Of a stretch of DNA of 64,000 nt, positions 1 to 64,000 are shown in pieces. The notes under the pieces were generated by a model that saw nothing but the letters and a program-made list of their open reading frames with translations, did no database searches and was not told the origin of the DNA. Position numbers and translations under genes: made by a program. The DNA lies in the NCBI GenBank assembly GCA_945868845.1, contig CAMBMS010000006.1, positions 62,001-126,000 on the forward strand, read 5' to 3'. The DNA comes from Asaia bogorensis (GTDB taxonomy: Bacteria > Pseudomonadota > Alphaproteobacteria > Acetobacterales > Acetobacteraceae). Every line of letters begins with the position of its first letter. The first letter of the stretch is position 1.

Positions 1-117
1 AATAGCGAGCGCCGCTATGAAGAGACATACCATACCCGCACGGTCTGACGCCACGGCCATGGTGAGGGAAGCCTAGGAGGCTGAATCTGCCGGCTTCAGA
101 TTGGCCTATTGGCTATT

Positions 118-417
118 TTAGTCTGGACCCTGCAGGGGCAGGGAAATCTGCAAGGCGCAGGAGCCTGAGGAGATTATCGGTAAGTTGCGCGAGGCCGAGA
201 TTATCTTGGCGCAAGGGATATGGCGGTCTGAAGATCGATCAGGCGCGACATTCAAATGCCGGCGCAGGGCGAGGCGGCGTTCCTCGATATAGGCGAGGCA
301 ACGAGTACGGTTGATATACCAGCTGATATCGAGATCCTCACAGCGCTCCGCGGTGGTGGTGGCGAGCCGTTTCGCGTCGGAGGCACGGAAGGCGTCAAGC
401 GGATTGAGGTTAGTCAA
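118..417 (-). CDS. Hypothetical protein, 99 aa
   Basis: I do not recognise this reading frame. Its ATG lies just inside the end of the upstream Ldh-type gene (8-base overlap), which would allow translational coupling at the end of the MFS / hydrolase / dehydrogenase operon. The first 55 residues are charged, with a WYINRT then YIEERR stretch that looks like a helical DNA- or protein-binding segment. The last 40 residues are low in acidic residues and look non-coding. It could be a truncated gene or a chance frame. No membrane segment or signal peptide is visible. Confidence 0.3.
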   Translation of the reverse strand: MTNLNPLDAFRASDAKRLATTTAERCEDLDISWYINRTRCLAYIEERRLALRRHLNVAPDRSSDRHIPCAKIISASRNLPIISSGSCALQISLPLQGPD

Positions 418-1471
418 GAATCCACTCTGCCCTGGCGGCCTGGGCGATGGCTTTCACTTTCTCGGCCAGGTTCGGCATCACGGGAATGCCCTGCTGGCCA
501 CGCTGCGCGGCGATCTTGCGTTCCGGATCGCCAGCCACCATCACCGGCTTGTCCGGGTCGGCGGGCTTCGTCGCGCGCAGACTGTCGCAAAATGTTGTCA
601 CTTCCTGGCGGAATTCCTCGGCTGCGCGAAACAGGGCAGGATTGATGCAAAGGAAGAAATGACCGATGTCTTGGCCTTGGCGCTTCTTGGTGTGCATCGG
701 ATCGGTCGGAAAAGTGGCGCCCGACAAGCCTGAGGCAAGGATGTTCACCATCGCCGCTAGGCCATAGCCCTTGTAGGACGACCCATCCGCGGTGCCGCCG
801 AGCGGCGTCAGGAAGCCACCCTTCTGGTTTTCGGTAGCATCGGTGGTGGGTTTTCCCTCGCCGGTCACCATCCAGCCCAGCGGTACGGGCAGGCTCTCGT
901 TCGCCTTGTTGCGGATTCTCCCCGCCGCCACCGTGGTGGTGGCCATGTCGAGCAGGAACGGCTCGCCTTCCCGCGTGGGTGCGGCGAAGGTCCAGGGATC
1001 GGTACCGTATTTCGCCTCTGCCCCGCCCGTGGGTGCGACCTGGATGCCGGACGCGGAGGTGCAGCCGATGCCGATCATGCCAGCCTCGGCCGCCATGTTG
1101 GAGTAATAGCCGGCTGGGCCGAAATGCGCGGAGTTACGTACCGAGGCGAGCGCGAGGCCGCTTTCCTTCGCCTTTCTGATGATTGCCTCCATGGCGATTA
1201 TGGAGGGCATGTGGCCCAGACCGCCATCGCCATCCACAAGCACGGCAACCGGTGTTTCATGGATGATGCGCGGATTAGCCTTGATGTTCAGCTGCCCCGC
1301 CATGCGGCGGGAATCATAGACCGTCAGCATGGATAACCCATGGGAATCGACGCCGCGCAGATCGGCCCAGGCCATGACATCGGCGGTGCGCGCGGCAGGC
1401 GCGGCCTGCATGCCCCAGCCGAGCAGAATGAATTCGATTTGCGCGCGATGGGTCGAGAAGGGTTGGGGCAT
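410..1471 (-). CDS. Ldh2-family NAD(P)-dependent 2-hydroxyacid dehydrogenase (malate/lactate/ureidoglycolate type)
   Basis: A 353-residue protein with the unusual fold of the malate/L-lactate dehydrogenase-2 family, which oxidises 2-hydroxy acids with NAD or NADP in the cytoplasm. The family hallmarks are visible: RGVDSHGLSML near residue 40 (the His in DSHG is catalytic in this family), RNSAHFGPAGYYS near residue 110, then PTGGAEAKYGTDPWTFAAP with the conserved substrate/cofactor loop. The length is normal. The start codon overlaps the preceding hydrolase stop as TAATG, so the two are co-translated. The pairing with a fumarylacetoacetase-fold hydrolase and an MFS carrier suggests catabolism of an aromatic or sugar-derived acid. 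The exact substrate cannot be told from the sequence. Confidence 0.9.
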   Translation of the reverse strand: MPQPFSTHRAQIEFILLGWGMQAAPAARTADVMAWADLRGVDSHGLSMLTVYDSRRMAGQLNIKANPRIIHETPVAVLVDGDGGLGHMPSIIAMEAIIRKAKESGLALASVRNSAHFGPAGYYSNMAAEAGMIGIGCTSASGIQVAPTGGAEAKYGTDPWTFAAPTREGEPFLLDMATTTVAAGRIRNKANESLPVPLGWMVTGEGKPTTDATENQKGGFLTPLGGTADGSSYKGYGLAAMVNILASGLSGATFPTDPMHTKKRQGQDIGHFFLCINPALFRAAEEFRQEVTTFCDSLRATKPADPDKPVMVAGDPERKIAAQRGQQGIPVMPNLAEKVKAIAQAARAEWILD

Positions 1472-2262
1472 TACAGTTCCTGGCGCACGAATTTATTGGT
1501 CAACGTGCCGATTCCGGTGATGGAGATATCCACGACGTCGCCGTGCTTCAGGTTGGGCGAGGTGCCGTCCGTGCCCATCCACATCACGTCGCCCGGATAA
1601 ACGGTGAGATATTTCGTCATCGCCACTAGGAAGGTGACGACACCGAAGAGCATTTGGTTGGTGTGATAGCGCAGGCTTTCCTTGCCGTTCACATGTACGG
1701 TGGTGATGAGGCTGTCATCAAGAGAAAGATCGGTCTCGATCCACGGCCCCATTGGCTTGAACGTGTCGGCGTTCTTGCCGCGCCAGAAGGTACGGTCGTT
1801 GCGTTGCCAGGTGCGCTCCGAGACATCGTTACCGATCGTGTAGCCGAACACCACGTCCAGCGCGTTTGCCGGGGTCAGATGTTTCGCTTTCTTGCCGATG
1901 ACGACAACAAGTTCTCCTTCATAATGGATCAGCTCGCCGGCGTCTGCAGGGATCACCACGTTCTCGCCATGCGCGATCAGCGCGTTTTGAGCGCGATAGC
2001 CCATGTCCGGGTTTTTCGGCAGGTTGGGTTCCTCGCCGCGCTTCTTGGCCATTTCGATGATGTGCTCGGCATAGTTCAGGCCGGCGGCATAGAAGGTGCG
2101 TGGGATGATCGGCACTTCGTAGGTGATGTCCGCCAGTTTATGGGTGCGTGACGTGGCCTCCCAGGCGCCCAGGATGGGGTTGCCGGAGACCTCCTTAATG
2201 GTGTCGCCTTCGATGATACCATAGGCAGTTCGCCCGCCTGCTGAAAAATTAAGCCACCGCAT
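1471..2262 (-). CDS. Fumarylacetoacetate hydrolase-family protein
   Basis: A 263-residue FAH-fold enzyme, a family of metal-dependent hydrolases, decarboxylases and isomerases acting on beta-dicarbonyl compounds from aromatic breakdown. The C-terminal FAH domain covers roughly residues 60-260. It shows the metal-binding acidic pair in HYEGELVVVIG near residue 112 and the conserved GYTIGNDVSERTWQ and WMGTDGTSPNLKHGDVV stretches. It sits 51 bases downstream of the MFS gene and directly overlaps the Ldh-type gene. FAH-fold members of this size are often 2-hydroxyhepta-2,4-diene-1,7-dioate isomerases or acylpyruvases, and I cannot choose between these. Confidence 0.92.
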   Translation of the reverse strand: MRWLNFSAGGRTAYGIIEGDTIKEVSGNPILGAWEATSRTHKLADITYEVPIIPRTFYAAGLNYAEHIIEMAKKRGEEPNLPKNPDMGYRAQNALIAHGENVVIPADAGELIHYEGELVVVIGKKAKHLTPANALDVVFGYTIGNDVSERTWQRNDRTFWRGKNADTFKPMGPWIETDLSLDDSLITTVHVNGKESLRYHTNQMLFGVVTFLVAMTKYLTVYPGDVMWMGTDGTSPNLKHGDVVDISITGIGTLTNKFVRQEL

Positions 2263-2313
2263 GCGAAAAGCCTCCCCCGGACGCAGGGACGCAGGGTGGC
2301 AGGATAGGGCGGT

Positions 2314-3516
2314 TCAGGCAATCCGGTAGGAGCGGCGCAGCCACGCGGGCAGGATCAGGGCTGTTAGCGCCAGTTGCGCCGCGACGATGGCATAGGGTGT
2401 GCGCCATTCACCGAAGTAATGTACACCGAGCGAAAATAGCGCAGGTCCAAACACGTAGCCACAGAAGGATATCATCGTCGATCCAGCGGCGGCATCGGCG
2501 ACTTTCTCTGCCGGCGCTAGCCGGGCGATTTCCGACAACACCAGTCCATTCCAGCTTGCTGCCACTGCGCCGACGGCGAAGGCAAGTACGCCGACCCACC
2601 AGGCCCCTTGCGGCAGGGCGATGTTGGACCAAACCAGCGCCAGCGCTGCGCAGACCAGGGCCTGAGCCAACAAGTTTCGCATCACATCGCCCGAGCGGTC
2701 CGCCATGAAGCCGAGCACGACGCGCCCGACCATCGCGCCGCCCTGCATGCAGGCATAGGCGATGCCGGCGGCGACCAGACCGGTGCCGTGCTCCACCGAC
2801 AGGAAGGTGACGCAGAAATAAAACAAGCAGCCCTGCGCCACGGCGAAAGCCGTGGTGAGCACCGTCAACGCAATCAGATGCGCATCGCCCGCAATGGCGG
2901 CGAAGGGGGCGCGCAAATTGCTGGCGTGGAACAGCGCCCGGGACGGATCGCGGCCGATGCCAAACAGGCCGCGGAAGGCGAATACCGCGGCACCAGCTGC
3001 CACTCCTGTAGCAGCGGCAGTGAACAGGGCGGCCTGCCAGCCCAGACGCGCGGCGATCGGCGCCAGGATCAGCCCGGCCAGCACGCCGCCCGCCTGTGCG
3101 CCCGCCTGCTTGAGGGAAAAAATCAGCCCACGATGGCGCGCCGGCGCGGTGGCGCCGAGCAGGCGCGTGGTACCCGGCGGCACCGGGCCATAGGAGAGGC
3201 CCATCATCCACGCCCCCAGCATTGCAGCCGGCCAGGCACCCATGGTGACAGCCACCAACGCGCCGGCGCCGGCGCAGACGGAAAGCTGCAAGGCGCGCGT
3301 CGGCCCCAGCCGCACCACTAGCGGTGTGCCCAGCGCCAGGAACACAACGGAGCCGAACGAGACCAGGGCGGTAAGATGGCCGATGCGCGAAGCCTCCACC
3401 CCCATTGTGGCCGTCAGCAGCGGGCCGACAACGGGGACGGACTGGCTCATGAAGCTACCGGCCATTTGCACGAGGGTGCTAAGGATGAGCGCGGCAAGCC
3501 AGGGGGTTCCGGTCAT
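2314..3516 (-). CDS. MFS transporter
   Basis: A 400-residue inner-membrane carrier with about twelve hydrophobic segments, typical of the major facilitator superfamily. The frame is open further upstream, but I place the start at the ATG of MTGTPWLAALILSTLVQ (position 3516), because that is where family-like hydrophobic sequence begins and because the upstream part overlaps the divergent gene. The conserved loop between helices 2 and 3 is recognisable as TPLVVRLGPTRALQ, and a second-half copy as GFMADRSGD. It heads an apparent operon with the FAH-fold hydrolase and the Ldh-type dehydrogenase, so it probably imports the compound those enzymes degrade. Confidence 0.85.
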   Translation of the reverse strand: MTGTPWLAALILSTLVQMAGSFMSQSVPVVGPLLTATMGVEASRIGHLTALVSFGSVVFLALGTPLVVRLGPTRALQLSVCAGAGALVAVTMGAWPAAMLGAWMMGLSYGPVPPGTTRLLGATAPARHRGLIFSLKQAGAQAGGVLAGLILAPIAARLGWQAALFTAAATGVAAGAAVFAFRGLFGIGRDPSRALFHASNLRAPFAAIAGDAHLIALTVLTTAFAVAQGCLFYFCVTFLSVEHGTGLVAAGIAYACMQGGAMVGRVVLGFMADRSGDVMRNLLAQALVCAALALVWSNIALPQGAWWVGVLAFAVGAVAASWNGLVLSEIARLAPAEKVADAAAGSTMISFCGYVFGPALFSLGVHYFGEWRTPYAIVAAQLALTALILPAWLRRSYRIA

Positions 3517-3610
3517 ACGCGAAGCAGAACGGCGGCGCGGCGGCGCGTCAACCGTCTCCCCACTGGCGCGGTTCCATGCCAAAGGAATGCCGAAAGCAGG
3601 AGGCCTCCGC

Positions 3611-4657
3611 ATGCGCATCGTCACGACCGTCCCACAGGAAGATTTGCACCAGGTCGCTAATGCGGCGCGCAAGGCCGAGGTGGATGGGTTTACCGGGCTC
3701 GTCACCCTGGAAAACCGCAACGATCCGTTTCTGGCGCATGCGGTGGCATCCATCGCTACCGACCGGATCGAGCTAGGGACGGCGGTGGCGATCGCATTTG
3801 CGCGCAGCCCAATGGTGGTGGCGAATGCCAGCTGGGATTTGCACATCGCCTCGCGCGGGCGGTTCGTGCTCGGGCTCGGGCCGCAAATTCGGGCACATAA
3901 TGAGCGGCGGTTTTCAGTGCCGTGGTCGGCCCCGGTGCCGCGCCTGCGCGAATACGTCCACGCCCTACGGGCGATCTGGCGCTGCTGGGAAACTGGCGAA
4001 AAGCTTAATTTTGAAGGCGAATATTACCGTTTTACCTTAATGACGCCGAATTTCGTGCCGCCGTCGCGGCATCTGCCGATGGTGCCGATCACCTTGGCCG
4101 CCGTGGGCCCTTATTCGCTGCGTCTGGCCGGTGAGGTGGCGGATGGCGCGCGGTTGCATCCGTTCTGCACGCGAAAATATCTGGAGGAGGCTGTGCTGCC
4201 GCGCCTCGCCGAAGGCATAATGAAGTCCGGCCGCGCGCAGGAAAATTTCGAGATCACCGGCGGTGGCTTCATCGCCACCGGCAAGGACGCGGAAGCGGTG
4301 TCGAAAGCCGTGGAATGGGTGCGCATGCGCGTCGCATTCTATGGCTCCACCCCAGCCTATTGGCCGGTTCTGGCCGCGCATGGGCTGGAGGATTTGGGCC
4401 GCGAGCTGAACGCGCTGTCGCGCCAGGGCAAATGGGACGCGATGACGACCCGGATTACCGACGACGTGGTACGTCTTTTTGCCGCTGTGGGCACGCATGA
4501 CGAAATCGCGGTACGGATCGCGGAGCGCTTCGGCGGGCTGGTCGATACGGTCTATGCCTCCGTCAGCAGCACCATGCCCTCCGATATGCCGCTGGAGACG
4601 GTGGCGGCGGTAAAGCGGATTCCGGTCGCGTTTAAGGCCTATGCGACAGGATGGTAG
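3611..4657 (+). CDS. LLM-class flavin-dependent oxidoreductase
   Basis: A 348-residue luciferase-like monooxygenase-fold protein that uses FMN or F420 to oxidise small organic molecules. Family signatures are ELGTAVAIAFARSPMVVANASWDL near residue 55, followed by RGRFVLGLGPQ, and LRAIWRCWETGEKLNFEGEYY near residue 125. The long open frame starts much earlier, but I start at 3611 because an AGGAGG sits seven bases before that ATG and the N-terminus then begins MRIVTTVPQED, which forms the first beta strand. It is divergent from the MFS operon with about 94 bases between them. Substrate unknown. Confidence 0.88.
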   Translation: MRIVTTVPQEDLHQVANAARKAEVDGFTGLVTLENRNDPFLAHAVASIATDRIELGTAVAIAFARSPMVVANASWDLHIASRGRFVLGLGPQIRAHNERRFSVPWSAPVPRLREYVHALRAIWRCWETGEKLNFEGEYYRFTLMTPNFVPPSRHLPMVPITLAAVGPYSLRLAGEVADGARLHPFCTRKYLEEAVLPRLAEGIMKSGRAQENFEITGGGFIATGKDAEAVSKAVEWVRMRVAFYGSTPAYWPVLAAHGLEDLGRELNALSRQGKWDAMTTRITDDVVRLFAAVGTHDEIAVRIAERFGGLVDTVYASVSSTMPSDMPLETVAAVKRIPVAFKAYATGW

Positions 4658-4919
4658 GGCGGGGCCGCTCCCGGCTCTTCTGATCCTTCGACCAGCCGAC
4701 TACGTCTTCCGGCCGCCCCAGCAGCATCGCGAGGTCGGTATCCTCGATCGACGCAAGGTTTTCGGTCTGCGGCTCGCTCTATTTTATCGTGCTCTGGAAT
4801 ATCTATCGTGCCTCCCACAGGTGGTATTGGATGACGTGTGGGCGGTATTCTATACGAAACATGCGTCCCGCGCGGACGCGACACGTGAATGTGAGTTCAC
4901 ATGGCCGCGTCGTGATCGC
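4658..4919. other. Intergenic region with no confident gene
   Basis: About 260 bases between two convergent genes. The minus strand holds a short stop-bounded frame (reading LAMLLGRPEDVVGWSKDQ in its middle) that has protein-like composition but no good start and no recognised relatives. It may be a remnant. Confidence 0.4.
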
Positions 4920-5879
4920 TCATGCCGTGGTGACGATGCGATCGATATCGGCTAGTTCCGCCACGGTCATTTTCCAGCCGCCCGCGGTGGCATTCGCCGT
5001 TAATTGTTCCGGCTTCGTCGCCCCGGCGATCACGGATGTGACCGGCGCCTGCGCAAGCAGCCAGGAGAATGCGAGTTCCAGCATCGTATGGCCCTGCTGC
5101 GCCGCGTAATCGCCTAGTTTTTCCACGATCGTCCAGTTTCGCTCGTTCAGATACCGGTCCGCCAGGCGCTGGGTTTCCGTCAGCCGGGCCCCCGCCGGCA
5201 TGGCGGCGTTGCGGCGATATTTTCCCGTTAGTAAACCTGACGCAAGAGGAAAATAGGGCAGCATCCCCATGCCATATTGCTGCAGCGCCGGTATCAGCTC
5301 GGCTTCCGGTGCGCGATGCACGAGGGAATATTCGTCCTGTGCCGAGATAAAATTACTCAAGTTGCACAGCCGCGCCGTCCAGGCCGCTTCCACCACGCGC
5401 CAGGCGGCATGGTTGGAACAGCCGATATAGCGGATTTTTCCCTGCCGTACCAGATCGTCCAACGCGCGCAACGTCTCCTCAATCGGCGTCTGCGCGTCGG
5501 TAGTATGGATCTGATAAAGGTCGATGTAATCCGTGCGCAGCCGGCGCAGGCTGTCTTCCACCGCCGCCATGATGTAGCGGCGCGAGCCGCCCTGCTTGGT
5601 GCCATCCGGCGTCATCGGGTTGCCGAATTTGGTGGCTAGGACGATGGCATGGCGCATCGAGCCCATTAACTGACCCATCTGCAATTCCGAATCGCCCGTC
5701 TTGCCGCCGCCGGTAGCGCCATAGGTGTCGGAGGTATCGAACAAGGTGATCCCCAGATCATGCGCTTTGTGCATCACGGCGCGGGTTTCCTCCTGCCGCA
5801 GCCGGCCGCCGAAATTATTGCAGCCGAGGCCGATGGCGGAGACTCGCAAGCCGGAGTTACCCAAATGACGGAATTGCAT
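4920..5879 (-). CDS. Aldo/keto reductase
   Basis: A 319-residue NADPH-dependent aldo/keto reductase with a TIM barrel. The catalytic tetrad can be read in order: Asp and Tyr in LFDTSDTYG near residue 50, Lys in VLATKFGNP near residue 85, and His in IDLYQIHTTDAQTP near residue 125. The nucleotide-binding end carries PVTSVIAGATKPEQL near residue 275, typical of the AKR families related to potassium-channel beta subunits and YghZ. The start ATG opens MQFRHLGNSGLRVSAIGLG, the classic N-terminus. It stands alone. A general carbonyl-reducing role is inferred and the substrate is unknown. Confidence 0.93.
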   Translation of the reverse strand: MQFRHLGNSGLRVSAIGLGCNNFGGRLRQEETRAVMHKAHDLGITLFDTSDTYGATGGGKTGDSELQMGQLMGSMRHAIVLATKFGNPMTPDGTKQGGSRRYIMAAVEDSLRRLRTDYIDLYQIHTTDAQTPIEETLRALDDLVRQGKIRYIGCSNHAAWRVVEAAWTARLCNLSNFISAQDEYSLVHRAPEAELIPALQQYGMGMLPYFPLASGLLTGKYRRNAAMPAGARLTETQRLADRYLNERNWTIVEKLGDYAAQQGHTMLELAFSWLLAQAPVTSVIAGATKPEQLTANATAGGWKMTVAELADIDRIVTTA

Positions 5880-6452
5880 GATCGGTCTCCTGACACAAAC
5901 AAGCGCCCGAGCGGCGTAGGCGACCGGCGATGCTCCCCGGGTAGCGTGGCCGCGTCAACGTGCGGCGGGGGATGTGGGCGACTACCAGTCGCGGATGTGG
6001 GCCAGCCGAGCCTTGTCAGCAGCGGAGAATGTGCCGGATGCCTCGCATTCGGCAGGCTGCAGAAAGCGCCCGGCCAGCGCGCGCTGCCAAACCGACGGAG
6101 TATTCAGATAGAACCGCCCGAGAATTTCTCGCAACACATAAGGCGTCCCCACCGCGGCACAGCCAGTGGTGAACTAGGCATCGGCATGCGCTTACTCGAA
6201 TTTCACCGTTTCCGGCGGCGACACGGCCAGCTCTTGCCAGCGAGCGGCACGTTCCGCTTCGAGGTATGTGGGTTAAGCAGTACGATACGTTCTAGCGCCA
6301 TCTCACAACACCATCCCGGCCACCGCCCTTCGTGACCGAACGAAGCTAATCATTGCGCTGTAAACATGAGAAGAATCGGGCCAGCCTCGCGCGCGGTCGC
6401 AATTCGCCACTGCCTGCGTTAACGTTCCCCCAGCCGCAACAGGGGAGCGCCC
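5880..6452. other. Gene-free stretch with a decayed minus-strand reading frame
   Basis: About 570 bases hold no intact gene. A minus-strand frame open from 6173 to 5982 reads like real protein (for example VLREILGRFYLNTPS) but is closed upstream by a stop and has no Shine-Dalgarno site. A second scrap near 6180-6250 reads EAERAARWQELAVSPPETV before a stop. Both look like debris of lost genes. The last 60 bases before 6453 hold the HpaB leader with AGGGGAG as a ribosome site. Confidence 0.45.
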
Positions 6453-7979
6453 ATGCGACCGGAAGACACCATCGCTGACAAAAAACGTCCCTTCACGGGA
6501 GCCGAATATATCGCCAGCTTGCGCGATGGGCGAGAGGTTTACATCGACGGCGAGCGCGTGGCCGATGTTACGACCCATCCGGCCTTTCGCAACGCGGTGC
6601 GCTCCATCGCGCGCCTATATGACGCACTGCACGATCCGGCGACGAAGGACCAGCTCACCTGCCCCACCGATACCGGATCGGGCGGCTATACTCATAAATA
6701 CTTCCGCGTGCCGCGATCACGCGACGATATGCGCGGCGCGCAGGAAGCTATCGCTGGCTGGGCACGACTTTCGTATGGATGGATGGGTCGCACGCCGGAT
6801 TACAAGGCGGCGTTTTCCAACACCCTGGGCGGATTTCCCGAATATTATGGCCCCTACGCCGACAACGCCCGCCGCTGGTACACGCGAGCACAGGAAGCCG
6901 TGCCGTTCATGAACCATGCCATCGTCAATCCGCCGATTGACCGGCAGAAGCCACCCGAACAAGTCAAGGACGTCTATGCTAGCGTGAAGCGGGAAACCGA
7001 TGCCGGTATCTATGTGACCGGGGCCAAGGTTGTGGCCACTTCGGCAGCCCTCACGCATTACAACTTCATGGGCCAGTCATCGAAGACCGCAACGGAGGAC
7101 CTGGACATGTCGCTGATGTTCATGGTGCCGATCAACGCACCGGGATTGAAGCTGTTCTGTCGCACCTCCTATGAAGCCGCGGCGGCGCGCAATGCATCGC
7201 CGTTCGATTATCCGCTGTCGTCGCGTTTTGATGAGAACGACACCATCTTCATTATGGATAATGTGTTCATTCCCTGGGAAGACGTGTTCATCTATCGCGA
7301 TCCAAAACGGGTGATGAATTTCTTTCCCGGATCGGGGTTTTTGCATGGCGCGATGTTCCAGGGCTGCACCCGCTATGCTGTAAAACTGGATTTCATGTGC
7401 GGGCTGCTGGCCAAGGCGCTGCGCTGCACCGGTGGTGACGAAGCCCGGTCCAACCAGGTCCTGCTCGGCGAAGTCATCGCCTGGCGGCATTTATTCTGGT
7501 CGCTGTCCCACGCCATGGCCAGCAATCCACAACCCTGGCAGGGCGATGCCTTGCTGCCGGAATTACGCGCCGCCGCGTCCTACCGTGTCTTCGCCCCCGA
7601 TTCCTGGCCGCGCATCAAGGATATCGTGCAGAAGACTGTGACCTCGGCGCTGATCTATCTACCATCCTCAGTAAAGGATTTTTCTAACCCCGATATCGAA
7701 CCCTATTTGCAAAAATACGTGCGTGGGTCGCGCGATATCGGCCACCGGGAACGCATCAAGGTAATCAAGCTTCTCTGGGACGCGATCGGTACGGAATTTG
7801 CCGGCCGGCATGAACTTTACGAACGTAACTACTCCGGCGGCTGGGAAGATATCCGCGCCCAGGTACTGACCGGCGCGGAACGCAGCGGCGACCTGACGGC
7901 CATGGAGGCGCTGGTGGACAAATGCCTCGGCGATTACGACGAAAACGGCTGGACCGGCAGCACATGGACAACCGGATAG
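6453..7979 (+). CDS. HpaB-family flavin-dependent aromatic hydroxylase, large subunit
   Basis: A 508-residue protein of the 4-hydroxyphenylacetate 3-hydroxylase (HpaB/HpaH) family, oxygenases that take FADH2 from a separate reductase and hydroxylate phenols. The N-terminal domain starts RPFTGAEYIASLRDGREVYIDGERV. The central FAD-binding barrel contains GIYVTGAKVVATSAALTHYNF near residue 190 and DNVFIPWEDVFIY near residue 270. The C-terminal four-helix domain ends with YERNYSGGWEDIR. Length is normal and the start has AGGGGAG upstream. No HpaC-type reductase is seen nearby, so the partner must be encoded elsewhere. Some family members are instead CoA-linked dehydratases, but those carry Fe-S cysteine motifs not evident here. 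Confidence 0.9.
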   Translation: MRPEDTIADKKRPFTGAEYIASLRDGREVYIDGERVADVTTHPAFRNAVRSIARLYDALHDPATKDQLTCPTDTGSGGYTHKYFRVPRSRDDMRGAQEAIAGWARLSYGWMGRTPDYKAAFSNTLGGFPEYYGPYADNARRWYTRAQEAVPFMNHAIVNPPIDRQKPPEQVKDVYASVKRETDAGIYVTGAKVVATSAALTHYNFMGQSSKTATEDLDMSLMFMVPINAPGLKLFCRTSYEAAAARNASPFDYPLSSRFDENDTIFIMDNVFIPWEDVFIYRDPKRVMNFFPGSGFLHGAMFQGCTRYAVKLDFMCGLLAKALRCTGGDEARSNQVLLGEVIAWRHLFWSLSHAMASNPQPWQGDALLPELRAAASYRVFAPDSWPRIKDIVQKTVTSALIYLPSSVKDFSNPDIEPYLQKYVRGSRDIGHRERIKVIKLLWDAIGTEFAGRHELYERNYSGGWEDIRAQVLTGAERSGDLTAMEALVDKCLGDYDENGWTGSTWTTG

Positions 7980-8070
7980 ATCACCCACGCTCATACGAGG
8001 TTCTGTTAGGCGTGACTTATCGGAACTTGGTATCAGCCGGCACCGACCCGGACGATGAGGACGTCCGCAA

Positions 8071-8364
8071 CCACCCGATGTCCTTGCCGCGATCGGCCGG
8101 GGTGTCGAGACTGGACAGGGGTCGACCCGGAGTTGATCCGGTCGGGGTAAGGGCCGGGAGGCTTTTATAATAATGTCGGCGGATATGCGTCATATCCACG
8201 GTCGCGGCAACACCGGGCTATTGATAGATATCGCGCGTGTAGGCCCATAGATTCGGATAATCGGTCAGATGCCGGCGATTGCAGCGGAACAGGCCGTAAT
8301 AGACGGCATCGAAACGCAGCAGAGTAGGAAACAACCTGATATCCGCCTCGGTCAGGCCCCCGGC
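8071..8364 (-). pseudogene. Glutathionyl-hydroquinone reductase, C-terminal fragment with in-frame stop
   Basis: Two stop-separated stretches in one minus-strand frame match the C-terminal third of the YqjG/PcpF-type glutathionyl-hydroquinone reductases. The first reads [20 protein letters not shown] ... [25 protein letters not shown] at 8218-8220 follows. The frame then continues PGVAATVDMTHIRRHYYKS, which is the normal continuation in this family (DIYQ-x-PGIAETV...HIRNHYF). The first two thirds, including the thioredoxin-like domain with its catalytic cysteine, are missing: the fragment is cut about 35 bases from the end of the neighbouring repressor gene. It is non-functional. Confidence 0.85.
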
Positions 8365-8398
8365 GGTCGGGTGTTGCAATGCGCCGCCACGGGCCGAA

Positions 8399-9052
8399 CT
8401 ACTGGCTCGCCCACACAATCCGGTGGATCCAGACGATGTTGGAAAGTTCAAAACTATAATCGGGATGCGCCGGGTTCAGGCTCTTCAATACCACGCGGCG
8501 GGCGGAACGGCGGGCGAGTTGCTTGGCCATCACCTCGCCCGTGCCGGTCCGCACCGCCACCCGGTCGCCACGGCGCACGGGTGCGTTGGGGGAGACGATG
8601 ACGGTATCGCCATCCCGAAAAACCGGTTCCATGGATTCGCCCGAGATTGCCAGCGCATAGGCGCTGGCATCCGCGATATCGGGCAAGATGACCTCATCCC
8701 AGGCACCGCCTATCGGATACCCGGCATCGTCGAAATATCCCTCGCCACCTGCTTGAGCGAGGCCGATCAGCGGCACCCGGCGGAGATTGGCGGACGTGCG
8801 CAGCCCGGAGGACGCGATCGCGCGCGCGCCGGAGACCAACGCGGTAAACGCCTCCAACGAGACATTTGTCGCGCCCAGCACCTTGGCGATGCTTTCAGTG
8901 GAGGGCCAGCGCGGTCGCCTGTCCGGCATGGTTCGCTTGGACGGGTTGAACGTGGTCGGATCCAACCCAGCGCGCTTGGCCAGGCCGGAGGCGGAAAGTC
9001 CGCTTTCCGCCGCCAGCGTATCCAGCGCCCGCCAGATATCCTCGTGCTTCAT
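8399..9052 (-). CDS. S24-family (LexA/cI-like) transcriptional repressor
   Basis: A 217-residue regulator with an N-terminal helix-turn-helix (residues about 5-65, [19 protein letters not shown]) and a C-terminal S24 peptidase fold. The self-cleavage Ser is in [17 protein letters not shown] near residue 140 and the general-base Lys in [11 protein letters not shown] near residue 175, so it is probably cleavable after DNA damage like LexA or lambda cI. The likely scissile pair lies in the linker before residue 100. It stands alone between a truncated gene and an IS element, with no phage structural or replication genes, so it may be a domesticated or stranded prophage repressor. Its targets are unknown. 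Confidence 0.88.
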
Positions 9053-9456
9053 CGCAGATAGCCCTTGTGACTATTTGATATGAATAAACCACCCACATCA
9101 CACATGTAGCGTGCGCGAAATCTACGCCGGCAACAATGGGAAAAATAGTCTACTCGTCTTGATTATACCTACTCGCCATAGTTGTGCGTGCCCGTAATGC
9201 TCTCGCTTGAACCGGATAGGGGAAAAGAACTATGTTCGCCGCAGCTGCCCAAACCGTAACTCTCCAGCCCTGCGCGATCCATACAAGCGCCACGTGCATT
9301 GCCGTTTCTCGGATCAATCGATCAAACTAAAATTAAAGCTTGAAAGCGATATCCCGAAAGGTGCATAATTGTATTATTATATAGTAGTATTATGGACATT
9401 TATAACACATAAGAATCCCAAGAAAACTTGGAATTGCTACGCTCTCAGTCAGACAA
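9053..9456. other. AT-richer intergenic region upstream of the S24 repressor
   Basis: About 400 bases without an acceptable gene. Composition is clearly lower in GC than the neighbours, especially 9340-9420, which contains runs such as TATTATTATATAGTAGTATTA. It presumably holds the repressor promoter and the IS target. I see no clear dyad operator. Confidence 0.5.
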
Positions 9457-9509
9457 ACTGACCTTACTTGGGATTAACGTCGCCCTTGGCGCGGAGATTA
9501 TGCTGCGTG

Positions 9510-10358
9510 CTAGGCTACTTTGGTAAGCGGCACTTTCCGGATAGCCTGCGCCTTATCGAAGTTCATGGGGCTGAGATAGCTCAGTAGCGAATGAAGACGG
9601 CGATGATTGTAGAACTGCAGCCAGTCCATCACCTCGTCCTTTGCGGCCCGGCGCGTTTCGAACGGCATCCCGTGAAGCTGCTCGACCTTCAATGGACCGA
9701 ACAGCGTTTCAGTGACAGCGTTGTCCCAATAACCACCCTTGCCGCTCATTGCTCCCAGCATGCCAAAGGCCTTCAGTTGCTTCTGTGAGTCGCCGCTGGC
9801 GTATCGGCTGCCGCGATCAGAATGGAAGATCAGCCCAGATGCGGGGCGCCGCCGGAACCAGACCATCCGCAGGGCATCGATCGCAAGCTGACGTGTCATG
9901 CGCTGGTACATAGCAAAGCCCATGATCTGCCGACTGAACAGGTCGATGGCGACAGCAAGATACAGCCAGCCCTCGTCCGTCCGGATATAGGTGATGTCGC
10001 CTGTCCAGACCTGGTTCGGCTGCTGCGCGCTGAAGTTCCGCCTCAGCAGGTTCGGCAAGACCGGCGGGGTGTGATTGGAGTTCGCCGTTGCCTTGAATTT
10101 ACGCTTTCCACGGGCATGAAGCACGTTGGCCTTCATCAGCTTACGCACGCGCTCCTTGCCGGCATGAACGCCCCGCGCAGCAAGTTCGCGCCATAATTTC
10201 GGCCAGCCATAGACTCCCTTCATCTCATTAAAGATCGCTCGGACATGGACCAGAAGGGTCGGAGCGCAGATGCGACCCGGCTGATTAGGCACTTTCCTGC
10301 GTGCCCGGTGCTGATGGTAGCCGCTGGCACTCACAGCCCATACCCGGCATTGCACCAC
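9510..10358 (-). CDS. IS3-family transposase OrfB (DDE integrase domain)
   Basis: A 282-residue frame (GTG at 10358, but the coding frame extends upstream through YAFIERHEKVWPTVVQCRVW). It begins with the HTH_21 segment (FNEMKGVYGWPKLWRELAARG) and is followed by the rve integrase core. The DDE triad is present: Asp in VWTGDITYIRTD, Asp in IFHSDRGSRYAS and Glu in VTETLFGPLKVEQLH. The C-terminus FYNHRRLHSLLSYLSPMNF is standard. In this family OrfB is normally made as an OrfAB fusion by frameshifting. Here orfA is broken, so transposition is doubtful unless helped in trans. Confidence 0.9.
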   Translation of the reverse strand: MVQCRVWAVSASGYHQHRARRKVPNQPGRICAPTLLVHVRAIFNEMKGVYGWPKLWRELAARGVHAGKERVRKLMKANVLHARGKRKFKATANSNHTPPVLPNLLRRNFSAQQPNQVWTGDITYIRTDEGWLYLAVAIDLFSRQIMGFAMYQRMTRQLAIDALRMVWFRRRPASGLIFHSDRGSRYASGDSQKQLKAFGMLGAMSGKGGYWDNAVTETLFGPLKVEQLHGMPFETRRAAKDEVMDWLQFYNHRRLHSLLSYLSPMNFDKAQAIRKVPLTKVA

Positions 10359-10692
10359 GGTCGGCCAGACCTTCTCGTGTCGCTCGATAAAGGCGTATCT
10401 CGCCGCGAGCCCCTCGCAAAATACGCCGTCTCTTTTTTAGGATGTCGCGCGCCATGGGCATCTTCGCCAGTTCGGTCTTCAGCCGTGCAATCTCCATCTG
10501 ATCTGCATTCACCGGCTTGCCCTTGGCTTCCTTCAGACCACCGACGGCATCCGCTTTCACCTAGTTGTCAATCGATTCCCGCGAATCCCCAAGACCTCGA
10601 GCAACTGAGGACAGTGGTTGACCTCCACGCACCAGCCAAACCGCCTCCTGCTTGAACTCCAACGTATAGCGCACCCGCAAAATCCCCGTCAT
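10285..10692 (-). pseudogene. IS3-family OrfA with premature TAG
   Basis: The frame starts at the ATG at 10692 (RVRYTLEFKQEAVWLVRGGQP, a normal OrfA helix-turn-helix) and reads to ESIDN, where a TAG at 10561-10563 stands in place of the Trp codon of the usual NWVKA motif. The same frame then continues VKADAVGGLKEAKGKPVNAD and ELAKMPMARDILKKR, the leucine-zipper end of OrfA. A run of six A at the end of DILKK resembles the slippery site of this family. One TGG-to-TAG change explains the break. Confidence 0.8.
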
Positions 10693-10760
10693 GTCCGCTC
10701 CTCCAAAACTGTTGAAACACATGCAGCCTTAGGAGACGTTCCGCAGGGGAAAGGTCAGTG

Positions 10761-11059
10761 TCACGACCAAGAATAAACTAACTGCCCAACCGGACCACTC
10801 AGCAGGGGTGGCTAGGAACACTGCGGCAATTCGCCGCCGTGCACGGCTCCATTCATCATCACTTGGATCAACGGCGCCACCTAATCAGCCGGCTAGCCTA
10901 CAATACAAATTTCGCCACCACCATGGACGAGTGGCGGGCCCTTATGGCCTGAAACCGACTATCCCCGCGTCCGATGCCTCATCCTGCTACACTGGACGGT
11001 TAAGCTGACAAAGCCAAACCCGGTATTAACCCAGCTTCACCGACATCGCCGCGGCGTGT
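10761..11059. other. Intergenic region, nothing recognised
   Basis: About 300 bases between the IS right end and gmk. Short open frames exist but have no ribosome site and no protein-like features. Confidence 0.5.
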
Positions 11060-11686
11060 TCAGCCGTTCAGCCCCGCGACAAAGTCTTTCAGACCGTGCT
11101 GGCGGGCGGTGGCCAGGCGCGCGGCATGCAGGATCGTGCGCACCTGCTCGACCGCGCGGTCGAAATCCTCGTTGATCACCACGTGATCGAATTCCGCCCA
11201 ATGGCTGATCTCGTGGCGCGCGCGCGCCATGCGGCTGGCTACCGCCACTCCGCCGTCGCCGCGCTTGCGCAGGCGATCTTCTAGCGTGCGCAGGCTGGGC
11301 GGCATGATGAACACGCTCACCACATCGCCTGGCAATGCGGCGCGCAGGCTGCGATGGCCCTGCCAGTCGATATCGAGCACCATGTCGCGCCCCGCCGGCA
11401 GCGCGGCTTCCACCGGAACGCGCGGCGTGCCGTAACTGCGTGCAAAGACCTGCGCGTATTCTAGAAATCCGTCCGCCATAACCATCGCATCGAACGCGGC
11501 CTGCGCGCGGAACAGGTAGTCGATCCCGTCCTGCTCACCTGCGCGCGGGTTGCGCGTGGTCATGCTGATCGACAAAGTAAGATTTTCGTCCATCGCCACG
11601 AGCCGGTGCGCGATCGCAGTCTTGCCGCCTCCCGAGGGCGAGGCGAGCACCAGGCATAGCCCACGGCGGACGGGTGCAAGGGTCAT
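11060..11686 (-). CDS. gmk: Guanylate kinase
   Basis: A 208-residue cytoplasmic kinase converting GMP to GDP with ATP, essential for nucleotide supply. The P-loop reads ASPSGGGKTAIAHRL near residue 15, and the GMP-binding segment SISMTTRNPRAGEQDGIDYLF follows near residue 40. The conserved DIDWQGHRSLRAALP is near residue 103. I start at the ATG at 11686, which overlaps the yicC stop as ATGA; the longer open frame upstream lies within yicC. The P-loop has SGGGKT rather than the usual SGAGKS/T, a mild variation. The yicC-gmk order is common in proteobacteria. Confidence 0.95.
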   Translation of the reverse strand: MTLAPVRRGLCLVLASPSGGGKTAIAHRLVAMDENLTLSISMTTRNPRAGEQDGIDYLFRAQAAFDAMVMADGFLEYAQVFARSYGTPRVPVEAALPAGRDMVLDIDWQGHRSLRAALPGDVVSVFIMPPSLRTLEDRLRKRGDGGVAVASRMARARHEISHWAEFDHVVINEDFDRAVEQVRTILHAARLATARQHGLKDFVAGLNG

Positions 11687-12567
11687 TCGATGTTCTGCAC
11701 CTGCTCGCGCATTTGCTCGATGGTAGCTTTTAGTTTTAATCCCGTTGCTGTTAATACAACAGACGAAGATTTGCTGCAAAGCGTGTTGGCTTCGCGATTG
11801 AATTCCTGCACCAGAAAATCGAAGCGCCTTCCGATAGCCGCACCCTCCGCCAGTAGCGCCTCGGCGGCATGAATGTGGCTGGCGAGGCGGTCGAGTTCTT
11901 CCCGCACGTCCGAGCGCGCGACAAGCAGGGCGACTTCCTGGGCGATGCGTTCCTCCGGCAGGCCCGGCACATCGGCCAGCAGCGCGCGCAGGTTTTCCAT
12001 CACGCGCGCCTTGTGCCCGGCGGGCTGATCGGCGGCCTGGGCGCTGGCCTCAGCGTGCAATGCCGAGATTTCCGCCAACTGGCTGCGCAAGATTGCTTCC
12101 AGGCGCGCGCCTTCGCCCCGGCGGGCCACGACGAGTTGGTTTAGCGCGCTGGCAAAGCCTTTCTGGATAGCAGCGATAGGGATGCCCACATCGGTCTCTG
12201 CCGTCGCCGTGCGCAGCACGCCCGGTAGGCGCAGCAGCGCCTCGGCGCGCGGCGATGGGGCGCCGGGAATGCGCGCGGCCACTTCCAGCGCCAGCCTGAT
12301 CGCCTGCTCCAACGCCACTGGATCAGGGCTGAACACCGCAGTCGTCTCACTCTTGAGGGCAAGGCTGGCAGTGACGCTGCCGCGTTTCAGCTCCTTGCCG
12401 GCGGCGTCGCGCAGGGCGGGTTCCAGCGCGTCCGTGCCCGGCGCCAGGCGAAAGCGCAGATCCAGGCCGCGGCCATTCACGCTGCGCAGCTCCCATGCCC
12501 AGACAAAGCCATGTTCTTGGCCATCGGTGCGGGCAAAGCCGGTCATGGAGGCGATCTTTGTGTCCAT
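11683..12567 (-). CDS. YicC/YloC-family endoribonuclease
   Basis: A 294-residue member of the YicC family, recently characterised RNases that act on small RNAs and mRNA in E. coli and B. subtilis. The N-terminus MDTKIASMTGFART matches the family MTGFAR signature. The middle has the conserved ELRSVNGRGLDLRFRLAP. The C-terminal DUF1732 half ends GRRFDFLVQEFNREANTLCSKS, which is the most conserved part and contains the acidic and Arg residues implicated in activity. The start at 12567 gives the usual length; the frame runs open further upstream without family similarity. It is coupled by ATGA overlap to gmk. Confidence 0.93.
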   Translation of the reverse strand: MDTKIASMTGFARTDGQEHGFVWAWELRSVNGRGLDLRFRLAPGTDALEPALRDAAGKELKRGSVTASLALKSETTAVFSPDPVALEQAIRLALEVAARIPGAPSPRAEALLRLPGVLRTATAETDVGIPIAAIQKGFASALNQLVVARRGEGARLEAILRSQLAEISALHAEASAQAADQPAGHKARVMENLRALLADVPGLPEERIAQEVALLVARSDVREELDRLASHIHAAEALLAEGAAIGRRFDFLVQEFNREANTLCSKSSSVVLTATGLKLKATIEQMREQVQNIE

Positions 12568-12625
12568 GGCGCGGGGTTCTATCAGGGCGTGACCATGTTG
12601 CGAACCCGGCGCCGAGCGGCGTCCG

Positions 12626-13267
12626 TCAATTGCCTCGGTTTGGGTCTGTGGCGAAAAGATTGGGATCGACGAACTCGAACAGTTTGCGGTCGAAACTGCC
12701 TCCGAGTTCCACATTGCTGAGTGTTACGCGGGTTTCCTGGCGCTGCGCGTCCAGCACCGTCCATTGCCGCAGCGCCAGCGGATTGTCGGCGAAGATCAGG
12801 GCGATGCTACCATCGCCGGGGCTGGTGGTACGGGTGAGCCACACTTCCAACATATTCGGCTCCCGCCGAATCTCGAGCACCGTGACGCCGCCCGAGAGTT
12901 TGACATTGTCGGCCAGCAGGATCCCGAGTGGCGTCTGGCCGAGGAAAATTTGAGTCGTCTGTTTCAACTTAACGTCGTGAAAAATCAGCAGCCCGTTACC
13001 GGCGATCAGCAGGAATGGCGTAGGCGGAAAATACTCCAACCGCATCCGGCCGGGGCGAGAGAGCCAGGCGGTGCCAGACGCCAATTGTCCGTTTGGCGCG
13101 ATCTGAATAAAGCGCGCCTGCAGGCTGCGCAGCCCGTTCAGATAGGTTTCGATCCGCGCGAGATCGGCACGGTCCTGCACGCTGGGCTGAAAGCGCGGCT
13201 GCGCCTGGGCCGCGACGGGAAGCAGCAGGGCGGATACCAGCAGGGTGCGACGTTTCATCTTGCGCAT
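12626..13267 (-). CDS. LolA-like outer-membrane lipoprotein carrier protein
   Basis: A 213-residue exported protein. The N-terminus is a signal peptide (MRKMKRRTLLVSALLLPVAAQAQ, with the cleavage site after AQA). The mature part has the LolA fold order: LARIETYLNGLRSLQARFIQ, GTAWLSRPGRMRLEYFPPTP, then the beta strands ending ELGGSFDRKLFEFVDPNLF. It would carry lipoproteins across the periplasm from the LolCDE exporter to the outer membrane. The alternative start is the internal ATG at 13258. It lies 58 bases upstream of yicC on the same strand and diverges from an SDR gene. Confidence 0.88.
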   Translation of the reverse strand: MRKMKRRTLLVSALLLPVAAQAQPRFQPSVQDRADLARIETYLNGLRSLQARFIQIAPNGQLASGTAWLSRPGRMRLEYFPPTPFLLIAGNGLLIFHDVKLKQTTQIFLGQTPLGILLADNVKLSGGVTVLEIRREPNMLEVWLTRTTSPGDGSIALIFADNPLALRQWTVLDAQRQETRVTLSNVELGGSFDRKLFEFVDPNLFATDPNRGN

Positions 13268-13340
13268 GTGGCATCGCACCGGACATTTGCCAAGCCGTGC
13301 GACGGGAGGCAGCATCGAATCTCGCAAGGGGGAAGTGAGC

Positions 13341-14156
13341 ATGCGGCTGCGGGGCAAGGTGGCGGTCATTATCGGCGCAGGGCAAAGCGCGGGGGAAACC
13401 ATCGGCAACGGACGTGCCACGGCCCTGCGTTTCGCGCAGGAGGGGGCACGAATCATGGCGGTGGACCGCGATCTGGCCTCGGCCGAGGAAACCGCCATCC
13501 TGGCACGGGCCGCGGGCGCGGACTGTGCCACCGCGTGCGCCGACGTGGTCCATGAGGCGGAGCTGAAAGCCGCCATCTCGGCCGCGCACCAGCGGTTCGG
13601 CCGGATCGATATTTTACATTACAATGTTGGCATCGCTGTGGCCGGCGGTGATGCGCCGGTGACGGAGATCACCGAGGAGTCGTTCGACTTGATCAGCGCG
13701 GTGAATATCCGCGGCGCGGTGATGGCCTGCAAGCACGTTCTGCCGATCATGCGGGCGCAGAAATCGGGCGTAATCCTGATGATTTCCTCCATCTCCGCAT
13801 GGGAGAATTATCCGAATGTCGCTTACAAGATAACAAAGGCAGGCATGATCGCCTTTACCCAGCAACTGGCGATCCGCAACGCCGAGTACGGCATCCGGGC
13901 CAATGTCATCCTGCCAGGTCTGATGGAAACACCGATGGCGATCGATGTGCGATCGCGCGCCATCAACAAGCCGCGCGAGGAGATCATCCGGGAACGCGAT
14001 CAACGGGTGCCGCTGCGCGGGCGACAGGGGTCGGCCTGGGACGTGGCAAACGCGGCGCTGTTCCTGGCGTCGGACGAAGCCAATTTCATCACCGGCGTGT
14101 CGTTGCCGGTGGATGGCGGCATGCTGGTGGATATTGCGCCGGGGCGGCGGAATTAG
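13341..14156 (+). CDS. SDR-family oxidoreductase
   Basis: A 271-residue classical short-chain dehydrogenase. The NAD(P) loop is GAGQSAGETIGNGRA near residue 11, slightly longer than the usual TGxxxGIG. NVGIAVAGGDA is the NNAG equivalent. The catalytic Ser lies in MISSISAWENYPN and Tyr-Lys in VAYKITKAGMIAF near residue 158. The C-terminus FITGVSLPVDGGMLVDI is typical. The start at 13341 has a GGGGGAAG ribosome site. It is the last gene before a damaged IS. Substrate unknown. Confidence 0.92.
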   Translation: MRLRGKVAVIIGAGQSAGETIGNGRATALRFAQEGARIMAVDRDLASAEETAILARAAGADCATACADVVHEAELKAAISAAHQRFGRIDILHYNVGIAVAGGDAPVTEITEESFDLISAVNIRGAVMACKHVLPIMRAQKSGVILMISSISAWENYPNVAYKITKAGMIAFTQQLAIRNAEYGIRANVILPGLMETPMAIDVRSRAINKPREEIIRERDQRVPLRGRQGSAWDVANAALFLASDEANFITGVSLPVDGGMLVDIAPGRRN

Positions 14157-14162
14157 AGTAAC

Positions 14163-14260
14163 ATCCGTTCGAATGGAATCATTCGAGCGGATAAAATTGC
14201 TGGTTTAAACAAAGATTCAGAGCACTTTCCCATGCTTCTTGCATTACGGGAAAGGCTCTA
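14163..14260. repeat. Two adjacent hairpin-forming palindromes
   Basis: Immediately after the SDR stop there is an inverted repeat at 14163-14192 (ATCCGTTCGAATG / CATTCGAGCGGAT, 12 of 13 paired, 4-base loop). A second lies at 14218-14260 (AGAGCACTTTCCC / GGGAAAGGCTCT, one bulge). The first could act as a terminator. Together they may be a small palindromic repeat unit or the relic of the missing left end of the adjacent transposon. Confidence 0.55.
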
Positions 14261-14284
14261 GCCTGGCGACGCGCGGCGGCGGCG

Positions 14285-15055
14285 TTGTGCCGCCGGCACG
14301 GTATCAACGGTGCGACGTTCTACAAGTGGAAGGCCAAGTATGGTGGCCTGGACGTATCAGAGGCGCGTCGGACGTGTTGGGAGATCGCGACTGATAGGAC
14401 GACGATCCGTTATCGGCAGTTGCGTGGTGACGATGGCGAGGTTCGGTTACGGCTGCGGGTACTGTCGGCGGAGGGCCGGCGGTTCGGCTACCGGCGTCTG
14501 CATGTGCTTCTGCGTTGGGAAGGCATCTGGATCAATCACAAGAAGCTACGTCGTCTGTATGGGCTGGAGCAGCTTCAGGTGCGCTGTTGTGGTGGGTACA
14601 AGCGAGCGGTAGGCACGCGCGCGCCGATGGCGTTGCCGCAGGGTCCGAACCAACGGTGGTCATTCGACTTTGTGTCTGACACGCTGACGGATGGGCGTTG
14701 GCTGCGCGTGCTGGCGGTGGTGGAGGATTTTACGCGTGAATGCCTGTGCCTGCTGGCGGACACGTCGCTGTCGGGCAAGCCGCAGCAGAACGCGTTCATG
14801 GAGAGCTTCAATGGTCGGTTGCGCGATGAATGCCTGAACGAGACGTTGTTTACCTCGCTGGCGTATGTGCGGTCGGGGCTGAAGGTTTGGCAGCGCGACT
14901 ACAACGAGGTTCGGCCGCATTCGACGTTGGGCGGGCGAAGCCCGGCCTCCATCAGGCCGGCGTCATGCTTGCCTGCGGCCAGCCCTGACCCAGGCTGCGC
15001 GCGACGGCGTGGAAGAGGAAGGTTGGGGCAGAAAACACAGTCACGATGGGCGTGA
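14285..15055 (+). pseudogene. Internally deleted IS3-family transposase (OrfA-OrfB remnant still open)
   Basis: A 256-codon open frame made of transposase pieces. Residues 1-29 ([20 protein letters not shown]) are the OrfA helix-turn-helix. The sequence then jumps, near SEARR, to the start of OrfB ([20 protein letters not shown]), skipping the OrfA zipper and the OrfB N-terminus. The integrase core begins [20 protein letters not shown] (first catalytic Asp present) but passes directly from LLADTSLSG to [20 protein letters not shown], omitting the 40-50 residues that normally carry the second catalytic Asp (VSDNGTE). The last 45 residues are off-family. It cannot be an active transposase. Confidence 0.85.
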
Positions 15056-15105
15056 TGGAAACCCAAGACTCTACTTTTGACTGGAGAGAGCTTGGGGCTC
15101 AGGTC
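14285..15105 (+). mobile_element. Degenerate IS3-family (IS407-like) element
   Basis: The only inside feature is a shrunken transposase frame. The right end appears at about 15094-15105 (GGGGCTCAGGTCA region), which resembles the TGACCTGAGC-type termini of IS407-like elements. No matching left end is found, so the left side is deleted. DNA right of 15105 switches to the tail of an unrelated gene. Confidence 0.75.
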
Positions 15106-15107
15106 AA

Positions 15108-15263
15108 TTCGTGGGATGCTTCGCCGACCCCGCGCGCGATCCGCTTTGGCGGGAGATGTATGACGGTCCGCTGATCAAGAACGAACGCTCCGCGAGCCCG
15201 ACGGGGCCGAATTTTGGAATCGAACGGAACTGGGATCTGGTGAACCGGTATCGGCTAGGGTGA
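15108..15263 (+). pseudogene. C-terminal tail of a truncated gene
   Basis: Directly after the IS right end, an open frame without a start reads DPLWREMYDGPLIKNERSAS, PTGPNFGIERNWDLVNRYRLG and a TGA stop at 15261. Composition and the PTGPxxGIE pattern resemble the C-terminus of enolase-superfamily (mandelate racemase / muconate lactonizing) enzymes. The identification is tentative. The 5' part was presumably removed with the left half of the IS. Confidence 0.45.
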
Positions 15264-15305
15264 AGGCGTGGGTGGTCGGCCTTTACCGACCCTGATGCAG
15301 GTGGC

Positions 15306-16193
15306 TCACGCCTGCTTCAGCTCGATCAGGCTCTGCCTGATTTTCCGCCCGCGTTCGATACAACCTTCAATATAGCTCGCATCGCCCCAGCGCACGGCGC
15401 GTGACATGGCTTGCGCGTCTTCCATGAAGCGGGCCAGCATTTCCAGCAGAGCCTCGCGATTATTGAGGAAGATGTCGCGCCACATGGTGGGATCCGAGGC
15501 CGCGATGCGGGTAAAATCGCGGAAACCGGAGGCGGCGAATTGCAGCACCTCCTGGCGGCTTTCGTCTTCCAACGCATCCGCCGTGCCACAGATGGTAAAG
15601 GCGATCAGATGCGGCAGGTGCGAGACGATGGCCAGCACCCGATCGTGATGCGCCGGCTCCATCCGCGCCACCGTGGCCCCGCAGCGGCGCCATAATTCCT
15701 CTACTTTTTCGACGGCAGCCTCATCGCCACCGGGCAGCGGCGTGACGAGGGTCCAGCGGCCCTGAAACAGGGTAGTGAAACCGGAATCGGGGCCGGAATA
15801 TTCGGTGCCGGCTACCGGATGGGCGGGGACCAAATGCACGCCCCGGGGCACGAACGGACCGACATCGCGGATCACGGATTGCTTGGTTGATCCCACATCG
15901 GTCAGCACGCAACCCGACGCCAAGGTGGGGGCGATGGCGGCGGCGATATCGCCGAAGGCACCCACGGGGGCGCACAGCATGACGCAATCGGCCCCCTCCA
16001 CCGCCTTCGCCAGATCGATCTCCACGCGATGGGCGATGCCGAGCTCCAGCACGCGGTCGAGGGTTTTTTGCGTACGCGCGTTCACCACCACCTCGGCGGC
16101 GATGTCGTTGCGTTCCATGGCGATGCGCGCCACCGAACTGCCGATCAGGCCAATGCCGATCAGGGCTAGGCGCTTAAACAATGGCTCAGCCAT
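15306..16193 (-). CDS. tyrA: Prephenate/arogenate dehydrogenase
   Basis: A 295-residue NAD(P)-dependent enzyme of tyrosine biosynthesis that oxidatively decarboxylates prephenate or arogenate. The Rossmann loop [15 protein letters not shown] starts near residue 13. The family motif [11 protein letters not shown] near residue 98 is followed by [17 protein letters not shown], which holds the catalytic His region, and [12 protein letters not shown] near residue 195. No ACT domain is attached. Last gene of the chorismate mutase-hisC-tyrA operon, overlapping hisC by 8 bases. The Acetobacteraceae-like order supports the call. Cyclohexadienyl dehydrogenase is the broader description. Confidence 0.94.
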
Positions 16194-17289
16194 TTATGTG
16201 GCCTTTGGACTTCATGAACTCCGTCAGAGCATCCGACACCAGGCCAACCTCCTCCGCCGTGCCCACCGTGATACGCAGACAGGTTGGCAGGCCGTAACCG
16301 CGCACCCCGCGCACGATCAGCCCGCGCGTGCGCAGGAACGCATTCGCGGCATCGGCCTTGGCATCGGTGGCAAAATCGGCGAGCACGAAATTGCCCTCAC
16401 TATCACCCACCGAGACGCCGGCGGTGCGCAATGCCGTTGTTAATTTTTCTCGGTATTCCAAATTATGCATCCGGCAGCGTTCCAGCCAGCCCGGCTCGGC
16501 CAGCGCGGCGATCGCGGCGGCCTGCGCGGGGATGGAGACATTGAATGGCCCGCGCACCCGGTTCAGCACATCAATAATCGGGGCGGGCGCATAGGCCCAG
16601 CCAACGCGCATGCCCCCCAAACCCCACATTTTAGAAAATGTACGCGTCATCACCGTATTGTCGTTGGCATCGACCAACCGCGTGCCGGCGTCGAAATCTG
16701 CGCGATCCACATATTCGGCATAGGCGGCGTCGATCACCAGAAGCACTTCCGGCGGCAGACCGGCGCGCAGGCGTTGCATCTCGCGCTCTGTCAGCATCGT
16801 GCCCGTAGGATTGTTTGGATTGGCGATGAACACCGATTTCGTGGCCGGCGATACCGCCGCCAGGATCGCGTCCACATCCGCTGTGCGGCTGCGTTCTGCC
16901 ACCTTTACCACCCGCGTACCCGCATATTGGCCGGCGATCTGGTAGATGGAAAAACCATGCTCCGTCATGATCAGCTCGGTCCCGGCGCCGCCATAAGCGA
17001 GGCAAAGATGGTAGATCAGATCGTCCGATCCGGCACCGCAGACGATGCGATCGGGATTGAGACCGAAGCGCTGGCCGATGGCGGCGCGAAGATCGGCGGC
17101 GCTGCCATCCGGGTAGCGATGGATTTCCTCCGCCGCGGCGCGAAACGCCGCCTGCGCGCCCGGTGAGGGGCCGAAGGCGCCCTCATTCGACGACAGCTTG
17201 ATGGTGCGGTTCACCCCAGCCAGCTTCGATTCGCCGCCGACATAAGGAGAAATGCCGAGAATTTCCGGGCGGGGTCGCGGGGTGCTCAT
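16186..17289 (-). CDS. hisC: Histidinol-phosphate aminotransferase (or aromatic aminotransferase of the HisC family)
   Basis: A 367-residue fold-type I PLP enzyme. The N-terminus [14 protein letters not shown], the [18 protein letters not shown] stretch (PLP ring Asp downstream in [11 protein letters not shown]) and the PLP lysine in [19 protein letters not shown] near residue 220 mark the HisC family. It would transaminate imidazole acetol phosphate with glutamate. Members placed between chorismate mutase and tyrA often also serve phenylalanine/tyrosine transamination, so a dual role is likely. It overlaps the upstream gene by ATGA and tyrA by 8 bases. Confidence 0.93.
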
Positions 17290-18191
17290 GGACCCCCCAC
17301 CTGCACCGCATAGGCGCCCAGGACCGCCGGGCGGCGCAAGGCGGGATCGAGTGCGCGCAGCCTTGGGTCGTCATCGTCCAGCAAGCCCGCCACATCCACC
17401 ATCGCCAAGGCGGACGGCGCGCCGGCATCGCGGCGCAGTATGATCGCCGCCGGTGCCAGCCCGGCGGCCGTGAGCAAGCTGGTCAGGCGAGCACGGCTGA
17501 TATCGGTGGCCAGCTCGAGGCCGATCAGTGAGCGGTCATCGCCCGAGGGGTCCGATGCGCTGGCTGCCACCACCAGGGCCTGCGCGCGCGGCGCGCCATC
17601 GGCTCGCCTGGCCCAGAAGGGCAGGCGAGCGATGATATGGATGCGCGGTTCGTCCTTCTGCATCAGCGCCGTCCACCAGGCCTCACGGGGGCCTTCAGTC
17701 TCAGACGGCATCGGCAGCACGGCGACCGAGGCGGTGCCGGCGGAAACCTCCCGAATGGCCTGCGCCGGGCTAGGATGGATATGCAGCGGCGTCAGGGCAC
17801 CGAAATGCTCGCGCGCGCATTGGGTAAAGACTGCCTGCGGATCGGTATCGCAGACCGCTATGACATAACGGCCTTGTAGGGCGGTAGTGCCAGCCAGCAA
17901 CTCACGCCAAAGACGCACCATAGTGTGTGGGCTTAGCGGCCCGACGTGGCGCGCCAGCAGGCGGCGGATGATTTGTGCTTCCCGCCCCGGGCGCAGGGCG
18001 AGGCCCGTTTTCGCCGCGGTAATTCCATGCGCGACGATGCCGGCGCGCTGCATGAGTAAATCGTGGATCGTGGTGTCAATGCGATCCAGCTCCGCTCGCA
18101 CGTCTGCCAAGCTCCGTGGCCCCCCGGGAGGGGCGGAGGGGGGGGGCGGAGCGGCGTCCGCGGTCTCTGGGGTGGGGACGGGTTCGGACAT
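17286..18191 (-). CDS. Chorismate mutase-domain protein (bifunctional PheA-like architecture)
   Basis: A 301-residue protein. After a Pro/Ala-rich leader (residues 1-28) comes an AroQ-type chorismate mutase domain, residues about 29-110, with [22 protein letters not shown] and the [13 protein letters not shown] helix. The remaining 190 residues start [17 protein letters not shown] and resemble a degenerate periplasmic-binding or prephenate-dehydratase fold, without the TRF motif of true PheA. It converts chorismate to prephenate for the tyrA product downstream. The start at 18191 has AGGAAAC before it. The first codon choice is uncertain, since the frame is open to 18275. Confidence 0.85.
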
Positions 18192-18357
18192 GTTTCCTGC
18201 GAGACGGGTCGGGCGCGATAGATCGGGTGGGGCAAAACGGCCGGAACAGATACGCGCAACCCGGCCTGGCTGCAAACCGGGCAGGGGCGGGGGTGCAGCG
18301 CGATGCCGACCGCACTAAAAATATGCAAGTCCTTGCGAGAAGGCCGTCTCTCGGCCT

Positions 18358-19533
18358 ATGCACTCGACCAGGATGGACGCGACCGACGCGCTTTCGCTGA
18401 TCGAGCATAGCCACGTCACCTTCCCGCAGGGCATGGCGCTGGATTGTGGCGTGACCTTGCGGCGGATGGATGTCGCGTTTCGCACCTATGGCACCCCGAA
18501 TGCCGCACGCAGCAACGCTATCCTGGTCTGCCATGCCCTGACCGGCGATCAATATGTGGCCGAAGACCACCCGGTGACGGGCAAGCCCGGCTGGTGGGAC
18601 CAGGTCGTCGGACCTGGCCTGCCGGTGGATACGAATCGGTTTTTCGTCATTTGCGCCAATGTGCTGGGCGGCTGTATGGGATCCACCGGGCCGCGCAGCC
18701 CGAAAGACGATATCGACCCGCCCACGCGGTGGGGTACGGATTTTCCGCCGGTGACCATCCCCGACATGGTGCGCGCGCAGAAGATGCTGATCGACCATCT
18801 GGGCATCGGCCGGCTGTTTGCCGTGATCGGTGGCTCCATGGGAGGCATGCAGGCGCTGCAATGGGCGGCGGATTTTCCCGATGCGGTGTTTGCCGCCATT
18901 CCCGTCGCCACCGCCGCCTATCATTCGGCGCAGAATATCGCCTTTCATGAAGTGGGCCGCCAGGCGATCTTCGCCGATCCCGACTGGCAGGGTGGGCGGT
19001 ATTGGGAAAGTGGAAAAATCCCCGCCCGCGGCCTCGCGGTGGCGCGCATGTGCGCGCACATCACCTATCTTTCCGAACAGGCGCTGACGCGCAAATTCGG
19101 CCGCCGGCTGCAGAACGCGCCGAAGGACCCGGCGGAGGCGACCGGCCTGTTCGGCGATATGTTCGAGGTGGAAAGCTATCTGCGCCACCAGGGCAGCACC
19201 TTTGTGCATCGCTTCGACGCCAATTCCTATCTGACTATCACCCGGGCGATGGATTTCTTCGATCTGGTGACCGACCATGTGGGAGATCTGGCGGCGGCGT
19301 TCCGGGGCACGAAGACGCGGTTCTGCCTGGTCTCCTTTACCTCCGACTGGCTGTTCCCGACGGCGGAAAGTCGGGCGATCGCGCGCGCGCTCAACCGGGC
19401 GGCGGCGAATGTGAGCTTTGTGGAAATTCCGTCCGACAAGGGCCATGACGCGTTTCTGCTCGACGAGCCAGATTTTCATCGCATGCTGGCCGGCTTTCTG
19501 GGCGGCTGCGCGGAACACGCGGGACTGATCTGA
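18358..19533 (+). CDS. metX: Homoserine O-acetyltransferase
   Basis: A 391-residue alpha/beta-hydrolase-fold acyltransferase that activates homoserine in methionine synthesis. The catalytic Ser lies in [15 protein letters not shown] near residue 160, the Asp in [13 protein letters not shown] near residue 330 and the His in [13 protein letters not shown] near residue 362. The oxyanion loop [14 protein letters not shown] and [12 protein letters not shown] are typical. An internal ATG at 18373 is an alternative start. Whether it uses acetyl-CoA or succinyl-CoA cannot be told from motifs alone. It is one base from metW. I looked for a SAM-II riboswitch upstream and did not see its conserved core. 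Confidence 0.95.
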
Positions 19534-19534
19534 G

Positions 19535-20185
19535 GTGGACACCACGGCACCCGTGCGCTTCGTTGCCAAGAATATGCGCGTCGATCTGCATCTGATCGGC
19601 GGCATGATCGCACCCGGTTCGCGCGTGCTCGATATTGGCTGCGGCGATGGCGCGCTGATCGAATATCTCTATCGCACCAAGGGCTGCGATGCGCGCGGCA
19701 TCGAGATCGACATGGCGGAGGTGACCCACGCCGTCACCCATGGTCTCGCCGTGATGCATGGCGATGCCGATGTCGATCTGGCGCATTACCCGGACGGGAC
19801 GTTCGATTACGTGGTCCTCTCGCGCACCTTGCAGGCGGTGGAACGCCCGCGCGAGGTGTTGCGCCAGATGCTGCGCATCGGGGCCCGCGCCGTGGTCAGC
19901 TTTCCTAATTTCGGCCATTGGCTGGTGCGCTGGCAGTTGTTGCGCCGGGGGCGGATGCCGATGACTCCGACCTGGGACCGGCGCTGGTACGAAACGCCGA
20001 ATATCCATCCCTGCACCATCCATGATTTCTTCGATCTATGCGTTCGGGAAGGCTACGGCGTGGAACAATGGCTAGCCGCCGATGAGGCAGGCCAGAGGGC
20101 CCCGTGGCTACGCTATCCGAGGCTGGCCAACCTGTTCGGCGAACAGGCAGTCGTGTTGTTGCGACGCGACGAACGTCATCCTTGA
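19535..20185 (+). CDS. metW: Methionine biosynthesis protein MetW
   Basis: A 216-residue class I SAM-methyltransferase-fold protein that in several bacteria works with MetX to give full homoserine acyltransferase activity. Motif I reads VLDIGCGDGALIEYL near residue 35. The family pattern DYVVLSRTLQAVERPREVLRQMLRIG follows, then SFPNFGHWLVRWQL and ETPNIHPCTIHDF. The start is GTG at 19535, one base after the metX stop, so translation is coupled. A longer C-terminal tail (WLAADEAGQRAPWLRYPRL) is common in the family. Confidence 0.95.
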   Translation: MDTTAPVRFVAKNMRVDLHLIGGMIAPGSRVLDIGCGDGALIEYLYRTKGCDARGIEIDMAEVTHAVTHGLAVMHGDADVDLAHYPDGTFDYVVLSRTLQAVERPREVLRQMLRIGARAVVSFPNFGHWLVRWQLLRRGRMPMTPTWDRRWYETPNIHPCTIHDFFDLCVREGYGVEQWLAADEAGQRAPWLRYPRLANLFGEQAVVLLRRDERHP

Positions 20186-20445
20186 ATTTTAACCTGTGAA
20201 ACATCGTGGCGCTGGATCTGTGTCCGTTGTTCATTCCGTTAGAAATGGTGCTCGGGCTGCGATATTTCATGCCGCACAGCGTGATGCGGGCGCTGGCGAA
20301 GTCGGTAATGGAGCGGCTCAGCTCCGCTGGATCGGGCATCTTGAACGCGGAAACGGGCTTTTCAGGATCGGCCGTGGCGTGATCCTTTCCGAAGGCGGTG
20401 TCGCAGGCTATGTGTGCGGCTCGAGTGTGGAGCAGGTCGAACCAA

Positions 20446-21462
20446 ATGGGCAGTGAAAATGCGGTAAGAACCGGCGCAGTCCAAGCTGGGACGGCGCGCA
20501 AGCATGTTCAAGGTGCGCGTGCGGTCGTGCTTATTACGCTCGGCCTGGGCGGTTTGCTGGGCGGATGCTCCTCCGTGTCGAAAACGCTGAACCCGGTACA
20601 ATGGTGGCATGGGCTACAAGGCGGTGCGATCGCCGAACAGCGCCCCGCCCCACCAGGCGCTGACGATCCCTATCCCAACCTGGCCAGCGTGCCAGCGCGC
20701 CCGCCGGCCTCCGACCCGAAATTGCGCCAGCAGATCGCCGATGCGCTGATCGCGGACCGGGACAATGCGCAGCACGATGCCGGGAGCGTGCAGCAGGCCG
20801 ATCCGTCCAATCCCGTCGCCTCGCCCACATTGTTTGGTCGCGGCTCCGTCCCGCTGCCAGTTGCGCCACCAGCGGCAGCACTAGCGGGCGGCGCCAGCCA
20901 GGCCAGGCTGGTGCCGGTCACGCCGCCGGCGATGGCCACCGAACGCCCGACCGGCGTGGCGCGCGTGCCGGTCGGCAATGTGACATCCGCGCCGCTGGAG
21001 GAACCCCGGTCCGAAGCACCCACCCGCCTTCCCCTACCCCTGGCGCCGCCCGCGCCGGCCAATTTACCGGGCGCGCCGACCTCCGCGCCCGTGCCAGCTC
21101 CCAGCCAAACCAGCGTGATCCCGACCACAACGGTGGCGCCCAGCCCCACGAGCGCCAGCACGGCGGCGGCCGGGCCGGCCGTCGGTGTGCCCTTCACCCT
21201 CGGCTCCGCCACCGTGCCGCGCACGTCCCTGCCCGCCTTGCGCCAGCTGGCGGCGCGACGCAAAGTTGGCACGATCGCGATAACTGGATATGGCGAGGCG
21301 GCGGGCAGCGATACCGCGGAGCAATCGGCCGCCTTGTTACTGGCGTTGGCGCGCGCTCAGGCGGTCGCAGCCGCCCTGACCACCGCCGGCGTGCCCGCCA
21401 ATGCCCTGCGTATCGATGCCGAAGCCGCCGGTCGCGGCGCGGTCGCGCGTCTGGTAGAGTAG
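20446..21462 (+). CDS. Proline/alanine-rich lipoprotein with OmpA-like C-terminal segment
   Basis: A 338-residue exported lipoprotein. An N-terminal hydrophobic stretch ends in the lipobox LGGLLGGC (Cys near residue 44), followed by SSVSKTLNPVQWWHG. Residues 60-260 are low-complexity Pro/Ala/Thr, probably a flexible periplasmic linker. The last 80 residues (LPALRQLAARRKVGTIAITGYGEA, then AQAVAAALTTAGVPANALRIDA) look like a divergent OmpA peptidoglycan-binding repeat. I choose the ATG at 20446 over the frame opening at 20398. Its place between metW and the aminotransferase appears conserved in acetic acid bacteria as I recall. Function unknown. Confidence 0.75.
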   Translation: MGSENAVRTGAVQAGTARKHVQGARAVVLITLGLGGLLGGCSSVSKTLNPVQWWHGLQGGAIAEQRPAPPGADDPYPNLASVPARPPASDPKLRQQIADALIADRDNAQHDAGSVQQADPSNPVASPTLFGRGSVPLPVAPPAAALAGGASQARLVPVTPPAMATERPTGVARVPVGNVTSAPLEEPRSEAPTRLPLPLAPPAPANLPGAPTSAPVPAPSQTSVIPTTTVAPSPTSASTAAAGPAVGVPFTLGSATVPRTSLPALRQLAARRKVGTIAITGYGEAAGSDTAEQSAALLLALARAQAVAAALTTAGVPANALRIDAEAAGRGAVARLVE

Positions 21463-21487
21463 CTGCCCCTTAGCTGGAACCATCCCC

Positions 21488-22711
21488 ATGTCCAACGAAT
21501 TTCATCGGATCCGCCGACTGCCGCCCTATGTGTTCGCGGAAGTGAACACCGCCAAGGCCCACGCGCGTACCGCCGGGGAGGATATTATCGATCTCGGCAT
21601 GGGAAATCCCGACAGCCCGACGCCGCCGCATATTGTCGCCAAGCTGGTGGAGGCGGTGCAGGACCCGCGCACGCATCGCTATTCGGTCAGCAAGGGAATT
21701 CCCGGGCTGCGGCGGGCGCTGGCGCGTTATTACGAGCGCCGGTTCAACGTGCTGCTGAACCCGGAGACTGAGGTGATCGCCACCCTGGGCTCGAAGGAAG
21801 GGCTGGCCAATCTGGCGTCGGCCATCACCTCGCCGGGCGATACGATCCTGGTGCCGAACCCGTCCTACCCGATCCATCAGTTTGGCTTCATCATCGCCGG
21901 CGCCTCAGTGCGATCCATTCCCGCCACGCCGGACGAGGACATGCTGCGCGCGCTGGATCGCGCCGTGCGCCATTCGGTGCCGAAACCCACGGCGCTGATT
22001 GTTAACTTTCCGTCCAACCCGACCGCCTATCTAGCCGATCTGGATTTTTATCGGGAAATCGTCGCCTTTTGCCGGCGCCATGAGATCTGGATCATGTCTG
22101 ATCTTGCCTACGCCGAAATTTACTTTGGCGACAAAATTCCGCCCTCGATCCTAGAAATCCCAGGAGCGAAGGATATCGCAGTGGAATTTACCTCCCTATC
22201 CAAGACTTACTCGATGCCGGGCTGGCGGATGGGGTTTGCCGCCGGCAATGCGTACCTGATCAATGCGCTGGCCCGAATCAAATCCTATTTGGATTATGGC
22301 GCCTTCACGCCCATTCAGGTCGCCGCCGCCACAGCGCTGAGCGGGCCGCAGGAATGCGTGCAGGAAATGCGCGATCTTTACCGCGAACGGCGTGACATCC
22401 TGATCAAGGGTCTTGCTAGTGCAGGATGGGATGTGCCCAGCCCGGAAGGGTCGATGTTCGCCTGGGCGCCGGTACCACCGAAATTTTCGCAACTAGGCAG
22501 CGTAGAATTTTCCAAACTCCTGCTGGCGCGCGCAAAAGTGGCGGTGGCGCCGGGTATCGGGTTTGGCGAGCATGGCGAGGGCTATGTACGCATTGCCCTG
22601 GTGGAGAATAACCACCGGCTACGCCAAGCCATTCGTAACATCCGCATCTTCATGCAGAATGACAATGCCGGCCCGGCCGAGCCCGTGATGAGCGAGGCAC
22701 ATACGCAATGA
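21488..22711 (+). CDS. Class I/II PLP aminotransferase (AlaC / LL-diaminopimelate aminotransferase-like)
   Basis: A 407-residue fold-type I transaminase. Landmarks: IIDLGMGNPDSPTPPHI near residue 33, HRYSVSKGIPGLRRAL near residue 64, NFPSNPTAYLADLDF near residue 173, SDLAYAEIYFGD with the ring-binding Asp, and the PLP lysine in FTSLSKTYSMPGWRMGF near residue 240. This subgroup includes E. coli AlaC (glutamate-pyruvate) and DapC-like enzymes, and members sit next to hom in many alphaproteobacteria. The Lys-Thr-Tyr-Ser motif matches that group. It overlaps hom by ATGA, so it is in the same transcript. Confidence 0.92.
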   Translation: MSNEFHRIRRLPPYVFAEVNTAKAHARTAGEDIIDLGMGNPDSPTPPHIVAKLVEAVQDPRTHRYSVSKGIPGLRRALARYYERRFNVLLNPETEVIATLGSKEGLANLASAITSPGDTILVPNPSYPIHQFGFIIAGASVRSIPATPDEDMLRALDRAVRHSVPKPTALIVNFPSNPTAYLADLDFYREIVAFCRRHEIWIMSDLAYAEIYFGDKIPPSILEIPGAKDIAVEFTSLSKTYSMPGWRMGFAAGNAYLINALARIKSYLDYGAFTPIQVAAATALSGPQECVQEMRDLYRERRDILIKGLASAGWDVPSPEGSMFAWAPVPPKFSQLGSVEFSKLLLARAKVAVAPGIGFGEHGEGYVRIALVENNHRLRQAIRNIRIFMQNDNAGPAEPVMSEAHTQ

Positions 22712-24000
22712 GTCGTCCGTTGTCTGTTGCCGTAGCCGGGCTGGGAACGGTCGGTGGGGGCGTGCTGAAGCTGCTGCGCGCTAATGCCGATATCATCGCC
22801 GCGCGCGCCGGCCGGCCGATTGCCGTGACCGCCGTCTCCGCGCGCGATCGCTCGCGTGACCGTGGTTTTTCGATCGGTGGGATGCGCTGGTACGAAGACC
22901 CCGTCGCGCTCGCCGCCGATCCCGGTGTGGATGTGATCGTGGAAGTGATGGGCGGCTCCGAAGGCCCGGCCCGTGCGTTGGTGGAAGCGGCGCTTTCCGC
23001 CGGCAAGCCGGTAGTGACGGCGAACAAGGCATTGCTCGCCGTGCACGGCGCGGAACTGGCTGCGCTGGCGGAGGTCAAAAACGTACCGCTGGCGTTCGAG
23101 GCTGCGGTAGCGGGTGGTATTCCGGCCATCAAGGCGCTACGCGAAGGGCTAGCTGCTAATCATATTTTTCGGATTGCCGGCATCCTGAACGGTACCTGCA
23201 ATTATATCCTCACCGTGATGCGCGAACGCGGGCGAGAATTTTCCGACGTTCTGGCGGATGCGCAGAAGCTTGGCTACGCCGAGGCTGACCCCAGCTTCGA
23301 TGTCGATGGTATTGATGCGGCGCATAAGCTGTCCATCCTCGCGGCACTCGCCTTTGGCCGGCCCGTGGCGTTCAAGGATGTGTATGTAGAAGGCATTCGC
23401 GCTGTCTCGGCACTAGACATCGCCTTCGCCAACGAACTCGGCTACCGCATTAAGTTACTGGGTATCGCGCGACAGACGAAAGCGGGGATCGAGGCGCGAG
23501 TGCATCCTTGCATGGTGCCGCAATCGGCGCCGATCGCCCGCGTCGATGGCGTGTTCAACGCTGTGGTGGCTGAGGGTGATTTCGTCGGTCGGATCATGCT
23601 GGAAGGCCGCGGCGCCGGCGAAGGCCCCACCGCGTCAGCCCTTGTTGCGGACCTGATCGATATCGCACGCGGCCGCAATGCGCCCGTCTGGGGCGCGGCG
23701 TCGGGAGCGTTGTCCCATGCACCCTCCGTCCCGATGGATGCGCATCACGGCTGTTATTATTTACGCCTGATGGTGGTGGATCGACCCGGCGTGATCGCCG
23801 ATGTAACGGCGGTGCTGCGCGATCTCGGCATTTCTCTGGAATCGATGCTGCAACGCGGCCGCAGTCCGGGCGAAGCAGTGCCGGTGGTGCTGGTGACGCA
23901 TGAAACTGGCGAGGCAGCGATGCGCGAGGCCCTTTCGCGGATCGCCACGCTCGGCGCCGTCATGGAAGCGCCGACCATGATCCGTATCGAGCCCGCCTGA
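22708..24000 (+). CDS. hom: Homoserine dehydrogenase
   Basis: A 430-residue NAD(P)-dependent enzyme reducing aspartate semialdehyde to homoserine, feeding both threonine and the metX/metW methionine branch upstream. Rossmann loop GLGTVGGGVLKLL near residue 11. The substrate domain shows GGIPAIKALREGL, GILNGTCNYILTVM and GYAEADPSFDVDGIDAAHKL (catalytic Asp and Lys region). A C-terminal ACT domain, residues about 350-430 (LRLMVVDRPGVIADVTAVL), suggests feedback control by threonine. Coupled by ATGA to the aminotransferase and followed 17 bases later by glpX. Confidence 0.97.
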   Translation: MSRPLSVAVAGLGTVGGGVLKLLRANADIIAARAGRPIAVTAVSARDRSRDRGFSIGGMRWYEDPVALAADPGVDVIVEVMGGSEGPARALVEAALSAGKPVVTANKALLAVHGAELAALAEVKNVPLAFEAAVAGGIPAIKALREGLAANHIFRIAGILNGTCNYILTVMRERGREFSDVLADAQKLGYAEADPSFDVDGIDAAHKLSILAALAFGRPVAFKDVYVEGIRAVSALDIAFANELGYRIKLLGIARQTKAGIEARVHPCMVPQSAPIARVDGVFNAVVAEGDFVGRIMLEGRGAGEGPTASALVADLIDIARGRNAPVWGAASGALSHAPSVPMDAHHGCYYLRLMVVDRPGVIADVTAVLRDLGISLESMLQRGRSPGEAVPVVLVTHETGEAAMREALSRIATLGAVMEAPTMIRIEPA

Positions 24001-24017
24001 TCGGTGAGGAGGCAAGC

Positions 24018-25010
24018 ATGACAACGACCCCAAGGCCCGGCGATGTAACGGACAGAAATCTAGCGCTGGAACTGGTCCGTGTGACGGAAGCCGCGGCGCT
24101 TGCCGCGTCCAAATGGATCGGGCGCGGCAGGAAGAACGAGGCCGATGGCGCCGCGGTGGAAGCCATGCGCAAGGCGTTCGACACTGTCGCCATCAATGGC
24201 ACGGTCAAGATCGGCGAGGGCGAAATGGACGAGGCGCCGATGCTCTATATCGGCGAGAAAGTCGGCTGCGGCGGCCCGGCGATGGATATCGCCGTCGATC
24301 CGCTGGAAGGCACAACAATCACCGCCAAGGGCGGGCCGAACGCGCTGGCCACGGTCGCGTTGGCGGAGCAGGGCGGGTTTCTGCACGCGCCGGACATCTA
24401 CATGGACAAGCTGGCCGTCGGTGGTGGCTTGCCCGATGGCGTGATCGATCTGGATTGGTCGGTGACCGAAAATCTGCGCAGCGTGGCGCGGGCAAAGGAG
24501 CGCGATGTCGCCGACCTGATCGTCTGCATCTTGGAGCGTGACCGGCATCAAAAATTAATCGCCGAATGCCGCGATGCTGGGGCGCGCATCATGCTGATCG
24601 GTGATGGCGACGTCGCTGGCGTGATTGCTACCGCGATGCCCGATTCGGGAGTAGATATCTATATGGGCTCGGGCGGCGCGCCGGAGGGCGTACTGGCGGC
24701 GGCGGCGCTCCGCTGCATTGGCGGGCAGATGCAGGGACGGCTGCTGTACGAAAACGAGGAGCAGATCCTGCGTGCTCGCGACATGGGTGTGCGGGACCCG
24801 AATCGCAAATACAACATCCTGGATATGGCCAAGGGCGACGTGATGTTTGCCGCTACCGGCGTGACGGACGGGCCGATGCTGCGTGGCGTGCGCCGCTTCG
24901 GCAATGGCGCTATTACCCATTCTGTGGTGATGCGCAGCAAATCCGGCACCGTGCGCTATATCGAGGCACATCATAATTTCGCGACGAAGACCTGGTCGCC
25001 TTCGACGTAA
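24018..25010 (+). CDS. glpX: Class II fructose-1,6-bisphosphatase
   Basis: A 330-residue metal-dependent sugar phosphatase of gluconeogenesis and the Calvin-type pathways. The metal-binding region is visible as KIGEGEMDEAPMLYIGEKVG near residue 65 and MDIAVDPLEGTTITAKGG near residue 92 (the DPLEGT motif). Further family blocks are YMGSGGAPEGVLAAAALRC near residue 215 and GDVMFAATGVTDG near residue 275. A ribosome site GTGAGGAGG lies before the ATG. In alphaproteobacteria GlpX is often the main FBPase and may also cleave sedoheptulose bisphosphate. It is sandwiched between hom and recJ on one strand. Confidence 0.97.
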   Translation: MTTTPRPGDVTDRNLALELVRVTEAAALAASKWIGRGRKNEADGAAVEAMRKAFDTVAINGTVKIGEGEMDEAPMLYIGEKVGCGGPAMDIAVDPLEGTTITAKGGPNALATVALAEQGGFLHAPDIYMDKLAVGGGLPDGVIDLDWSVTENLRSVARAKERDVADLIVCILERDRHQKLIAECRDAGARIMLIGDGDVAGVIATAMPDSGVDIYMGSGGAPEGVLAAAALRCIGGQMQGRLLYENEEQILRARDMGVRDPNRKYNILDMAKGDVMFAATGVTDGPMLRGVRRFGNGAITHSVVMRSKSGTVRYIEAHHNFATKTWSPST

Positions 25011-25017
25011 TGACCCC

Positions 25018-26790
25018 GTGAGTGGCACGGTCCTCGGCGTTGAACGCAGCCTGAACGGGCGACGCTGGGTATGGCGGCTTGGCGAGGATCGCGTCGGGCT
25101 GGGGATTGCGCAACGGCTGGGCGTGCCGGAAATCGTTGGCCGGTTGCTGGCGGCACGCGGGGTGGATATCAACGGTGCGGCGCATTTTCTCGATCCCACC
25201 CTGCGCGCTTCGTTGCCCGATCCTTCGGCGTTGATAGACATGGATGCCGCCGCCGCGCGCATCGCGGATGCCGTGCAGCGGGGCGAAACCATCGCGGTGT
25301 TCGGCGATTACGATGTCGATGGGGCATGTTCTGGCGCGCTGATCTTCTCCCTGCTGCGCGAACTGGGCGCGCCCGTGCTGCATTACGTGCCCGACCGCAT
25401 GACGGAGGGCTATGGCCCCAACGCGCCGGCCCTGCGAGCGCTGGCGCAACGGGGAGCGAGCCTGGTAATCTGCGTCGATTGCGGTACGGCGGCGGCGGAT
25501 GTTTTTGCCACGGTCAGCGGCTCGCTGGATATCGTGGTACTGGATCACCATAAGGCCGATGGGCTGGCACCAGCGATCGTCGCCACGGTCAATCCGAACC
25601 GGTTGGACGATGCGTCGGGCATGGGATCGTTATGCGCGGCCGCGATCGCGTTTCTGACCGCGGTAGCGCTGGTGCGCGAATTGCGCCGGCGAGGGGTTTT
25701 CGCTGGCAGTGTGGAGCCAGATTTACTTTCGCTACTGGATCTGGTGGCACTGGCGACGGTCTGCGATGTGATGCCGTTGATCGGGTTGAACCGCGCCTTG
25801 GTCAGCCAGGGTATAAAAGTAATGGCGCGACGGGCTCGGCCGGGGATCGCGGCCCTGATCGATGTGGCGCTGGTGAAGGATAGGCCGAGCGCGTTCACCC
25901 TGGGGTTTACGTTGGGCCCGCGCATCAACGCCGCCGGGCGTATCAGCGAAGCCGATCTGGGGCTTCGGCTGCTGGTGACGCAGGACACGGTGGAAGCACG
26001 CAGCCTAGCCGGCACCTTGGACGCGGTGAACCGCCAACGCCAGGAGGTGGAAGCCAGCATGCTGGAAGCCGCCATGCGCGCGGCGGAGGCACAGGCAGCG
26101 GCTGGTCAGCCAGTGCTGATGGTCAGCGGCGCGCAATGGCATCCGGGCGTCGTCGGGATCGTCGCCGGGCGCATCAAGGAACGCTTCAACCGCCCGGCCT
26201 GCGTGGCGGCGCTGGCGGATGGGATGGCGAAAGGATCGGGGCGCTCCGTGCTCGGTCTCGATCTGGGGGCGGCGGTCATCGCGGCGCGGCAGAACGGTCT
26301 CCTAACCACGGGGGGCGGGCATGCAATGGCGGCCGGATTTTCCCTGCCGGCGGCGCGGTGGGAGGATTTTCAGGCCTTCCTGAATGCGCGTCTGGCGGCC
26401 GCCGCACATCTGCCGGCGGCGGCGAATCTGGCCGTGGAAGCGAGCCTTTCCGTGCCCGGCGCGAGCCTGGACCTAGCACAGCAGATCAGCCGGCTGGCCC
26501 CGTTTGGCAATGGCAATGAGGAACCGACTTTCGTCCTGCAGCGCGCGCGCGTACTGCGTGCCGACCGGGTCGGGCGCGATGGCGCCACCATTCGCGCAAT
26601 CATCGAAGGCGAAGGCGGAGGAGTTAGGTTAAAGGCGATGCTGTTTCGCGCCCGGGAAGGCGCGCTGGCGGATGCGCTGCTGGGCCGCGGCGGCGCTCCG
26701 CTGCACCTGACGGGGCATCTGCGCGCCGAGGAATGGAATGGCACAACGAGCGTTGGATTCATTATATCGGACGCCGCCTCCGCGACTTAA
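25018..26790 (+). CDS. recJ: Single-stranded-DNA-specific 5'-3' exonuclease RecJ
   Basis: A 590-residue exonuclease of recombination and mismatch repair. The DHH phosphoesterase domain shows FGDYDVDGACSGAL near residue 98, CVDCGT near residue 155 and the signature VVLDHHKADG near residue 176. LGPRINAAGRISEADLGLRLL near residue 300 and WHPGVVGIVAGRIKERFNRP near residue 375 follow, with the DHHA1 motif TTGGGHAMAAGFSL near residue 432. The OB-fold end reads RLAPFGNGNEEPTF. The start is GTG at 25018, seven bases after glpX, so the gene is in the same operon. Slightly longer than E. coli RecJ, normal for the family. Confidence 0.96.
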   Translation: MSGTVLGVERSLNGRRWVWRLGEDRVGLGIAQRLGVPEIVGRLLAARGVDINGAAHFLDPTLRASLPDPSALIDMDAAAARIADAVQRGETIAVFGDYDVDGACSGALIFSLLRELGAPVLHYVPDRMTEGYGPNAPALRALAQRGASLVICVDCGTAAADVFATVSGSLDIVVLDHHKADGLAPAIVATVNPNRLDDASGMGSLCAAAIAFLTAVALVRELRRRGVFAGSVEPDLLSLLDLVALATVCDVMPLIGLNRALVSQGIKVMARRARPGIAALIDVALVKDRPSAFTLGFTLGPRINAAGRISEADLGLRLLVTQDTVEARSLAGTLDAVNRQRQEVEASMLEAAMRAAEAQAAAGQPVLMVSGAQWHPGVVGIVAGRIKERFNRPACVAALADGMAKGSGRSVLGLDLGAAVIAARQNGLLTTGGGHAMAAGFSLPAARWEDFQAFLNARLAAAAHLPAAANLAVEASLSVPGASLDLAQQISRLAPFGNGNEEPTFVLQRARVLRADRVGRDGATIRAIIEGEGGGVRLKAMLFRAREGALADALLGRGGAPLHLTGHLRAEEWNGTTSVGFIISDAASAT

Positions 26791-26843
26791 CCCGAGTGGC
26801 TTGACCCTGGCTTGTGGCTCCGCTACGCAGCGCCCTCCTCTAT

Positions 26844-26919
26844 GTCCCGTTCGTCTAGAGGCCTAGGACACCGCCCTTTCACGGCGGTAACAGGGGTTCG
26901 AATCCCCTACGGGACGCCA
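26844..26919 (+). tRNA. tRNA-Glu (anticodon UUC)
   Basis: A full cloverleaf is readable: acceptor GTCCCGT pairing with ACGGGAC, D-arm around TCGTCTAGAGGCCTAGGACA, anticodon stem CCGCC/GGCGG with loop CTTTCAC (anticodon TTC), and T-arm GGGGTTCGAATCCCC. Discriminator G, and the CCA end is encoded (26917-26919). It lies 53 bases after recJ and faces a gene-poor stretch. Confidence 0.97.
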
Positions 26920-27954
26920 CTAAAATCAATAGATCAGTCAGTGGCGGCAGATCAAAGCCGCTCTGCCAAGCACCTTACCGAGTATACGGTTCCTCAACAT
27001 CAACCCATGTGGCGGTACCGTAGGGCATGGCGTTCATCAACCGGGGTAGGGACTGCCGATCACGCCGTCGCCGACCCCTTCATCGCTAGCAACACTGCCC
27101 GCAGCAGCGCCTGCTGCGTCTGGATTGAGCCGATGTCTGGCCCACCATATTCAAGCCTGTGGGTATCGACCCAGATATGGACGCATATCGAAGTTATGAT
27201 CCTTAGGCGGAGCACGGTCCAACCGTGCCGCGCGCCGCCTGTGGCCGCTGCAATCTCTCGATTCTTGCGCCGAGCCGATCCCGCCGGGTGTCAATGGCCC
27301 CGCAAAGTCCACCATTTTGGTGCCGCAAAACTGGCCACTGCATTCGATGAAGCGCGATGCCTGTTAAAGCTGGGAGAGCATCCGCGCTCACTGACCAACC
27401 ACATATATGAAGCCCAGTGTGGCGAACCCACAGGCGCTTGGCCCCAGGAGTATAATTATTTTCTGCTCGACATTGGACAAAAATATTCAGTCGCTCTGGG
27501 CGAGCACGCTCACCAAGATGCGGTATGTGGACTGGGAGGACGCCATTCCGTAGTTGTTTTTCCTTCAATGACTATGAGATGAGTTTGAATTTCATCCACC
27601 GCGCGCAATATGTCGGTGACCTTACCATCGAACGTCGCCAGCGTGTTGGAGAAGGCATTGCCAGTGGCATTTGATCTATCCGATGTTGAAATAGATAAAG
27701 CTCATCGTGAGAATGTGATAGGCGAAAAAGGCGAGCTGATATTTTTCGTGCGTGTCTTTCGTCTCAAATGTGTCCCATAGAAACCTGACATATTTTTCTC
27801 CTTCGGCGTCTTGAAGGAGAGTAGAAGATAGTCGGTGAGTTCAGCGGCAGGCATTGTCCAGAAAAATCTGCCTTTGACCGCTGGCAGGCTATTAGGTGTT
27901 TAGTTCCAGCGCTGGTATCCAACCCACGGATCCAACCGGTGCAAGGGAATCGTT
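26920..27954. other. Gene-poor 1 kb scar downstream of tRNA-Glu
   Basis: No intact gene with a plausible start and ribosome site is found. The long plus-strand frame here runs through the tRNA and is spurious. Between 27676 and 27840 the minus strand holds a start-less frame reading EKYVRFLWDTFETKDTHEKY followed by a hydrophobic segment (LAFFAYHILTMSFIYFNIG) and a stop. It looks like the tail of a lost small protein. The stretch is lower in GC than its surroundings. tRNA 3' ends are common integration targets, so this may be the residue of an excised element, but no second copy of the tRNA end was seen. Confidence 0.5.
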
Positions 27955-28947
27955 ATGCGCGTTGTTGCCTTGGAAGAGCATTTCACAGCCCCCGACATTG
28001 TCGGCCACATCAATCGCGATGTGGTCCGCCGGCGCGGATTTCGGCCACGGCGGATCGCGCCCGGCGCGGTGAACCCGATGGAACTGGCACCGGAGATCGG
28101 GGAGCGCCGGTTGGCGTCGATGGATGCGTCGGGGATTACCGTGCAGATACTGTCCAATACCGGGCCAGGGCCGGATCTGGTGCCGGGCTCGGACGGCGTG
28201 GGGATGGCGCAGGAGTTGAATGACCATCTGGCAGCAGCCTGCGCGCGCCGTCCGGACCGGTTTGCCGGATTTTCCGTGCTGCCCATGCTGAGCCCTGATG
28301 CGTGCGCGGCCGAGTTGACGCGATCGGTGAAGGAGCTGGGTTTTCTCGGGGCGCTGATCAACGGCACGACGGATGGAAAATTTCTCGATGACCCCTGCTA
28401 TGACGGGTTACTGGCGCAGGCGGTGGCGCTAGATGTGCCGATCTATATCCATCCGCATCTGGCGCCGGCCGCGGTGCGGGATGCATATTATGCCAATCTC
28501 GATGCCGGCGCGGGACGCGTGCTTGAGGCCGCCGGTTGGGGTTGGCATTCAGAGACGGCAATCCATGTGCTGCGCCTGGTGCTAGCGGGGACATTGGACC
28601 GGCATCCGAAACTGCGCCTGATTATCGGCCATATGGGCGAGATGCTGCCGATGATGATGGCGCGCGCCGATGAGGTATTCGCCAATGACATCGAGCATCT
28701 GCAACGCCCGATCACGCGTGCGATCCTGGACCAGGTGTGGCTGACCACCAGCGGGATTTTCAGCGAGCCGCCATTCCTGGCCGCGTTGCTGACCTTCGGG
28801 ATCGACCGAATCATGTTCTCGGTCGATTATCCGTATGCGCCGAATACGAAGGGGCGGGCGTTTCTGGATCGCATCGCGCTAGCGCCAGGGGACAGGATGA
28901 AGCTGTCGCACGGCAATGCGGATGCGCTGTTAAAATTACCGGCGTGA
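27955..28947 (+). CDS. Amidohydrolase-2 family decarboxylase (gamma-resorcylate / 2,3-dihydroxybenzoate decarboxylase-like)
   Basis: A 330-residue metal-dependent TIM-barrel enzyme of the ACMSD superfamily. It starts MRVVALEEHFTAP, matching the ALEEHF metal-ligand motif (Glu, His) of resorcylate decarboxylases. It continues LGFLGALINGTTDG near residue 130, IYIHPH near residue 163, HSETAIHVLRLVLAGTLDRHP near residue 200, IIGHMGEMLPMMMAR, and the metal Asp in FSVDYPYAPN near residue 285. These are the four expected ligand regions. It probably removes CO2 from (or adds it to) a hydroxybenzoate-type acid. First gene of a catabolic island; hydrolase activity is a less likely alternative. Confidence 0.9.
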   Translation: MRVVALEEHFTAPDIVGHINRDVVRRRGFRPRRIAPGAVNPMELAPEIGERRLASMDASGITVQILSNTGPGPDLVPGSDGVGMAQELNDHLAAACARRPDRFAGFSVLPMLSPDACAAELTRSVKELGFLGALINGTTDGKFLDDPCYDGLLAQAVALDVPIYIHPHLAPAAVRDAYYANLDAGAGRVLEAAGWGWHSETAIHVLRLVLAGTLDRHPKLRLIIGHMGEMLPMMMARADEVFANDIEHLQRPITRAILDQVWLTTSGIFSEPPFLAALLTFGIDRIMFSVDYPYAPNTKGRAFLDRIALAPGDRMKLSHGNADALLKLPA

Positions 28948-29132
28948 GGCTACCGCGCTGGCAGACCTTCGCACGCGAGGCGATTTCCGACAACCAGCGC
29001 CTTTAACTTACCCGCCGCTGCTCCGCGCGATATCGACGCCATGTCGTAATTGGTTTAGGCGATCAGGTGGTTAGGCCATAAGTAGTGCAGCGTCGCGTCG
29101 ATAATGTCGGCAACAGCCTGTTGGTGGAAAAT

Positions 29133-29936
29133 TTAATTCGCGGTCATGCCGCCATCGATCACCAATTCGGCGCCCGTCATCCACGATGCTTCATCGGAAG
29201 CGAGGAACAGGCAGCCATTGGCGATGTCAATCGGTTTTCCGAAGCGGCCCATCGGGGTGGCGTCCATGCGCGCCTTGCCCGATTCGTTGCCGAGCAGGCC
29301 GGGGCGCGCCATTGGGGTGTCAACGAAGCCGGGATGGACGGAGTTTACCCGCACCTGGTCTTTCGCATATTGGATAGCGGCAGATTTAGAGAAAATGCGC
29401 ACAGCGCCCTTCGACGCGTGGTAGGCGGCGTTGGCAAAAGAACCAATGATGCCGCAGATAGAAGAGATATTGATGATCGAACCGCCGCCGGCGCGTTGCA
29501 TTGCGGGGATCACCGCCTTGGTGCCGAGGAAGACACCGGTGGCGTTCACTTCCATGATGCGGTTCCAGTTTTCAAGGGTCTGATCGAGCAGCATGGCGCC
29601 GGCAGTGGGGCCGCCCGATTGCACGACCATGCCCGGCGGGCGGCCGGAAATGCCGGCGATATTACCAAGGATATTTATTTTTCCGTATTTTTTCTCCGTC
29701 GCAGCGGCGCGGGTGTTCCACTGATCCTCGCTAGTGACGTCGTGATGGAAATATTCGGCGATACCGCCCGCATCGGTGATTTCGCGAGCGACCGCATGGC
29801 CGAGCTCGTCCTGAACATCGCAGAGTATGATTGTGGCGCCGTGGGTGGCGAAAAGCCGGGCTGTCTCCGCGCCGATACCTGACGCTCCGCCAGTTATGAT
29901 GGCAACTTTGCCTTGCAAACGCGGTCCGATGGTCAT
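29133..29936 (-). CDS. SDR-family oxidoreductase
   Basis: A 267-residue classical SDR. NAD loop ITGGASGIGAETARL near residue 14, a DVQDE acidic pair after beta-2 favouring NAD over NADP, NIAGISGRPPG (NNAG equivalent), catalytic Ser in INISSICGIIGS and the Tyr-Lys pair in AYHASKGAVRIFSK near residue 165. The C-terminus MTGAELVIDGGMTAN is standard. I start at the ATG at 29936, which has GGGGAG before it, rather than the TTG further out. It is followed upstream by a second SDR in the same direction. Substrate unknown, probably an alcohol or hydroxyacyl intermediate of the island's pathway. Confidence 0.92.
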   Translation of the reverse strand: MTIGPRLQGKVAIITGGASGIGAETARLFATHGATIILCDVQDELGHAVAREITDAGGIAEYFHHDVTSEDQWNTRAAATEKKYGKINILGNIAGISGRPPGMVVQSGGPTAGAMLLDQTLENWNRIMEVNATGVFLGTKAVIPAMQRAGGGSIINISSICGIIGSFANAAYHASKGAVRIFSKSAAIQYAKDQVRVNSVHPGFVDTPMARPGLLGNESGKARMDATPMGRFGKPIDIANGCLFLASDEASWMTGAELVIDGGMTAN

Positions 29937-29965
29937 GATTTTTCTCCCCAAAAAATATTATCCAA

Positions 29966-30718
29966 TCAGGTCAGGAACAGGCCACCATTCACATGGATGG
30001 TTTGGCCCGTGATGTAGCCGCCCTCCGGCCCGGCCAGCAGGCGGACGGCGCCGGCAATTTCCTCCACACGGGCCTTGCGGCCCAGCGGAATGTCTCGATC
30101 GCCCAGGCTGGAGGGCCGGGCGCCGGCGGTGGGGCCGCGCACCGTATCAACCGATCCTGGGGCGATGGCGTTGCACCGGATATTATGCGGTGCGAGTTCG
30201 ATCGCCAAGGCGCGCATCAGCCCTTCCAACCCCGCCTTGGACGCCGACACATGCGCCCGGTTCGGCGTGCCGACATGCGTCGAAATACCGGAAAGGGCGA
30301 TGATGGAGCCAGCACCGCGCGCAATCATGTGCGGCACCACGGCGCGCGCCAGGATGAAGGCGCCGTCCAGCGCGACGGACAGGATTTCTCGCCATTCGGC
30401 GAGGGAGATTTGCAGAAAGGGGGTTTGTCGGCGCAGTCCGGCATTGCTGACCAGGATGTCGATGCCGCCCACCGCGGGGATCGCGTCGGCCAGCATCTGC
30501 GCGACCTGGGTTTCATCGGTGATGTCCGCCATCGCTGCCAGGGCCTGGCCACCTATGGCATTGATCTCTCCCACCACGCCATCGATCAATGCGCGGTCGG
30601 CACGGCCATTCACCAGCACCGTGGCGCCGTCGCGCGCCAGGGCGAGCGCGATGGCGCGGCCGATATTCTTGCCCGCGCCCGTGACCAGGGCGACCCTGCC
30701 CGATAATGCACCCGCCAT
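29966..30718 (-). CDS. SDR-family protein lacking the catalytic tyrosine
   Basis: A 250-residue SDR-fold protein with an intact nucleotide loop (VTGAGKNIGRAIALAL near residue 11), SNAGLRRQTP, and the Ser region ALSGISTHVG. The usual YxxxK site reads RAHVSASKAG: Lys is kept, but Val stands at the Tyr position with His just before it. The C-terminus YITGQTIHVNGGLFLT is normal. It may bind cofactor without classical dehydrogenase chemistry, or use a shifted acid. It lies 30 bases upstream of the other SDR, likely co-transcribed, and diverges from the cyclase gene. Confidence 0.88.
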   Translation of the reverse strand: MAGALSGRVALVTGAGKNIGRAIALALARDGATVLVNGRADRALIDGVVGEINAIGGQALAAMADITDETQVAQMLADAIPAVGGIDILVSNAGLRRQTPFLQISLAEWREILSVALDGAFILARAVVPHMIARGAGSIIALSGISTHVGTPNRAHVSASKAGLEGLMRALAIELAPHNIRCNAIAPGSVDTVRGPTAGARPSSLGDRDIPLGRKARVEEIAGAVRLLAGPEGGYITGQTIHVNGGLFLT

Positions 30719-30814
30719 TGTCTCTACTCCCTCACCGTTTCCGTCCAGCTGTGTCTGGGCCTATGCTGGTGCCCACCATGCGTCATGCCGCCGGATGACG
30801 GGAGAGGAAAAACG

Positions 30815-31726
30815 ATGACCATCTGCAACCACGACCATTCGCAATGGATTTCCCGCTGGGGCAAGGACGATCAAATTGGCTCCGCCAATTATCTAACCGC
30901 GGCGAAGCGGTTGGCGGCCCTGGCCTCGGTGAAGCAAGGGAAGGTGTTCGACGTTTCGCATGTGATCGGCCAAGACGCGCCCTACATGGCGCCGAACCAG
31001 ACGCCGTTCCTACTGTCGATGTGGGCGTCGTGGAAGGATTCCATTAAGCGGCGGCGCAAGATGGGATTTCGCAACGACGCGGGATCGAATGTGGACCGGA
31101 TGGAGATGACCACGCATGTGGGGACGCATATCGATGCGCTGGGGCATTTTTCCTCTGGTGATCGGCTCTACAATGGCAATAGTGCCGACGAGGCGGTGAG
31201 TTCTTGGGGGCTTGATAGGCTCGGCATCGAGCACGCGCCGCCGATGATCACGCGCGGCATCATGCTGGACGTGGCGGGGTTCGATGGCGGGGAATTTCTG
31301 GAGCCGGGGCGGGTGGTGACGCCCGACGATTTGCAGCGCGCCTGCGACAATGCGGATGTAGTGATCGAGTCTGGCGATATCGTGATGATCCGCACTGGCT
31401 GGGGGCGGTTCTTTGGTGTCGATAATGCGCGCTATCTGAAGGGCGAGCCGGGAATCGACCTACCGGCGGCGCGCTGGCTGGTGGAGCGCGAAGTGGGTGC
31501 GATCGGAGTTGATAACATGGCGGTCGAGGTGCTGCCGAACCCTGATCACGGACTGTCACTGCCGGTGCATCAATATACGCTGGCCGATACCGGCACTTAC
31601 CTCATCGAGAATTTAGCGCTGGAGGAATTGGCGGTGGAAAAACTCCATCAGTTCTGTTTTATTTTGCTGGCGACGAAGTATCGCGGAGCCACCGGGTGTC
31701 CCGTGCGTCCCGTGGCCGTGATCTGA
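30815..31726 (+). CDS. Cyclase-family protein (kynurenine formamidase-like metal hydrolase)
   Basis: A 303-residue member of the cyclase / KynB family, Zn- or Mn-dependent hydrolases that cleave formamide or lactone-like bonds. The family signature HxGTHxDxxxH is present as THVGTHIDALGHF near residue 112. Also visible are DNMAVEVLPNPDHGLSLPVHQY near residue 235 and GDIVMIRTGWGRFF. The start at 30815 is preceded by GGAGAGGAAAA; the frame upstream is not conserved. It is the first of three co-directional genes (carboxyltransferase, then DHA2 exporter). Possibly acts on an aromatic ring-cleavage lactone; the exact role is open. Confidence 0.9.
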   Translation: MTICNHDHSQWISRWGKDDQIGSANYLTAAKRLAALASVKQGKVFDVSHVIGQDAPYMAPNQTPFLLSMWASWKDSIKRRRKMGFRNDAGSNVDRMEMTTHVGTHIDALGHFSSGDRLYNGNSADEAVSSWGLDRLGIEHAPPMITRGIMLDVAGFDGGEFLEPGRVVTPDDLQRACDNADVVIESGDIVMIRTGWGRFFGVDNARYLKGEPGIDLPAARWLVEREVGAIGVDNMAVEVLPNPDHGLSLPVHQYTLADTGTYLIENLALEELAVEKLHQFCFILLATKYRGATGCPVRPVAVI

Positions 31727-31738
31727 GGGCGCGAAAAA

Positions 31739-33298
31739 ATGTCCTGGCAGCCGGAACTCGACGAGCTTGCCAAGCGCGAGGAGTTTGCCAAGCGGATGGG
31801 CGGGACGGAGCGTGTGGCGCGCCAGCGCGCCGGCGGACGGTTGACGGTGCGCGAGCGCATCGACGGAATTCTCGACCCTGGCAGTTTTCATGAAATCGGC
31901 GCCATCTCCGGCAAAGCGGGCTATGATAATCACAATCAACTGGCAGAATTTTTACCGGCCAATTGTGTGTTTGGCCGAGGCAAGGTGAATGGGCGGCCGG
32001 TGGTGATCACCGGCGACGATTTCACCGTGCGTGGCGGATCGGCCGATGCGTCGATCTGGGAAAAATTCAAGATGGCGGAGATCATGGCGTATGAGTATCG
32101 CCTGCCGCTGATCCGCATGATCGAGGGGTCCGGCGGGGGCGGATCGGTACGCACGATCGAGACCATGGGGCGGGCCAATCTGCCGGGCGGGACGGGCACA
32201 TCGTCCGGGCTATTTTTGTGCGCGGCGAATATGGGAGAGGTGCCAGTGGTCTCGCTCGGCCTGGGCTCCGTTGCCGGGTTGGGCGCGGCGCGGTTAGCGG
32301 CGAGCCACTATACCTTGATGGTGAAGGAAATGTCGGCGGTGTTTGTCGCCGGGCCGCCGGTGGTGGAGCGGTTGGGCGAGCCGCGCACCAAGCAGGAGCT
32401 AGGAGGGCATGCGGTGCAACTGGCCTCCGGCGGTGTGGACGATGCAACGGATACGGAAGAAGAAGCGTTCGAGCGGGCGCGAGCGTTTCTTTCGTACTTA
32501 CCAAATTCAGTTTGGGATGTGGCGCCGCAGGCGCAGTTGGCGAACGATCCCCACCGGCGCGATGAATTTTTACTCTCGATCGTTCCGCGCAATACGCGGC
32601 GCACCTATCCGATGCGGAAAATCGTCAATGCCGTGGTCGATAGCGGCAGTTTTTTCGAGATGGGGCGCTATTATGGGCGGGGGCTGATCACCGGCTTCGC
32701 GCGGTTGAATGGTTGGTCGGTAGCGGTGATGGCGGGTGATCCGATGCAGCACGCGGGAACCTGGGGCAATGCCGAGTGCCAGAAGGTGACGCGCTTCATC
32801 GACATGGCGGAGACGTTTCATCTTCCGGTCGTGCATCTAGTGGATTGCCCCGGCTTCTCAGTGGGGCTGGAGGCGGAGTCGCAGGGTGTGATCCGCCAGG
32901 GGGTGCGGGTGATCAGCGCCATCAATCAGTCCACCGTGCCATGGTGTTCCATTTTAATTCGCAATGTGTTCGGCGTGGGCGGAGGGGGGCATCAACCGAA
33001 TAAGCGACTGTGTCTGCGCTATGCCTGGCCGTCCGGGCGGTGGGGGTCGCTGCCGTTGGAAGGCGGGGTAGAAGCGGCGTATCGGGCAGAAATCGATGCC
33101 GCCGAAGATAAGCCGACGAAACTTAAAGAAATCGAGGCGAAGCTGGAGGCCTTGCGTTCGCCGTTTCGTACGGCGGAGGCGTTCTGGCTAGAGGAGATTA
33201 TCGATCCGCGCGATACGCGGCGCTTGCTATGCGAGTTCGCCGATCTCGCCGCCCCCTTGCGCATCCGAGGCCGAGCCAGTTTCACCATGCGGCCCTGA
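31739..33298 (+). CDS. Acyl-CoA carboxyltransferase (carboxylase beta-type subunit)
   Basis: A 519-residue protein with both carboxyltransferase halves. The N-terminal half has AGGRLTVRERIDGILDPGSF near residue 32, DDFTVRGGSADASIWEKF and IEGSGGGGSV. The C-terminal half has ANDPHRRDEF, DSGSFFEMGRYYGRGLITGF and LVDCPGFSVGLEAE. In biotin-dependent acyl-CoA carboxylases (propionyl, methylcrotonyl, geranyl) this subunit moves CO2 from carboxybiotin to the acyl-CoA. No biotin carboxylase or biotin carrier gene is present in the window, so either the alpha subunit lies elsewhere or this member is a decarboxylase. It is 12 bases after the cyclase gene. Confidence 0.9.
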   Translation: MSWQPELDELAKREEFAKRMGGTERVARQRAGGRLTVRERIDGILDPGSFHEIGAISGKAGYDNHNQLAEFLPANCVFGRGKVNGRPVVITGDDFTVRGGSADASIWEKFKMAEIMAYEYRLPLIRMIEGSGGGGSVRTIETMGRANLPGGTGTSSGLFLCAANMGEVPVVSLGLGSVAGLGAARLAASHYTLMVKEMSAVFVAGPPVVERLGEPRTKQELGGHAVQLASGGVDDATDTEEEAFERARAFLSYLPNSVWDVAPQAQLANDPHRRDEFLLSIVPRNTRRTYPMRKIVNAVVDSGSFFEMGRYYGRGLITGFARLNGWSVAVMAGDPMQHAGTWGNAECQKVTRFIDMAETFHLPVVHLVDCPGFSVGLEAESQGVIRQGVRVISAINQSTVPWCSILIRNVFGVGGGGHQPNKRLCLRYAWPSGRWGSLPLEGGVEAAYRAEIDAAEDKPTKLKEIEAKLEALRSPFRTAEAFWLEEIIDPRDTRRLLCEFADLAAPLRIRGRASFTMRP

Positions 33299-33304
33299 GT
33301 GACC

Positions 33305-34822
33305 ATGTCGGGCTCGACGACAGAAAAAGTGCCGCATCGCGCGTTGATCACCGGCGCGTTAATGACGGCAACTCTGATGCAGGTGCTGGACACCAATATG
33401 ACCAATGTGGCACTGCCCTATATGCAGGGCGCGCTGTCAGCATCGTCGGTGGAGATTACCTGGGTTCTGACCTCCTATATCATGGCGGCGGCGATCATGA
33501 CTGCGCCGGTGGGCTGGCTCGCCGTGCGCTATGGGCGGAAGAACCTGTTCATCGCCTGCCTGGCCGGGTTTACCGGGTTTTCTATGCTGGCGGGCGGGGC
33601 GCATTCGCTGGAGCAGATGGTCGTGTTCCGTGTGATGCAGGGTATTTGTGGCGCGGCCCTGGTACCGCTGTCACAGGCCACGATGCTGGATATCTATCCG
33701 TTCGAGCAGCGGGCCCATGCGATGGCGATCTTTGGTATCGGCGTGATGCTGGGGCCGATCCTGGGGCCTACATTGGGCGGATATCTGACGGAAATCTATA
33801 ACTGGCGCTATGTCTTCTATGTCAATTTACCGCTGGGTGTCTTGGCCATTATTGGCCTCATGTTGTTTATGCCGCGCGCGCCGGTGCGTGACGATCTGCG
33901 CTTCGACTGGACCGGCTTCGCCGTGCTGGCGCTGGGTATCGGCAGCTTGCAGATGATGCTGGATCGTGGGTCCGGCGAGGACTGGTTTACCTCGCGGGAG
34001 ATCATTATCGAAGCTGTTCTGGCGGGTCTCGGGCTTTATTTATTTACCGTGCATATGCTGACGGCAGAACGACCTTTCGTCGCGCCGACAGTGTTCAAGG
34101 ATCGCAATTTCATTATCTGTGTGTTGCTGATGCTGTTTGGCGGATCGATTCTGATGTCGAGTTCAGCCCTTCTCGCCCCGTATCTGCAAAAACTTGCCGG
34201 CTACCCTATCGCCACCGCCGGGCTGACCATGGCGCCGCGCGGCTTCGGCGTCATGGCCGGTATGATCTTTGCTAGCCGTACAGGTGGGCGACTCGATCAG
34301 CGCAAGATCATGGGATTCGCACTGATCGGCATCACCATCTCCATGCTGGAGATGAGCAGCTGGACGCCTGATATTTCCACCCGACATGTGATGTTTACCG
34401 TGCTGGCACAAGGATTCTGCGTCGGCTGCTTCTTTAATCCAATGACGGTAATGGCGTTCATCACCCTGCCGGCCCATCTGCGTGGCGATGGCACGGCCCT
34501 ACACGCCCTGGCACGCAATATCGGTGCCGCCGTGGGTATTTCGATCACCACTTTTACCCTGGCGCACAATGCCCAGGAACTGAATGAGGAGATCGGCAGT
34601 ATCGTCACGCCATTCCATCGGGTGCTGCTGGAGAATTTTTCCCTATCCCAATGGCTGGATCCGGCAACCGCTATCGGCGCCAATCTTCTGGACAGCATGG
34701 TGCAGCGCGAGGCGCAGATCATTGCCTATTCCAATAGCTATCGCATGCTGGCCATCAGTGCGATCCCACCGATGTTCCTGCTTTTTCTCCTGCGCCGCGC
34801 GCCGCGGTTTGGGGGGCGGTGA
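33305..34822 (+). CDS. DHA2-family MFS efflux transporter (EmrB-like)
   Basis: A 505-residue inner-membrane drug:proton antiporter with about fourteen hydrophobic segments. The motif D1-like start MQVLDTNMTNVALPYMQGAL and WVLTSYIMAAAIMTAPVGWLA are classic for EmrB/QacA proteins. The helix 2-3 loop is AVRYGRKNLF and the antiporter motif C is IGVMLGPILGPTLGGYL near residue 145. The start could be the ATG at 33305 or the GTG at 33299, which overlaps the preceding stop. No EmrA-like adaptor is adjacent. It shares the operon with cyclase and carboxyltransferase, perhaps exporting a toxic intermediate. Confidence 0.92.
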   Translation: MSGSTTEKVPHRALITGALMTATLMQVLDTNMTNVALPYMQGALSASSVEITWVLTSYIMAAAIMTAPVGWLAVRYGRKNLFIACLAGFTGFSMLAGGAHSLEQMVVFRVMQGICGAALVPLSQATMLDIYPFEQRAHAMAIFGIGVMLGPILGPTLGGYLTEIYNWRYVFYVNLPLGVLAIIGLMLFMPRAPVRDDLRFDWTGFAVLALGIGSLQMMLDRGSGEDWFTSREIIIEAVLAGLGLYLFTVHMLTAERPFVAPTVFKDRNFIICVLLMLFGGSILMSSSALLAPYLQKLAGYPIATAGLTMAPRGFGVMAGMIFASRTGGRLDQRKIMGFALIGITISMLEMSSWTPDISTRHVMFTVLAQGFCVGCFFNPMTVMAFITLPAHLRGDGTALHALARNIGAAVGISITTFTLAHNAQELNEEIGSIVTPFHRVLLENFSLSQWLDPATAIGANLLDSMVQREAQIIAYSNSYRMLAISAIPPMFLLFLLRRAPRFGGR

Positions 34823-35024
34823 TCCGGCGCAGGATGGTGCTGAGCGGAAGGACGGCGGCGATGACGGTAAGTTTTGGGGGATTGTTGAGGGCAAGATCTT
34901 GAACAAGGGGGGGCAGCCACTGCGCAGTGCTTCGATCAGCAGCCAGGCCATGTGGATGGCGAGGATAACGGCGCCGGTGGCGGTGTGGGGAGAAAGAGCG
35001 CGCATTAGTTAGGTGGGGGTGTTA

Positions 35025-37373
35025 TTAGGACCGCACCGCTGGCGCGGGTTCTTCGGACATCAGCCGAGCGAGGGTGGATTCCAGATCCTGCGCGGAGAAC
35101 GGCTTGCGTAGCACGCCGCCCAGTAGATCGACTCCAGGTTCACTGGCATCACCGAATTCTGCATAGCCGGTGATCAGCAGGATCGGGAATGCATAGCCCA
35201 GATTGCGCGCCACGATGGCCACCTGCACGCCAGTCAGGCCGGGCATCGCATAATCGACCATCAGCAGGCCGAGATTATAATCGCCCGGATCGCGCAGGAT
35301 GCGCAAGGCTTCCTCGCCGCTATCAGCTTCAACGACGGTGCAACCGAATTCCATCAGCATCTCGGCGGTGGCCTGGCGCACCGGCAGATCGTCATCGACC
35401 AGCAGCACGGTGAGATTTTTGGTCAGGCGGCGTGGGTCGCCGAACGCCGCGACTTCTTCCTGCTCCGCGGCGGTGCGCGGCAGCAGCACGGAAACCGTGG
35501 TGCCTCGGCCGAGCACCGAATGCAGGCGCACGGTACCGCCTGATTGCTGGGCAATGCCATAAACCTGGCTCAGCCCGAGGCCGGAGCCGGCAGGGCCCTT
35601 GGTGGTGAAGAAGGGTTCGAACGCGCGCGCCCTCACCTCATCGGTCATGCCGGTGCCATCGTCGATGACGTCGACGCGGACGTAATCGCCCGGCTTGGCA
35701 CCGTCCTCGGCCTCGGTTAGCGTTTCGTTGGCGGTGACGATGATGAGCTTGCCGCCTTCGGACATGGCGTCGCGCGCATTCAGGGCGAGGTTCAGCACCA
35801 CCGCCTCCAACTGACTGGGATCGGCGAGGCCGGGCCAGACATTGGGATCGAACCGTGTTTCGATCTTAATGCGGCGGCCGAGGGTGGAGGTGGCGAGGGT
35901 GACGAGGTCGTTGACCACACGATTCACATCCACCTTTCTGCGGGCCATACGGTGGCGGCGCGAGAAGGCGAGCAGGCGAGAAGTGAGCTGGGCGCCACGC
36001 TGCACCGCACCGGTGGCACGTGCGACTAAGGTGTGCATGCGGTCTTGCGCTGGATCTAGCCGACGTTCCAGCAGTTCCAGATTGCCCATGATGGTGGCGA
36101 GAAGATTGTTGAAATCATGCGCGATACCGCTGGCGAGGCGGCCCACGGTCTGGAGTTTCTGCGCCTGGGTCAGAGCGGCCTCGGTCTTTTCCCGCTCGGC
36201 GATTTCGACATGCAGGCGGGCATTGGATTTGGAAAGCGCCGCCGTGCGTTCGGCGACGCGCTGTTCGAGCAATTGCGTGGTGCGTTCGCGCTCAGCGACG
36301 CGTTGTTCCAAGCTTGCGGCCATTTCGTTGAAGGCGATGGCGACGCGGCCGAATTCCAACACTTCCTCCGAGACCGGCGCGCGGGCGGCGAGGTTGCCAA
36401 TGCGCCAGGCCTGGGCGGCGACCAGCAAGCGTTCGGTGGGGCGGCGGATGAAAGCCTCGCCAGCAGCTAGGGCTAGGATCAAGGCGATCAGCGATGCTGC
36501 GCCGACCAGGACGGCGGCGCGCAGGGCGATAGCGTCGATCTCGGCAGTGGCGGCGGGCAACGAGAGGCCGACCTGAACATAGATCGGCTCCGCTTGTGCC
36601 GCGTAGGGAATATAGGCGGTGAGCAGCTCGATATTATCCGGACCGGTGAGCTGGGCGAGGCCGGCGACCGGGCGGGCGGCGAATTCGGTTTCCGTGTCGC
36701 TCAGCGCATCTGCGCGCCACAACCCGTCACCCAGCGGGATCGCGGCCGCGGAAGGGGGATTGCGTACGATGATCCGCCCCCCGCGATCGGCGATGATCAG
36801 CTCAGTGCGCGCCGGCTGCTGCGTGCGGCCCTGGCGCAGTTCGCCCTGGCGCTGGTTGAGCCAGTCGAGATCGATGGCAATGATGACCGTGCCATTGCGC
36901 TGACCGGTGGGATCCAGGATAGGCACGCCGACGGGCAGAATAGGTGCCGCGAAGCCGGGTTGGCGGGCAAGCTGGCCGACGCTCGAACGTTCGTCATCGG
37001 CATGCTCGGGCAGCCAGGGCGGATTGTCGCCGGTGAGTTGGGGCACGGACGCGCAGGCCAATGTGCCGTCCTGCCGATAGGCGGCCAGGAACGCGTAGCG
37101 CGCCAGGCGCATATGCAACACGGAAAGTTGCTGCCCGCATTCCGGTTGTAAATGCTCGACTCCGCGGAAGCGGGTGGCGACAACGCCGAGCTGGCGCGCC
37201 GTGTCGATGATGGAGAGCAGATCGGATTCCGTTAGTTCTGCCTGGCGCATGGCTAGCTCACCCAGTTCCCAGGTGCGGCGCGTTTGCAGATCGAACTGAG
37301 TGAACAGCCCGGCTGCTATACTGGGCAGCAGACACAACAAGGTGACGATCAGCAGGCGACGCGAGACGGTCAT
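35025..37373 (-). CDS. Hybrid sensor histidine kinase / response regulator
   Basis: A 782-residue membrane kinase. Two membrane helices (residues about 7-25 and 284-305) bracket a 260-residue periplasmic dCache-like sensor. A HAMP-like segment and a coiled coil follow (residues 306-400), then HisKA with the phospho-accepting His419 in ASGIAHDFNNLLATI, HATPase_c with NLALNARDAM, DDGTGM and GSGLGLS, and a C-terminal receiver (655-775) with phospho-acceptor Asp707 in LMVDYAMPG and Lys757. The kinase group is the one with HDFNNLL, common in soil alphaproteobacteria. No separate regulator gene is adjacent, so the output partner is unknown. The start codon abuts a transporter pseudogene on the other strand. 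Confidence 0.93.
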   Translation of the reverse strand: MTVSRRLLIVTLLCLLPSIAAGLFTQFDLQTRRTWELGELAMRQAELTESDLLSIIDTARQLGVVATRFRGVEHLQPECGQQLSVLHMRLARYAFLAAYRQDGTLACASVPQLTGDNPPWLPEHADDERSSVGQLARQPGFAAPILPVGVPILDPTGQRNGTVIIAIDLDWLNQRQGELRQGRTQQPARTELIIADRGGRIIVRNPPSAAAIPLGDGLWRADALSDTETEFAARPVAGLAQLTGPDNIELLTAYIPYAAQAEPIYVQVGLSLPAATAEIDAIALRAAVLVGAASLIALILALAAGEAFIRRPTERLLVAAQAWRIGNLAARAPVSEEVLEFGRVAIAFNEMAASLEQRVAERERTTQLLEQRVAERTAALSKSNARLHVEIAEREKTEAALTQAQKLQTVGRLASGIAHDFNNLLATIMGNLELLERRLDPAQDRMHTLVARATGAVQRGAQLTSRLLAFSRRHRMARRKVDVNRVVNDLVTLATSTLGRRIKIETRFDPNVWPGLADPSQLEAVVLNLALNARDAMSEGGKLIIVTANETLTEAEDGAKPGDYVRVDVIDDGTGMTDEVRARAFEPFFTTKGPAGSGLGLSQVYGIAQQSGGTVRLHSVLGRGTTVSVLLPRTAAEQEEVAAFGDPRRLTKNLTVLLVDDDLPVRQATAEMLMEFGCTVVEADSGEEALRILRDPGDYNLGLLMVDYAMPGLTGVQVAIVARNLGYAFPILLITGYAEFGDASEPGVDLLGGVLRKPFSAQDLESTLARLMSEEPAPAVRS

Positions 37374-37399
37374 GCGATCACGAGAACCCCCCTCCCATC

Positions 37400-38210
37400 A
37401 TGCACGATGGGACGGGGGTCGCGAAAGTGGGCTTTCGGCCAGGTCGCAGCATCAACCACCACCTGATCGTCAATGGCGAACTCCCGCTCTTCGACAATGC
37501 CGAGCTGCGCCGGGCCATGCCGCAGGCGCTCGATCGGCATGCGTCTATCGACGTCATCTCCCAGAGCTAGGGCTAAATCGGTAGCATGGTGCAGCCAGCT
37601 CCGGATGGGCTGTGGGGAATGCCGACGGAGTAGTTGCGCAGCTTGTCGGGTTGCGATCCCGACGTGGCGAAGAACCGCGAACAGGGACGGCAGATCATGC
37701 GTGGTCTCGGTTATGGTTTGGAGAGACGGATAAAAGTAAAAATGATGACGCGCTATATCCCGCTCTATCGCGCGCCCACAGTGATCCCCCCCGATCAGCC
37801 GCGCGAAGTGTTTATCGAGTCTAATCTCGACGTGGTGGACCCCATCACTTACTTCCCCCCTCGTCACGCGGCAGATATTTACCATCGGGTTGAATTTACA
37901 AACCAGTCGGTCGGATCCCGGTACGATCCTGCTCTCATTCTATGCTTGTAAGGGAAATCAGAAATAGGATAGGTATTGCAACCCGGCGGTGGACGTGATG
38001 ATCCAGGTGAAACCGATAGGGGCCGATCGAGAAAAGCGCAAGCGGGCAGTCTGGGATATAGAACGTAAGCTGACGGAGCAGAATGTGCGGCCGATCATTT
38101 TCTATAATCGTCCCAGTTCCTACTGGCAGCCGCACGTGCAGAACGTTTTAGTGATGGTCAATAGCGGCTTCGGTGGCCATCGCCGCGAAGATATCTGGCT
38201 GGACCGGTAG
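37400..38210 (+). pseudogene. Peptide/nickel ABC transporter substrate-binding protein (family 5), multiply broken
   Basis: Three pieces in order match the C-terminal half of SBP_bac_5 proteins. Piece 1 (37400-37570) reads NHHLIVNGELPLFDNAELRR then a TAG. The same frame continues past a TAA and another TAG (MVQPAPDGLWGMPTE), then CDPDVAKNREQGRQIMRGLG and YIPLYRAPTVIPPDQPREVF to 37951. Piece 3, in another frame from 37989, reads REKRKRAVWDIERKLTEQNV, RPIIFYNRPSSYWQPHVQN and ends EDIWLDR at 38210. At least three nonsense codons and one frameshift or deletion are needed. The N-terminal half and any permease genes are gone. Confidence 0.9.
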
Positions 38211-38552
38211 ATGCCCCCGAGCCCCTATTTGTTCTGCGCCGCGGATCATGAGCTGGCCCAGGTGAATGACCGGCTTAAATTGCGCGAGGCCAAGACCGGC
38301 TTCGGCATTGCGCTTCGCTATCAGGAACGCGCGCCCGATCCGCCCCACGCGCCGGAACCCAACTGGTGCGAAACCGGACATTCGATATTCATCCTTTCCG
38401 GGCACATTCAATACCAGTTCGACGACCATACGGCGCATGCCGGGCCCGGCGACATGCTGCACATCCCCGCCGGGCGCGCCCACCGCCACAAGCCGCGCGT
38501 TGTGGGAAATGACGTGGTGCGCTACGTCCTCACGGAATTCGCCGCGCCCTGA
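38211..38552 (+). CDS. Cupin-domain protein
   Basis: A 113-residue single-domain cupin. The beta-barrel motifs are visible: PEPNWCETGHSIFILSGHIQYQFD (motif 1 region, with fewer His than usual) and AGPGDMLHIPAGRAHRHKP (motif 2, with PAGxxH). The ATG follows directly on the TAG of the broken binding-protein frame, so this gene may once have been translated with it. Function cannot be assigned; small cupins of this kind are often isomerases or sugar/aromatic-acid binding proteins. Confidence 0.8.
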   Translation: MPPSPYLFCAADHELAQVNDRLKLREAKTGFGIALRYQERAPDPPHAPEPNWCETGHSIFILSGHIQYQFDDHTAHAGPGDMLHIPAGRAHRHKPRVVGNDVVRYVLTEFAAP

Positions 38553-38570
38553 TCATCCGGAGGACATCCC

Positions 38571-39086
38571 ATTACCGAATTCATCCTCGCCTTCATGAAG
38601 GCGCATGAGGTCTGGGCGATTCCCATCGTCGCCCTGCTGGCCTTCGGCGAATCGCTGGCCTTCGTGTCGCTGCTACTGCCCGCGACGGTGATCCTGTTCG
38701 GCTTCGGCGCGCTGATCAATGGCGCCGGGTTGCAGTTCTGGCCACTCTGGATGGCCGCCGCAGTAGGCGCGATCCTGGGCGACTGGTTGTCCTTCTGGCT
38801 AGGCAAGCATTACGGTCACGCGATCGCCGTGATGTGGCCGCTAAACCGTCATCCCACCTTGATCCCACGCGGCCAAGTCTTTTTCGAAAAATGGGGTATC
38901 GCCGGTATTTTCTTGGGTCGTTTCTTCGGCCCTCTCCGTTCCGCCATCCCCCTAGTCGCCGGTATCTGCGACATGCCACGCCTTCAATTCCAGATCGCCA
39001 ACGTCGCCTCTGCCCTAGTCTGGGCCACCGGTATCCTTGCCCCCGGCGCCTTCGGCCTAGAATGGCTGGGACGGTTAATGCACTAA
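38571..39086 (+). CDS. DedA-family (VTT-domain) membrane protein
   Basis: A 163-171 residue integral membrane protein of the DedA/SNARE-associated family, implicated in lipid flipping and envelope homeostasis. The conserved block LLAFGESLAFVSLLLPATVILFG is followed by GAILGDWLSFWLGKHYG and the family signature FLGRFFGPLRSAIPLVAGICDM. The first ATG is at 38595 but has no ribosome site. A strong GGAGG lies seven bases before an in-frame ATT at 38571, which restores the usual N-terminus TEFILAFMKAHEVWAIPIV. I therefore annotate from 38571 with a possible AUU start. Eighteen bases after the cupin gene. Confidence 0.88.
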   Translation: MTEFILAFMKAHEVWAIPIVALLAFGESLAFVSLLLPATVILFGFGALINGAGLQFWPLWMAAAVGAILGDWLSFWLGKHYGHAIAVMWPLNRHPTLIPRGQVFFEKWGIAGIFLGRFFGPLRSAIPLVAGICDMPRLQFQIANVASALVWATGILAPGAFGLEWLGRLMH

Positions 39087-39118
39087 ACTCCGCCTTATTT
39101 ACCCCTCTCGCGGATGGA

Positions 39119-39134
39119 CGTTTCACGCGAAACA
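39119..39134. promoter_or_regulatory. parS-like palindrome
   Basis: CGTTTCACGCGAAACA differs from the general bacterial ParB site TGTTTCACGTGAAACA at two of sixteen positions (one inside the 14-base core). It lies in the 183-base convergent intergenic space after the DedA gene, which also has an AT-rich patch at about 39187-39225. It may bind ParB; this is inferred from sequence only. Confidence 0.45.
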
Positions 39135-39269
39135 ATCCACAGACCAGACAGCTTTCCGAGCCTCTTAAACTTACTGCCCGGAATAGGTTATAAATTCTGA
39201 CTATTATATTATATAACTACGATCTTTTTCTGGACCCACCTCATTCCCATTCTCCCCCATATGCCTTCT

Positions 39270-39980
39270 TTATAGACGCGGCATCTCCGCCAGCAGCCGC
39301 CCCAATTCCGGCAGCTTCATCCCATATCCCATCAGCCCCAGCACCGCCCACAATGCTGCCCCGTTGGTCGTCACCACGGGCTTGGCAAACTCCGCCTCCC
39401 ACGCGGGCACGAACCGCATGGTTGGAAAATTTCCTCCCGGCACCACCAGCACCTCGATTTCGGCGCGATCCATGCGCCGAAACGCGTCGCGCGCATGCTC
39501 CGGCCCCAACCCGCCGATCGCATAGGCGTCAGCAGCGTCGAATCCCTCCATCGCGACCACATCCAGCCCGTGCTGGCTCTCGAAATACCACTTTGCCCGG
39601 CCGATGACCTCCGGCGAATAAGGGGTGATCACCGCGATCCGCCGTGCCCCCAACGCCCGAACTGCCTGCCCAACTGCCCCCGCCGAGGTCACCGCGGGTG
39701 CGCCAGAGCCTTCCGCCATCTGCCGCGTCGTTACCGCGTCATAATCGTCCGAAAACAAGCTGGCGGATGTCTGCGCCAACGCTACCGCCTCCACCTTCGC
39801 CTGCCCCAACAGCTGCGATTGATACACCACATCCGCCGTCAGGCTAGGCGAAAACGGTGTGTTTCCGTCTTTTCCCAACCGCCCATAATGCGCCTGCAAC
39901 CCTCCCGGTAGCAGCCGCGTATATTCGCCTTCCACCGTCGTATTCGTCGCCGGAATCAGCACCCCAAAATGCCGCGTCAT
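39270..39980 (-). CDS. Asp/Glu racemase-fold protein (maleate isomerase / arylmalonate decarboxylase family), no cysteines
   Basis: A 236-residue protein whose start MTRHFGVLIPATNTTVEGEY (the family PSxNT motif as PATNT) and segments SDDYDAVTT, IAVITPYSPEV and EFAKPVVTTNGAALWAVL place it in the maleate isomerase / Asp-Glu racemase superfamily. The two expected active-site cysteines are absent: the first site reads ALAQTSAS where relatives have CTSAS, and the second VVPGGNFPTM where relatives have SCTNF. The whole protein contains no cysteine. Catalysis by the usual thiolate chemistry is thus not possible. The frame is open to 40232, but the first 84 codons are non-conserved. Confidence 0.8.
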   Translation of the reverse strand: MTRHFGVLIPATNTTVEGEYTRLLPGGLQAHYGRLGKDGNTPFSPSLTADVVYQSQLLGQAKVEAVALAQTSASLFSDDYDAVTTRQMAEGSGAPAVTSAGAVGQAVRALGARRIAVITPYSPEVIGRAKWYFESQHGLDVVAMEGFDAADAYAIGGLGPEHARDAFRRMDRAEIEVLVVPGGNFPTMRFVPAWEAEFAKPVVTTNGAALWAVLGLMGYGMKLPELGRLLAEMPRL

Positions 39981-40082
39981 GGAAATCCCCTCGGATGAAG
40001 CCGATGAACCATAATAATCCGAACCATCTCTACCGTCTCGCCCCCTCCCCAAACCCCACCGCCGTGCTATGCCCCCGGCGGA

Positions 40083-40997
40083 ATGAAAATCCTTTTCGTC
40101 TCCTCCAATCGTCTGGGCGATGCCGTCCTCACCACCGGGTTGTTGGATCATCTGATTCGCACCTACCCGAACTCGCGCATCACCGTCGCCACCGGCCCCA
40201 TCGCCGCCGGTGTCTTCACCCACATGCCGCAACTCGAACGCCTAATTGTGTTCCAGAAGCAAAGCTATGACCGCCACTGGCTCCCCCTCTGGTGGTTTGC
40301 CGTCCGGCAGGTCTGGGATCTGGTGGTCGATATCCGGGCCTCCGGCATGGCCTATCTGGTCCCCACCAAAAGCCGCGTCGTTATGCGCAACGACCTTCCG
40401 GGCACAAAGGTGGAACAACTAGGCACTATCCTCGGCCTCAACCCGCCCCCCATGCCGGTTACCTGGACGAGTCCGCAAGACCACACCCGCGCCGCACAAC
40501 TCCTGCCCCCCGGTACCCCCATCATCGCGCTCGGTCCCACCGCCAGCCGTAGTATCAAGATGTGGCCGGCGGAAAAATTCACCGCTTTGTTCCATGCCCT
40601 CGCTGCCGGCCCCCTGCCCGGCGCCCGCGCCGCCATTCTCGCCGGCCCCGGCGCGCTGGAGGAAGAACTCTCCGCCCCCCTGCGCGCCGCCCTGCCCGAC
40701 GCGATCGATTTACGCGGTGCTCTCGCCATCCCAGAAGTCACCGCCTGCCTGCAACGCTGCGCGCTCTATATCGGCAATGATTCCGGCCTAATGCATCTTG
40801 CCGCCGCCGCCGCCGTGCCCACAATCGGCCTGTTCGGCCCCACCGACTGGCGCGAATACGGCCCTACCGGGCAATGCGCCGATGTGGCCGTCGCCACCGA
40901 TGCCACGATGGCCGGCATCAGCGTCGAGGCAGCACTCGCCGCTGCCGCCAAACTATTGCGCGCCGCCCCCGTTGCCAGCCCCCCCCCTCCGTCCTAG
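40083..40997 (+). CDS. Glycosyltransferase family 9 (heptosyltransferase-like)
   Basis: A 304-residue GT-B enzyme related to LPS heptosyltransferases. It begins MKILFVSSNRLGDAVLTTGLL, the donor/acceptor loop with the conserved GD. The C-terminal half has IIALGPTASRSIKMWPAEKF and the nucleotide-sugar site YIGNDSGLMHLAAAAAVPTIGLFGPTDWREYGP, which is diagnostic. It probably adds a heptose or similar sugar to lipopolysaccharide core at the inner membrane. Slightly shorter than typical WaaC/WaaF (about 330). It diverges from the racemase-fold gene with about 100 bases between them. Confidence 0.9.
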   Translation: MKILFVSSNRLGDAVLTTGLLDHLIRTYPNSRITVATGPIAAGVFTHMPQLERLIVFQKQSYDRHWLPLWWFAVRQVWDLVVDIRASGMAYLVPTKSRVVMRNDLPGTKVEQLGTILGLNPPPMPVTWTSPQDHTRAAQLLPPGTPIIALGPTASRSIKMWPAEKFTALFHALAAGPLPGARAAILAGPGALEEELSAPLRAALPDAIDLRGALAIPEVTACLQRCALYIGNDSGLMHLAAAAAVPTIGLFGPTDWREYGPTGQCADVAVATDATMAGISVEAALAAAAKLLRAAPVASPPPPS

Positions 40998-41051
40998 TTT
41001 CGCCTCCCTTTGGCAACAAACTTGCCATAATACATTCTAAGGGAGAAAATA

Positions 41052-42677
41052 ATGAAAGTCGGCGAAGCCATCGCGCACATTATGAAGGTCGAGGGGATGG
41101 ACATCCTCTGCGGCTATCCGGTTAATCATCTGATCGAATTCGCCGCCGCGCAGGACATCCGCCCGATCATGGTGCGCCAGGAACGTATCGGCATCCACAT
41201 GGCGGACGCTATCTCCCGCGTCACGTCCGGCAAGAAATTGGGCGCCTTCTGCATGCAGCACGGTCCAGGCGCGGAAAACGCCTATGGCGGCGTCGCTCAA
41301 TGTTATGGCGAATCCATTCCCGTGCTAATCTTGCCAATGGGCTACCCGCGCCATCTCGCGGGCATCGACCCGAATTTCAGCTCCACCACGCAAATGCGCG
41401 GCGTGACCAAATCGGCGGAGCAGATCATTCTGCCGAAGGAAACCCCAAACATCCTGCGCCGCGCGATGAGCAAGCTGCGCAATGGCCGGGGCGGCCCCTG
41501 CCTCGTTGAAATCCCCACCGATATCTGGAATGAGGAAATCGGCGATTTTACCTATACCCCGGTCGTCACAGCGAAGACCGCGCCCGACCCCGCCGATGTC
41601 CGCAAGGCCGCTACCGCGATTCTCGCCGCCAAACGCCCGCTGATCTATGCCGGCACCGGCGTGCATTGGGCAGAAGCCTGGCCACAGTTGAGAAAATTCG
41701 CAGAACTTCTGGGCGCTCCCGTTACCACCAGCCTCGGCGGCAAAAGTTCCTTCCCCGAAAATCACCCACTCTCGCTGGGCTCCGGCGGTAATGCCGTCTC
41801 CAAGCAGGTGCATCACTTCGTACAGAACGCCGATCTGATCATCGGCATCGGATGCTCGTTTACCGAAACAAATTTCGGCATCAAATTTCCGAATGGCAAA
41901 AAATTCGTCCACGCCACTTTAGATCCCGACCACCTTAATAAAGATGTGCGCGCAGAAGTCGGCCTGCTCGGCGATGCGGCATTAACCCTAGAAGCCCTTA
42001 TCGGCGAGCTTGGCCAAACCATCAAATCTCCGCGCGACCCCAGCCCAGTGGTGGCTGAAATCATCAAGCTGCGCGAGGAATTCATGGCACAATGGATGCC
42101 GCTGCTGACATCCAACGACGCGCCGCTGAACCCCTATCGCGTGATCTGGGATCTGATGCACACGGTGGATGGTAAGAACACCATCATCACCCATGACGCT
42201 GGCAGCCCGCGCGACCAGATTTCACCATTCTGGGTCTCCACCGAACCGCTTTCCTATATCGGCTGGGGCAAGACCACGCAGCTAGGCTACGGCCTCGGCC
42301 TCGCCATGGGCGCCAAGCTGGCAAAACCCGAAAAACTCTGCATTAACCTGTGGGGCGACGCCGCCATCGGCTTCACCGGCATGGACTTTGAAACGGCGGT
42401 GCGCGAGCGCATTCCCATCCTCTCTATCCTGCTGAACAATTTCTCCATGGCGATCGAGCTGAAAGTCATGCCGATCTCGACGGAAAAATACCGTTCGACC
42501 GATATCTCCGGCAACTACGCCGACATGGCGAAAGCCTTCGGCGGCTATGGCGAGCGCGTCACTCAGCCGGGCGACATCAAATCCGCCATCCAGCGCGGCA
42601 TCAAAGCCACGCAGGCCGGCCAGCCGGCCTTGCTGGAATTCATCACCAGCAAGGAAACTCGGGTTTCCAAGCTATAA
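41052..42677 (+). CDS. Thiamine pyrophosphate-dependent enzyme (acetolactate synthase-like)
   Basis: A 541-residue three-domain TPP enzyme. PYR domain, residues about 1-170, has the activating Glu in IMVRQERIGIHMADAISRV. The central domain has PLIYAGTGVHWAEAWPQL. The PP domain holds the Mg-TPP motif GDAAIGFTGMDFETAVRERI closing with LNNFSMA near residue 460. Such proteins are decarboxylases or ligases of 2-oxo acids; this subgroup is poorly characterised and often sits beside an enolase-superfamily enzyme and a D-2-hydroxyacid dehydrogenase, as here. GGGAG ribosome site. It is not the biosynthetic ilvB on context. Confidence 0.88.
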   Translation: MKVGEAIAHIMKVEGMDILCGYPVNHLIEFAAAQDIRPIMVRQERIGIHMADAISRVTSGKKLGAFCMQHGPGAENAYGGVAQCYGESIPVLILPMGYPRHLAGIDPNFSSTTQMRGVTKSAEQIILPKETPNILRRAMSKLRNGRGGPCLVEIPTDIWNEEIGDFTYTPVVTAKTAPDPADVRKAATAILAAKRPLIYAGTGVHWAEAWPQLRKFAELLGAPVTTSLGGKSSFPENHPLSLGSGGNAVSKQVHHFVQNADLIIGIGCSFTETNFGIKFPNGKKFVHATLDPDHLNKDVRAEVGLLGDAALTLEALIGELGQTIKSPRDPSPVVAEIIKLREEFMAQWMPLLTSNDAPLNPYRVIWDLMHTVDGKNTIITHDAGSPRDQISPFWVSTEPLSYIGWGKTTQLGYGLGLAMGAKLAKPEKLCINLWGDAAIGFTGMDFETAVRERIPILSILLNNFSMAIELKVMPISTEKYRSTDISGNYADMAKAFGGYGERVTQPGDIKSAIQRGIKATQAGQPALLEFITSKETRVSKL

Positions 42678-42812
42678 ATCGGATTGCGGCGGGGGTAATA
42701 TCCGCTCCCGCCGCCGCCGTACCGCCACGCCCGCGCCTGCGGGCTTCCACGACTTCCGCCTTGCGTTGGATCACCGTGGATCGTCGCCGACCAACCAGTA
42801 GGAGAACTCGGT

Positions 42813-43220
42813 ATGAAAGTCGCCCGCATGGACACGCTGCGTGCCGATGCTGGCTGGCGCATGTTCTCCTATCTGAAGATCACCACCGATGACGGCATCA
42901 TCGGCTGGTCAGAATTCACCGAAAGCTTTGATAATGCCGGCCTTGCCGACTCGCTGAAAATCGCAGCGATGGCGGAAGTGTATGAAATGAACCGTGCGCC
43001 GCATAATTTCTTCGGACATCTCTGCACAATTATCTCCGCGCATTTCTCCGCCAATATACCGAATTTTCGCGTCATGGAAATCGACATCGACAGCTGTCCC
43101 TGGCGCGATGAATTCTATCACGCCGTGCCGGAATTCGAAAATGGTGGCCTAAAATTTTCCACCTGCTCCGGCTGGAGCATGAACATCAAAGAAGCCGCCG
43201 TCCGCGCTCCCCCGAAGTAA
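42813..43220 (+). pseudogene. Enolase-superfamily (mandelate racemase type) gene with large in-frame internal deletion
   Basis: An open frame of 135 codons with start and ribosome site (GTAGGAG). Residues 1-45 (MKVARMDTLRADAGWRMFSY ... TTDDGIIGWSEFTESF) are the N-terminal capping domain of a mandelate racemase / muconate lactonizing enzyme. From about residue 58 (NRAPHNFFGHLCTIISAHFS ... PNFRVMEIDID, then PEFENGGLKFSTCSGWSMNI) it is the C-terminal capping part. The whole catalytic barrel with the Lys and metal-binding acidic residues, about 250 residues, is missing. It may still make a small protein but cannot be an enolase-type enzyme. It lies between the TPP enzyme and the dehydrogenase. 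Confidence 0.82.
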
Positions 43221-43241
43221 GAGAACACAGGAGACCCCACC

Positions 43242-44297
43242 TTGGCCATATTCAAGATCGCCACCCCCGCCGGTGCCAGCTTCACCACCGCGGGCGGCGG
43301 CTATGACGATGAGATGAAACCGCTCCTCGACATGGGCATCGACGCCACCATTGTCGAAGGTCCCGTCGACGCTGCCAGATTCATCGCCTTCGCACAGGAC
43401 GCCGACGCGATCTATGCAAAAGGCATCCGCTTCACCAAAGCCATGATTGACGGATTGCCGGACCGGTGCCGCGCCATCGTGCTCGGCTCGGTCGGCGTCG
43501 ACAGCGTCGAAGTTACCGCCGCCACCGAGCGCGGCATACCGGTCACCAACTGCCCTGATACCTTTATCGAGGAAGTCGCAGATCATACGATGATGCTGCT
43601 GCTCTCTTCGTTCCGCCGCGCCATCGAACAGGACCGCATGGTGCGCGAAAATAAATGGCACGAAGGGCGCCCCGCACTGCTCAAAATTCCCCGCCTGATG
43701 GGCCAGACCCTCGGCCTCATCGCCTTCGGCCATGTCGCCCGCGCTGTCGCCAAGCGCGCCAAGCCCTTTGGCCTAAAAATTATCGCCTACGACCCGTTCA
43801 TCGAGGAGCTGGTCATGGTTGAGCACGGGGTCGTTCCCGCCACATTGGAAGAGGTACTCTCCCAATCTGATTTTATCTCCATGCACGCCCCCGCCACCCC
43901 AGAGGCCGAGGGCATGCTGATGGAAAAGCATTTTCGCATGATGAAACCCACCGCAGTTTTTATTAACTGCGGCCGTGGGCCGACCGTACAGGAATCCGCC
44001 CTCATTAAGGCACTAGCAGAAAATTGGATCGCCCATGCCGGTCTCGACGTTCTTGAAGTCGAACCCCCCGGCCATAACAACCCCATCCTGTCGATGCCGA
44101 ACGTCACCCTGTCTGCACACACGGCCTCGGCCTCCGCCCGCTTCGACCCTGCCCGCAAAACCCATGTCGGACGCGAGCTTAGCCTCGTGCTCTCCGGTAA
44201 ATGGCCGATGAGCTGCGTCAACCCCTCCGTGCTGCAAAACAGCACTAAACTCCGCCGCTGGCAGCCCATCTCCATGGAACGCGGCCCCAATAGCTGA
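43242..44297 (+). CDS. D-isomer-specific 2-hydroxyacid dehydrogenase (CtBP-like subgroup)
   Basis: A 351-residue NAD-dependent dehydrogenase of 2-hydroxy acids. The NAD loop is unusual, LGLIAFGHVARAVAKRA near residue 147, with Ala-Phe-Gly-His in place of GxGxxG's typical residues. Catalytic Arg lies in FINCGRGPTVQESAL near residue 245, Glu in LEVEPPGHNNP and His in SAHTASASAR near residue 290. The start is TTG at 43242, seven bases after an AGGAGA, and 21 bases after the deleted enolase-type gene. It would reduce or oxidise a 2-oxo acid linked to the adjacent TPP enzyme's pathway. Confidence 0.88.
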   Translation: MAIFKIATPAGASFTTAGGGYDDEMKPLLDMGIDATIVEGPVDAARFIAFAQDADAIYAKGIRFTKAMIDGLPDRCRAIVLGSVGVDSVEVTAATERGIPVTNCPDTFIEEVADHTMMLLLSSFRRAIEQDRMVRENKWHEGRPALLKIPRLMGQTLGLIAFGHVARAVAKRAKPFGLKIIAYDPFIEELVMVEHGVVPATLEEVLSQSDFISMHAPATPEAEGMLMEKHFRMMKPTAVFINCGRGPTVQESALIKALAENWIAHAGLDVLEVEPPGHNNPILSMPNVTLSAHTASASARFDPARKTHVGRELSLVLSGKWPMSCVNPSVLQNSTKLRRWQPISMERGPNS

Positions 44298-44333
44298 TAC
44301 CAGATTTCGATTTGCACGGCCTGTTGAAAGAGA

Positions 44334-44396
44334 AATTGGGGGCTTTCCCCCCAATTGCCCACCAAGAGCGTAACGCCCCTTAACTAGGTTAGGGGC
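44334..44396. terminator. Convergent terminator hairpins
   Basis: Two strong hairpins lie between converging genes: AATTGGGGG/CCCCCAATT at 44334-44356 with a five-base loop, and GCCCCTTAAC/GTTAGGGGC at 44375-44396 with one bulge. Neither has a long T run, but the position fits termination for both strands. Confidence 0.65.
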
Positions 44397-44432
44397 AGCG
44401 CCCCGACCTTCCTCACGCACGCGCCCCCAGCC

Positions 44433-45047
44433 CTATGCCTTCACGCCCATACCCCGCATGAAGCGGTCGCGGATAAGGGAAGGGTCGCGTTCAGTGGTGG
44501 CGACGGGTTTGTTGTTGTTGATGCGGCAGCCGATCAACCAGGGGCCGTCTTCGGTGAGCGCGCGGTCGAGCAGTGCCTCGAAATGCGCTTCGTCCTCGGC
44601 CCATGTGGATTGTGCGATGCCGGCGCCGCGGGCGATGGCAACGATATCGGCGCCGAGTTCGCTAGCGGCCACCTGCCCGCCGGTGATCTGGTAGCCGCCA
44701 TTATCGAGGATGATGATGGTGAGGTTTCTCGGCGCTCGTGCCCCCACCGTGGCGAGGCAGCCGAGTTGCATCAGGATCGAGCCATCGCCTTCCAGAGCGA
44801 TGACTTTGCGCGCCGGTTGCGCAATGGCGACGCCGAGCGCGATCGGCACGGCAAGGCCCATGCTGCCGAGCATGTAGAAATTTTGCGGCCGGTGGCCGAC
44901 AGCCCAGAGATCAAAATTGGACCAGCCGATGCCGCCGATCACGGCTTCCTCGCGCTTCAGTTTCCCGACCATGCGCTGGGTCAGGTTGAAGCGGTCCATC
45001 ACCTTAGCGTCGGAGCGGACCATCCGTTGATTTTGGTTTCCCGACAT
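44433..45047 (-). CDS. TPP-dependent decarboxylase, PP-domain subunit (sulfopyruvate/phosphonopyruvate decarboxylase beta-like)
   Basis: A 204-residue protein equal to the pyrophosphate-binding domain alone. The Mg-TPP motif reads ALEGDGSILMQLGCLATVGARAPRN and closes with IIILDNGGYQITGG (GDG to NNG pattern) near residues 95-125; VGHRPQNFYMLGSMGLAVPIALG precedes it. Its partner with the PYR domain is encoded 4 bases upstream, so the two subunits form a split enzyme like ComD/ComE sulfopyruvate decarboxylase. The start at 45047 follows AAGGAG. The substrate is presumably a 3-carbon 2-oxo acid; sulfo or phospho specificity is not provable here. Confidence 0.87.
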   Translation of the reverse strand: MSGNQNQRMVRSDAKVMDRFNLTQRMVGKLKREEAVIGGIGWSNFDLWAVGHRPQNFYMLGSMGLAVPIALGVAIAQPARKVIALEGDGSILMQLGCLATVGARAPRNLTIIILDNGGYQITGGQVAASELGADIVAIARGAGIAQSTWAEDEAHFEALLDRALTEDGPWLIGCRINNNKPVATTERDPSLIRDRFMRGMGVKA

Positions 45048-45051
45048 CACG

Positions 45052-45579
45052 CTACTCCTTGAACACCTTGCCGCCGGTGAGCAGGGGGGAAAGAATGAAA
45101 GTAGCCGGCTGTTGCGTGGCCACAGCCTGGCGGATAGAGCGGTCAATGATGAATTCCACCTCGTCCACCCGGGTGAGAGTATGATGTTCCATCGCTAGGC
45201 TGTCGAGACTGGGGCGCATCGTACGCGCCACCAGGGTCTGGCCGATATTGAATTCTCCCAAGGTACCACGTTCGGAGACCATGAGAAGAATAGGAATCTG
45301 AAACGGGACCGGCAACGAGGCCAGCACGTTCGGCAGGGTGGCAAAGCCCGAGGTTTGCATCAACACAATCGCGTGCATGCCCGCCATCCAGGCGCCGCAG
45401 GCGATGCCGACGGCTTCTTCTTCCCGCGTGCTGGTGAAAACGGTGAAGAACGGATCGGTCTCCAGGAGGGCGATCAGCGGACGCAGGACATTATCCGGTA
45501 CATACGGTACTAGCCGCACGTTATGCGCGCGCAGCACGTCACGGGTAATTTCAAACCAGGCGCGGGTTTCCCCTGCCAT
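45052..45579 (-). CDS. TPP-dependent decarboxylase, PYR-domain subunit (sulfopyruvate/phosphonopyruvate decarboxylase alpha-like)
   Basis: A 175-residue PYR-domain protein. It carries the activating Glu in TSTREEEAVGIACGAWMAGM near residue 55, MQTSGFATLPNVLASLPVPF and LLMVSERGTLGEFNIGQ, all standard for the alpha subunit of sulfopyruvate/phosphonopyruvate decarboxylases. The frame is open to 45846 but overlaps the divergent gene there; the ATG at 45579 gives the family N-terminus. It is co-transcribed with the PP subunit and shares a 93-base divergent promoter region with tcuA. Confidence 0.87.
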   Translation of the reverse strand: MAGETRAWFEITRDVLRAHNVRLVPYVPDNVLRPLIALLETDPFFTVFTSTREEEAVGIACGAWMAGMHAIVLMQTSGFATLPNVLASLPVPFQIPILLMVSERGTLGEFNIGQTLVARTMRPSLDSLAMEHHTLTRVDEVEFIIDRSIRQAVATQQPATFILSPLLTGGKVFKE

Positions 45580-45672
45580 GTGTGCCCCCTCAAAAGGTTG
45601 ATGATATTGTAGCCCTGCGTATACGCCTGTATAGGGCGGTCGGACCAGGGGCGCAGTGCAAGGTACGACGAA

Positions 45673-47070
45673 ATGGTCGATCTGACGCAGGTTTACGATG
45701 TGGTGGTGGTGGGTGGCGGTAACGCGGCGCTTTGCGCGGCGATCACGGCACGGCAGGCGGGTTGCTCCGTGCTGGTGCTGGAACACGCGCCGAAATCTAT
45801 GCGTGGCGGCAATAGCCGCCATACTCGAAATCTGCGCGCCATGCACACCACGCCCACAGGTGTGCTGACGGACACCTATCTGGAAGATGAGTATTGGGAC
45901 GATCTGCTGCGCGTCACCGGCGGGCAGACGGATGAAGGGCTGGCGCGGATGACCATTCGTGCCTCGGCCGCGGTGTTCAAATGGATGCTGGATTCGGGTG
46001 TACGATTCCAGCCCTCGCTTTCCGGCACGCTATCGCTTTCGCGCACTAATGCGTTCTTTCTTGGTGGTGGCAAGGCGTTGCTGAATGCGCATTACATGAC
46101 CGCTCAACGGTTGGGCATCGATATTCTGTATGATACCGAAGTCATACTCCTAAACATGGATGATGGTTTTGTACGTTCCGCCACGTTGACCTGCCATGGG
46201 TTTCCGGAAACCGTGCGCGGCAAGGTGTTTGTGGCATCGTCCGGTGGTTTCCAGGCCAATCTGGAATGGCTGAAGCATTACTGGGGCGAGGCAGCGGATA
46301 ATTTTCTCATCCGCGGCACGCCTTATAATAAGGGCCGGGTGCTGAAAAATCTGCTGGACCAGGGCGTGGCGGCGGTCGGAGATCCGACGCAGTTCCATGC
46401 CGTGGCCATTGATGGCCGCGCGCCAAAATTCGATGGCGGCATCGTCACGCGGCTCGATTGCGTGCCGTTCAGCGTAGTAGTGAACAAGGACGGCAAACGT
46501 TTCTATGATGAAGGTGAGGATGTGTGGCCGAAGCGCTATGCCATCTGGGGTCGGCTGGTGGCGCAGCAACCGGACCAGGTTGCCTATTCGATCATCGATT
46601 CAAAATCGACGACGTTGTTCATGCCATCGGTGTTTCCCGCCATCGCCGCGCAGACGATTGGCGAACTTGCGGAGCGGCTCGGACTTGATCCCCCGACAGT
46701 CATCGATACGATAGCGCAATACAACGCCGCCGTTCGTGCGGGAAAATTCGATAGTACAAAATTGGATGAATGCCGCACAGAAGGACTTGCTCCGCCAAAG
46801 ACGCATTGGGCGCGCAAGATCGACCAGGGGCCATTCTATGGCTATCCGCTGCGCCCGGGTATCACGTTTACTTATCTCGGCGTGCGGGTGAATGAACGGG
46901 CGCAGGTGCTGATGGACAATGGCGCGCCGGCGGCCAATCTGTTTGCGTCCGGTGAGATTATGGCTGGAAATATTCTAGGCAAGGGCTATCTCGCGGGGTT
47001 TGGTATGACGATCGGCACAGTATTTGGCCGCATCGCAGGGGCGGAGGCGGCAAAGCATGTCCGAAATTGA
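45673..47070 (+). CDS. tcuA: FAD-dependent tricarballylate dehydrogenase TcuA
   Basis: A 465-residue flavoprotein of the fumarate reductase / succinate dehydrogenase group. The dinucleotide loop is VVVVGGGNAALCAAITARQAG near residue 10, followed by the His-containing RGGNSRHTRNLR stretch and ASSGGFQANLEW. The C-terminus has LFASGEIMAGNILGKGYLAGFGMTIGTVFGRIAG. TcuA oxidises tricarballylate to cis-aconitate, passing electrons to TcuB in Salmonella. The presence of a tcuB-type gene overlapping by 14 bases supports the name. A related 2- or 3-carboxy acid substrate is possible, since no tcuC transporter or tcuR regulator is adjacent. Confidence 0.9.
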   Translation: MVDLTQVYDVVVVGGGNAALCAAITARQAGCSVLVLEHAPKSMRGGNSRHTRNLRAMHTTPTGVLTDTYLEDEYWDDLLRVTGGQTDEGLARMTIRASAAVFKWMLDSGVRFQPSLSGTLSLSRTNAFFLGGGKALLNAHYMTAQRLGIDILYDTEVILLNMDDGFVRSATLTCHGFPETVRGKVFVASSGGFQANLEWLKHYWGEAADNFLIRGTPYNKGRVLKNLLDQGVAAVGDPTQFHAVAIDGRAPKFDGGIVTRLDCVPFSVVVNKDGKRFYDEGEDVWPKRYAIWGRLVAQQPDQVAYSIIDSKSTTLFMPSVFPAIAAQTIGELAERLGLDPPTVIDTIAQYNAAVRAGKFDSTKLDECRTEGLAPPKTHWARKIDQGPFYGYPLRPGITFTYLGVRVNERAQVLMDNGAPAANLFASGEIMAGNILGKGYLAGFGMTIGTVFGRIAGAEAAKHVRN

Positions 47071-48232
47071 AATCCCGGCGGCGCCGAACAAGATGCCCGC
47101 TATGGCAGCCGCGCCACGCAGCACGGAAGCGGTGTCCGCCGCGCGCCGCTCCATTGAAATTTGCAATGCCTGCCGCTATTGCGAGACTTTCTGTGCCGTC
47201 TTTCCGGCCATGACCTTGCAGCGGGAATTTTCCGATACCGATCTCGGCTACCTCGCAAATCTTTGTCATGGCTGCCGGGGTTGTTATTACGCCTGCCAGT
47301 ACGCGCCGCCGCATGAATTCGGCGTCAATCTGCCACGGCAATTCGCCGAGCTGCGGCAGGAAACCTACGCCGATCATGCCTGGCCACCGGTGATGGGCAG
47401 GCTGTTCCACAAAAATGGCGTAGTCGTTTCCACCGTTACTGCCGCGGCTCTGGCACTGGTGCTGATCCTGGTGATGGTGCTGCAATCGCCAGATATGGTG
47501 TTTGCCGCGCATGAGATGGTACCGGGCGCATTCTATAAAGTCATTCCGTTCGGCATGATGGTCTGGCCCTTTTCCATCGTGTTTTTATTTTCGCTTCTCG
47601 CCATCTTCATGGGTGCACGTAATTTCTGGCGTGCGACCGGTGGCGAGGGGCTCAGCCAGGGTCAATCTTGGATGGAAGCCATCCACGACGCGCTGACCCT
47701 GAAAAATCTAGGTGGCGGCGGGCAAGGCTGCAACGATGTCGATGAGCCGTTTTCGCAGGCGCGACGGCATCTGCATCACACATTGTTCTATGGGTTCGCG
47801 CTTTGCTTCCTCGCCACCACGTTGGGGTTTTTCTATCACCATGTGGGCGGCTGGATTGCACCCTACGATATTTTTCGCCTACCGGTCGTTTTCGGCACCT
47901 TGGGCGGCGTCGGCATGGTGGTCGGCAGCGTCGGGCTGTTCTGGCTGAAGGTTATCGGCGATGACGAGCCAACGTCGAAAAAGCTTCTGGGCGGTGAGGT
48001 GGCGCTCCTGTTCCTGCTCTTCGCCGTGGCCCTGACGGGATTGGTGCTGCTGGCGTTTCGCGCCACCGGGGCGATGGGTATGCTGCTGGCCATCCATCTG
48101 GGCTTCGTGATGGCGTTCTTCTTGGCGCTGCCGTATAGCCGTATGGTCCATGGCGCGTACCGCTTCGCCGCCCTGCTGCGCGCCGCTATCGATCGGCGCA
48201 CGCGCAAGCCGGTGGGAGCAGATGGCGGTTGA
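47057..48232 (+). CDS. tcuB: TcuB electron-transfer protein (Fe-S, membrane-bound)
   Basis: A 391-residue membrane protein that re-oxidises TcuA's FADH2 and passes electrons to quinone. The N-terminal part has two ferredoxin-like clusters: EICNACRYCETFCAVFPAM near residue 37 and NLCHGCRGCYYACQYAPPHE near residue 70. Six hydrophobic segments follow, several with His (RRHLHHTLFYGFALCFLATT, YHHVGGWIAP, AIHLGFVMAF) that could bind heme. The start at 47057 lies inside the end of tcuA, so translation is coupled. A strong hairpin follows the gene. Confidence 0.9.
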   Translation: MSEIEIPAAPNKMPAMAAAPRSTEAVSAARRSIEICNACRYCETFCAVFPAMTLQREFSDTDLGYLANLCHGCRGCYYACQYAPPHEFGVNLPRQFAELRQETYADHAWPPVMGRLFHKNGVVVSTVTAAALALVLILVMVLQSPDMVFAAHEMVPGAFYKVIPFGMMVWPFSIVFLFSLLAIFMGARNFWRATGGEGLSQGQSWMEAIHDALTLKNLGGGGQGCNDVDEPFSQARRHLHHTLFYGFALCFLATTLGFFYHHVGGWIAPYDIFRLPVVFGTLGGVGMVVGSVGLFWLKVIGDDEPTSKKLLGGEVALLFLLFAVALTGLVLLAFRATGAMGMLLAIHLGFVMAFFLALPYSRMVHGAYRFAALLRAAIDRRTRKPVGADGG

Positions 48233-48269
48233 GGACGTGAGTCGGACGTGAAAATGGACCCTGATACCA

Positions 48270-48325
48270 GGTCTCGGTGAGCGTGACCCGACCTTAGCTT
48301 CCGGCGGGCTAAGCTCGCCGAGACC
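48270..48325. terminator. Bidirectional terminator between tcuB and rpmE
   Basis: Inverted repeat GGTCTCGGTGAGC / GCTCGCCGAGACC (12 of 13 paired) with an inner CTTAGC/GCTAAG stem, followed on the plus strand by TTGTTCTT. It lies between converging genes and can serve both. Confidence 0.8.
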
Positions 48326-48331
48326 TTGTTC

Positions 48332-48559
48332 TTACCCCTTGCGGGTGCCGATGCTGGCGAATTTCTTGTTGAATTTGGCGACCTGGCCGCCGGTATCCAT
48401 GATACGCTGGATGCCGGTCCAGGCGGGGTGGGATTTAGGGTCGATATCAAGGCGGAGCGTGTCGCCCGGCTTGCCGTAGCAGGAGCGGGTTTTGAACTCC
48501 GTGCCGTCGGTCATGACGATGTTGATTTCGTGGTACTCGGGGTGGATTTCCGGCTTCAT
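48332..48559 (-). CDS. rpmE: 50S ribosomal protein L31
   Basis: A 75-residue ribosomal protein: [20 protein letters not shown], then [20 protein letters not shown] and [26 protein letters not shown]. It has only one cysteine, so the four-Cys zinc site of the Zn-binding L31 form is absent, as is usual in alphaproteobacteria. The start has GGAGTAGCGTC upstream. Stands alone downstream of the HD-domain gene on the same strand, 97 bases away. Confidence 0.96.
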
Positions 48560-48656
48560 GACGCTACTCCTGCTGGCGCGGCCGATTGGGACCGGCGGCG
48601 CGAAGGCGGGCGTATAGGGCAGTGGGCGGGTTGGATCAAGTATAGGGGCTGAAACC

Positions 48657-49217
48657 TCAGGCCTGGGTTGGCTCGGACTGTTCGGTGGCGCGTTCGGCCA
48701 TTTGGGCGGCGGCGGCCAATTCGGTTTCCAGCCAGGCATCTGCCCCGCGCAGGCCCGTGGCGACGTGGCGGGACCAGTCGACATAATCCAGGCGGCGCTC
48801 GGCGGACCAACCTTTGGGCGGGCTAGCGGCGAGGGCGCGAAGGTTGGAAATCTTATCCGCGAGTTTGAGGATTTTGGCGCGCGCGCTGGCATGGGCGGCG
48901 TGGTCGATTTGCCGGCGTTTGCGTTCCGCCTTGGGCAGGGTCTTGTCATCGGTGACTTCCTGCACCAGGCCGGCAACATCCGGGTTAAAATGGATGGCGA
49001 TGTCGGTCGCCGGAATGTCGCAATCCTCGATCACGTCGTGCAGCAGGGCGGCGATGACCAGGTTAACGTCCTGGCCCTTGGTGGCTTGCGCGACGAGGAG
49101 GGCGACTTCGAGCAGATGATTGATATAGGGCTCCCCGGCTTCTCCCTTGCGGCGCTGGTGGACGTGCCAGCGAGCGGCGGTGTCAGCGGCATGCAGGACG
49201 GTGATCCAAGGTTCCAT
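48657..49217 (-). CDS. HD-domain phosphohydrolase (MESH1/SpoT-hydrolase-like)
   Basis: A 186-residue single-domain HD protein. Metal ligands appear in order: HVHQRRKG near residue 18, [16 protein letters not shown] (His near 34), and the HD pair in [19 protein letters not shown] near residue 60, then [17 protein letters not shown] and [10 protein letters not shown] near residue 123. This arrangement matches the ppGpp hydrolase domain of RelA/SpoT and the stand-alone MESH1 group. Without the synthetase domain, it may degrade alarmones or other nucleotides. A full Rsh protein is presumably elsewhere in the genome. Confidence 0.88.
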
Positions 49218-49337
49218 GATATTGTCTCGGGCTACTTCGCGGCGATGGTGCGGGATCGGAGAGTGGGGGGCAAGTTTTTAAGGATCGGGTGGGGCGGGAT
49301 TTGGCCCGGCTGGTATTCTTGACGACGTGGGATCACG

Positions 49338-50915
49338 TCAGTGGCGGAAATGGCGCATTCCAGTAAAGACCATGGCGATGTTGGCAGCATCGGCAGCGGC
49401 GATGACCTCCGCGTCGCGAATGGAACCGCCGGGTTGGATGACGGCCGTGGCGCCGGCAGAGATGGCGGCTTGCAGGCCGTCAGCAAAGGGGAAGAAGGCA
49501 TCGGAGGCGACGACGCTACCCTGTGTCAGCGGGGTGGCGAGGCCGGCTACCTTGGCGGCCTCCTCGCTTTTCCAGGCGGCGATGCGCGCGCTATCGACGC
49601 GGCTCATCTGTCCTGCACCGATGCCCACGGTGGCACAGGCCTTGGCATAGACGATGGCATTGGATTTGACATGCTTACAAACCCGGAAGGCGAACAAAAG
49701 ATCTTTGAGCTCCGCCTCTGTGGGGGGACGTTGAGTGACGGTTTTAAGGTGTTCCGCGGTAATGCGCCCGGCGTCGCGTGTTTGCGCGAGAAAGCCACCG
49801 GCGAGGCTACGAAAGTTAATTCCGGGCGAGGCCGGATCGGGCAAGCCGCCGGTGAGCAGCACGCGCAGGTTTTTTTTTCGTGAGAAGATGGACCGGGCGG
49901 AATCGTCGGCACCGGGCGCGACGATGACTTCGGTAAAGATCGAGGAAATCTTCTCGGCAGCCGCGCCGTCTAGGATGCGATTCACCGCGACGATGCCGCC
50001 GAAGGCGGAGACGGGATCGCAGCGCAAGGCCGCGTCCCAGGAGTCGGCCAGGGTGGTGGTGCTAGCGATACCGCAGGGATTGGCGTGCTTGACAATCACT
50101 ACGGTCGGCGCATCGAATTCCGCAACGCATTCAAACGCCGCGTCGGCATCGTTCAAATTGTTATAGGAAAGCTCTTTGCCCTGGATCTGGGTTGCAGTGG
50201 CGATACCAGGACGTGCGTCGGTGGCGTAGAAAGCCGCCTCCTGATGGGGGTTTTCGCCATAGCGCAATTTCTGGCGCAATGTCCCGGAAATGGAGAAGCG
50301 CGGTGGAAAATTTACTTTCTGTTGCTGCGCAAACCAGGTTCCGATGGCGGTATCATAAGCTGCGGTGCACCCATAGGCTTCACCTGCTAGGGTGCGACGC
50401 AACGCCAGCGACGTGCCACCATAGGAAGAAAATTCAGCCAGCACGGATGGGTAGTGCGACGGGTCGGTCAACACCGCGACAAAATCGTGGTTCTTAGCCG
50501 CCGCACGGATCAAGGCGGGCCCGCCGATATCGATATTTTCCACGCACTCGTCATAGCCAGCGCCGCGCGCGACCGTAGCCTCGAACGGGTATAGATTTAC
50601 TACCACCAGATCGATCGGCGCAATATGGTGCGCCGCCATCTGCGCCACATGTTCCGCCACGTCACGCCGCCCGAGAATGCCGCCATGGATTTGCGGCACC
50701 AATGTCTTGACGCGCCCATCGAGAATTTCCGGAAAGCCGGTACGGTCGGAAACCTCCACCACCGCGACACCGGCATCGCGCAGGGCTTTGGCGGAGCCGC
50801 CAGTGGAGAGGATTTCCACACCGCCCGCCACCAGCGCGCGGGCGAAATCCACCAGCCCGGTCTTGTCGGAGACTGAGATCAGGGCACGGCGAATGAGAAA
50901 TGTACCGGTCATCAT
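49338..50915 (-). CDS. purH: Bifunctional AICAR formyltransferase / IMP cyclohydrolase
   Basis: A 525-residue enzyme for the last two steps of IMP synthesis. The N-terminal cyclohydrolase (MGS-like) domain has [20 protein letters not shown] and [31 protein letters not shown]. The C-terminal transformylase shows [16 protein letters not shown] near residue 220, [13 protein letters not shown] near residue 268 (catalytic Lys-His), [33 protein letters not shown], and ends [15 protein letters not shown]. Two ATGs (50915 and 50912) are equally possible starts. Length is normal. Monocistronic here; the glycosyltransferase pseudogene lies just upstream. Confidence 0.97.
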
Positions 50916-50949
50916 ATCATCCTAAGCAGGCATGCGGCGCCCCATAGCC

Positions 50950-51454
50950 CTAGAGGCCGAGCGCGTCCAGCGTGCGGGCGCTGACTGCCGCTTCATCATA
51001 GCATGGCCTAATCTGCAACCGGCCGGCCGCGCCCATCGTGGCCTGCAGATCGTCATCCGTCACCAGTCAGCGCAACGCCACCGCTAGCGCGGCCACATCC
51101 CCCATCGGCACCAGCAGGCCGGTTGCCACCTCAAACTACCTGCTCCGCCGGACCGCGAACGGTGCAGGCAACCAGAGGAAGCGGCGAAAACATCGCCTCG
51201 ATCACCGCCATCGGCAGCCCATCGAACTGGCTGGCGAGGACGAAGATGTGGGCCACCGCCCGCTGCGCTAGCACATGATCGCGCATGCCCAGTAGGCTCA
51301 GCCGGTCACCCAATCGCCTCGTGCTTGCCGAGACCGGGCGCCGGGCGATCAATATGAAATCACCGTCTTCGCCATTAACGGCCCGATCTCCATAGCGCCG
51401 GCCAATTTCCTCTGGTTCCGCGACCCCAGGGTGAAACCATTTCGCCGGTTTCAC
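50950..51454 (-). pseudogene. GT4-type glycosyltransferase, C-terminal fragment with frameshift and stop
   Basis: The minus strand reads GDRLSLLGMRDHVLAQRAVA, HIFVLASQFDGLPMAVIEAM and VACTVRGPAEQVV, the standard donor-site half of a GT-B family 4 enzyme (Glu of FEGLPMSxIEAM kept). The frame then ends at a TGA; the continuation is found in another frame as TGLLVPMGDVAALAVALR, then an in-frame TGA, then LVTDDDLQATMGAAGRLQIR and LDALGL before the natural TAG at 50950. So one frameshift and one nonsense codon are present, and the acceptor-binding N-terminal half is missing. Confidence 0.88.
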
Positions 51455-53049
51455 GCGAGCTTAGTGATCGCCCATTTCACCATCTGCGGCTCATCGGCAT
51501 AGCCGCTAAGAACCACCTGTTCGCTTCGCCGCGGTTCGGTCCCACCCATATAGATGCTCTCCTCCAGGCTCAACCGCGTCGCCTGCGCGCGCAGCCGCCA
51601 ACCGGAGCCGGAAGGTAGGCGCAGCAGCACCGCCTCGCCATCCTGCTGCAAGCTGGCCTGCACGGTGGGATGCAGATGAAAGCGCAGCGCATAGGGCTGG
51701 CCTGTGGCGGCCTCCACTACGTCCTCGCCGCGAATTTCATCGCCGCTTTGCGCCAACCAGAGTCGGCGATGATGCAACGCGCCAAAGGATTTTTTCCAGC
51801 CATCATGGCTCGCATCCAACCAAAGCGCGCCGTTATCTTCCTGGCGTTGCGCGGTGACTTTTAAAGGCCGCCGGCCCAACCCCTCTGGGTGCAATTCCGA
51901 CGACGACGTGTCAGCGATCACCAGTGTGGAATGCGCCGCCGTGGCGCGCAGCGCGTCGATCCATTCGCGCGAGGCCGCAGGCGCCGCACCGCAATTGACG
52001 ATCAGGCGCTGCCGCCCGACGGAGATTTCCATCCCCAACGTGCCAGCATGGGCGAAACGGTCCACGCCGCGCGCGGCTGGCACGCCGCAATCGACGATCA
52101 GCACGGTGCGCCCCGCCTGCAAACGCTGGAACCCGCCTTCGGCCAGCGCGGTGGGCGCCGCATTAGTGCGCCCGGCCTGCGCCAACACCTGCTCGATCAG
52201 CGTGGCGGATTCCTCGCGGCTGTTATTGAACAACGCCAAGCCACCATCGCCATGGCGGAACAGGCGCAGCACGGGCGCCATGCGCACGATCGCGCCGGCC
52301 AGCTCCGCCGGCGCACCGACTTGCGCGCCTTGAAGCAGCGCGCGGATTTCCACCAGATCCCGCAAGGCGGCCAGATGCGCGCCCGGACTGCGCTCAGCGT
52401 GGCAACCGTCGGGGAGCACCTGGCGCGCCAGCTCGTGTCCCAGGAAGCGCAGCGCGCGGCTCATATACGCGGCATGATCGGGCATGGCGGCGGCGGCGGC
52501 GATCAAACCCTTCAGCGCCGTTAGGGCGCGGCCATCCATTTCCTCCGCCGGCATGCTCGCGGCTAGCCAGCGCGCGTCGGCGAGCAGCCGTGCCATCACG
52601 CGCTGGCGGAACAGATCGTCGGCGGCGGCGAAGAAGAAATCGTAATGACCCAGCCAGGCGGCGATACGGGCGCCGACGATATCGGGGCGATGTGCCAGCA
52701 GATCGGTTGGCGGATTAGCGATCCAGTCGCCCACCAAAGCTCGAGCGCGAAGCCGCGCCGCATCGGTGCCCAGCGCGCGCAGATCACGTAGCCAGGTGAA
52801 GCCGTGCGCATGCGCGCGCATTGCGGCCGGGCCGGTCCCGTCCTGCCAGAAACCGGCCTTCAAGGCCCGCACCGCGCCGGGTAATTCGATCTCCCCACGC
52901 AGCAGCCGCGCGCCGAGCGCGGCGTCGCCGGACCACGGGTCGCGTATCGGCAGGGCCGGCGCGTCAGGCGCGCGGGTCATGCGTAGATGGGACAGCCGCG
53001 CGACGGCTAGGCGCGCGCCGCGCAGCCAGCGACCTGATGCCATAATCAT
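51451..53049 (-). CDS. Heparinase II/III-family protein
   Basis: A 532-residue protein with an N-terminal alpha-helical toroid (WQDGTGPAAMRAHAHGFTWLRDLRALG, DWIANPPTD, HRPDIVGARIAAWLGHYDFFF) and a C-terminal beta-sandwich of the heparinase II/III type (RLIVNCGAAPAASREWIDAL, THSTLVIAD-type segment, LRFHLHPTVQASLQQDGEAVLLRLPSGSGW). Such proteins lie between rpe and purH in Acetobacteraceae, as I recall, and are suspected to act on cell-surface polysaccharide. No signal peptide is obvious. The start overlaps rpe's stop by ATGA. True substrate unknown. Confidence 0.88.
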   Translation of the reverse strand: MIMASGRWLRGARLAVARLSHLRMTRAPDAPALPIRDPWSGDAALGARLLRGEIELPGAVRALKAGFWQDGTGPAAMRAHAHGFTWLRDLRALGTDAARLRARALVGDWIANPPTDLLAHRPDIVGARIAAWLGHYDFFFAAADDLFRQRVMARLLADARWLAASMPAEEMDGRALTALKGLIAAAAAMPDHAAYMSRALRFLGHELARQVLPDGCHAERSPGAHLAALRDLVEIRALLQGAQVGAPAELAGAIVRMAPVLRLFRHGDGGLALFNNSREESATLIEQVLAQAGRTNAAPTALAEGGFQRLQAGRTVLIVDCGVPAARGVDRFAHAGTLGMEISVGRQRLIVNCGAAPAASREWIDALRATAAHSTLVIADTSSSELHPEGLGRRPLKVTAQRQEDNGALWLDASHDGWKKSFGALHHRRLWLAQSGDEIRGEDVVEAATGQPYALRFHLHPTVQASLQQDGEAVLLRLPSGSGWRLRAQATRLSLEESIYMGGTEPRRSEQVVLSGYADEPQMVKWAITKLA

Positions 53050-53717
53050 GCGTGCGCTGCTCCGGCGGCGCGCAGGGCAGCGATAGCGGCGGTATAATCG
53101 GGCTGGCCGAAGATGGCGGTGCCGGCGATCAACGTATCCGCCCCCGCCGCCACCGCGCGCGAAGCCGTCGCCGGGGTGATGCCTCCATCGACGGCGAGAC
53201 CGATATCGCGCCCGCTAGCCGCGACCATCCGCCGCAAAGCGGAAATTTTCGGCAACTGGCTATCTAGAAAACTTTGTCCGCCGAAACCCGGGTTCACGGT
53301 CATGACAAGAAAAAAATCGATCTGGTCGAGCGCCCAAGCGACACTATCTGGCGATGTTGCCGGATTCAGCACCACCCCGGCCCGCTTGCCCAGGCCGCGG
53401 ATCATCTGCAGGGCGCGATGCAGATGCGGCCCGGCTTCCGGGTGCAAGCTGATTAGATCGGCCCCAGCCTCGACAAACGCCGCCAGATAGGGTTCGACGG
53501 GCGAAATCATCAGATGCACGTCGAAGGGCAGCGAACACCGCGCGCGCACGGCGCGGATCAGTCCGGGACCGAAGGAAATATTCGGCACAAAATGCCCATC
53601 CATCACGTCCAGATGCAAATGATCCGCTCCGGCTGCCTGCACCGCCACGACTTCCTCGCCGAGGCGAGAGAAATCGGCGGCCAGCAGGCTCGGCGCGATG
53701 ATGAGGGGACGCGGCAT
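53046..53717 (-). CDS. rpe: Ribulose-phosphate 3-epimerase
   Basis: A 223-residue TIM-barrel epimerase interconverting ribulose-5-phosphate and xylulose-5-phosphate. All family blocks are present: IIAPSLLAADFSRLGEE near residue 6, LHLDVMDGHFVPNISFGP (metal His/Asp) near residue 33, FDVHLMISPVEPYL, VMTVNPGFGGQSFLD near residue 138, and AVDGGITPATASRAVAAGAD near residue 175. Coupled to the heparinase-like gene by ATGA. The gap to rsmB is 45 bases on the same strand, so rsmB-rpe-heparinase may form one operon. Confidence 0.97.
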   Translation of the reverse strand: MPRPLIIAPSLLAADFSRLGEEVVAVQAAGADHLHLDVMDGHFVPNISFGPGLIRAVRARCSLPFDVHLMISPVEPYLAAFVEAGADLISLHPEAGPHLHRALQMIRGLGKRAGVVLNPATSPDSVAWALDQIDFFLVMTVNPGFGGQSFLDSQLPKISALRRMVAASGRDIGLAVDGGITPATASRAVAAGADTLIAGTAIFGQPDYTAAIAALRAAGAAHA

Positions 53718-53762
53718 AGTGATGTTCTAAGCGGCAGCTTCTGACCGAACAAGCGCGGAACG

Positions 53763-55016
53763 TCAGGGTTTTTGCAATCTCGCCGCGAAGAACCCATCCA
53801 TGCCGCCGCGTTCGGCCCATATTCCAGGATACGTGCGCAAAAACCCGTCCGCGGTCCGCGCTTCGGGAATGTTCGTCAATTCCTCGGCAGAGAACGGCGC
53901 GTGCACCAGTCCCAGCCGTGCGCAGGCGGCGGCCACACGGAGTATGCCTTCCTCGGGCTGGAGGGAACACACCGCATAGACCAGCCGCCCACCCGGGCGC
54001 AGTAAAGCCGCAGTCGCGTCCAGTAGCGCGTCCTGCCCCGCCGCTAGCGCCGCAATATCGCGCGGATGCTTCAGATGCATCACGTCGGGATGGCGCCGGA
54101 TCGTACCGGTGGCGCTGCACGGCGCATCCAGCAGAACGGCATCAAATTTTCGTCCAGGCCGCCAGGACACAGCATCTTCTTGCACGACCTCCGCATGCAG
54201 CCGCAGCCGCGTTAAATTTTCACGCAACCGTGGTATACGTGCCGCGTCGCGCTCCACCGCCGTAACGATCGCCCCAGCATCGGCGAGCTGCGCGGTCTTG
54301 CCGCCCGGCGCGGCGCAGAGGTCGACCACGTGCTCCCCCGCCCGCGCCGCCAAAAGTGCCGCGGGCAGTGCCGCGGCTACGTCCTGCACCCAATGATCGC
54401 CGCTCAGGAAGCCCGGAATATCGGCCACCCGCGTGCCCGGTGAAAATCGTACCGATCCTGTTGGCAGTTTCCCCCCGCCCGCTGGCACGGTGGCCCCAGC
54501 GCGCGAGGAAATATCCAGCGGCGCCTCGGATTGGTGCACCAGGGCACTCGCGCGCGCCGCCTTGCCGCCCAGCGCATTCACCCAGGACGACCACAGCCAG
54601 CTCGGTGTATCCAACCGCGGCGAATCTAACTCCGCCATAGCCCCCGGCCCCGCCTCCGCCACCCGGCGCAGCACGGCGTTCACCAGGCCCGCGAACGGCA
54701 CCAGCTTGCGCGCCCGCGCCAGTTCCACGCTGGTCGCCACGGCGGCATGCGCCGGCGTCTTCAGCAGCAGCACGCCCGCCGCGCCGATGCGCAGGATATG
54801 GCGCACCTCCACCGGCGGTTTTTTTTTCAGGAACGGCTCCAGCACCGCATCCAACGTGCCCAGCCGGCGCAGCACCGCGGCGGCCAGCCGATGCCCGGCG
54901 GCGCGGTCGCGCGGCTCCATCGGGGGCAGCGCATCCAGTGCCTCCTCCGACGTGCGGTGCCGGTCCAGTATGGCGGAAAGCAAATCGAAAGCGGCGTCGC
55001 GGGTGGGGTCTGACAT
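53763..55016 (-). CDS. rsmB: 16S rRNA (cytosine-967-C5)-methyltransferase RsmB-like
   Basis: A 417-residue protein. The N-terminal NusB-like RNA-binding domain (residues 1-140; AAFDLLSAILDRHRTSEEAL, RRLGTLDAVLEPFLKKKPP) precedes the SAM-dependent methylase. SAM motif I is VVDLCAAPGGKTAQLADAG near residue 235, motif IV with the first catalytic Cys is LLDAPCSATGTIRRHPD near residue 300, and the second Cys is in VYAVCSLQPEEG near residue 358. It methylates C967 of 16S rRNA. The start at 55016 fits the family; the frame is open for another 185 codons upstream across the divergent gene. It opens 48 bases from the GT39 gene. Confidence 0.93.
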   Translation of the reverse strand: MSDPTRDAAFDLLSAILDRHRTSEEALDALPPMEPRDRAAGHRLAAAVLRRLGTLDAVLEPFLKKKPPVEVRHILRIGAAGVLLLKTPAHAAVATSVELARARKLVPFAGLVNAVLRRVAEAGPGAMAELDSPRLDTPSWLWSSWVNALGGKAARASALVHQSEAPLDISSRAGATVPAGGGKLPTGSVRFSPGTRVADIPGFLSGDHWVQDVAAALPAALLAARAGEHVVDLCAAPGGKTAQLADAGAIVTAVERDAARIPRLRENLTRLRLHAEVVQEDAVSWRPGRKFDAVLLDAPCSATGTIRRHPDVMHLKHPRDIAALAAGQDALLDATAALLRPGGRLVYAVCSLQPEEGILRVAAACARLGLVHAPFSAEELTNIPEARTADGFLRTYPGIWAERGGMDGFFAARLQKP

Positions 55017-55064
55017 GTCGCCCGCTTCATGGCGCGCTTTCCCCCGCGATGCTAGAGTGGAGGG

Positions 55065-56726
55065 ATGTTGTTTGCAGTCCGGCACCAACTCGCACCCGGC
55101 CGCCCCTACCTGTGCCTGATCGCCTTCTGCCTGATCCTCTGGCTGCCGGGCTTTTTTACCTTGCCGCCGACCGACCGCGACGAAGGCCGCTTCGCCCAGG
55201 CCAGCAAGCAGATGTTGGAAACCCACGACTATGTGAACATCCGCATCGGAACCGAGGCCCGCAACCGCAAACCGGTCGGTATTTACTGGCTGCAAGCGCC
55301 CTTCGCCGCCGCCATCCGCGCCACCGGCCTCGCGGCAGAGAACCCGATTTGGCCGTACCGCATCCCCTCCGTCCTCGGCGCCCTGCTTGCCGTGCTGGCA
55401 CTTTACCATCAGGGCAGACGGCTGGCCGGCGACGGTCCCGCCTGGCTCGCCGCCGCAATGCTCGCCGCCAGCCTGCTGCTTGTGACGGAGACCCATATCG
55501 CCAAGACTGATGGCGCCCTGCTTGGCGCCACTACCCTCACCATGCTGCTGCTCGCGCGCGCCTATCTTCATTCTGCCAGCTTCACCGCCCGCGCCGCTGC
55601 CCTATTCTGGATCGCCCTCGGCGCCGGGATTCTGCTTAAGGGCCCGGTGATCCTGATGATTGCCTTCCTCACAGTCCTCACCCTCGTGATCGCCGACCGC
55701 GGCGCCGCCTGGCTACGCCCATTGCGTTCCTCCTGGGGCGTGCCGCTGATGCTACTCATCACCCTGCCCTGGTTCATCGCGATCGGCATTGCCACGGAGG
55801 GAAGATTCTTTCGCGACTCCCTCGGCGGCGATCTTGCCGGCAAGCTCGTCGGCGGGGCGGAGCAGCATTGGGGCCCACCCGGGGCGCATTTGCTGGTCAG
55901 CCCGGTCATGCTGTTCCCCGCCACCATCGTGGTCTTCCTGGCCCTGCCCGGCGCCTGGCGGCAGCGCGCTGAGCCGTTCACCCGCTTCCTGCTCGCCTGG
56001 ATCATTCCCAGCTGGCTAGTCTTCGAAGCCGTCCCCACCAAATTGCCGCATTATGTGCTGCCGCTCTATCCTGCGCTGTTCCTGATCGCCGCGCGCTGGC
56101 TCTTTGCGCCCGACCGCGCCCAGCCCGGCCCGCGATGGACGCGCTTCGCGGTCATCGCGGGCCTCGTCGCCGCCACGCTTTTGGGTGCCGCCGGACTGGC
56201 ACTGCCGATCCTACTGCGCACCGAAATCTGGCGCGGCGCTCCTACATTGCTCGCCGCCGGGATCATGCTCTGGCTCGCCGTTGATGTGGCGCGCACGCAA
56301 GACTGGCCACGCCTGCGCCGCATGATCCTGGCTATGCCGCTGTTGACTTGGGCGATCCTGGAAATCCTGCTCCCCGCCCTACGCCCGGTCTGGCTCTCGC
56401 CCCGCATCGCCGAGGCCCTGGCCGCGCATTACCCGCAAGGCCGCCCGCGCGGTAGCTTCGCTACGATCGGTTATCACGAACCCAGTCTGCTCTTCCTCGC
56501 CGGTACCGATGTCGTGTTGATGAGCACCCGAGATGGCCATGAAGGCGCCGCTTTCCTCGCTGCCGCGCCTGGCCGCACCTTGCTCGTCGCTGCCCGCCAA
56601 CGCCGCGCCTTCCTGGACGCCACCGCCAAGGCCGGCCTGACCCCACTCCCCATCGCTGAAATTTCGGGTTTCAACTACGCCGCCGGGCGGTCAGAATCAC
56701 TGACACTCTATGCCGGCTCGCAATGA
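55065..56726 (+). CDS. GT39/ArnT-like membrane glycosyltransferase
   Basis: A 553-residue polytopic membrane protein. The conserved first loop reads LPPTDRDEGRFAQASKQMLE (the Asp-Glu pair is the catalytic DE/RDE motif of PMT/ArnT enzymes) near residue 40, then NRKPVGIYWLQAPFAAAIRA. About eleven hydrophobic segments follow, and VPTKLPHYVLPLYPALFLIAARW near residue 325 is typical of the ArnT branch. Such enzymes transfer a sugar from a polyprenyl-phosphate donor to lipid A or protein in the periplasm. Divergent from rsmB. Acceptor unknown. Confidence 0.88.
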   Translation: MLFAVRHQLAPGRPYLCLIAFCLILWLPGFFTLPPTDRDEGRFAQASKQMLETHDYVNIRIGTEARNRKPVGIYWLQAPFAAAIRATGLAAENPIWPYRIPSVLGALLAVLALYHQGRRLAGDGPAWLAAAMLAASLLLVTETHIAKTDGALLGATTLTMLLLARAYLHSASFTARAAALFWIALGAGILLKGPVILMIAFLTVLTLVIADRGAAWLRPLRSSWGVPLMLLITLPWFIAIGIATEGRFFRDSLGGDLAGKLVGGAEQHWGPPGAHLLVSPVMLFPATIVVFLALPGAWRQRAEPFTRFLLAWIIPSWLVFEAVPTKLPHYVLPLYPALFLIAARWLFAPDRAQPGPRWTRFAVIAGLVAATLLGAAGLALPILLRTEIWRGAPTLLAAGIMLWLAVDVARTQDWPRLRRMILAMPLLTWAILEILLPALRPVWLSPRIAEALAAHYPQGRPRGSFATIGYHEPSLLFLAGTDVVLMSTRDGHEGAAFLAAAPGRTLLVAARQRRAFLDATAKAGLTPLPIAEISGFNYAAGRSESLTLYAGSQ

Positions 56727-56943
56727 GTTTGTGCGGGCAACGGTGGTGCATGCTCTTATACTAACGGGCTGAAATAATTCCCTGTTGATTCAACGTGCCT
56801 TAACGTCATGATCGGCGAAGGTTGATTATCTATATCTTTGGCAGCGCACAAAAAAATCCGTGGATGGTTCACCTTCATGGATCGTGACGGAGGATGCAGT
56901 AACGGTCATTACTTTGGGGCGTTGTTATTAGAGTGTGATATTT
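56727..56943. other. Intergenic region, lower GC
   Basis: About 220 bases between the GT39 gene and the IS630 remnant. No gene or clear signal is seen. GC content is visibly lower than in the surrounding genes. Confidence 0.4.
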
Positions 56944-57430
56944 TTACGATGGGTCATAAATAGAATTCTGGAGATAGTTGTTGCATTCGTCTAGGGTGAA
57001 GGCTGTGAGTAATTGCCTGATTGCGGCATAGACAGTTTTTATGGCTCGGATGACGACGTTTCGCAGCAGATACTTAAGTTTGGCGAAGAGTTGTTAGATC
57101 GGGTTCAGATCGCGTGAATATTTTAGCAGGAAGATCAGCTTTTTTTCCGGCCGAACGGATAAGACGGAGAATAGTTTTTCTCTTGTGATTTTCGAGATTG
57201 CCCATGATCACGATATTGCCAGGATACAGTACCGGGAGGAAGTGTTTCTTGACATAGAGTTGGGGCCTTTCTCCGTTGATGGGGCCCTCGAGCAGTCATG
57301 GGGCGACGGTCCAGTCGTGGCGCAGCGCAACGAGGTAGACCGTGATTTTCTAATGACCATGCAGAACTTTGACGAGGAGCCGCGTGCCGCACGGCGCCCA
57401 TCTGTCCCGGAGCGCCGGTGCCGGTATCAT
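56944..57430 (-). mobile_element. Decayed IS630-family transposase remnant
   Basis: Minus-strand pieces match the C-terminal half of IS630-type transposases: GPINGERPQLYVKKHFLPVL, YPGNIVIMGNLENHKRKTIL, then after a frame change YSRDLNPI-stop-QLFAKLKYLL and FTLDECNNYLQNSIYDPS ending in TAA at 56944. In functional relatives these read GPINGExF, GDIVIMDNLGSHK and YSPDLNPIEQxFAKLK. Here the catalytic Asp of MDNL is Gly and the catalytic Glu codon is a TAA stop. At least two stops and one frameshift are present. The 5' part is untraceable. Confidence 0.85.
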
Positions 57431-57783
57431 GCAACCGCCGCAACCAACCGCTCGCAAAGATCAATAAAGTAGGGTTTTCCCTTCCATATAAGTCTTCTGT
57501 CCAGTAATTAGGTTGAATTAAAAACAAACCCAGTGGGGAGCTCCCAATCGATCCATCCTAAAATCATCTCGCTCTAGAGCGAGATGACCATAGGTGGAAT
57601 CGCTAGAAGTCTGAATCACATTCCCAAATGAATAGAGCTAGACAGGGTGCGTTCTCCTCTAAGCGCATTCCAGTCTAGAGCTGATTTGATAAAATCTGGT
57701 GTCATCTCACTCTCCACTCGGCCACCCAACCAGAGTATATTTCCTTGGGCGACCAGTTGGGGGAGAGTCTGGTGCCGGGCTTT
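57431..57783. other. Gene-free stretch with palindromes
   Basis: About 350 bases between the IS630 remnant and a luciferase-like gene. It contains the perfect palindrome listed separately and several TCTAGAGC-type half sites (for example near 57673). No gene is evident. Confidence 0.45.
57564..57587. repeat. Perfect 24-base palindrome
   Basis: Arms TCATCTCGCTCT and AGAGCGAGATGA meet with no loop around a CTAG centre. It could be the tip of a small interspersed palindromic repeat or an IS-related insertion target. It lies about 130 bases from the IS630 remnant. Confidence 0.7.
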
Positions 57784-58797
57784 TCAATAAGCCTCTAAAC
57801 CAAACTCCTCGGCCAGAAGCGCATAGGAACTGCGACGCTTTTCTGGATCGTGCACGGTGGTCAGTACGGCGATTTCCGCCACACCTAAATTCTCCGCCAA
57901 CTGCCGTAGCCCGTCACCCACTTGCCTTGCCGTGCCATGCAAGGTGCGCGCGCGGATTTTTTCGATCTGTATAATATCGCGCTCGGAATATTCCCGCGCC
58001 GCCGCTTCCTCCGGCGACAGCAACGGTGCGAACACACCCTGGTCGCGCAGCAGTCGGGAGACTTCGCGCGAGCGAAATAAATATTTTGCTTCCTCCTCTG
58101 TCTCCGCCGCCAGCGCCCAGACGCAGACAGCCGGATGCGGTTCAGTGTGGCGCGCGCTCGGACGGAATGTCTGGCGATAGACGTTCAATGCCTGCTCCGC
58201 CCCGTGCCCATCGCTGATGAAGCTGGCAAAACAATAAGGCAGGCCGAAATAGGCCGCGACCTGCGCCCCGTAATCGGAACTGCCGAGGATCCAGGTCTCT
58301 GGCAAGCCCTCGCCCAGCGGCTGGGCGACGATATCCCGATACGGATGCCCCTCCACCAGTTTTTCGCCAGAAATCCAGGCCAACAGGTCGCGCACCTGCG
58401 CCGGAAAATGATCGGCTGCCGTATCTGCGTTCGGGTTCAGCGCATAGGCGGTGCGCCCGTCCGACCCCGGCGCCCGGCCCAACCCCATATCGACGCGGCC
58501 GGTCGCAATCGCCTCCAGCACGCGAAACTGTTCGGCCACTTTCAGCGAGGAATAATGGGGCAGCATGATCCCGGCGGAGCCAATCCTTATCCGCGTCGTG
58601 ATCGCGCCGATGGCCGCAAGCAGAACCTCCGGCGCGGTGCCGGCGATGCTGTCGGAATTATGATGCTCGGCACACCAGTAGCGGTGATACCCCAACGCCT
58701 CGCAATACTGCGCGAGGGCAAGCGTTTCGCGGATCGATGCCGCGGGCGAACGCCCGGTTACGATGGTGGACTGATCGAGCACGGAAAGCCGAAGCAT
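57784..58797 (-). CDS. LLM-class flavin-dependent oxidoreductase (MsnO8-like)
   Basis: A 337-residue luciferase-like protein of the group that starts RLSVLDQSTIVTGRSPAASI and has YHRYWCAEHHNSDSIAGTAP near residue 40 (the HH pair typical of this subgroup), IRIGSAGIMLPHYSSLKVAEQF, and RVDMGLGRAPGSD near residue 105. The C-terminal part has GTARQVGDGLRQLAENLGV. These use FMNH2 for oxidation of small molecules. The frame begins at a TTG at 58812 but the ATG at 58797 fits better. Followed on the same strand 28 bases away by the DUF445 gene's end. Confidence 0.9.
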   Translation of the reverse strand: MLRLSVLDQSTIVTGRSPAASIRETLALAQYCEALGYHRYWCAEHHNSDSIAGTAPEVLLAAIGAITTRIRIGSAGIMLPHYSSLKVAEQFRVLEAIATGRVDMGLGRAPGSDGRTAYALNPNADTAADHFPAQVRDLLAWISGEKLVEGHPYRDIVAQPLGEGLPETWILGSSDYGAQVAAYFGLPYCFASFISDGHGAEQALNVYRQTFRPSARHTEPHPAVCVWALAAETEEEAKYLFRSREVSRLLRDQGVFAPLLSPEEAAAREYSERDIIQIEKIRARTLHGTARQVGDGLRQLAENLGVAEIAVLTTVHDPEKRRSSYALLAEEFGLEAY

Positions 58798-58825
58798 GGC
58801 GGTATCATCCAATCTAAAAACTCAC

Positions 58826-60112
58826 TTACCCGAATGTCGCACGCAGGAGGGCATATAAAATCCCGCCAACCAGGAACCCGACCAGGGTCCCATTGATGCG
58901 TACGAATTGCAGGTCCTTGCCGACGCGCAGTTCAATCCGGTCGATGATTGTCGCAGTGTCCCAGCCGGCGACGATCTTGCCAATGACACCTTCGATCTGC
59001 CCCTGCACGGCCAGTAGGATTGTGCTCACGACCCCCGCCGCCGTCCGCTGTACCCCCGCCCGCGCCGCCGGATCGGCCTCCAGCAGCCCGCCAAGATTGG
59101 CCAGCACGCCTTCTAGGTACGTGACCGTACGGCCATTGACCCGTCCCGCGTCTGCCTCGAGCGCCATACGCAGCCGTGCCCAGATATCTCTCAGCCAAGC
59201 CTGCACAGTCTCATGCGCCACCACTCGGCGCAGCGCCGCGCCGATCGCCGCGGCCCGTTCGGGGTCTTCCTCCATGCGGGTGATTTCGCGCCGCGCCCAT
59301 TCGTCAAAAGCGGCGCGGAGCTCGGAACTGTCGGGGCCGATTTTTTCCAACTCGTTGTTGACCACCGCCAGCACCCGCCGCGCCACCGTCGCGCCCAGCA
59401 CCCAGCCAACCAGCCGCCCGCCCTGCTCGCGCACCCGCTCCTCGATGGCGTGCCGAAGCGCATTTTCCCGCCCGGCCAGCACAGTCCGCAATTCACTCAG
59501 CAGGAAAGTGAGAACCTCCTGATGCCGCCCACTTTCGATCAGCTCGCGCAGGGCGCGAGCGACGATTTTTCCGGCTGCCGGCCCGCCCAGGATGCGCGGC
59601 ACGATCCGGCCCACCAGTCGCTGTGCCCGCCCATCCTCCACCGTGGCCAGCAAACGCGGCAGGATTTGTGCCAGCGCCTCCGCCGCCGGGCGGGTCGCGA
59701 CGGGATCGGCCAGAAACCGCCGCAAGATCGCCGGCACGTCCAGCTGCTCTAGCACCCGAGCGATTTCATCGCGCGATAAAACATGGGTGGCGACGAACCG
59801 CCCCAATGCCTGTCCTAACCTTGCCTTCTGGTTGGGGATGATGGCGGTATGCGGAATGGGAATGCCCAGCGGATGACGGAATAGGGCCGTCACGGCGAAC
59901 CAATCGGCGATGCCACCGACGAAACCCGCCTTTGCGGCCGCCTGCAACAGATCGGTGGCATATCCGCCCGGTAGGGCATAACTGCCGATGGTCAGCACGG
60001 CCATCAATACCAGCAACCTGGTGGCCCAGGCGCGATGCCTCCGCAAGGCGCGCCTGTCGGCTTCCTCGCGCCTTTGTATCTCGTCCTCACGATGTGCGAT
60101 GGTGTCGGACAT
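58826..60112 (-). CDS. DUF445-family membrane-anchored protein
   Basis: A 428-residue protein. A charged N-terminus (REDEIQRREEADRRALRRHRAW) precedes a membrane helix (TRLLVLMAVLTIGSYALPG). The DUF445 signature GFVGGIADWFAVTALFRHPLGIPIPHTAIIPNQKARLGQALGRFV comes next near residue 78. A long helical middle region follows, and a second hydrophobic segment at the C-terminus (GTLVGFLVGGILYALLRATF). This matches the E. coli YjiN arrangement with two end membrane anchors. Function is unknown in the literature I know. The start at 60112 was chosen over the open frame to 60160. Confidence 0.88.
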   Translation of the reverse strand: MSDTIAHREDEIQRREEADRRALRRHRAWATRLLVLMAVLTIGSYALPGGYATDLLQAAAKAGFVGGIADWFAVTALFRHPLGIPIPHTAIIPNQKARLGQALGRFVATHVLSRDEIARVLEQLDVPAILRRFLADPVATRPAAEALAQILPRLLATVEDGRAQRLVGRIVPRILGGPAAGKIVARALRELIESGRHQEVLTFLLSELRTVLAGRENALRHAIEERVREQGGRLVGWVLGATVARRVLAVVNNELEKIGPDSSELRAAFDEWARREITRMEEDPERAAAIGAALRRVVAHETVQAWLRDIWARLRMALEADAGRVNGRTVTYLEGVLANLGGLLEADPAARAGVQRTAAGVVSTILLAVQGQIEGVIGKIVAGWDTATIIDRIELRVGKDLQFVRINGTLVGFLVGGILYALLRATFG

Positions 60113-60237
60113 GATTTCCAAGCGGTGCAGATATCGATTTACGGGTGGCGACGACTTCACGGCAACCGGGTCTTTCGGTTGTAAGTCCGTTTAAGCTTGG
60201 CCCCGGCCCCGGTTCCCACTTTCCAGCGCCCAGTTAA

Positions 60238-60254
60238 AATGTTATACTATAACG
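60238..60254. promoter_or_regulatory. Putative Zur-binding site
   Basis: GTTATACTATAAC at 60241-60253 is a perfect six-base dyad around one base, within AATGTTATACTATAACG. It closely resembles the alphaproteobacterial Zur box (ATGTTATANTATAACAT). It lies directly before the first codon of the small ORF heading the zinc transporter genes, where Zur would block transcription when zinc is plentiful. Confidence 0.75.
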
Positions 60255-60359
60255 ATGATCGATCCGCTCGCACCCACCGCTGGGGTCTTGCCGCGCCTTA
60301 CCCTGGCCGGCGGCCTGCTGGCCATTGTCTGGCTGGTCGCGCTGTGGGCCATGGCATGA
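60255..60359 (+). CDS. Small membrane protein, 34 aa, upstream of znuC
   Basis: A short frame starts at the ATG immediately after the Zur-type dyad and reads MIDPLAPTAGVLPRLTLAGG then LLAIVWLVALWAMA. Residues 12-34 form one membrane helix. Its TGA overlaps the znuC ATG as ATGA, exactly the spacing seen in coupled operon genes. No Shine-Dalgarno site is obvious, and the dyad would overlap it, so it could also be a leader peptide. I know no family for it. Confidence 0.5.
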   Translation: MIDPLAPTAGVLPRLTLAGGLLAIVWLVALWAMA

Positions 60360-61111
60360 ATCCCATGGTACCCCCCCCGGCAATCCAGTTGAAAAACGTG
60401 GTGCTCAGCCATGACCGCCACCCGGCGGTGCATCATCTTTCCGGCACGTTCGCCCCCGGCAGCCTGACCGCCATCACCGGCCCGAACGGCGCGGGCAAGA
60501 CCACCCTGTTGCGGGCGCTGTCCGGTCTGCACCAGCTGGATGAAGGCCGCATCGACCATCCCGGCCTGCGCCCATCCGATATCGCCCTACTGCCGCAGGC
60601 CAGCCTGCTGGACAGGAGTTTTCCGCTCTCCTGCCTCGATGTCGTGGCACTGGGTCATTGGGGAAAGATCGGCGCCTTTCGCCCCGTGACCACGGCGCTG
60701 CGCGATGCCGCGCAAGAAGCACTGCGCAAGGTCGGCATGGAATCACTGGCCGCGCGCCCGATCGGCGCGCTCTCCGCCGGGCAGTTTCAGCGCGTGCTGT
60801 TCGCCCGGCTGCTGGCACAGGATTGCTCCGTCATGCTGCTGGACGAACCGTTTAGCGCGCTCGATGCCCGCACTACCTCCGATCTGCTCGGCGTGCTGCG
60901 CGGCTGGCACCAGGCCGGTAAGACCGTCGTGGCGGTACTGCACGATCTCGACCTCATCCGCCGCGAATTCCCCGACACGCTCCTCCTCGCCCGCGAAGCC
61001 ATAGCGTGGACCGCCACCGAGACCGCGCTCTCCGCCGCCAACCGCATGCGCGCGCGCATTCTAAGCGAGGTCTGGGACGACAGCGCCGAAATTTGCCACG
61101 TGGCGGCGTAA
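60356..61111 (+). CDS. znuC: Zinc ABC transporter ATP-binding protein ZnuC-like
   Basis: A 251-residue ABC ATPase. Walker A GPNGAGKTTLLRALSGLH near residue 40, Q-loop in ALLPQASLLDRSFPLSCLDVVALGHWG, signature GALSAGQFQRVLFARLLAQ near residue 141, Walker B SVMLLDEPFSALDART, H-loop VAVLHDLDLI near residue 195. The LPQ...SVxDVVxLG pattern is typical of metal (Zn/Mn) uptake ATPases. The start codon overlaps the 34-residue ORF, downstream of a Zur-type dyad. The permease follows 119 bases later. A binding protein (ZnuA) gene is not adjacent. Confidence 0.88.
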   Translation: MNPMVPPPAIQLKNVVLSHDRHPAVHHLSGTFAPGSLTAITGPNGAGKTTLLRALSGLHQLDEGRIDHPGLRPSDIALLPQASLLDRSFPLSCLDVVALGHWGKIGAFRPVTTALRDAAQEALRKVGMESLAARPIGALSAGQFQRVLFARLLAQDCSVMLLDEPFSALDARTTSDLLGVLRGWHQAGKTVVAVLHDLDLIRREFPDTLLLAREAIAWTATETALSAANRMRARILSEVWDDSAEICHVAA

Positions 61112-61230
61112 AGCTATATGCCGGGTGATGTCACCCCCCGCCGTCATGCGCGAGCTTGGCCCGCGCATCCGCGCCTTACGGTCTATGCCACCCACCCGCT
61201 CCTGGCGCCTGCCCACCGGACGGCGCCCAC

Positions 61231-62094
61231 ATGATCCAGGCCTTTCTCCTCGAACCCTTCGCGCTTGGCTTCATGCGCCGCGCCCTCGCCGGCTGCCTCG
61301 CCCTCTCCGTCGCCGGCCCGCCGCTCGGCGTCTTTCTCGTCCTGCGCCGCATGAGCCTGATGAGCGACGTGCTGCAACACGGCATTCTCCCCGGCATCGC
61401 CATCGGCGCGGCGATCGCGGGTTTCTCCCTCGTTGCTATGGGCCTCGGCGGCATGGCCGCCGGATTGGCGGTGGCCTTGCTGGCCGGCTGGCTCAGCCGC
61501 GTTACCCGCGGGCGCGAGGATTCCCAGCTCGCCGGCGTTTATTTGCTCGCCCTGGCGCTGGGTGTGATCCTCGTCTCGGCCCAGCGCGGCGTCGACCTCT
61601 CGCATCTGCTGTTCGGCAATGTGCTGGCGGTGGACGATGCCGCCCTGTTTGCCATGGCCGGGGTGGCGACGATCACCCTGCCCGTGCTGGCGCTGATCTG
61701 GCGGCCGCTGATCATGGAAAGCATGGACCCGAATTTTCTCGCCGCGTTGGGCGGCAAAGGGGGCCGCTGGCATCTCGGCTTCATGGCGCTAGTGGTGATG
61801 TGCGTGGTCGCAGGCTTCACCGCGCTGGGCACCCTGATGTCGGTGGGCCTGATGATGCTGCCGGCCATCGCCGCGCGCCATGTTTCCGCCGGTCTGGGCG
61901 GGCAAATCCGCGCTGCCGTCGGGCTGGCCATTTTCTCGTCATATGCAGGGCTGCTGCTCTCCTATCACGCCGACCTGCCCACCGGCCCCGCGATCATCCT
62001 GACAGCCGGCGCGTGCTGGTCCCTGTTGATCCTGGCCGGCCCGCATGACAGCCTGCTGCAACGCCTGCTACGCCGGCCGCACTACGTACGTTAA
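61231..62094 (+). CDS. znuB: Zinc ABC transporter permease ZnuB-like
   Basis: A 287-residue inner-membrane permease of the ABC-3 family with about eight helices. Family features: MRRALAGCLALSVAGPPLGVFLVLRRMSLMSDVLQHGILPGIAIG near the N-terminus, GVDLSHLLFGNVLAVDD near residue 130, and FTALGTLMSVGLMMLPAIAARH near residue 200. Together with ZnuC it would import zinc. The start at 61231 begins MIQAFLLEPFALGFM. The 119 bases between znuC and this gene are unusually long for such a pair. An inverted repeat follows the gene. Confidence 0.9.
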   Translation: MIQAFLLEPFALGFMRRALAGCLALSVAGPPLGVFLVLRRMSLMSDVLQHGILPGIAIGAAIAGFSLVAMGLGGMAAGLAVALLAGWLSRVTRGREDSQLAGVYLLALALGVILVSAQRGVDLSHLLFGNVLAVDDAALFAMAGVATITLPVLALIWRPLIMESMDPNFLAALGGKGGRWHLGFMALVVMCVVAGFTALGTLMSVGLMMLPAIAARHVSAGLGGQIRAAVGLAIFSSYAGLLLSYHADLPTGPAIILTAGACWSLLILAGPHDSLLQRLLRRPHYVR

Positions 62095-62102
62095 TGATGA
62101 GG

Positions 62103-62210
62103 CGCTTACGCTCAGTGGGCACCGGCCCACACCCCCACCCCGGCCACCCAACGATCGTAAACTGTTAGTGGCCGGATGGGGGGGCGGCCGGCGCCCACTG
62201 AGCGTAAGCG
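62103..62210. repeat. Large inverted repeat downstream of znuB
   Basis: Perfect 18-base arms CGCTTACGCTCAGTGGGC (62103-62120) and GCCCACTGAGCGTAAGCG (62193-62210) enclose further complementary stretches (CCCCACCCCGGCCAC against GTGGCCGGATGGGG). A stem of well over 30 pairs with a small AT loop around 62150-62165 is possible. It could terminate znuB transcription, or be an immobile miniature element. Confidence 0.8.
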
Positions 62211-62234
62211 ACGAATGCCCTAGGAGACATCATA

Positions 62235-62954
62235 TTGCGAAATTTCGTTCTGCTGCATGGGGCCTTTCATGGTGGCTGGTGCTGGCGCTTCGTCGCCGAA
62301 CGGCTGCGCGCGCGTGGCCATCACGTTACTACGCCGACACAAACCGGCGTCGGTGAGCGCAGGCATTTGATCTCACGCAAGCTCACTCTGGATGATTTCA
62401 CCACCGATCTAGTCAATCATATCACCATGGAAGACCTGACCGACATCGTCCTGGTCGGCCACAGTTTTGGCGGCGGCCCGATCTCCGGCGCCGCGGACCG
62501 CATGCCCGAACGCATCCGCCACCTTGTCTATCTCGACGCCCGTGTGCTGGAGAACGGCCAGGCGCCATTCGATCTCGGCGTGGCGGACATCAACGAAGCC
62601 CGCCGTCGGTCCGCCATCGACAGCTCTGGCGGCCTCTCCATCCCGCCACCCACACCGCTTTCCTTCGGCGTACCCGATGGACCGCTCGCCGACTGGCTAA
62701 GATCGCATCTGACCCCGCATCCGCTCAGCACCTTCCAGACGAAACTCACCCTACGCCATCCCGTCGGCAATGACCGGCCGAAAACCTATATCGCCTGCAC
62801 CGATCCGCTCTACCCATCGCTAGCCGACACGCGCGCCATGCTGCGCGGCCGCGCGGATTGGAACTGGCGCGAAATCGCCACCGGCCACGACGCCATGGTC
62901 ACCGCGCCGGACGAACTCGCCATGATGCTCGAGGAGATCGCGGCCCTGCCGTAA
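62235..62954 (+). CDS. Alpha/beta-hydrolase
   Basis: A 239-residue hydrolase of the esterase/MeNP-like group that starts RNFVLLHGAFHGGWCWRFVA (oxyanion HG motif). The nucleophile Ser lies in VLVGHSFGGGPI near residue 75 and the His in ATGHDAMVTAPDELAMML near residue 218; the Asp is probably in TDPLYPSLAD. Family relatives include plant hydroxynitrile lyases and methylesterases. The start is a TTG at 62235 after TAGGAGACATCATA. Substrate unknown. Confidence 0.9.
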   Translation: MRNFVLLHGAFHGGWCWRFVAERLRARGHHVTTPTQTGVGERRHLISRKLTLDDFTTDLVNHITMEDLTDIVLVGHSFGGGPISGAADRMPERIRHLVYLDARVLENGQAPFDLGVADINEARRRSAIDSSGGLSIPPPTPLSFGVPDGPLADWLRSHLTPHPLSTFQTKLTLRHPVGNDRPKTYIACTDPLYPSLADTRAMLRGRADWNWREIATGHDAMVTAPDELAMMLEEIAALP

Positions 62955-63034
62955 AATGCCCCGGCGTGGACGCGATACGAACATGGTTTGGACATTTATC
63001 GCGCACGAAATAAGGACAAGGGAGAACCGGCGCA

Positions 63035-64000
63035 ATGGACTGGCAGGGACGTAGAATATTGGTGACTGGCGCGGCCGGCTTCCTCGGTTCCAATCTGTGC
63101 CACGCCCTGGCCGCGCGCGGCGCAAGGGTCACGGCGCTGGACGGTTTCCTGTTCGGCGGCGGCGCCAACCGGGTGAACCTGGAGGGCGCCGATGTTGAAC
63201 TGGTGGAAGGCGATATCCGCGACATCGATTTACGCAATCTCTGCGAGGGCCGCGATGCCATCTTCAATCTTGCCGCCCAAACCTCCCACATGGGTGGCCA
63301 GCGCGACCCACTGTCTGATATCGCCGTCAATGCCGTCGCCCAGGTCCGCCTAATTCAGGCCGCGCGCGAGGCCGCGCCTGATGCCGTGGTGGTGCACGCC
63401 TCCACCCGCCAGTTCTATGGCCGCGCCCTTTATTTACCGGTCGATGAAGACCACCCGATCAACCCGCCGGACGCCAATGGCGTCTCCAAATTCGCCGGCG
63501 AGCAGTACTGGATGCTGGAACACCGCGTACACAATCGGCCAGTCGTTTCACTGCGCCTAACCAATTGCTACGGCCCGCGCCTACGCATCCGCGACGCGCG
63601 GCAAACCTTCCTCGGCATCTGGATCCGCTACGTGCTGGAAGGCAAGCCGTTCGAGGTTTGGGGTGGCGAGCAATTGCGCGACCTGACTTATGTGGACGAC
63701 GTGACTGAAGCCTTTCTGTCCGCCGCTGCCAGCCCGGCCTGTCATGGCAAGATTTTCAATATCGGGGGCCCGCCGCCGGCATCGCTGCTGGAACTGGCGC
63801 AAATGACCGTGCGCGCCGCCAACGGTGCGGCGACCTTTACCATCCGCGCGTTCCCCGCCGACCGCGCCCGCATCGATATCGGTAGCTACCACGCCAACGA
63901 TGCCGCCTTCCGCGCTGCCGCCGGCTGGGCCCCGCAAGTCGGGCTGGAAGAAGGCATTCGCCGTTCGCTGGACTGGTACCGCTCCCGCCTCGCTGCCTAT
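63035..64000 (+). CDS. NAD-dependent epimerase/dehydratase (extended SDR), cut by window end
   Basis: An open frame of 322 codons running off the window. It starts MDWQGRRILVTGAAGFLGSNL, the GxxGxxG NAD motif of nucleotide-sugar epimerases, and continues GDIRDIDLRNLCEGRDAIFN, LAAQTSHMGGQ, HASTRQFYGRALYLPVDEDHP and LRLTNCYGPRLRIRDARQTF, then LRDLTYVDDVTEAFLSAA. At the catalytic YxxxK site the sequence is ANGVSKFAGEQYW, so Asn stands at the Tyr position while Lys is kept. AAGGGAGAA lies before the ATG. The product probably acts on a UDP- or GDP-sugar; the C-terminus is mostly present. Confidence 0.88.
   Translation, partial: MDWQGRRILVTGAAGFLGSNLCHALAARGARVTALDGFLFGGGANRVNLEGADVELVEGDIRDIDLRNLCEGRDAIFNLAAQTSHMGGQRDPLSDIAVNAVAQVRLIQAAREAAPDAVVVHASTRQFYGRALYLPVDEDHPINPPDANGVSKFAGEQYWMLEHRVHNRPVVSLRLTNCYGPRLRIRDARQTFLGIWIRYVLEGKPFEVWGGEQLRDLTYVDDVTEAFLSAAASPACHGKIFNIGGPPPASLLELAQMTVRAANGAATFTIRAFPADRARIDIGSYHANDAAFRAAAGWAPQVGLEEGIRRSLDWYRSRLAAY

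Follow-up and report, generated by a model that had tools for sequence, protein, structure and literature searches.

Bacterial pseudogenes can arise by deletion between short direct repeats, and such cases combine one internal deletion, similar stretches at both ends and a relaxed constraint afterwards. The gene described here, from a 64,000-nt stretch of Asaia bogorensis DNA (the whole of which we call the window), appears to share these properties, but differs in that its reading frame is kept, so that an annotator would call a gene. As a sequence relative it belongs to the enolase superfamily, MR/MLE type. A working MR/MLE enzyme carries three acidic metal ligands on barrel strands 3–5 and a lysine motif on strand 2. 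The closest whole counterparts are orthologues from Acetobacteraceae (e.g. L133, L080 and L082) and the protein of Burkholderia xenovorans represented by PDB entries 2OO6/3GO2. Both share with the window copy the N-terminal 46 and the C-terminal 94 residues, and the orthologues also its place before a gene for a 2-hydroxyacid dehydrogenase. However, these whole proteins have ∼254 more codons, the metal-ligand positions, the lysine motif and a full barrel, all of which the window copy lacks. The orthologue of Rhodopila globiformis (L112, the same gene as L071) is likewise interrupted, in this case by an in-frame stop at codon 208 and not by a deletion. This gene is otherwise whole, and the stop may be a sequencing error or show that the enzyme was lost independently a second time.

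Parts kept and lost in the remnant

The locus consists of the following features.

41052..42677, + strand: gene for a TPP-dependent enzyme, open and full-length (NCBIfam PRK06154, above cut-off)
42678..42812, + strand: spacer of 135 nt with a GC-rich hairpin (single copy in the genome; fold not significantly above shuffled sequence)
42813..43220, + strand: remnant ORF of 135 aa, from an enolase-superfamily (MR/MLE type) gene by Pfam and structure match
42813..42950, + strand: N-terminal part, approximately residues 1–46 of the whole protein, with three N-terminal cap strands (alignment and model of a whole orthologue)
42938..42951, + strand: deletion junction (base-by-base comparison with 59 orthologues)
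42951..43220, + strand: C-terminal part with barrel helix 6, strand 7 including the PHN histidine, helix 7, strand 8 and tail (alignment and model of a whole orthologue)
43242..44297, + strand: gene for a D-2-hydroxyacid dehydrogenase, open and full-length, with TTG start and its own AGGAG ribosome site (profile and sequence inspection)

The remnant ORF opens with ATG and has an AGGAG ribosome site ahead of it, in line with the preliminary description, in which both start codon and ribosome site were considered to be kept. Its nearest solved structures are 2OO6/3GO2, of which 2OO6 is annotated as a putative epimerase. The phmmer match to 2OO6 (whole-sequence E 2.4e-40) falls into two pieces, with query residues 1–46 aligned to residues 3–48 and query residues 43–135 to residues 297–390. 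Pfam detected only the C-terminal domain MR_MLE_C, at profile positions 131–218 of 219 (E 4.1e-12, 46.7 bits versus a cut-off of 29.4). By these alignments the ORF joins in frame the two ends of an enolase-superfamily protein of ∼390 aa, namely its first ∼46 and its last ∼94 residues. That both ends of such a gene are joined in frame with the middle lost had been claimed before, and the two-piece match to 2OO6 as well as the gene lengths in relatives agree with it.

The anatomy of the two parts was read from the predicted model of the whole orthologue L014 (pLDDT 76.0), which matches 2OO6 with a TM of 0.89. In L014 numbering, the N-terminal cap elements that are kept comprise strands 3–12, 17–25 and 30–35, while the C-terminal part retains helix 298–307, strand 312–315 followed by the PHN histidine, helix 323–335, strand 339–345 and the tail. 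According to the alignment and the L014 model, the window copy has lost most of the barrel as well as the helices of the cap. The locus had been pictured earlier as a pair of caps from which the entire barrel was missing. The missing middle, some two thirds of the gene, stands, but the C-terminal part is not a cap and consists of the final quarter of the barrel, from helix 6 to strand 8, plus the tail, and the N-terminal cap is itself mostly gone, with three strands left. The columns of L014 K162, D219, E245 and E269, which we take to be the lysine-motif and acidic metal-ligand positions, all lie inside the missing stretch of the alignment. Judged by alignment, the remnant has neither the metal ligands nor the lysine motif, and most of both the N-terminal cap and the barrel fold is absent. 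From knowledge of the family we infer that its product is not a working enzyme of the enolase superfamily. The model of the window protein (P0001) reached a pLDDT of 48.7 versus 76.0 for L014, the alignments behind both models being shallow (14 and 13 sequences). Compared with the PDB, the window-protein model gave no match at E 0.001 or below; the best one, at 6.9e-3 over 43 columns, was to the same family.

The whole gene in relatives and the deletion junction

A search of relatives for the full-length gene had been proposed as a check of the preliminary description, and the full-length gene is present there. In the 79 loci that were measured from the best 80 of 415 relatives (L124, cut before the N-terminal part, was dropped), the gene is longer than the window copy by 762 nt (254 codons) in 73 loci, by 765 nt in three, by 771 nt in two and by 759 nt in one. 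A second set of 53 rows, in which some genes were fetched twice and two rows are paralogues from the same genome, gave inter-piece distances 756–774 nt longer than in the window. No short form was found among the 79 loci or the 53 rows. Across the family, 115 of 397 genomes, one of them that of the window, have a match at E 1e-10, and across the order 89 of 395 genomes have one at E 1e-20. Short open frames among the matches listed are due to contig ends (G258, G184, G060, G291 and G261), a stop (G406) or a frameshift (G188). Three of 57 plasmid records cover at least 80% of the query in one place, and all three are whole genes of ∼410 aa. A conserved short protein family of the same size, which had been named earlier as a finding that would speak against a reduced gene, was looked for, and we reject it, since no relative of this size occurs in the 79 loci, the 53 rows or the genome matches listed. 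With 762 nt missing compared to most relatives, the window copy is by sequence disrupted relative to its intact orthologues, as a pseudogene would be. A more distant copy in another genome (L164:1857-2997) is split by a frameshift near codons 96–105.

The comparison with the 59 orthologues placed the junction at 42938–42951, slightly to the left of the interval 42945–42990 proposed before. In the orthologues, bases 42938–42949 are present to the left as well as to the right of the missing stretch and are not assignable to one side, while base 42950 is found only on the left (71% versus 0% of the 59 orthologues) and base 42951 only on the right (80% versus 0%). The orthologues encode, in the same frame, mostly Gly-Leu-Ser/Ala on the left and mostly Gly-Leu-Ala/Gly-Glu on the right. 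Since both look-alike stretches lie in one frame, a deletion between them stays in frame. An exact 7-nt repeat is present at the junction in 9 of the 59 orthologues, compared to 0.7% of other positions at that distance, and an exact repeat of 8 nt or more in none of them; in the junction register, a mean of 9.4 of 18 bases match versus 5.9 at other positions with the same distance. Because both sides encode Gly-Leu anyway, the repeat is a likely, though unproven, cause of the deletion.

The same junction bears on the question whether the whole gene exists in the genome and its middle was lost in assembly, or whether the deletion is present in some cells only. Such an artefact is favoured by the fact that no further genome of this species turned up and that the other genome of the genus (85% complete) has distant matches only (best E 6.2e-6). 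Nevertheless we consider it very unlikely, since the look-alike stretches are short and imperfect, with a longest exact run of 7 nt in the 59 orthologues that is presumably too short to collapse an assembly, since the missing middle is found on no other contig, paralogues aside, and since a recent artefact would leave the relaxed constraint of the remnant (see below) unexplained. Repeat-driven assembly collapse was rejected on the basis of this 7-nt maximum and of a search that found no tandem repeat near the locus.

Within its own genome, the missing middle occurs in close form only in the C16 and C5 paralogues. Five ORFs were scanned around each: near the C16 copy we found an HpcH/HpaI aldolase, parts of an ABC transporter and a MORN protein, and near the C5 copy two CoA-transferase genes, a short-chain dehydrogenase and a MoCF protein. 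The C16 copy also has a distant hydroxyacid dehydrogenase (36% identity) next to it, encoded on the opposite strand. In a tree of the 79 loci without L112, the window copy falls inside the clade of 73 tips that unites all dehydrogenase-linked loci and also contains 12 other loci without this link, with branch support of 0.78–0.94 along its path, while the C16 paralogue is placed outside this clade together with L159, L156, L140 and L150. The two whole paralogues could, but need not, supply the lost step.

Operon context, constraint and the open frame

The remnant is located between the genes for the TPP enzyme (41052–42677) and the 2-hydroxyacid dehydrogenase (43242–44297), which is the operon position given in the preliminary description. 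In 11 of the 16 neighbourhoods the whole gene is directly followed by that for the dehydrogenase; the remaining five comprise two paralogues from the same genome, two second copies and a locus from a different family. The dehydrogenase gene lies within 250 nt of the whole gene in 61 of the 79 loci, some of the 79 ending soon after the gene. A TPP gene is inside the fetched stretch in 10 of the 79 loci and directly upstream in three (L133, L090 and L127), with spacers of 16, 45 and 116 nt in these relatives of the same gene order versus 135 nt in the window. The window spacer (42678–42812) was rejected as a mobile or structured element, as it is single copy and its fold has a z of −0.82 versus shuffles. 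Between 42600 and 43300 no terminator-like site was found, and sigma-70-like sites number 2 versus 0.4 in shuffles; a site of this kind at 42906–42935 on the + strand, inside the remnant and upstream of the dehydrogenase gene, is a consensus match only. Further downstream, two genes on the − strand (44433–45579) resemble those for sulfopyruvate decarboxylase (beta and alpha subunit) and score under the cut-offs of these models, with the beta-like gene above the cut-off of PRK06163 (hypothetical protein). A gene for the tricarballylate dehydrogenase TcuA at 45673–47070 is above cut-off.

The rate of change in the remnant was compared with that of its neighbour in 56 of the 59 orthologues (L084, L112 and L142 were dropped, one protein being too short); the test comprises 135 columns and one sequence, and the nearest relative compared is from another genus. 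Of the 68 columns that are at least 95% conserved in the others, 8 are changed in the window copy, a share that none of the 56 orthologues reaches (mean 1.0%, maximum 8.7%). E46D, among these eight, is the join itself; without it, 7 of 67 (10.4%) remain. The window dehydrogenase differs at 3 of 153 conserved columns (2.0%; mean 1.2%, maximum 7.6%), and 12 of the 56 are as high. Dividing the gene distance by the dehydrogenase distance gives 1.42 by identity, compared to 0.95 ± 0.10 (maximum 1.18) for the 56 orthologues, and 1.36 by tree, compared to 0.92 ± 0.12 (maximum 1.26). The terminal branch of the window measures 0.367 for the remnant versus 0.144 for the dehydrogenase. Several observations speak against decay: the root-to-tip length of the window copy (0.443; midpoint-rooted tree, retained columns) is matched by the longest among the other tips, its dehydrogenase, too, sits on a long branch (0.144 versus a mean of 0.050 for the others), the remnant has neither stop nor frameshift and an intact start codon and ribosome site, and 60 of the 68 highly conserved columns are unchanged, the PHN histidine among them. 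The sequence comparison suggests a mildly relaxed constraint on the remnant relative to both its orthologues and its neighbour, as expected for a pseudogene, with the root-to-tip length alone not outstanding.

By arithmetic, the remnant has acquired between roughly 15 extra residue changes, as estimated from identity, and 32, as estimated from the terminal branch. A simulated neutral frame was still open with a probability of 0.59 at 15 changes and 0.29 at 30 (substitutions only, 400 runs per point; indels would lower these figures). With a neutral openness of about 0.3–0.6, the open frame needs neither function nor selection nor coupling. The preliminary description had suggested that translation of the downstream gene may still depend on the remnant, which could account for the open frame. 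Selection for dehydrogenase translation, by coupling or by avoidance of polarity, could indeed preserve the frame of an otherwise useless peptide, and the spacing of 21 nt in the window, the short gaps in 44 of 62 relatives (no more than 50 nt, counted from where the matched part ends) and the in-frame deletion are consistent with this. However, the dehydrogenase gene has its own ribosome site, the gaps in the 62 relatives range from 15 to 182 nt and once reach 835 nt, and an in-frame join has a one-in-three chance, or is forced if the look-alike stretches share the frame. Together with the neutral openness, this makes the suggestion dispensable, and selection of this kind appears unlikely to us; translational coupling of the dehydrogenase to the remnant is possible, but found no support.

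The retention of open frame, ribosome site and position, together with the 60 unchanged conserved columns, could also mean that the 135-residue fusion is expressed and maintained in a non-catalytic role, as a partner or a regulator of the enzymes still encoded in the operon. If this were true, a new small protein would have been born from one in-frame deletion. Such a new use is highly improbable, since the 79 loci and the 53 rows contain no short relative, the divergence is above expectation, the predicted model has no confident fold and an open frame is unsurprising by chance.

Proposed origin and consequences for annotation

We propose with good confidence, based on the comparison with whole relatives, that a whole gene was gutted by one in-frame deletion and decayed afterwards, and that it now represents a pseudogene in an otherwise sound operon. 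The genes for TPP enzyme and dehydrogenase would once have flanked a whole enolase-superfamily gene of ∼390 aa. Two short look-alike stretches in this gene, each in frame 0, would then have marked the ends of a single deletion of ∼762 nt that joined codon 46 to a position ∼254 codons further on. The deletion itself emerges from the comparison, while slippage or annealing is the mechanism that we infer. Along with most of its fold, the product would have lost the lysine motif and the three acidic metal-ligand positions, and the remnant would have drifted under relaxed constraint while the flanking genes stayed full-length. Its frame would still be open because few substitutions have accumulated.

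Beyond the pitfall for annotation, this would be ordinary gene decay. The locus is a clean case in which automatic annotation may count a gene as intact due to its start, ribosome site, open frame and family match, although it presumably cannot encode the enzyme. Pathway predictions for this genome could thus wrongly credit the lost step to the remnant.
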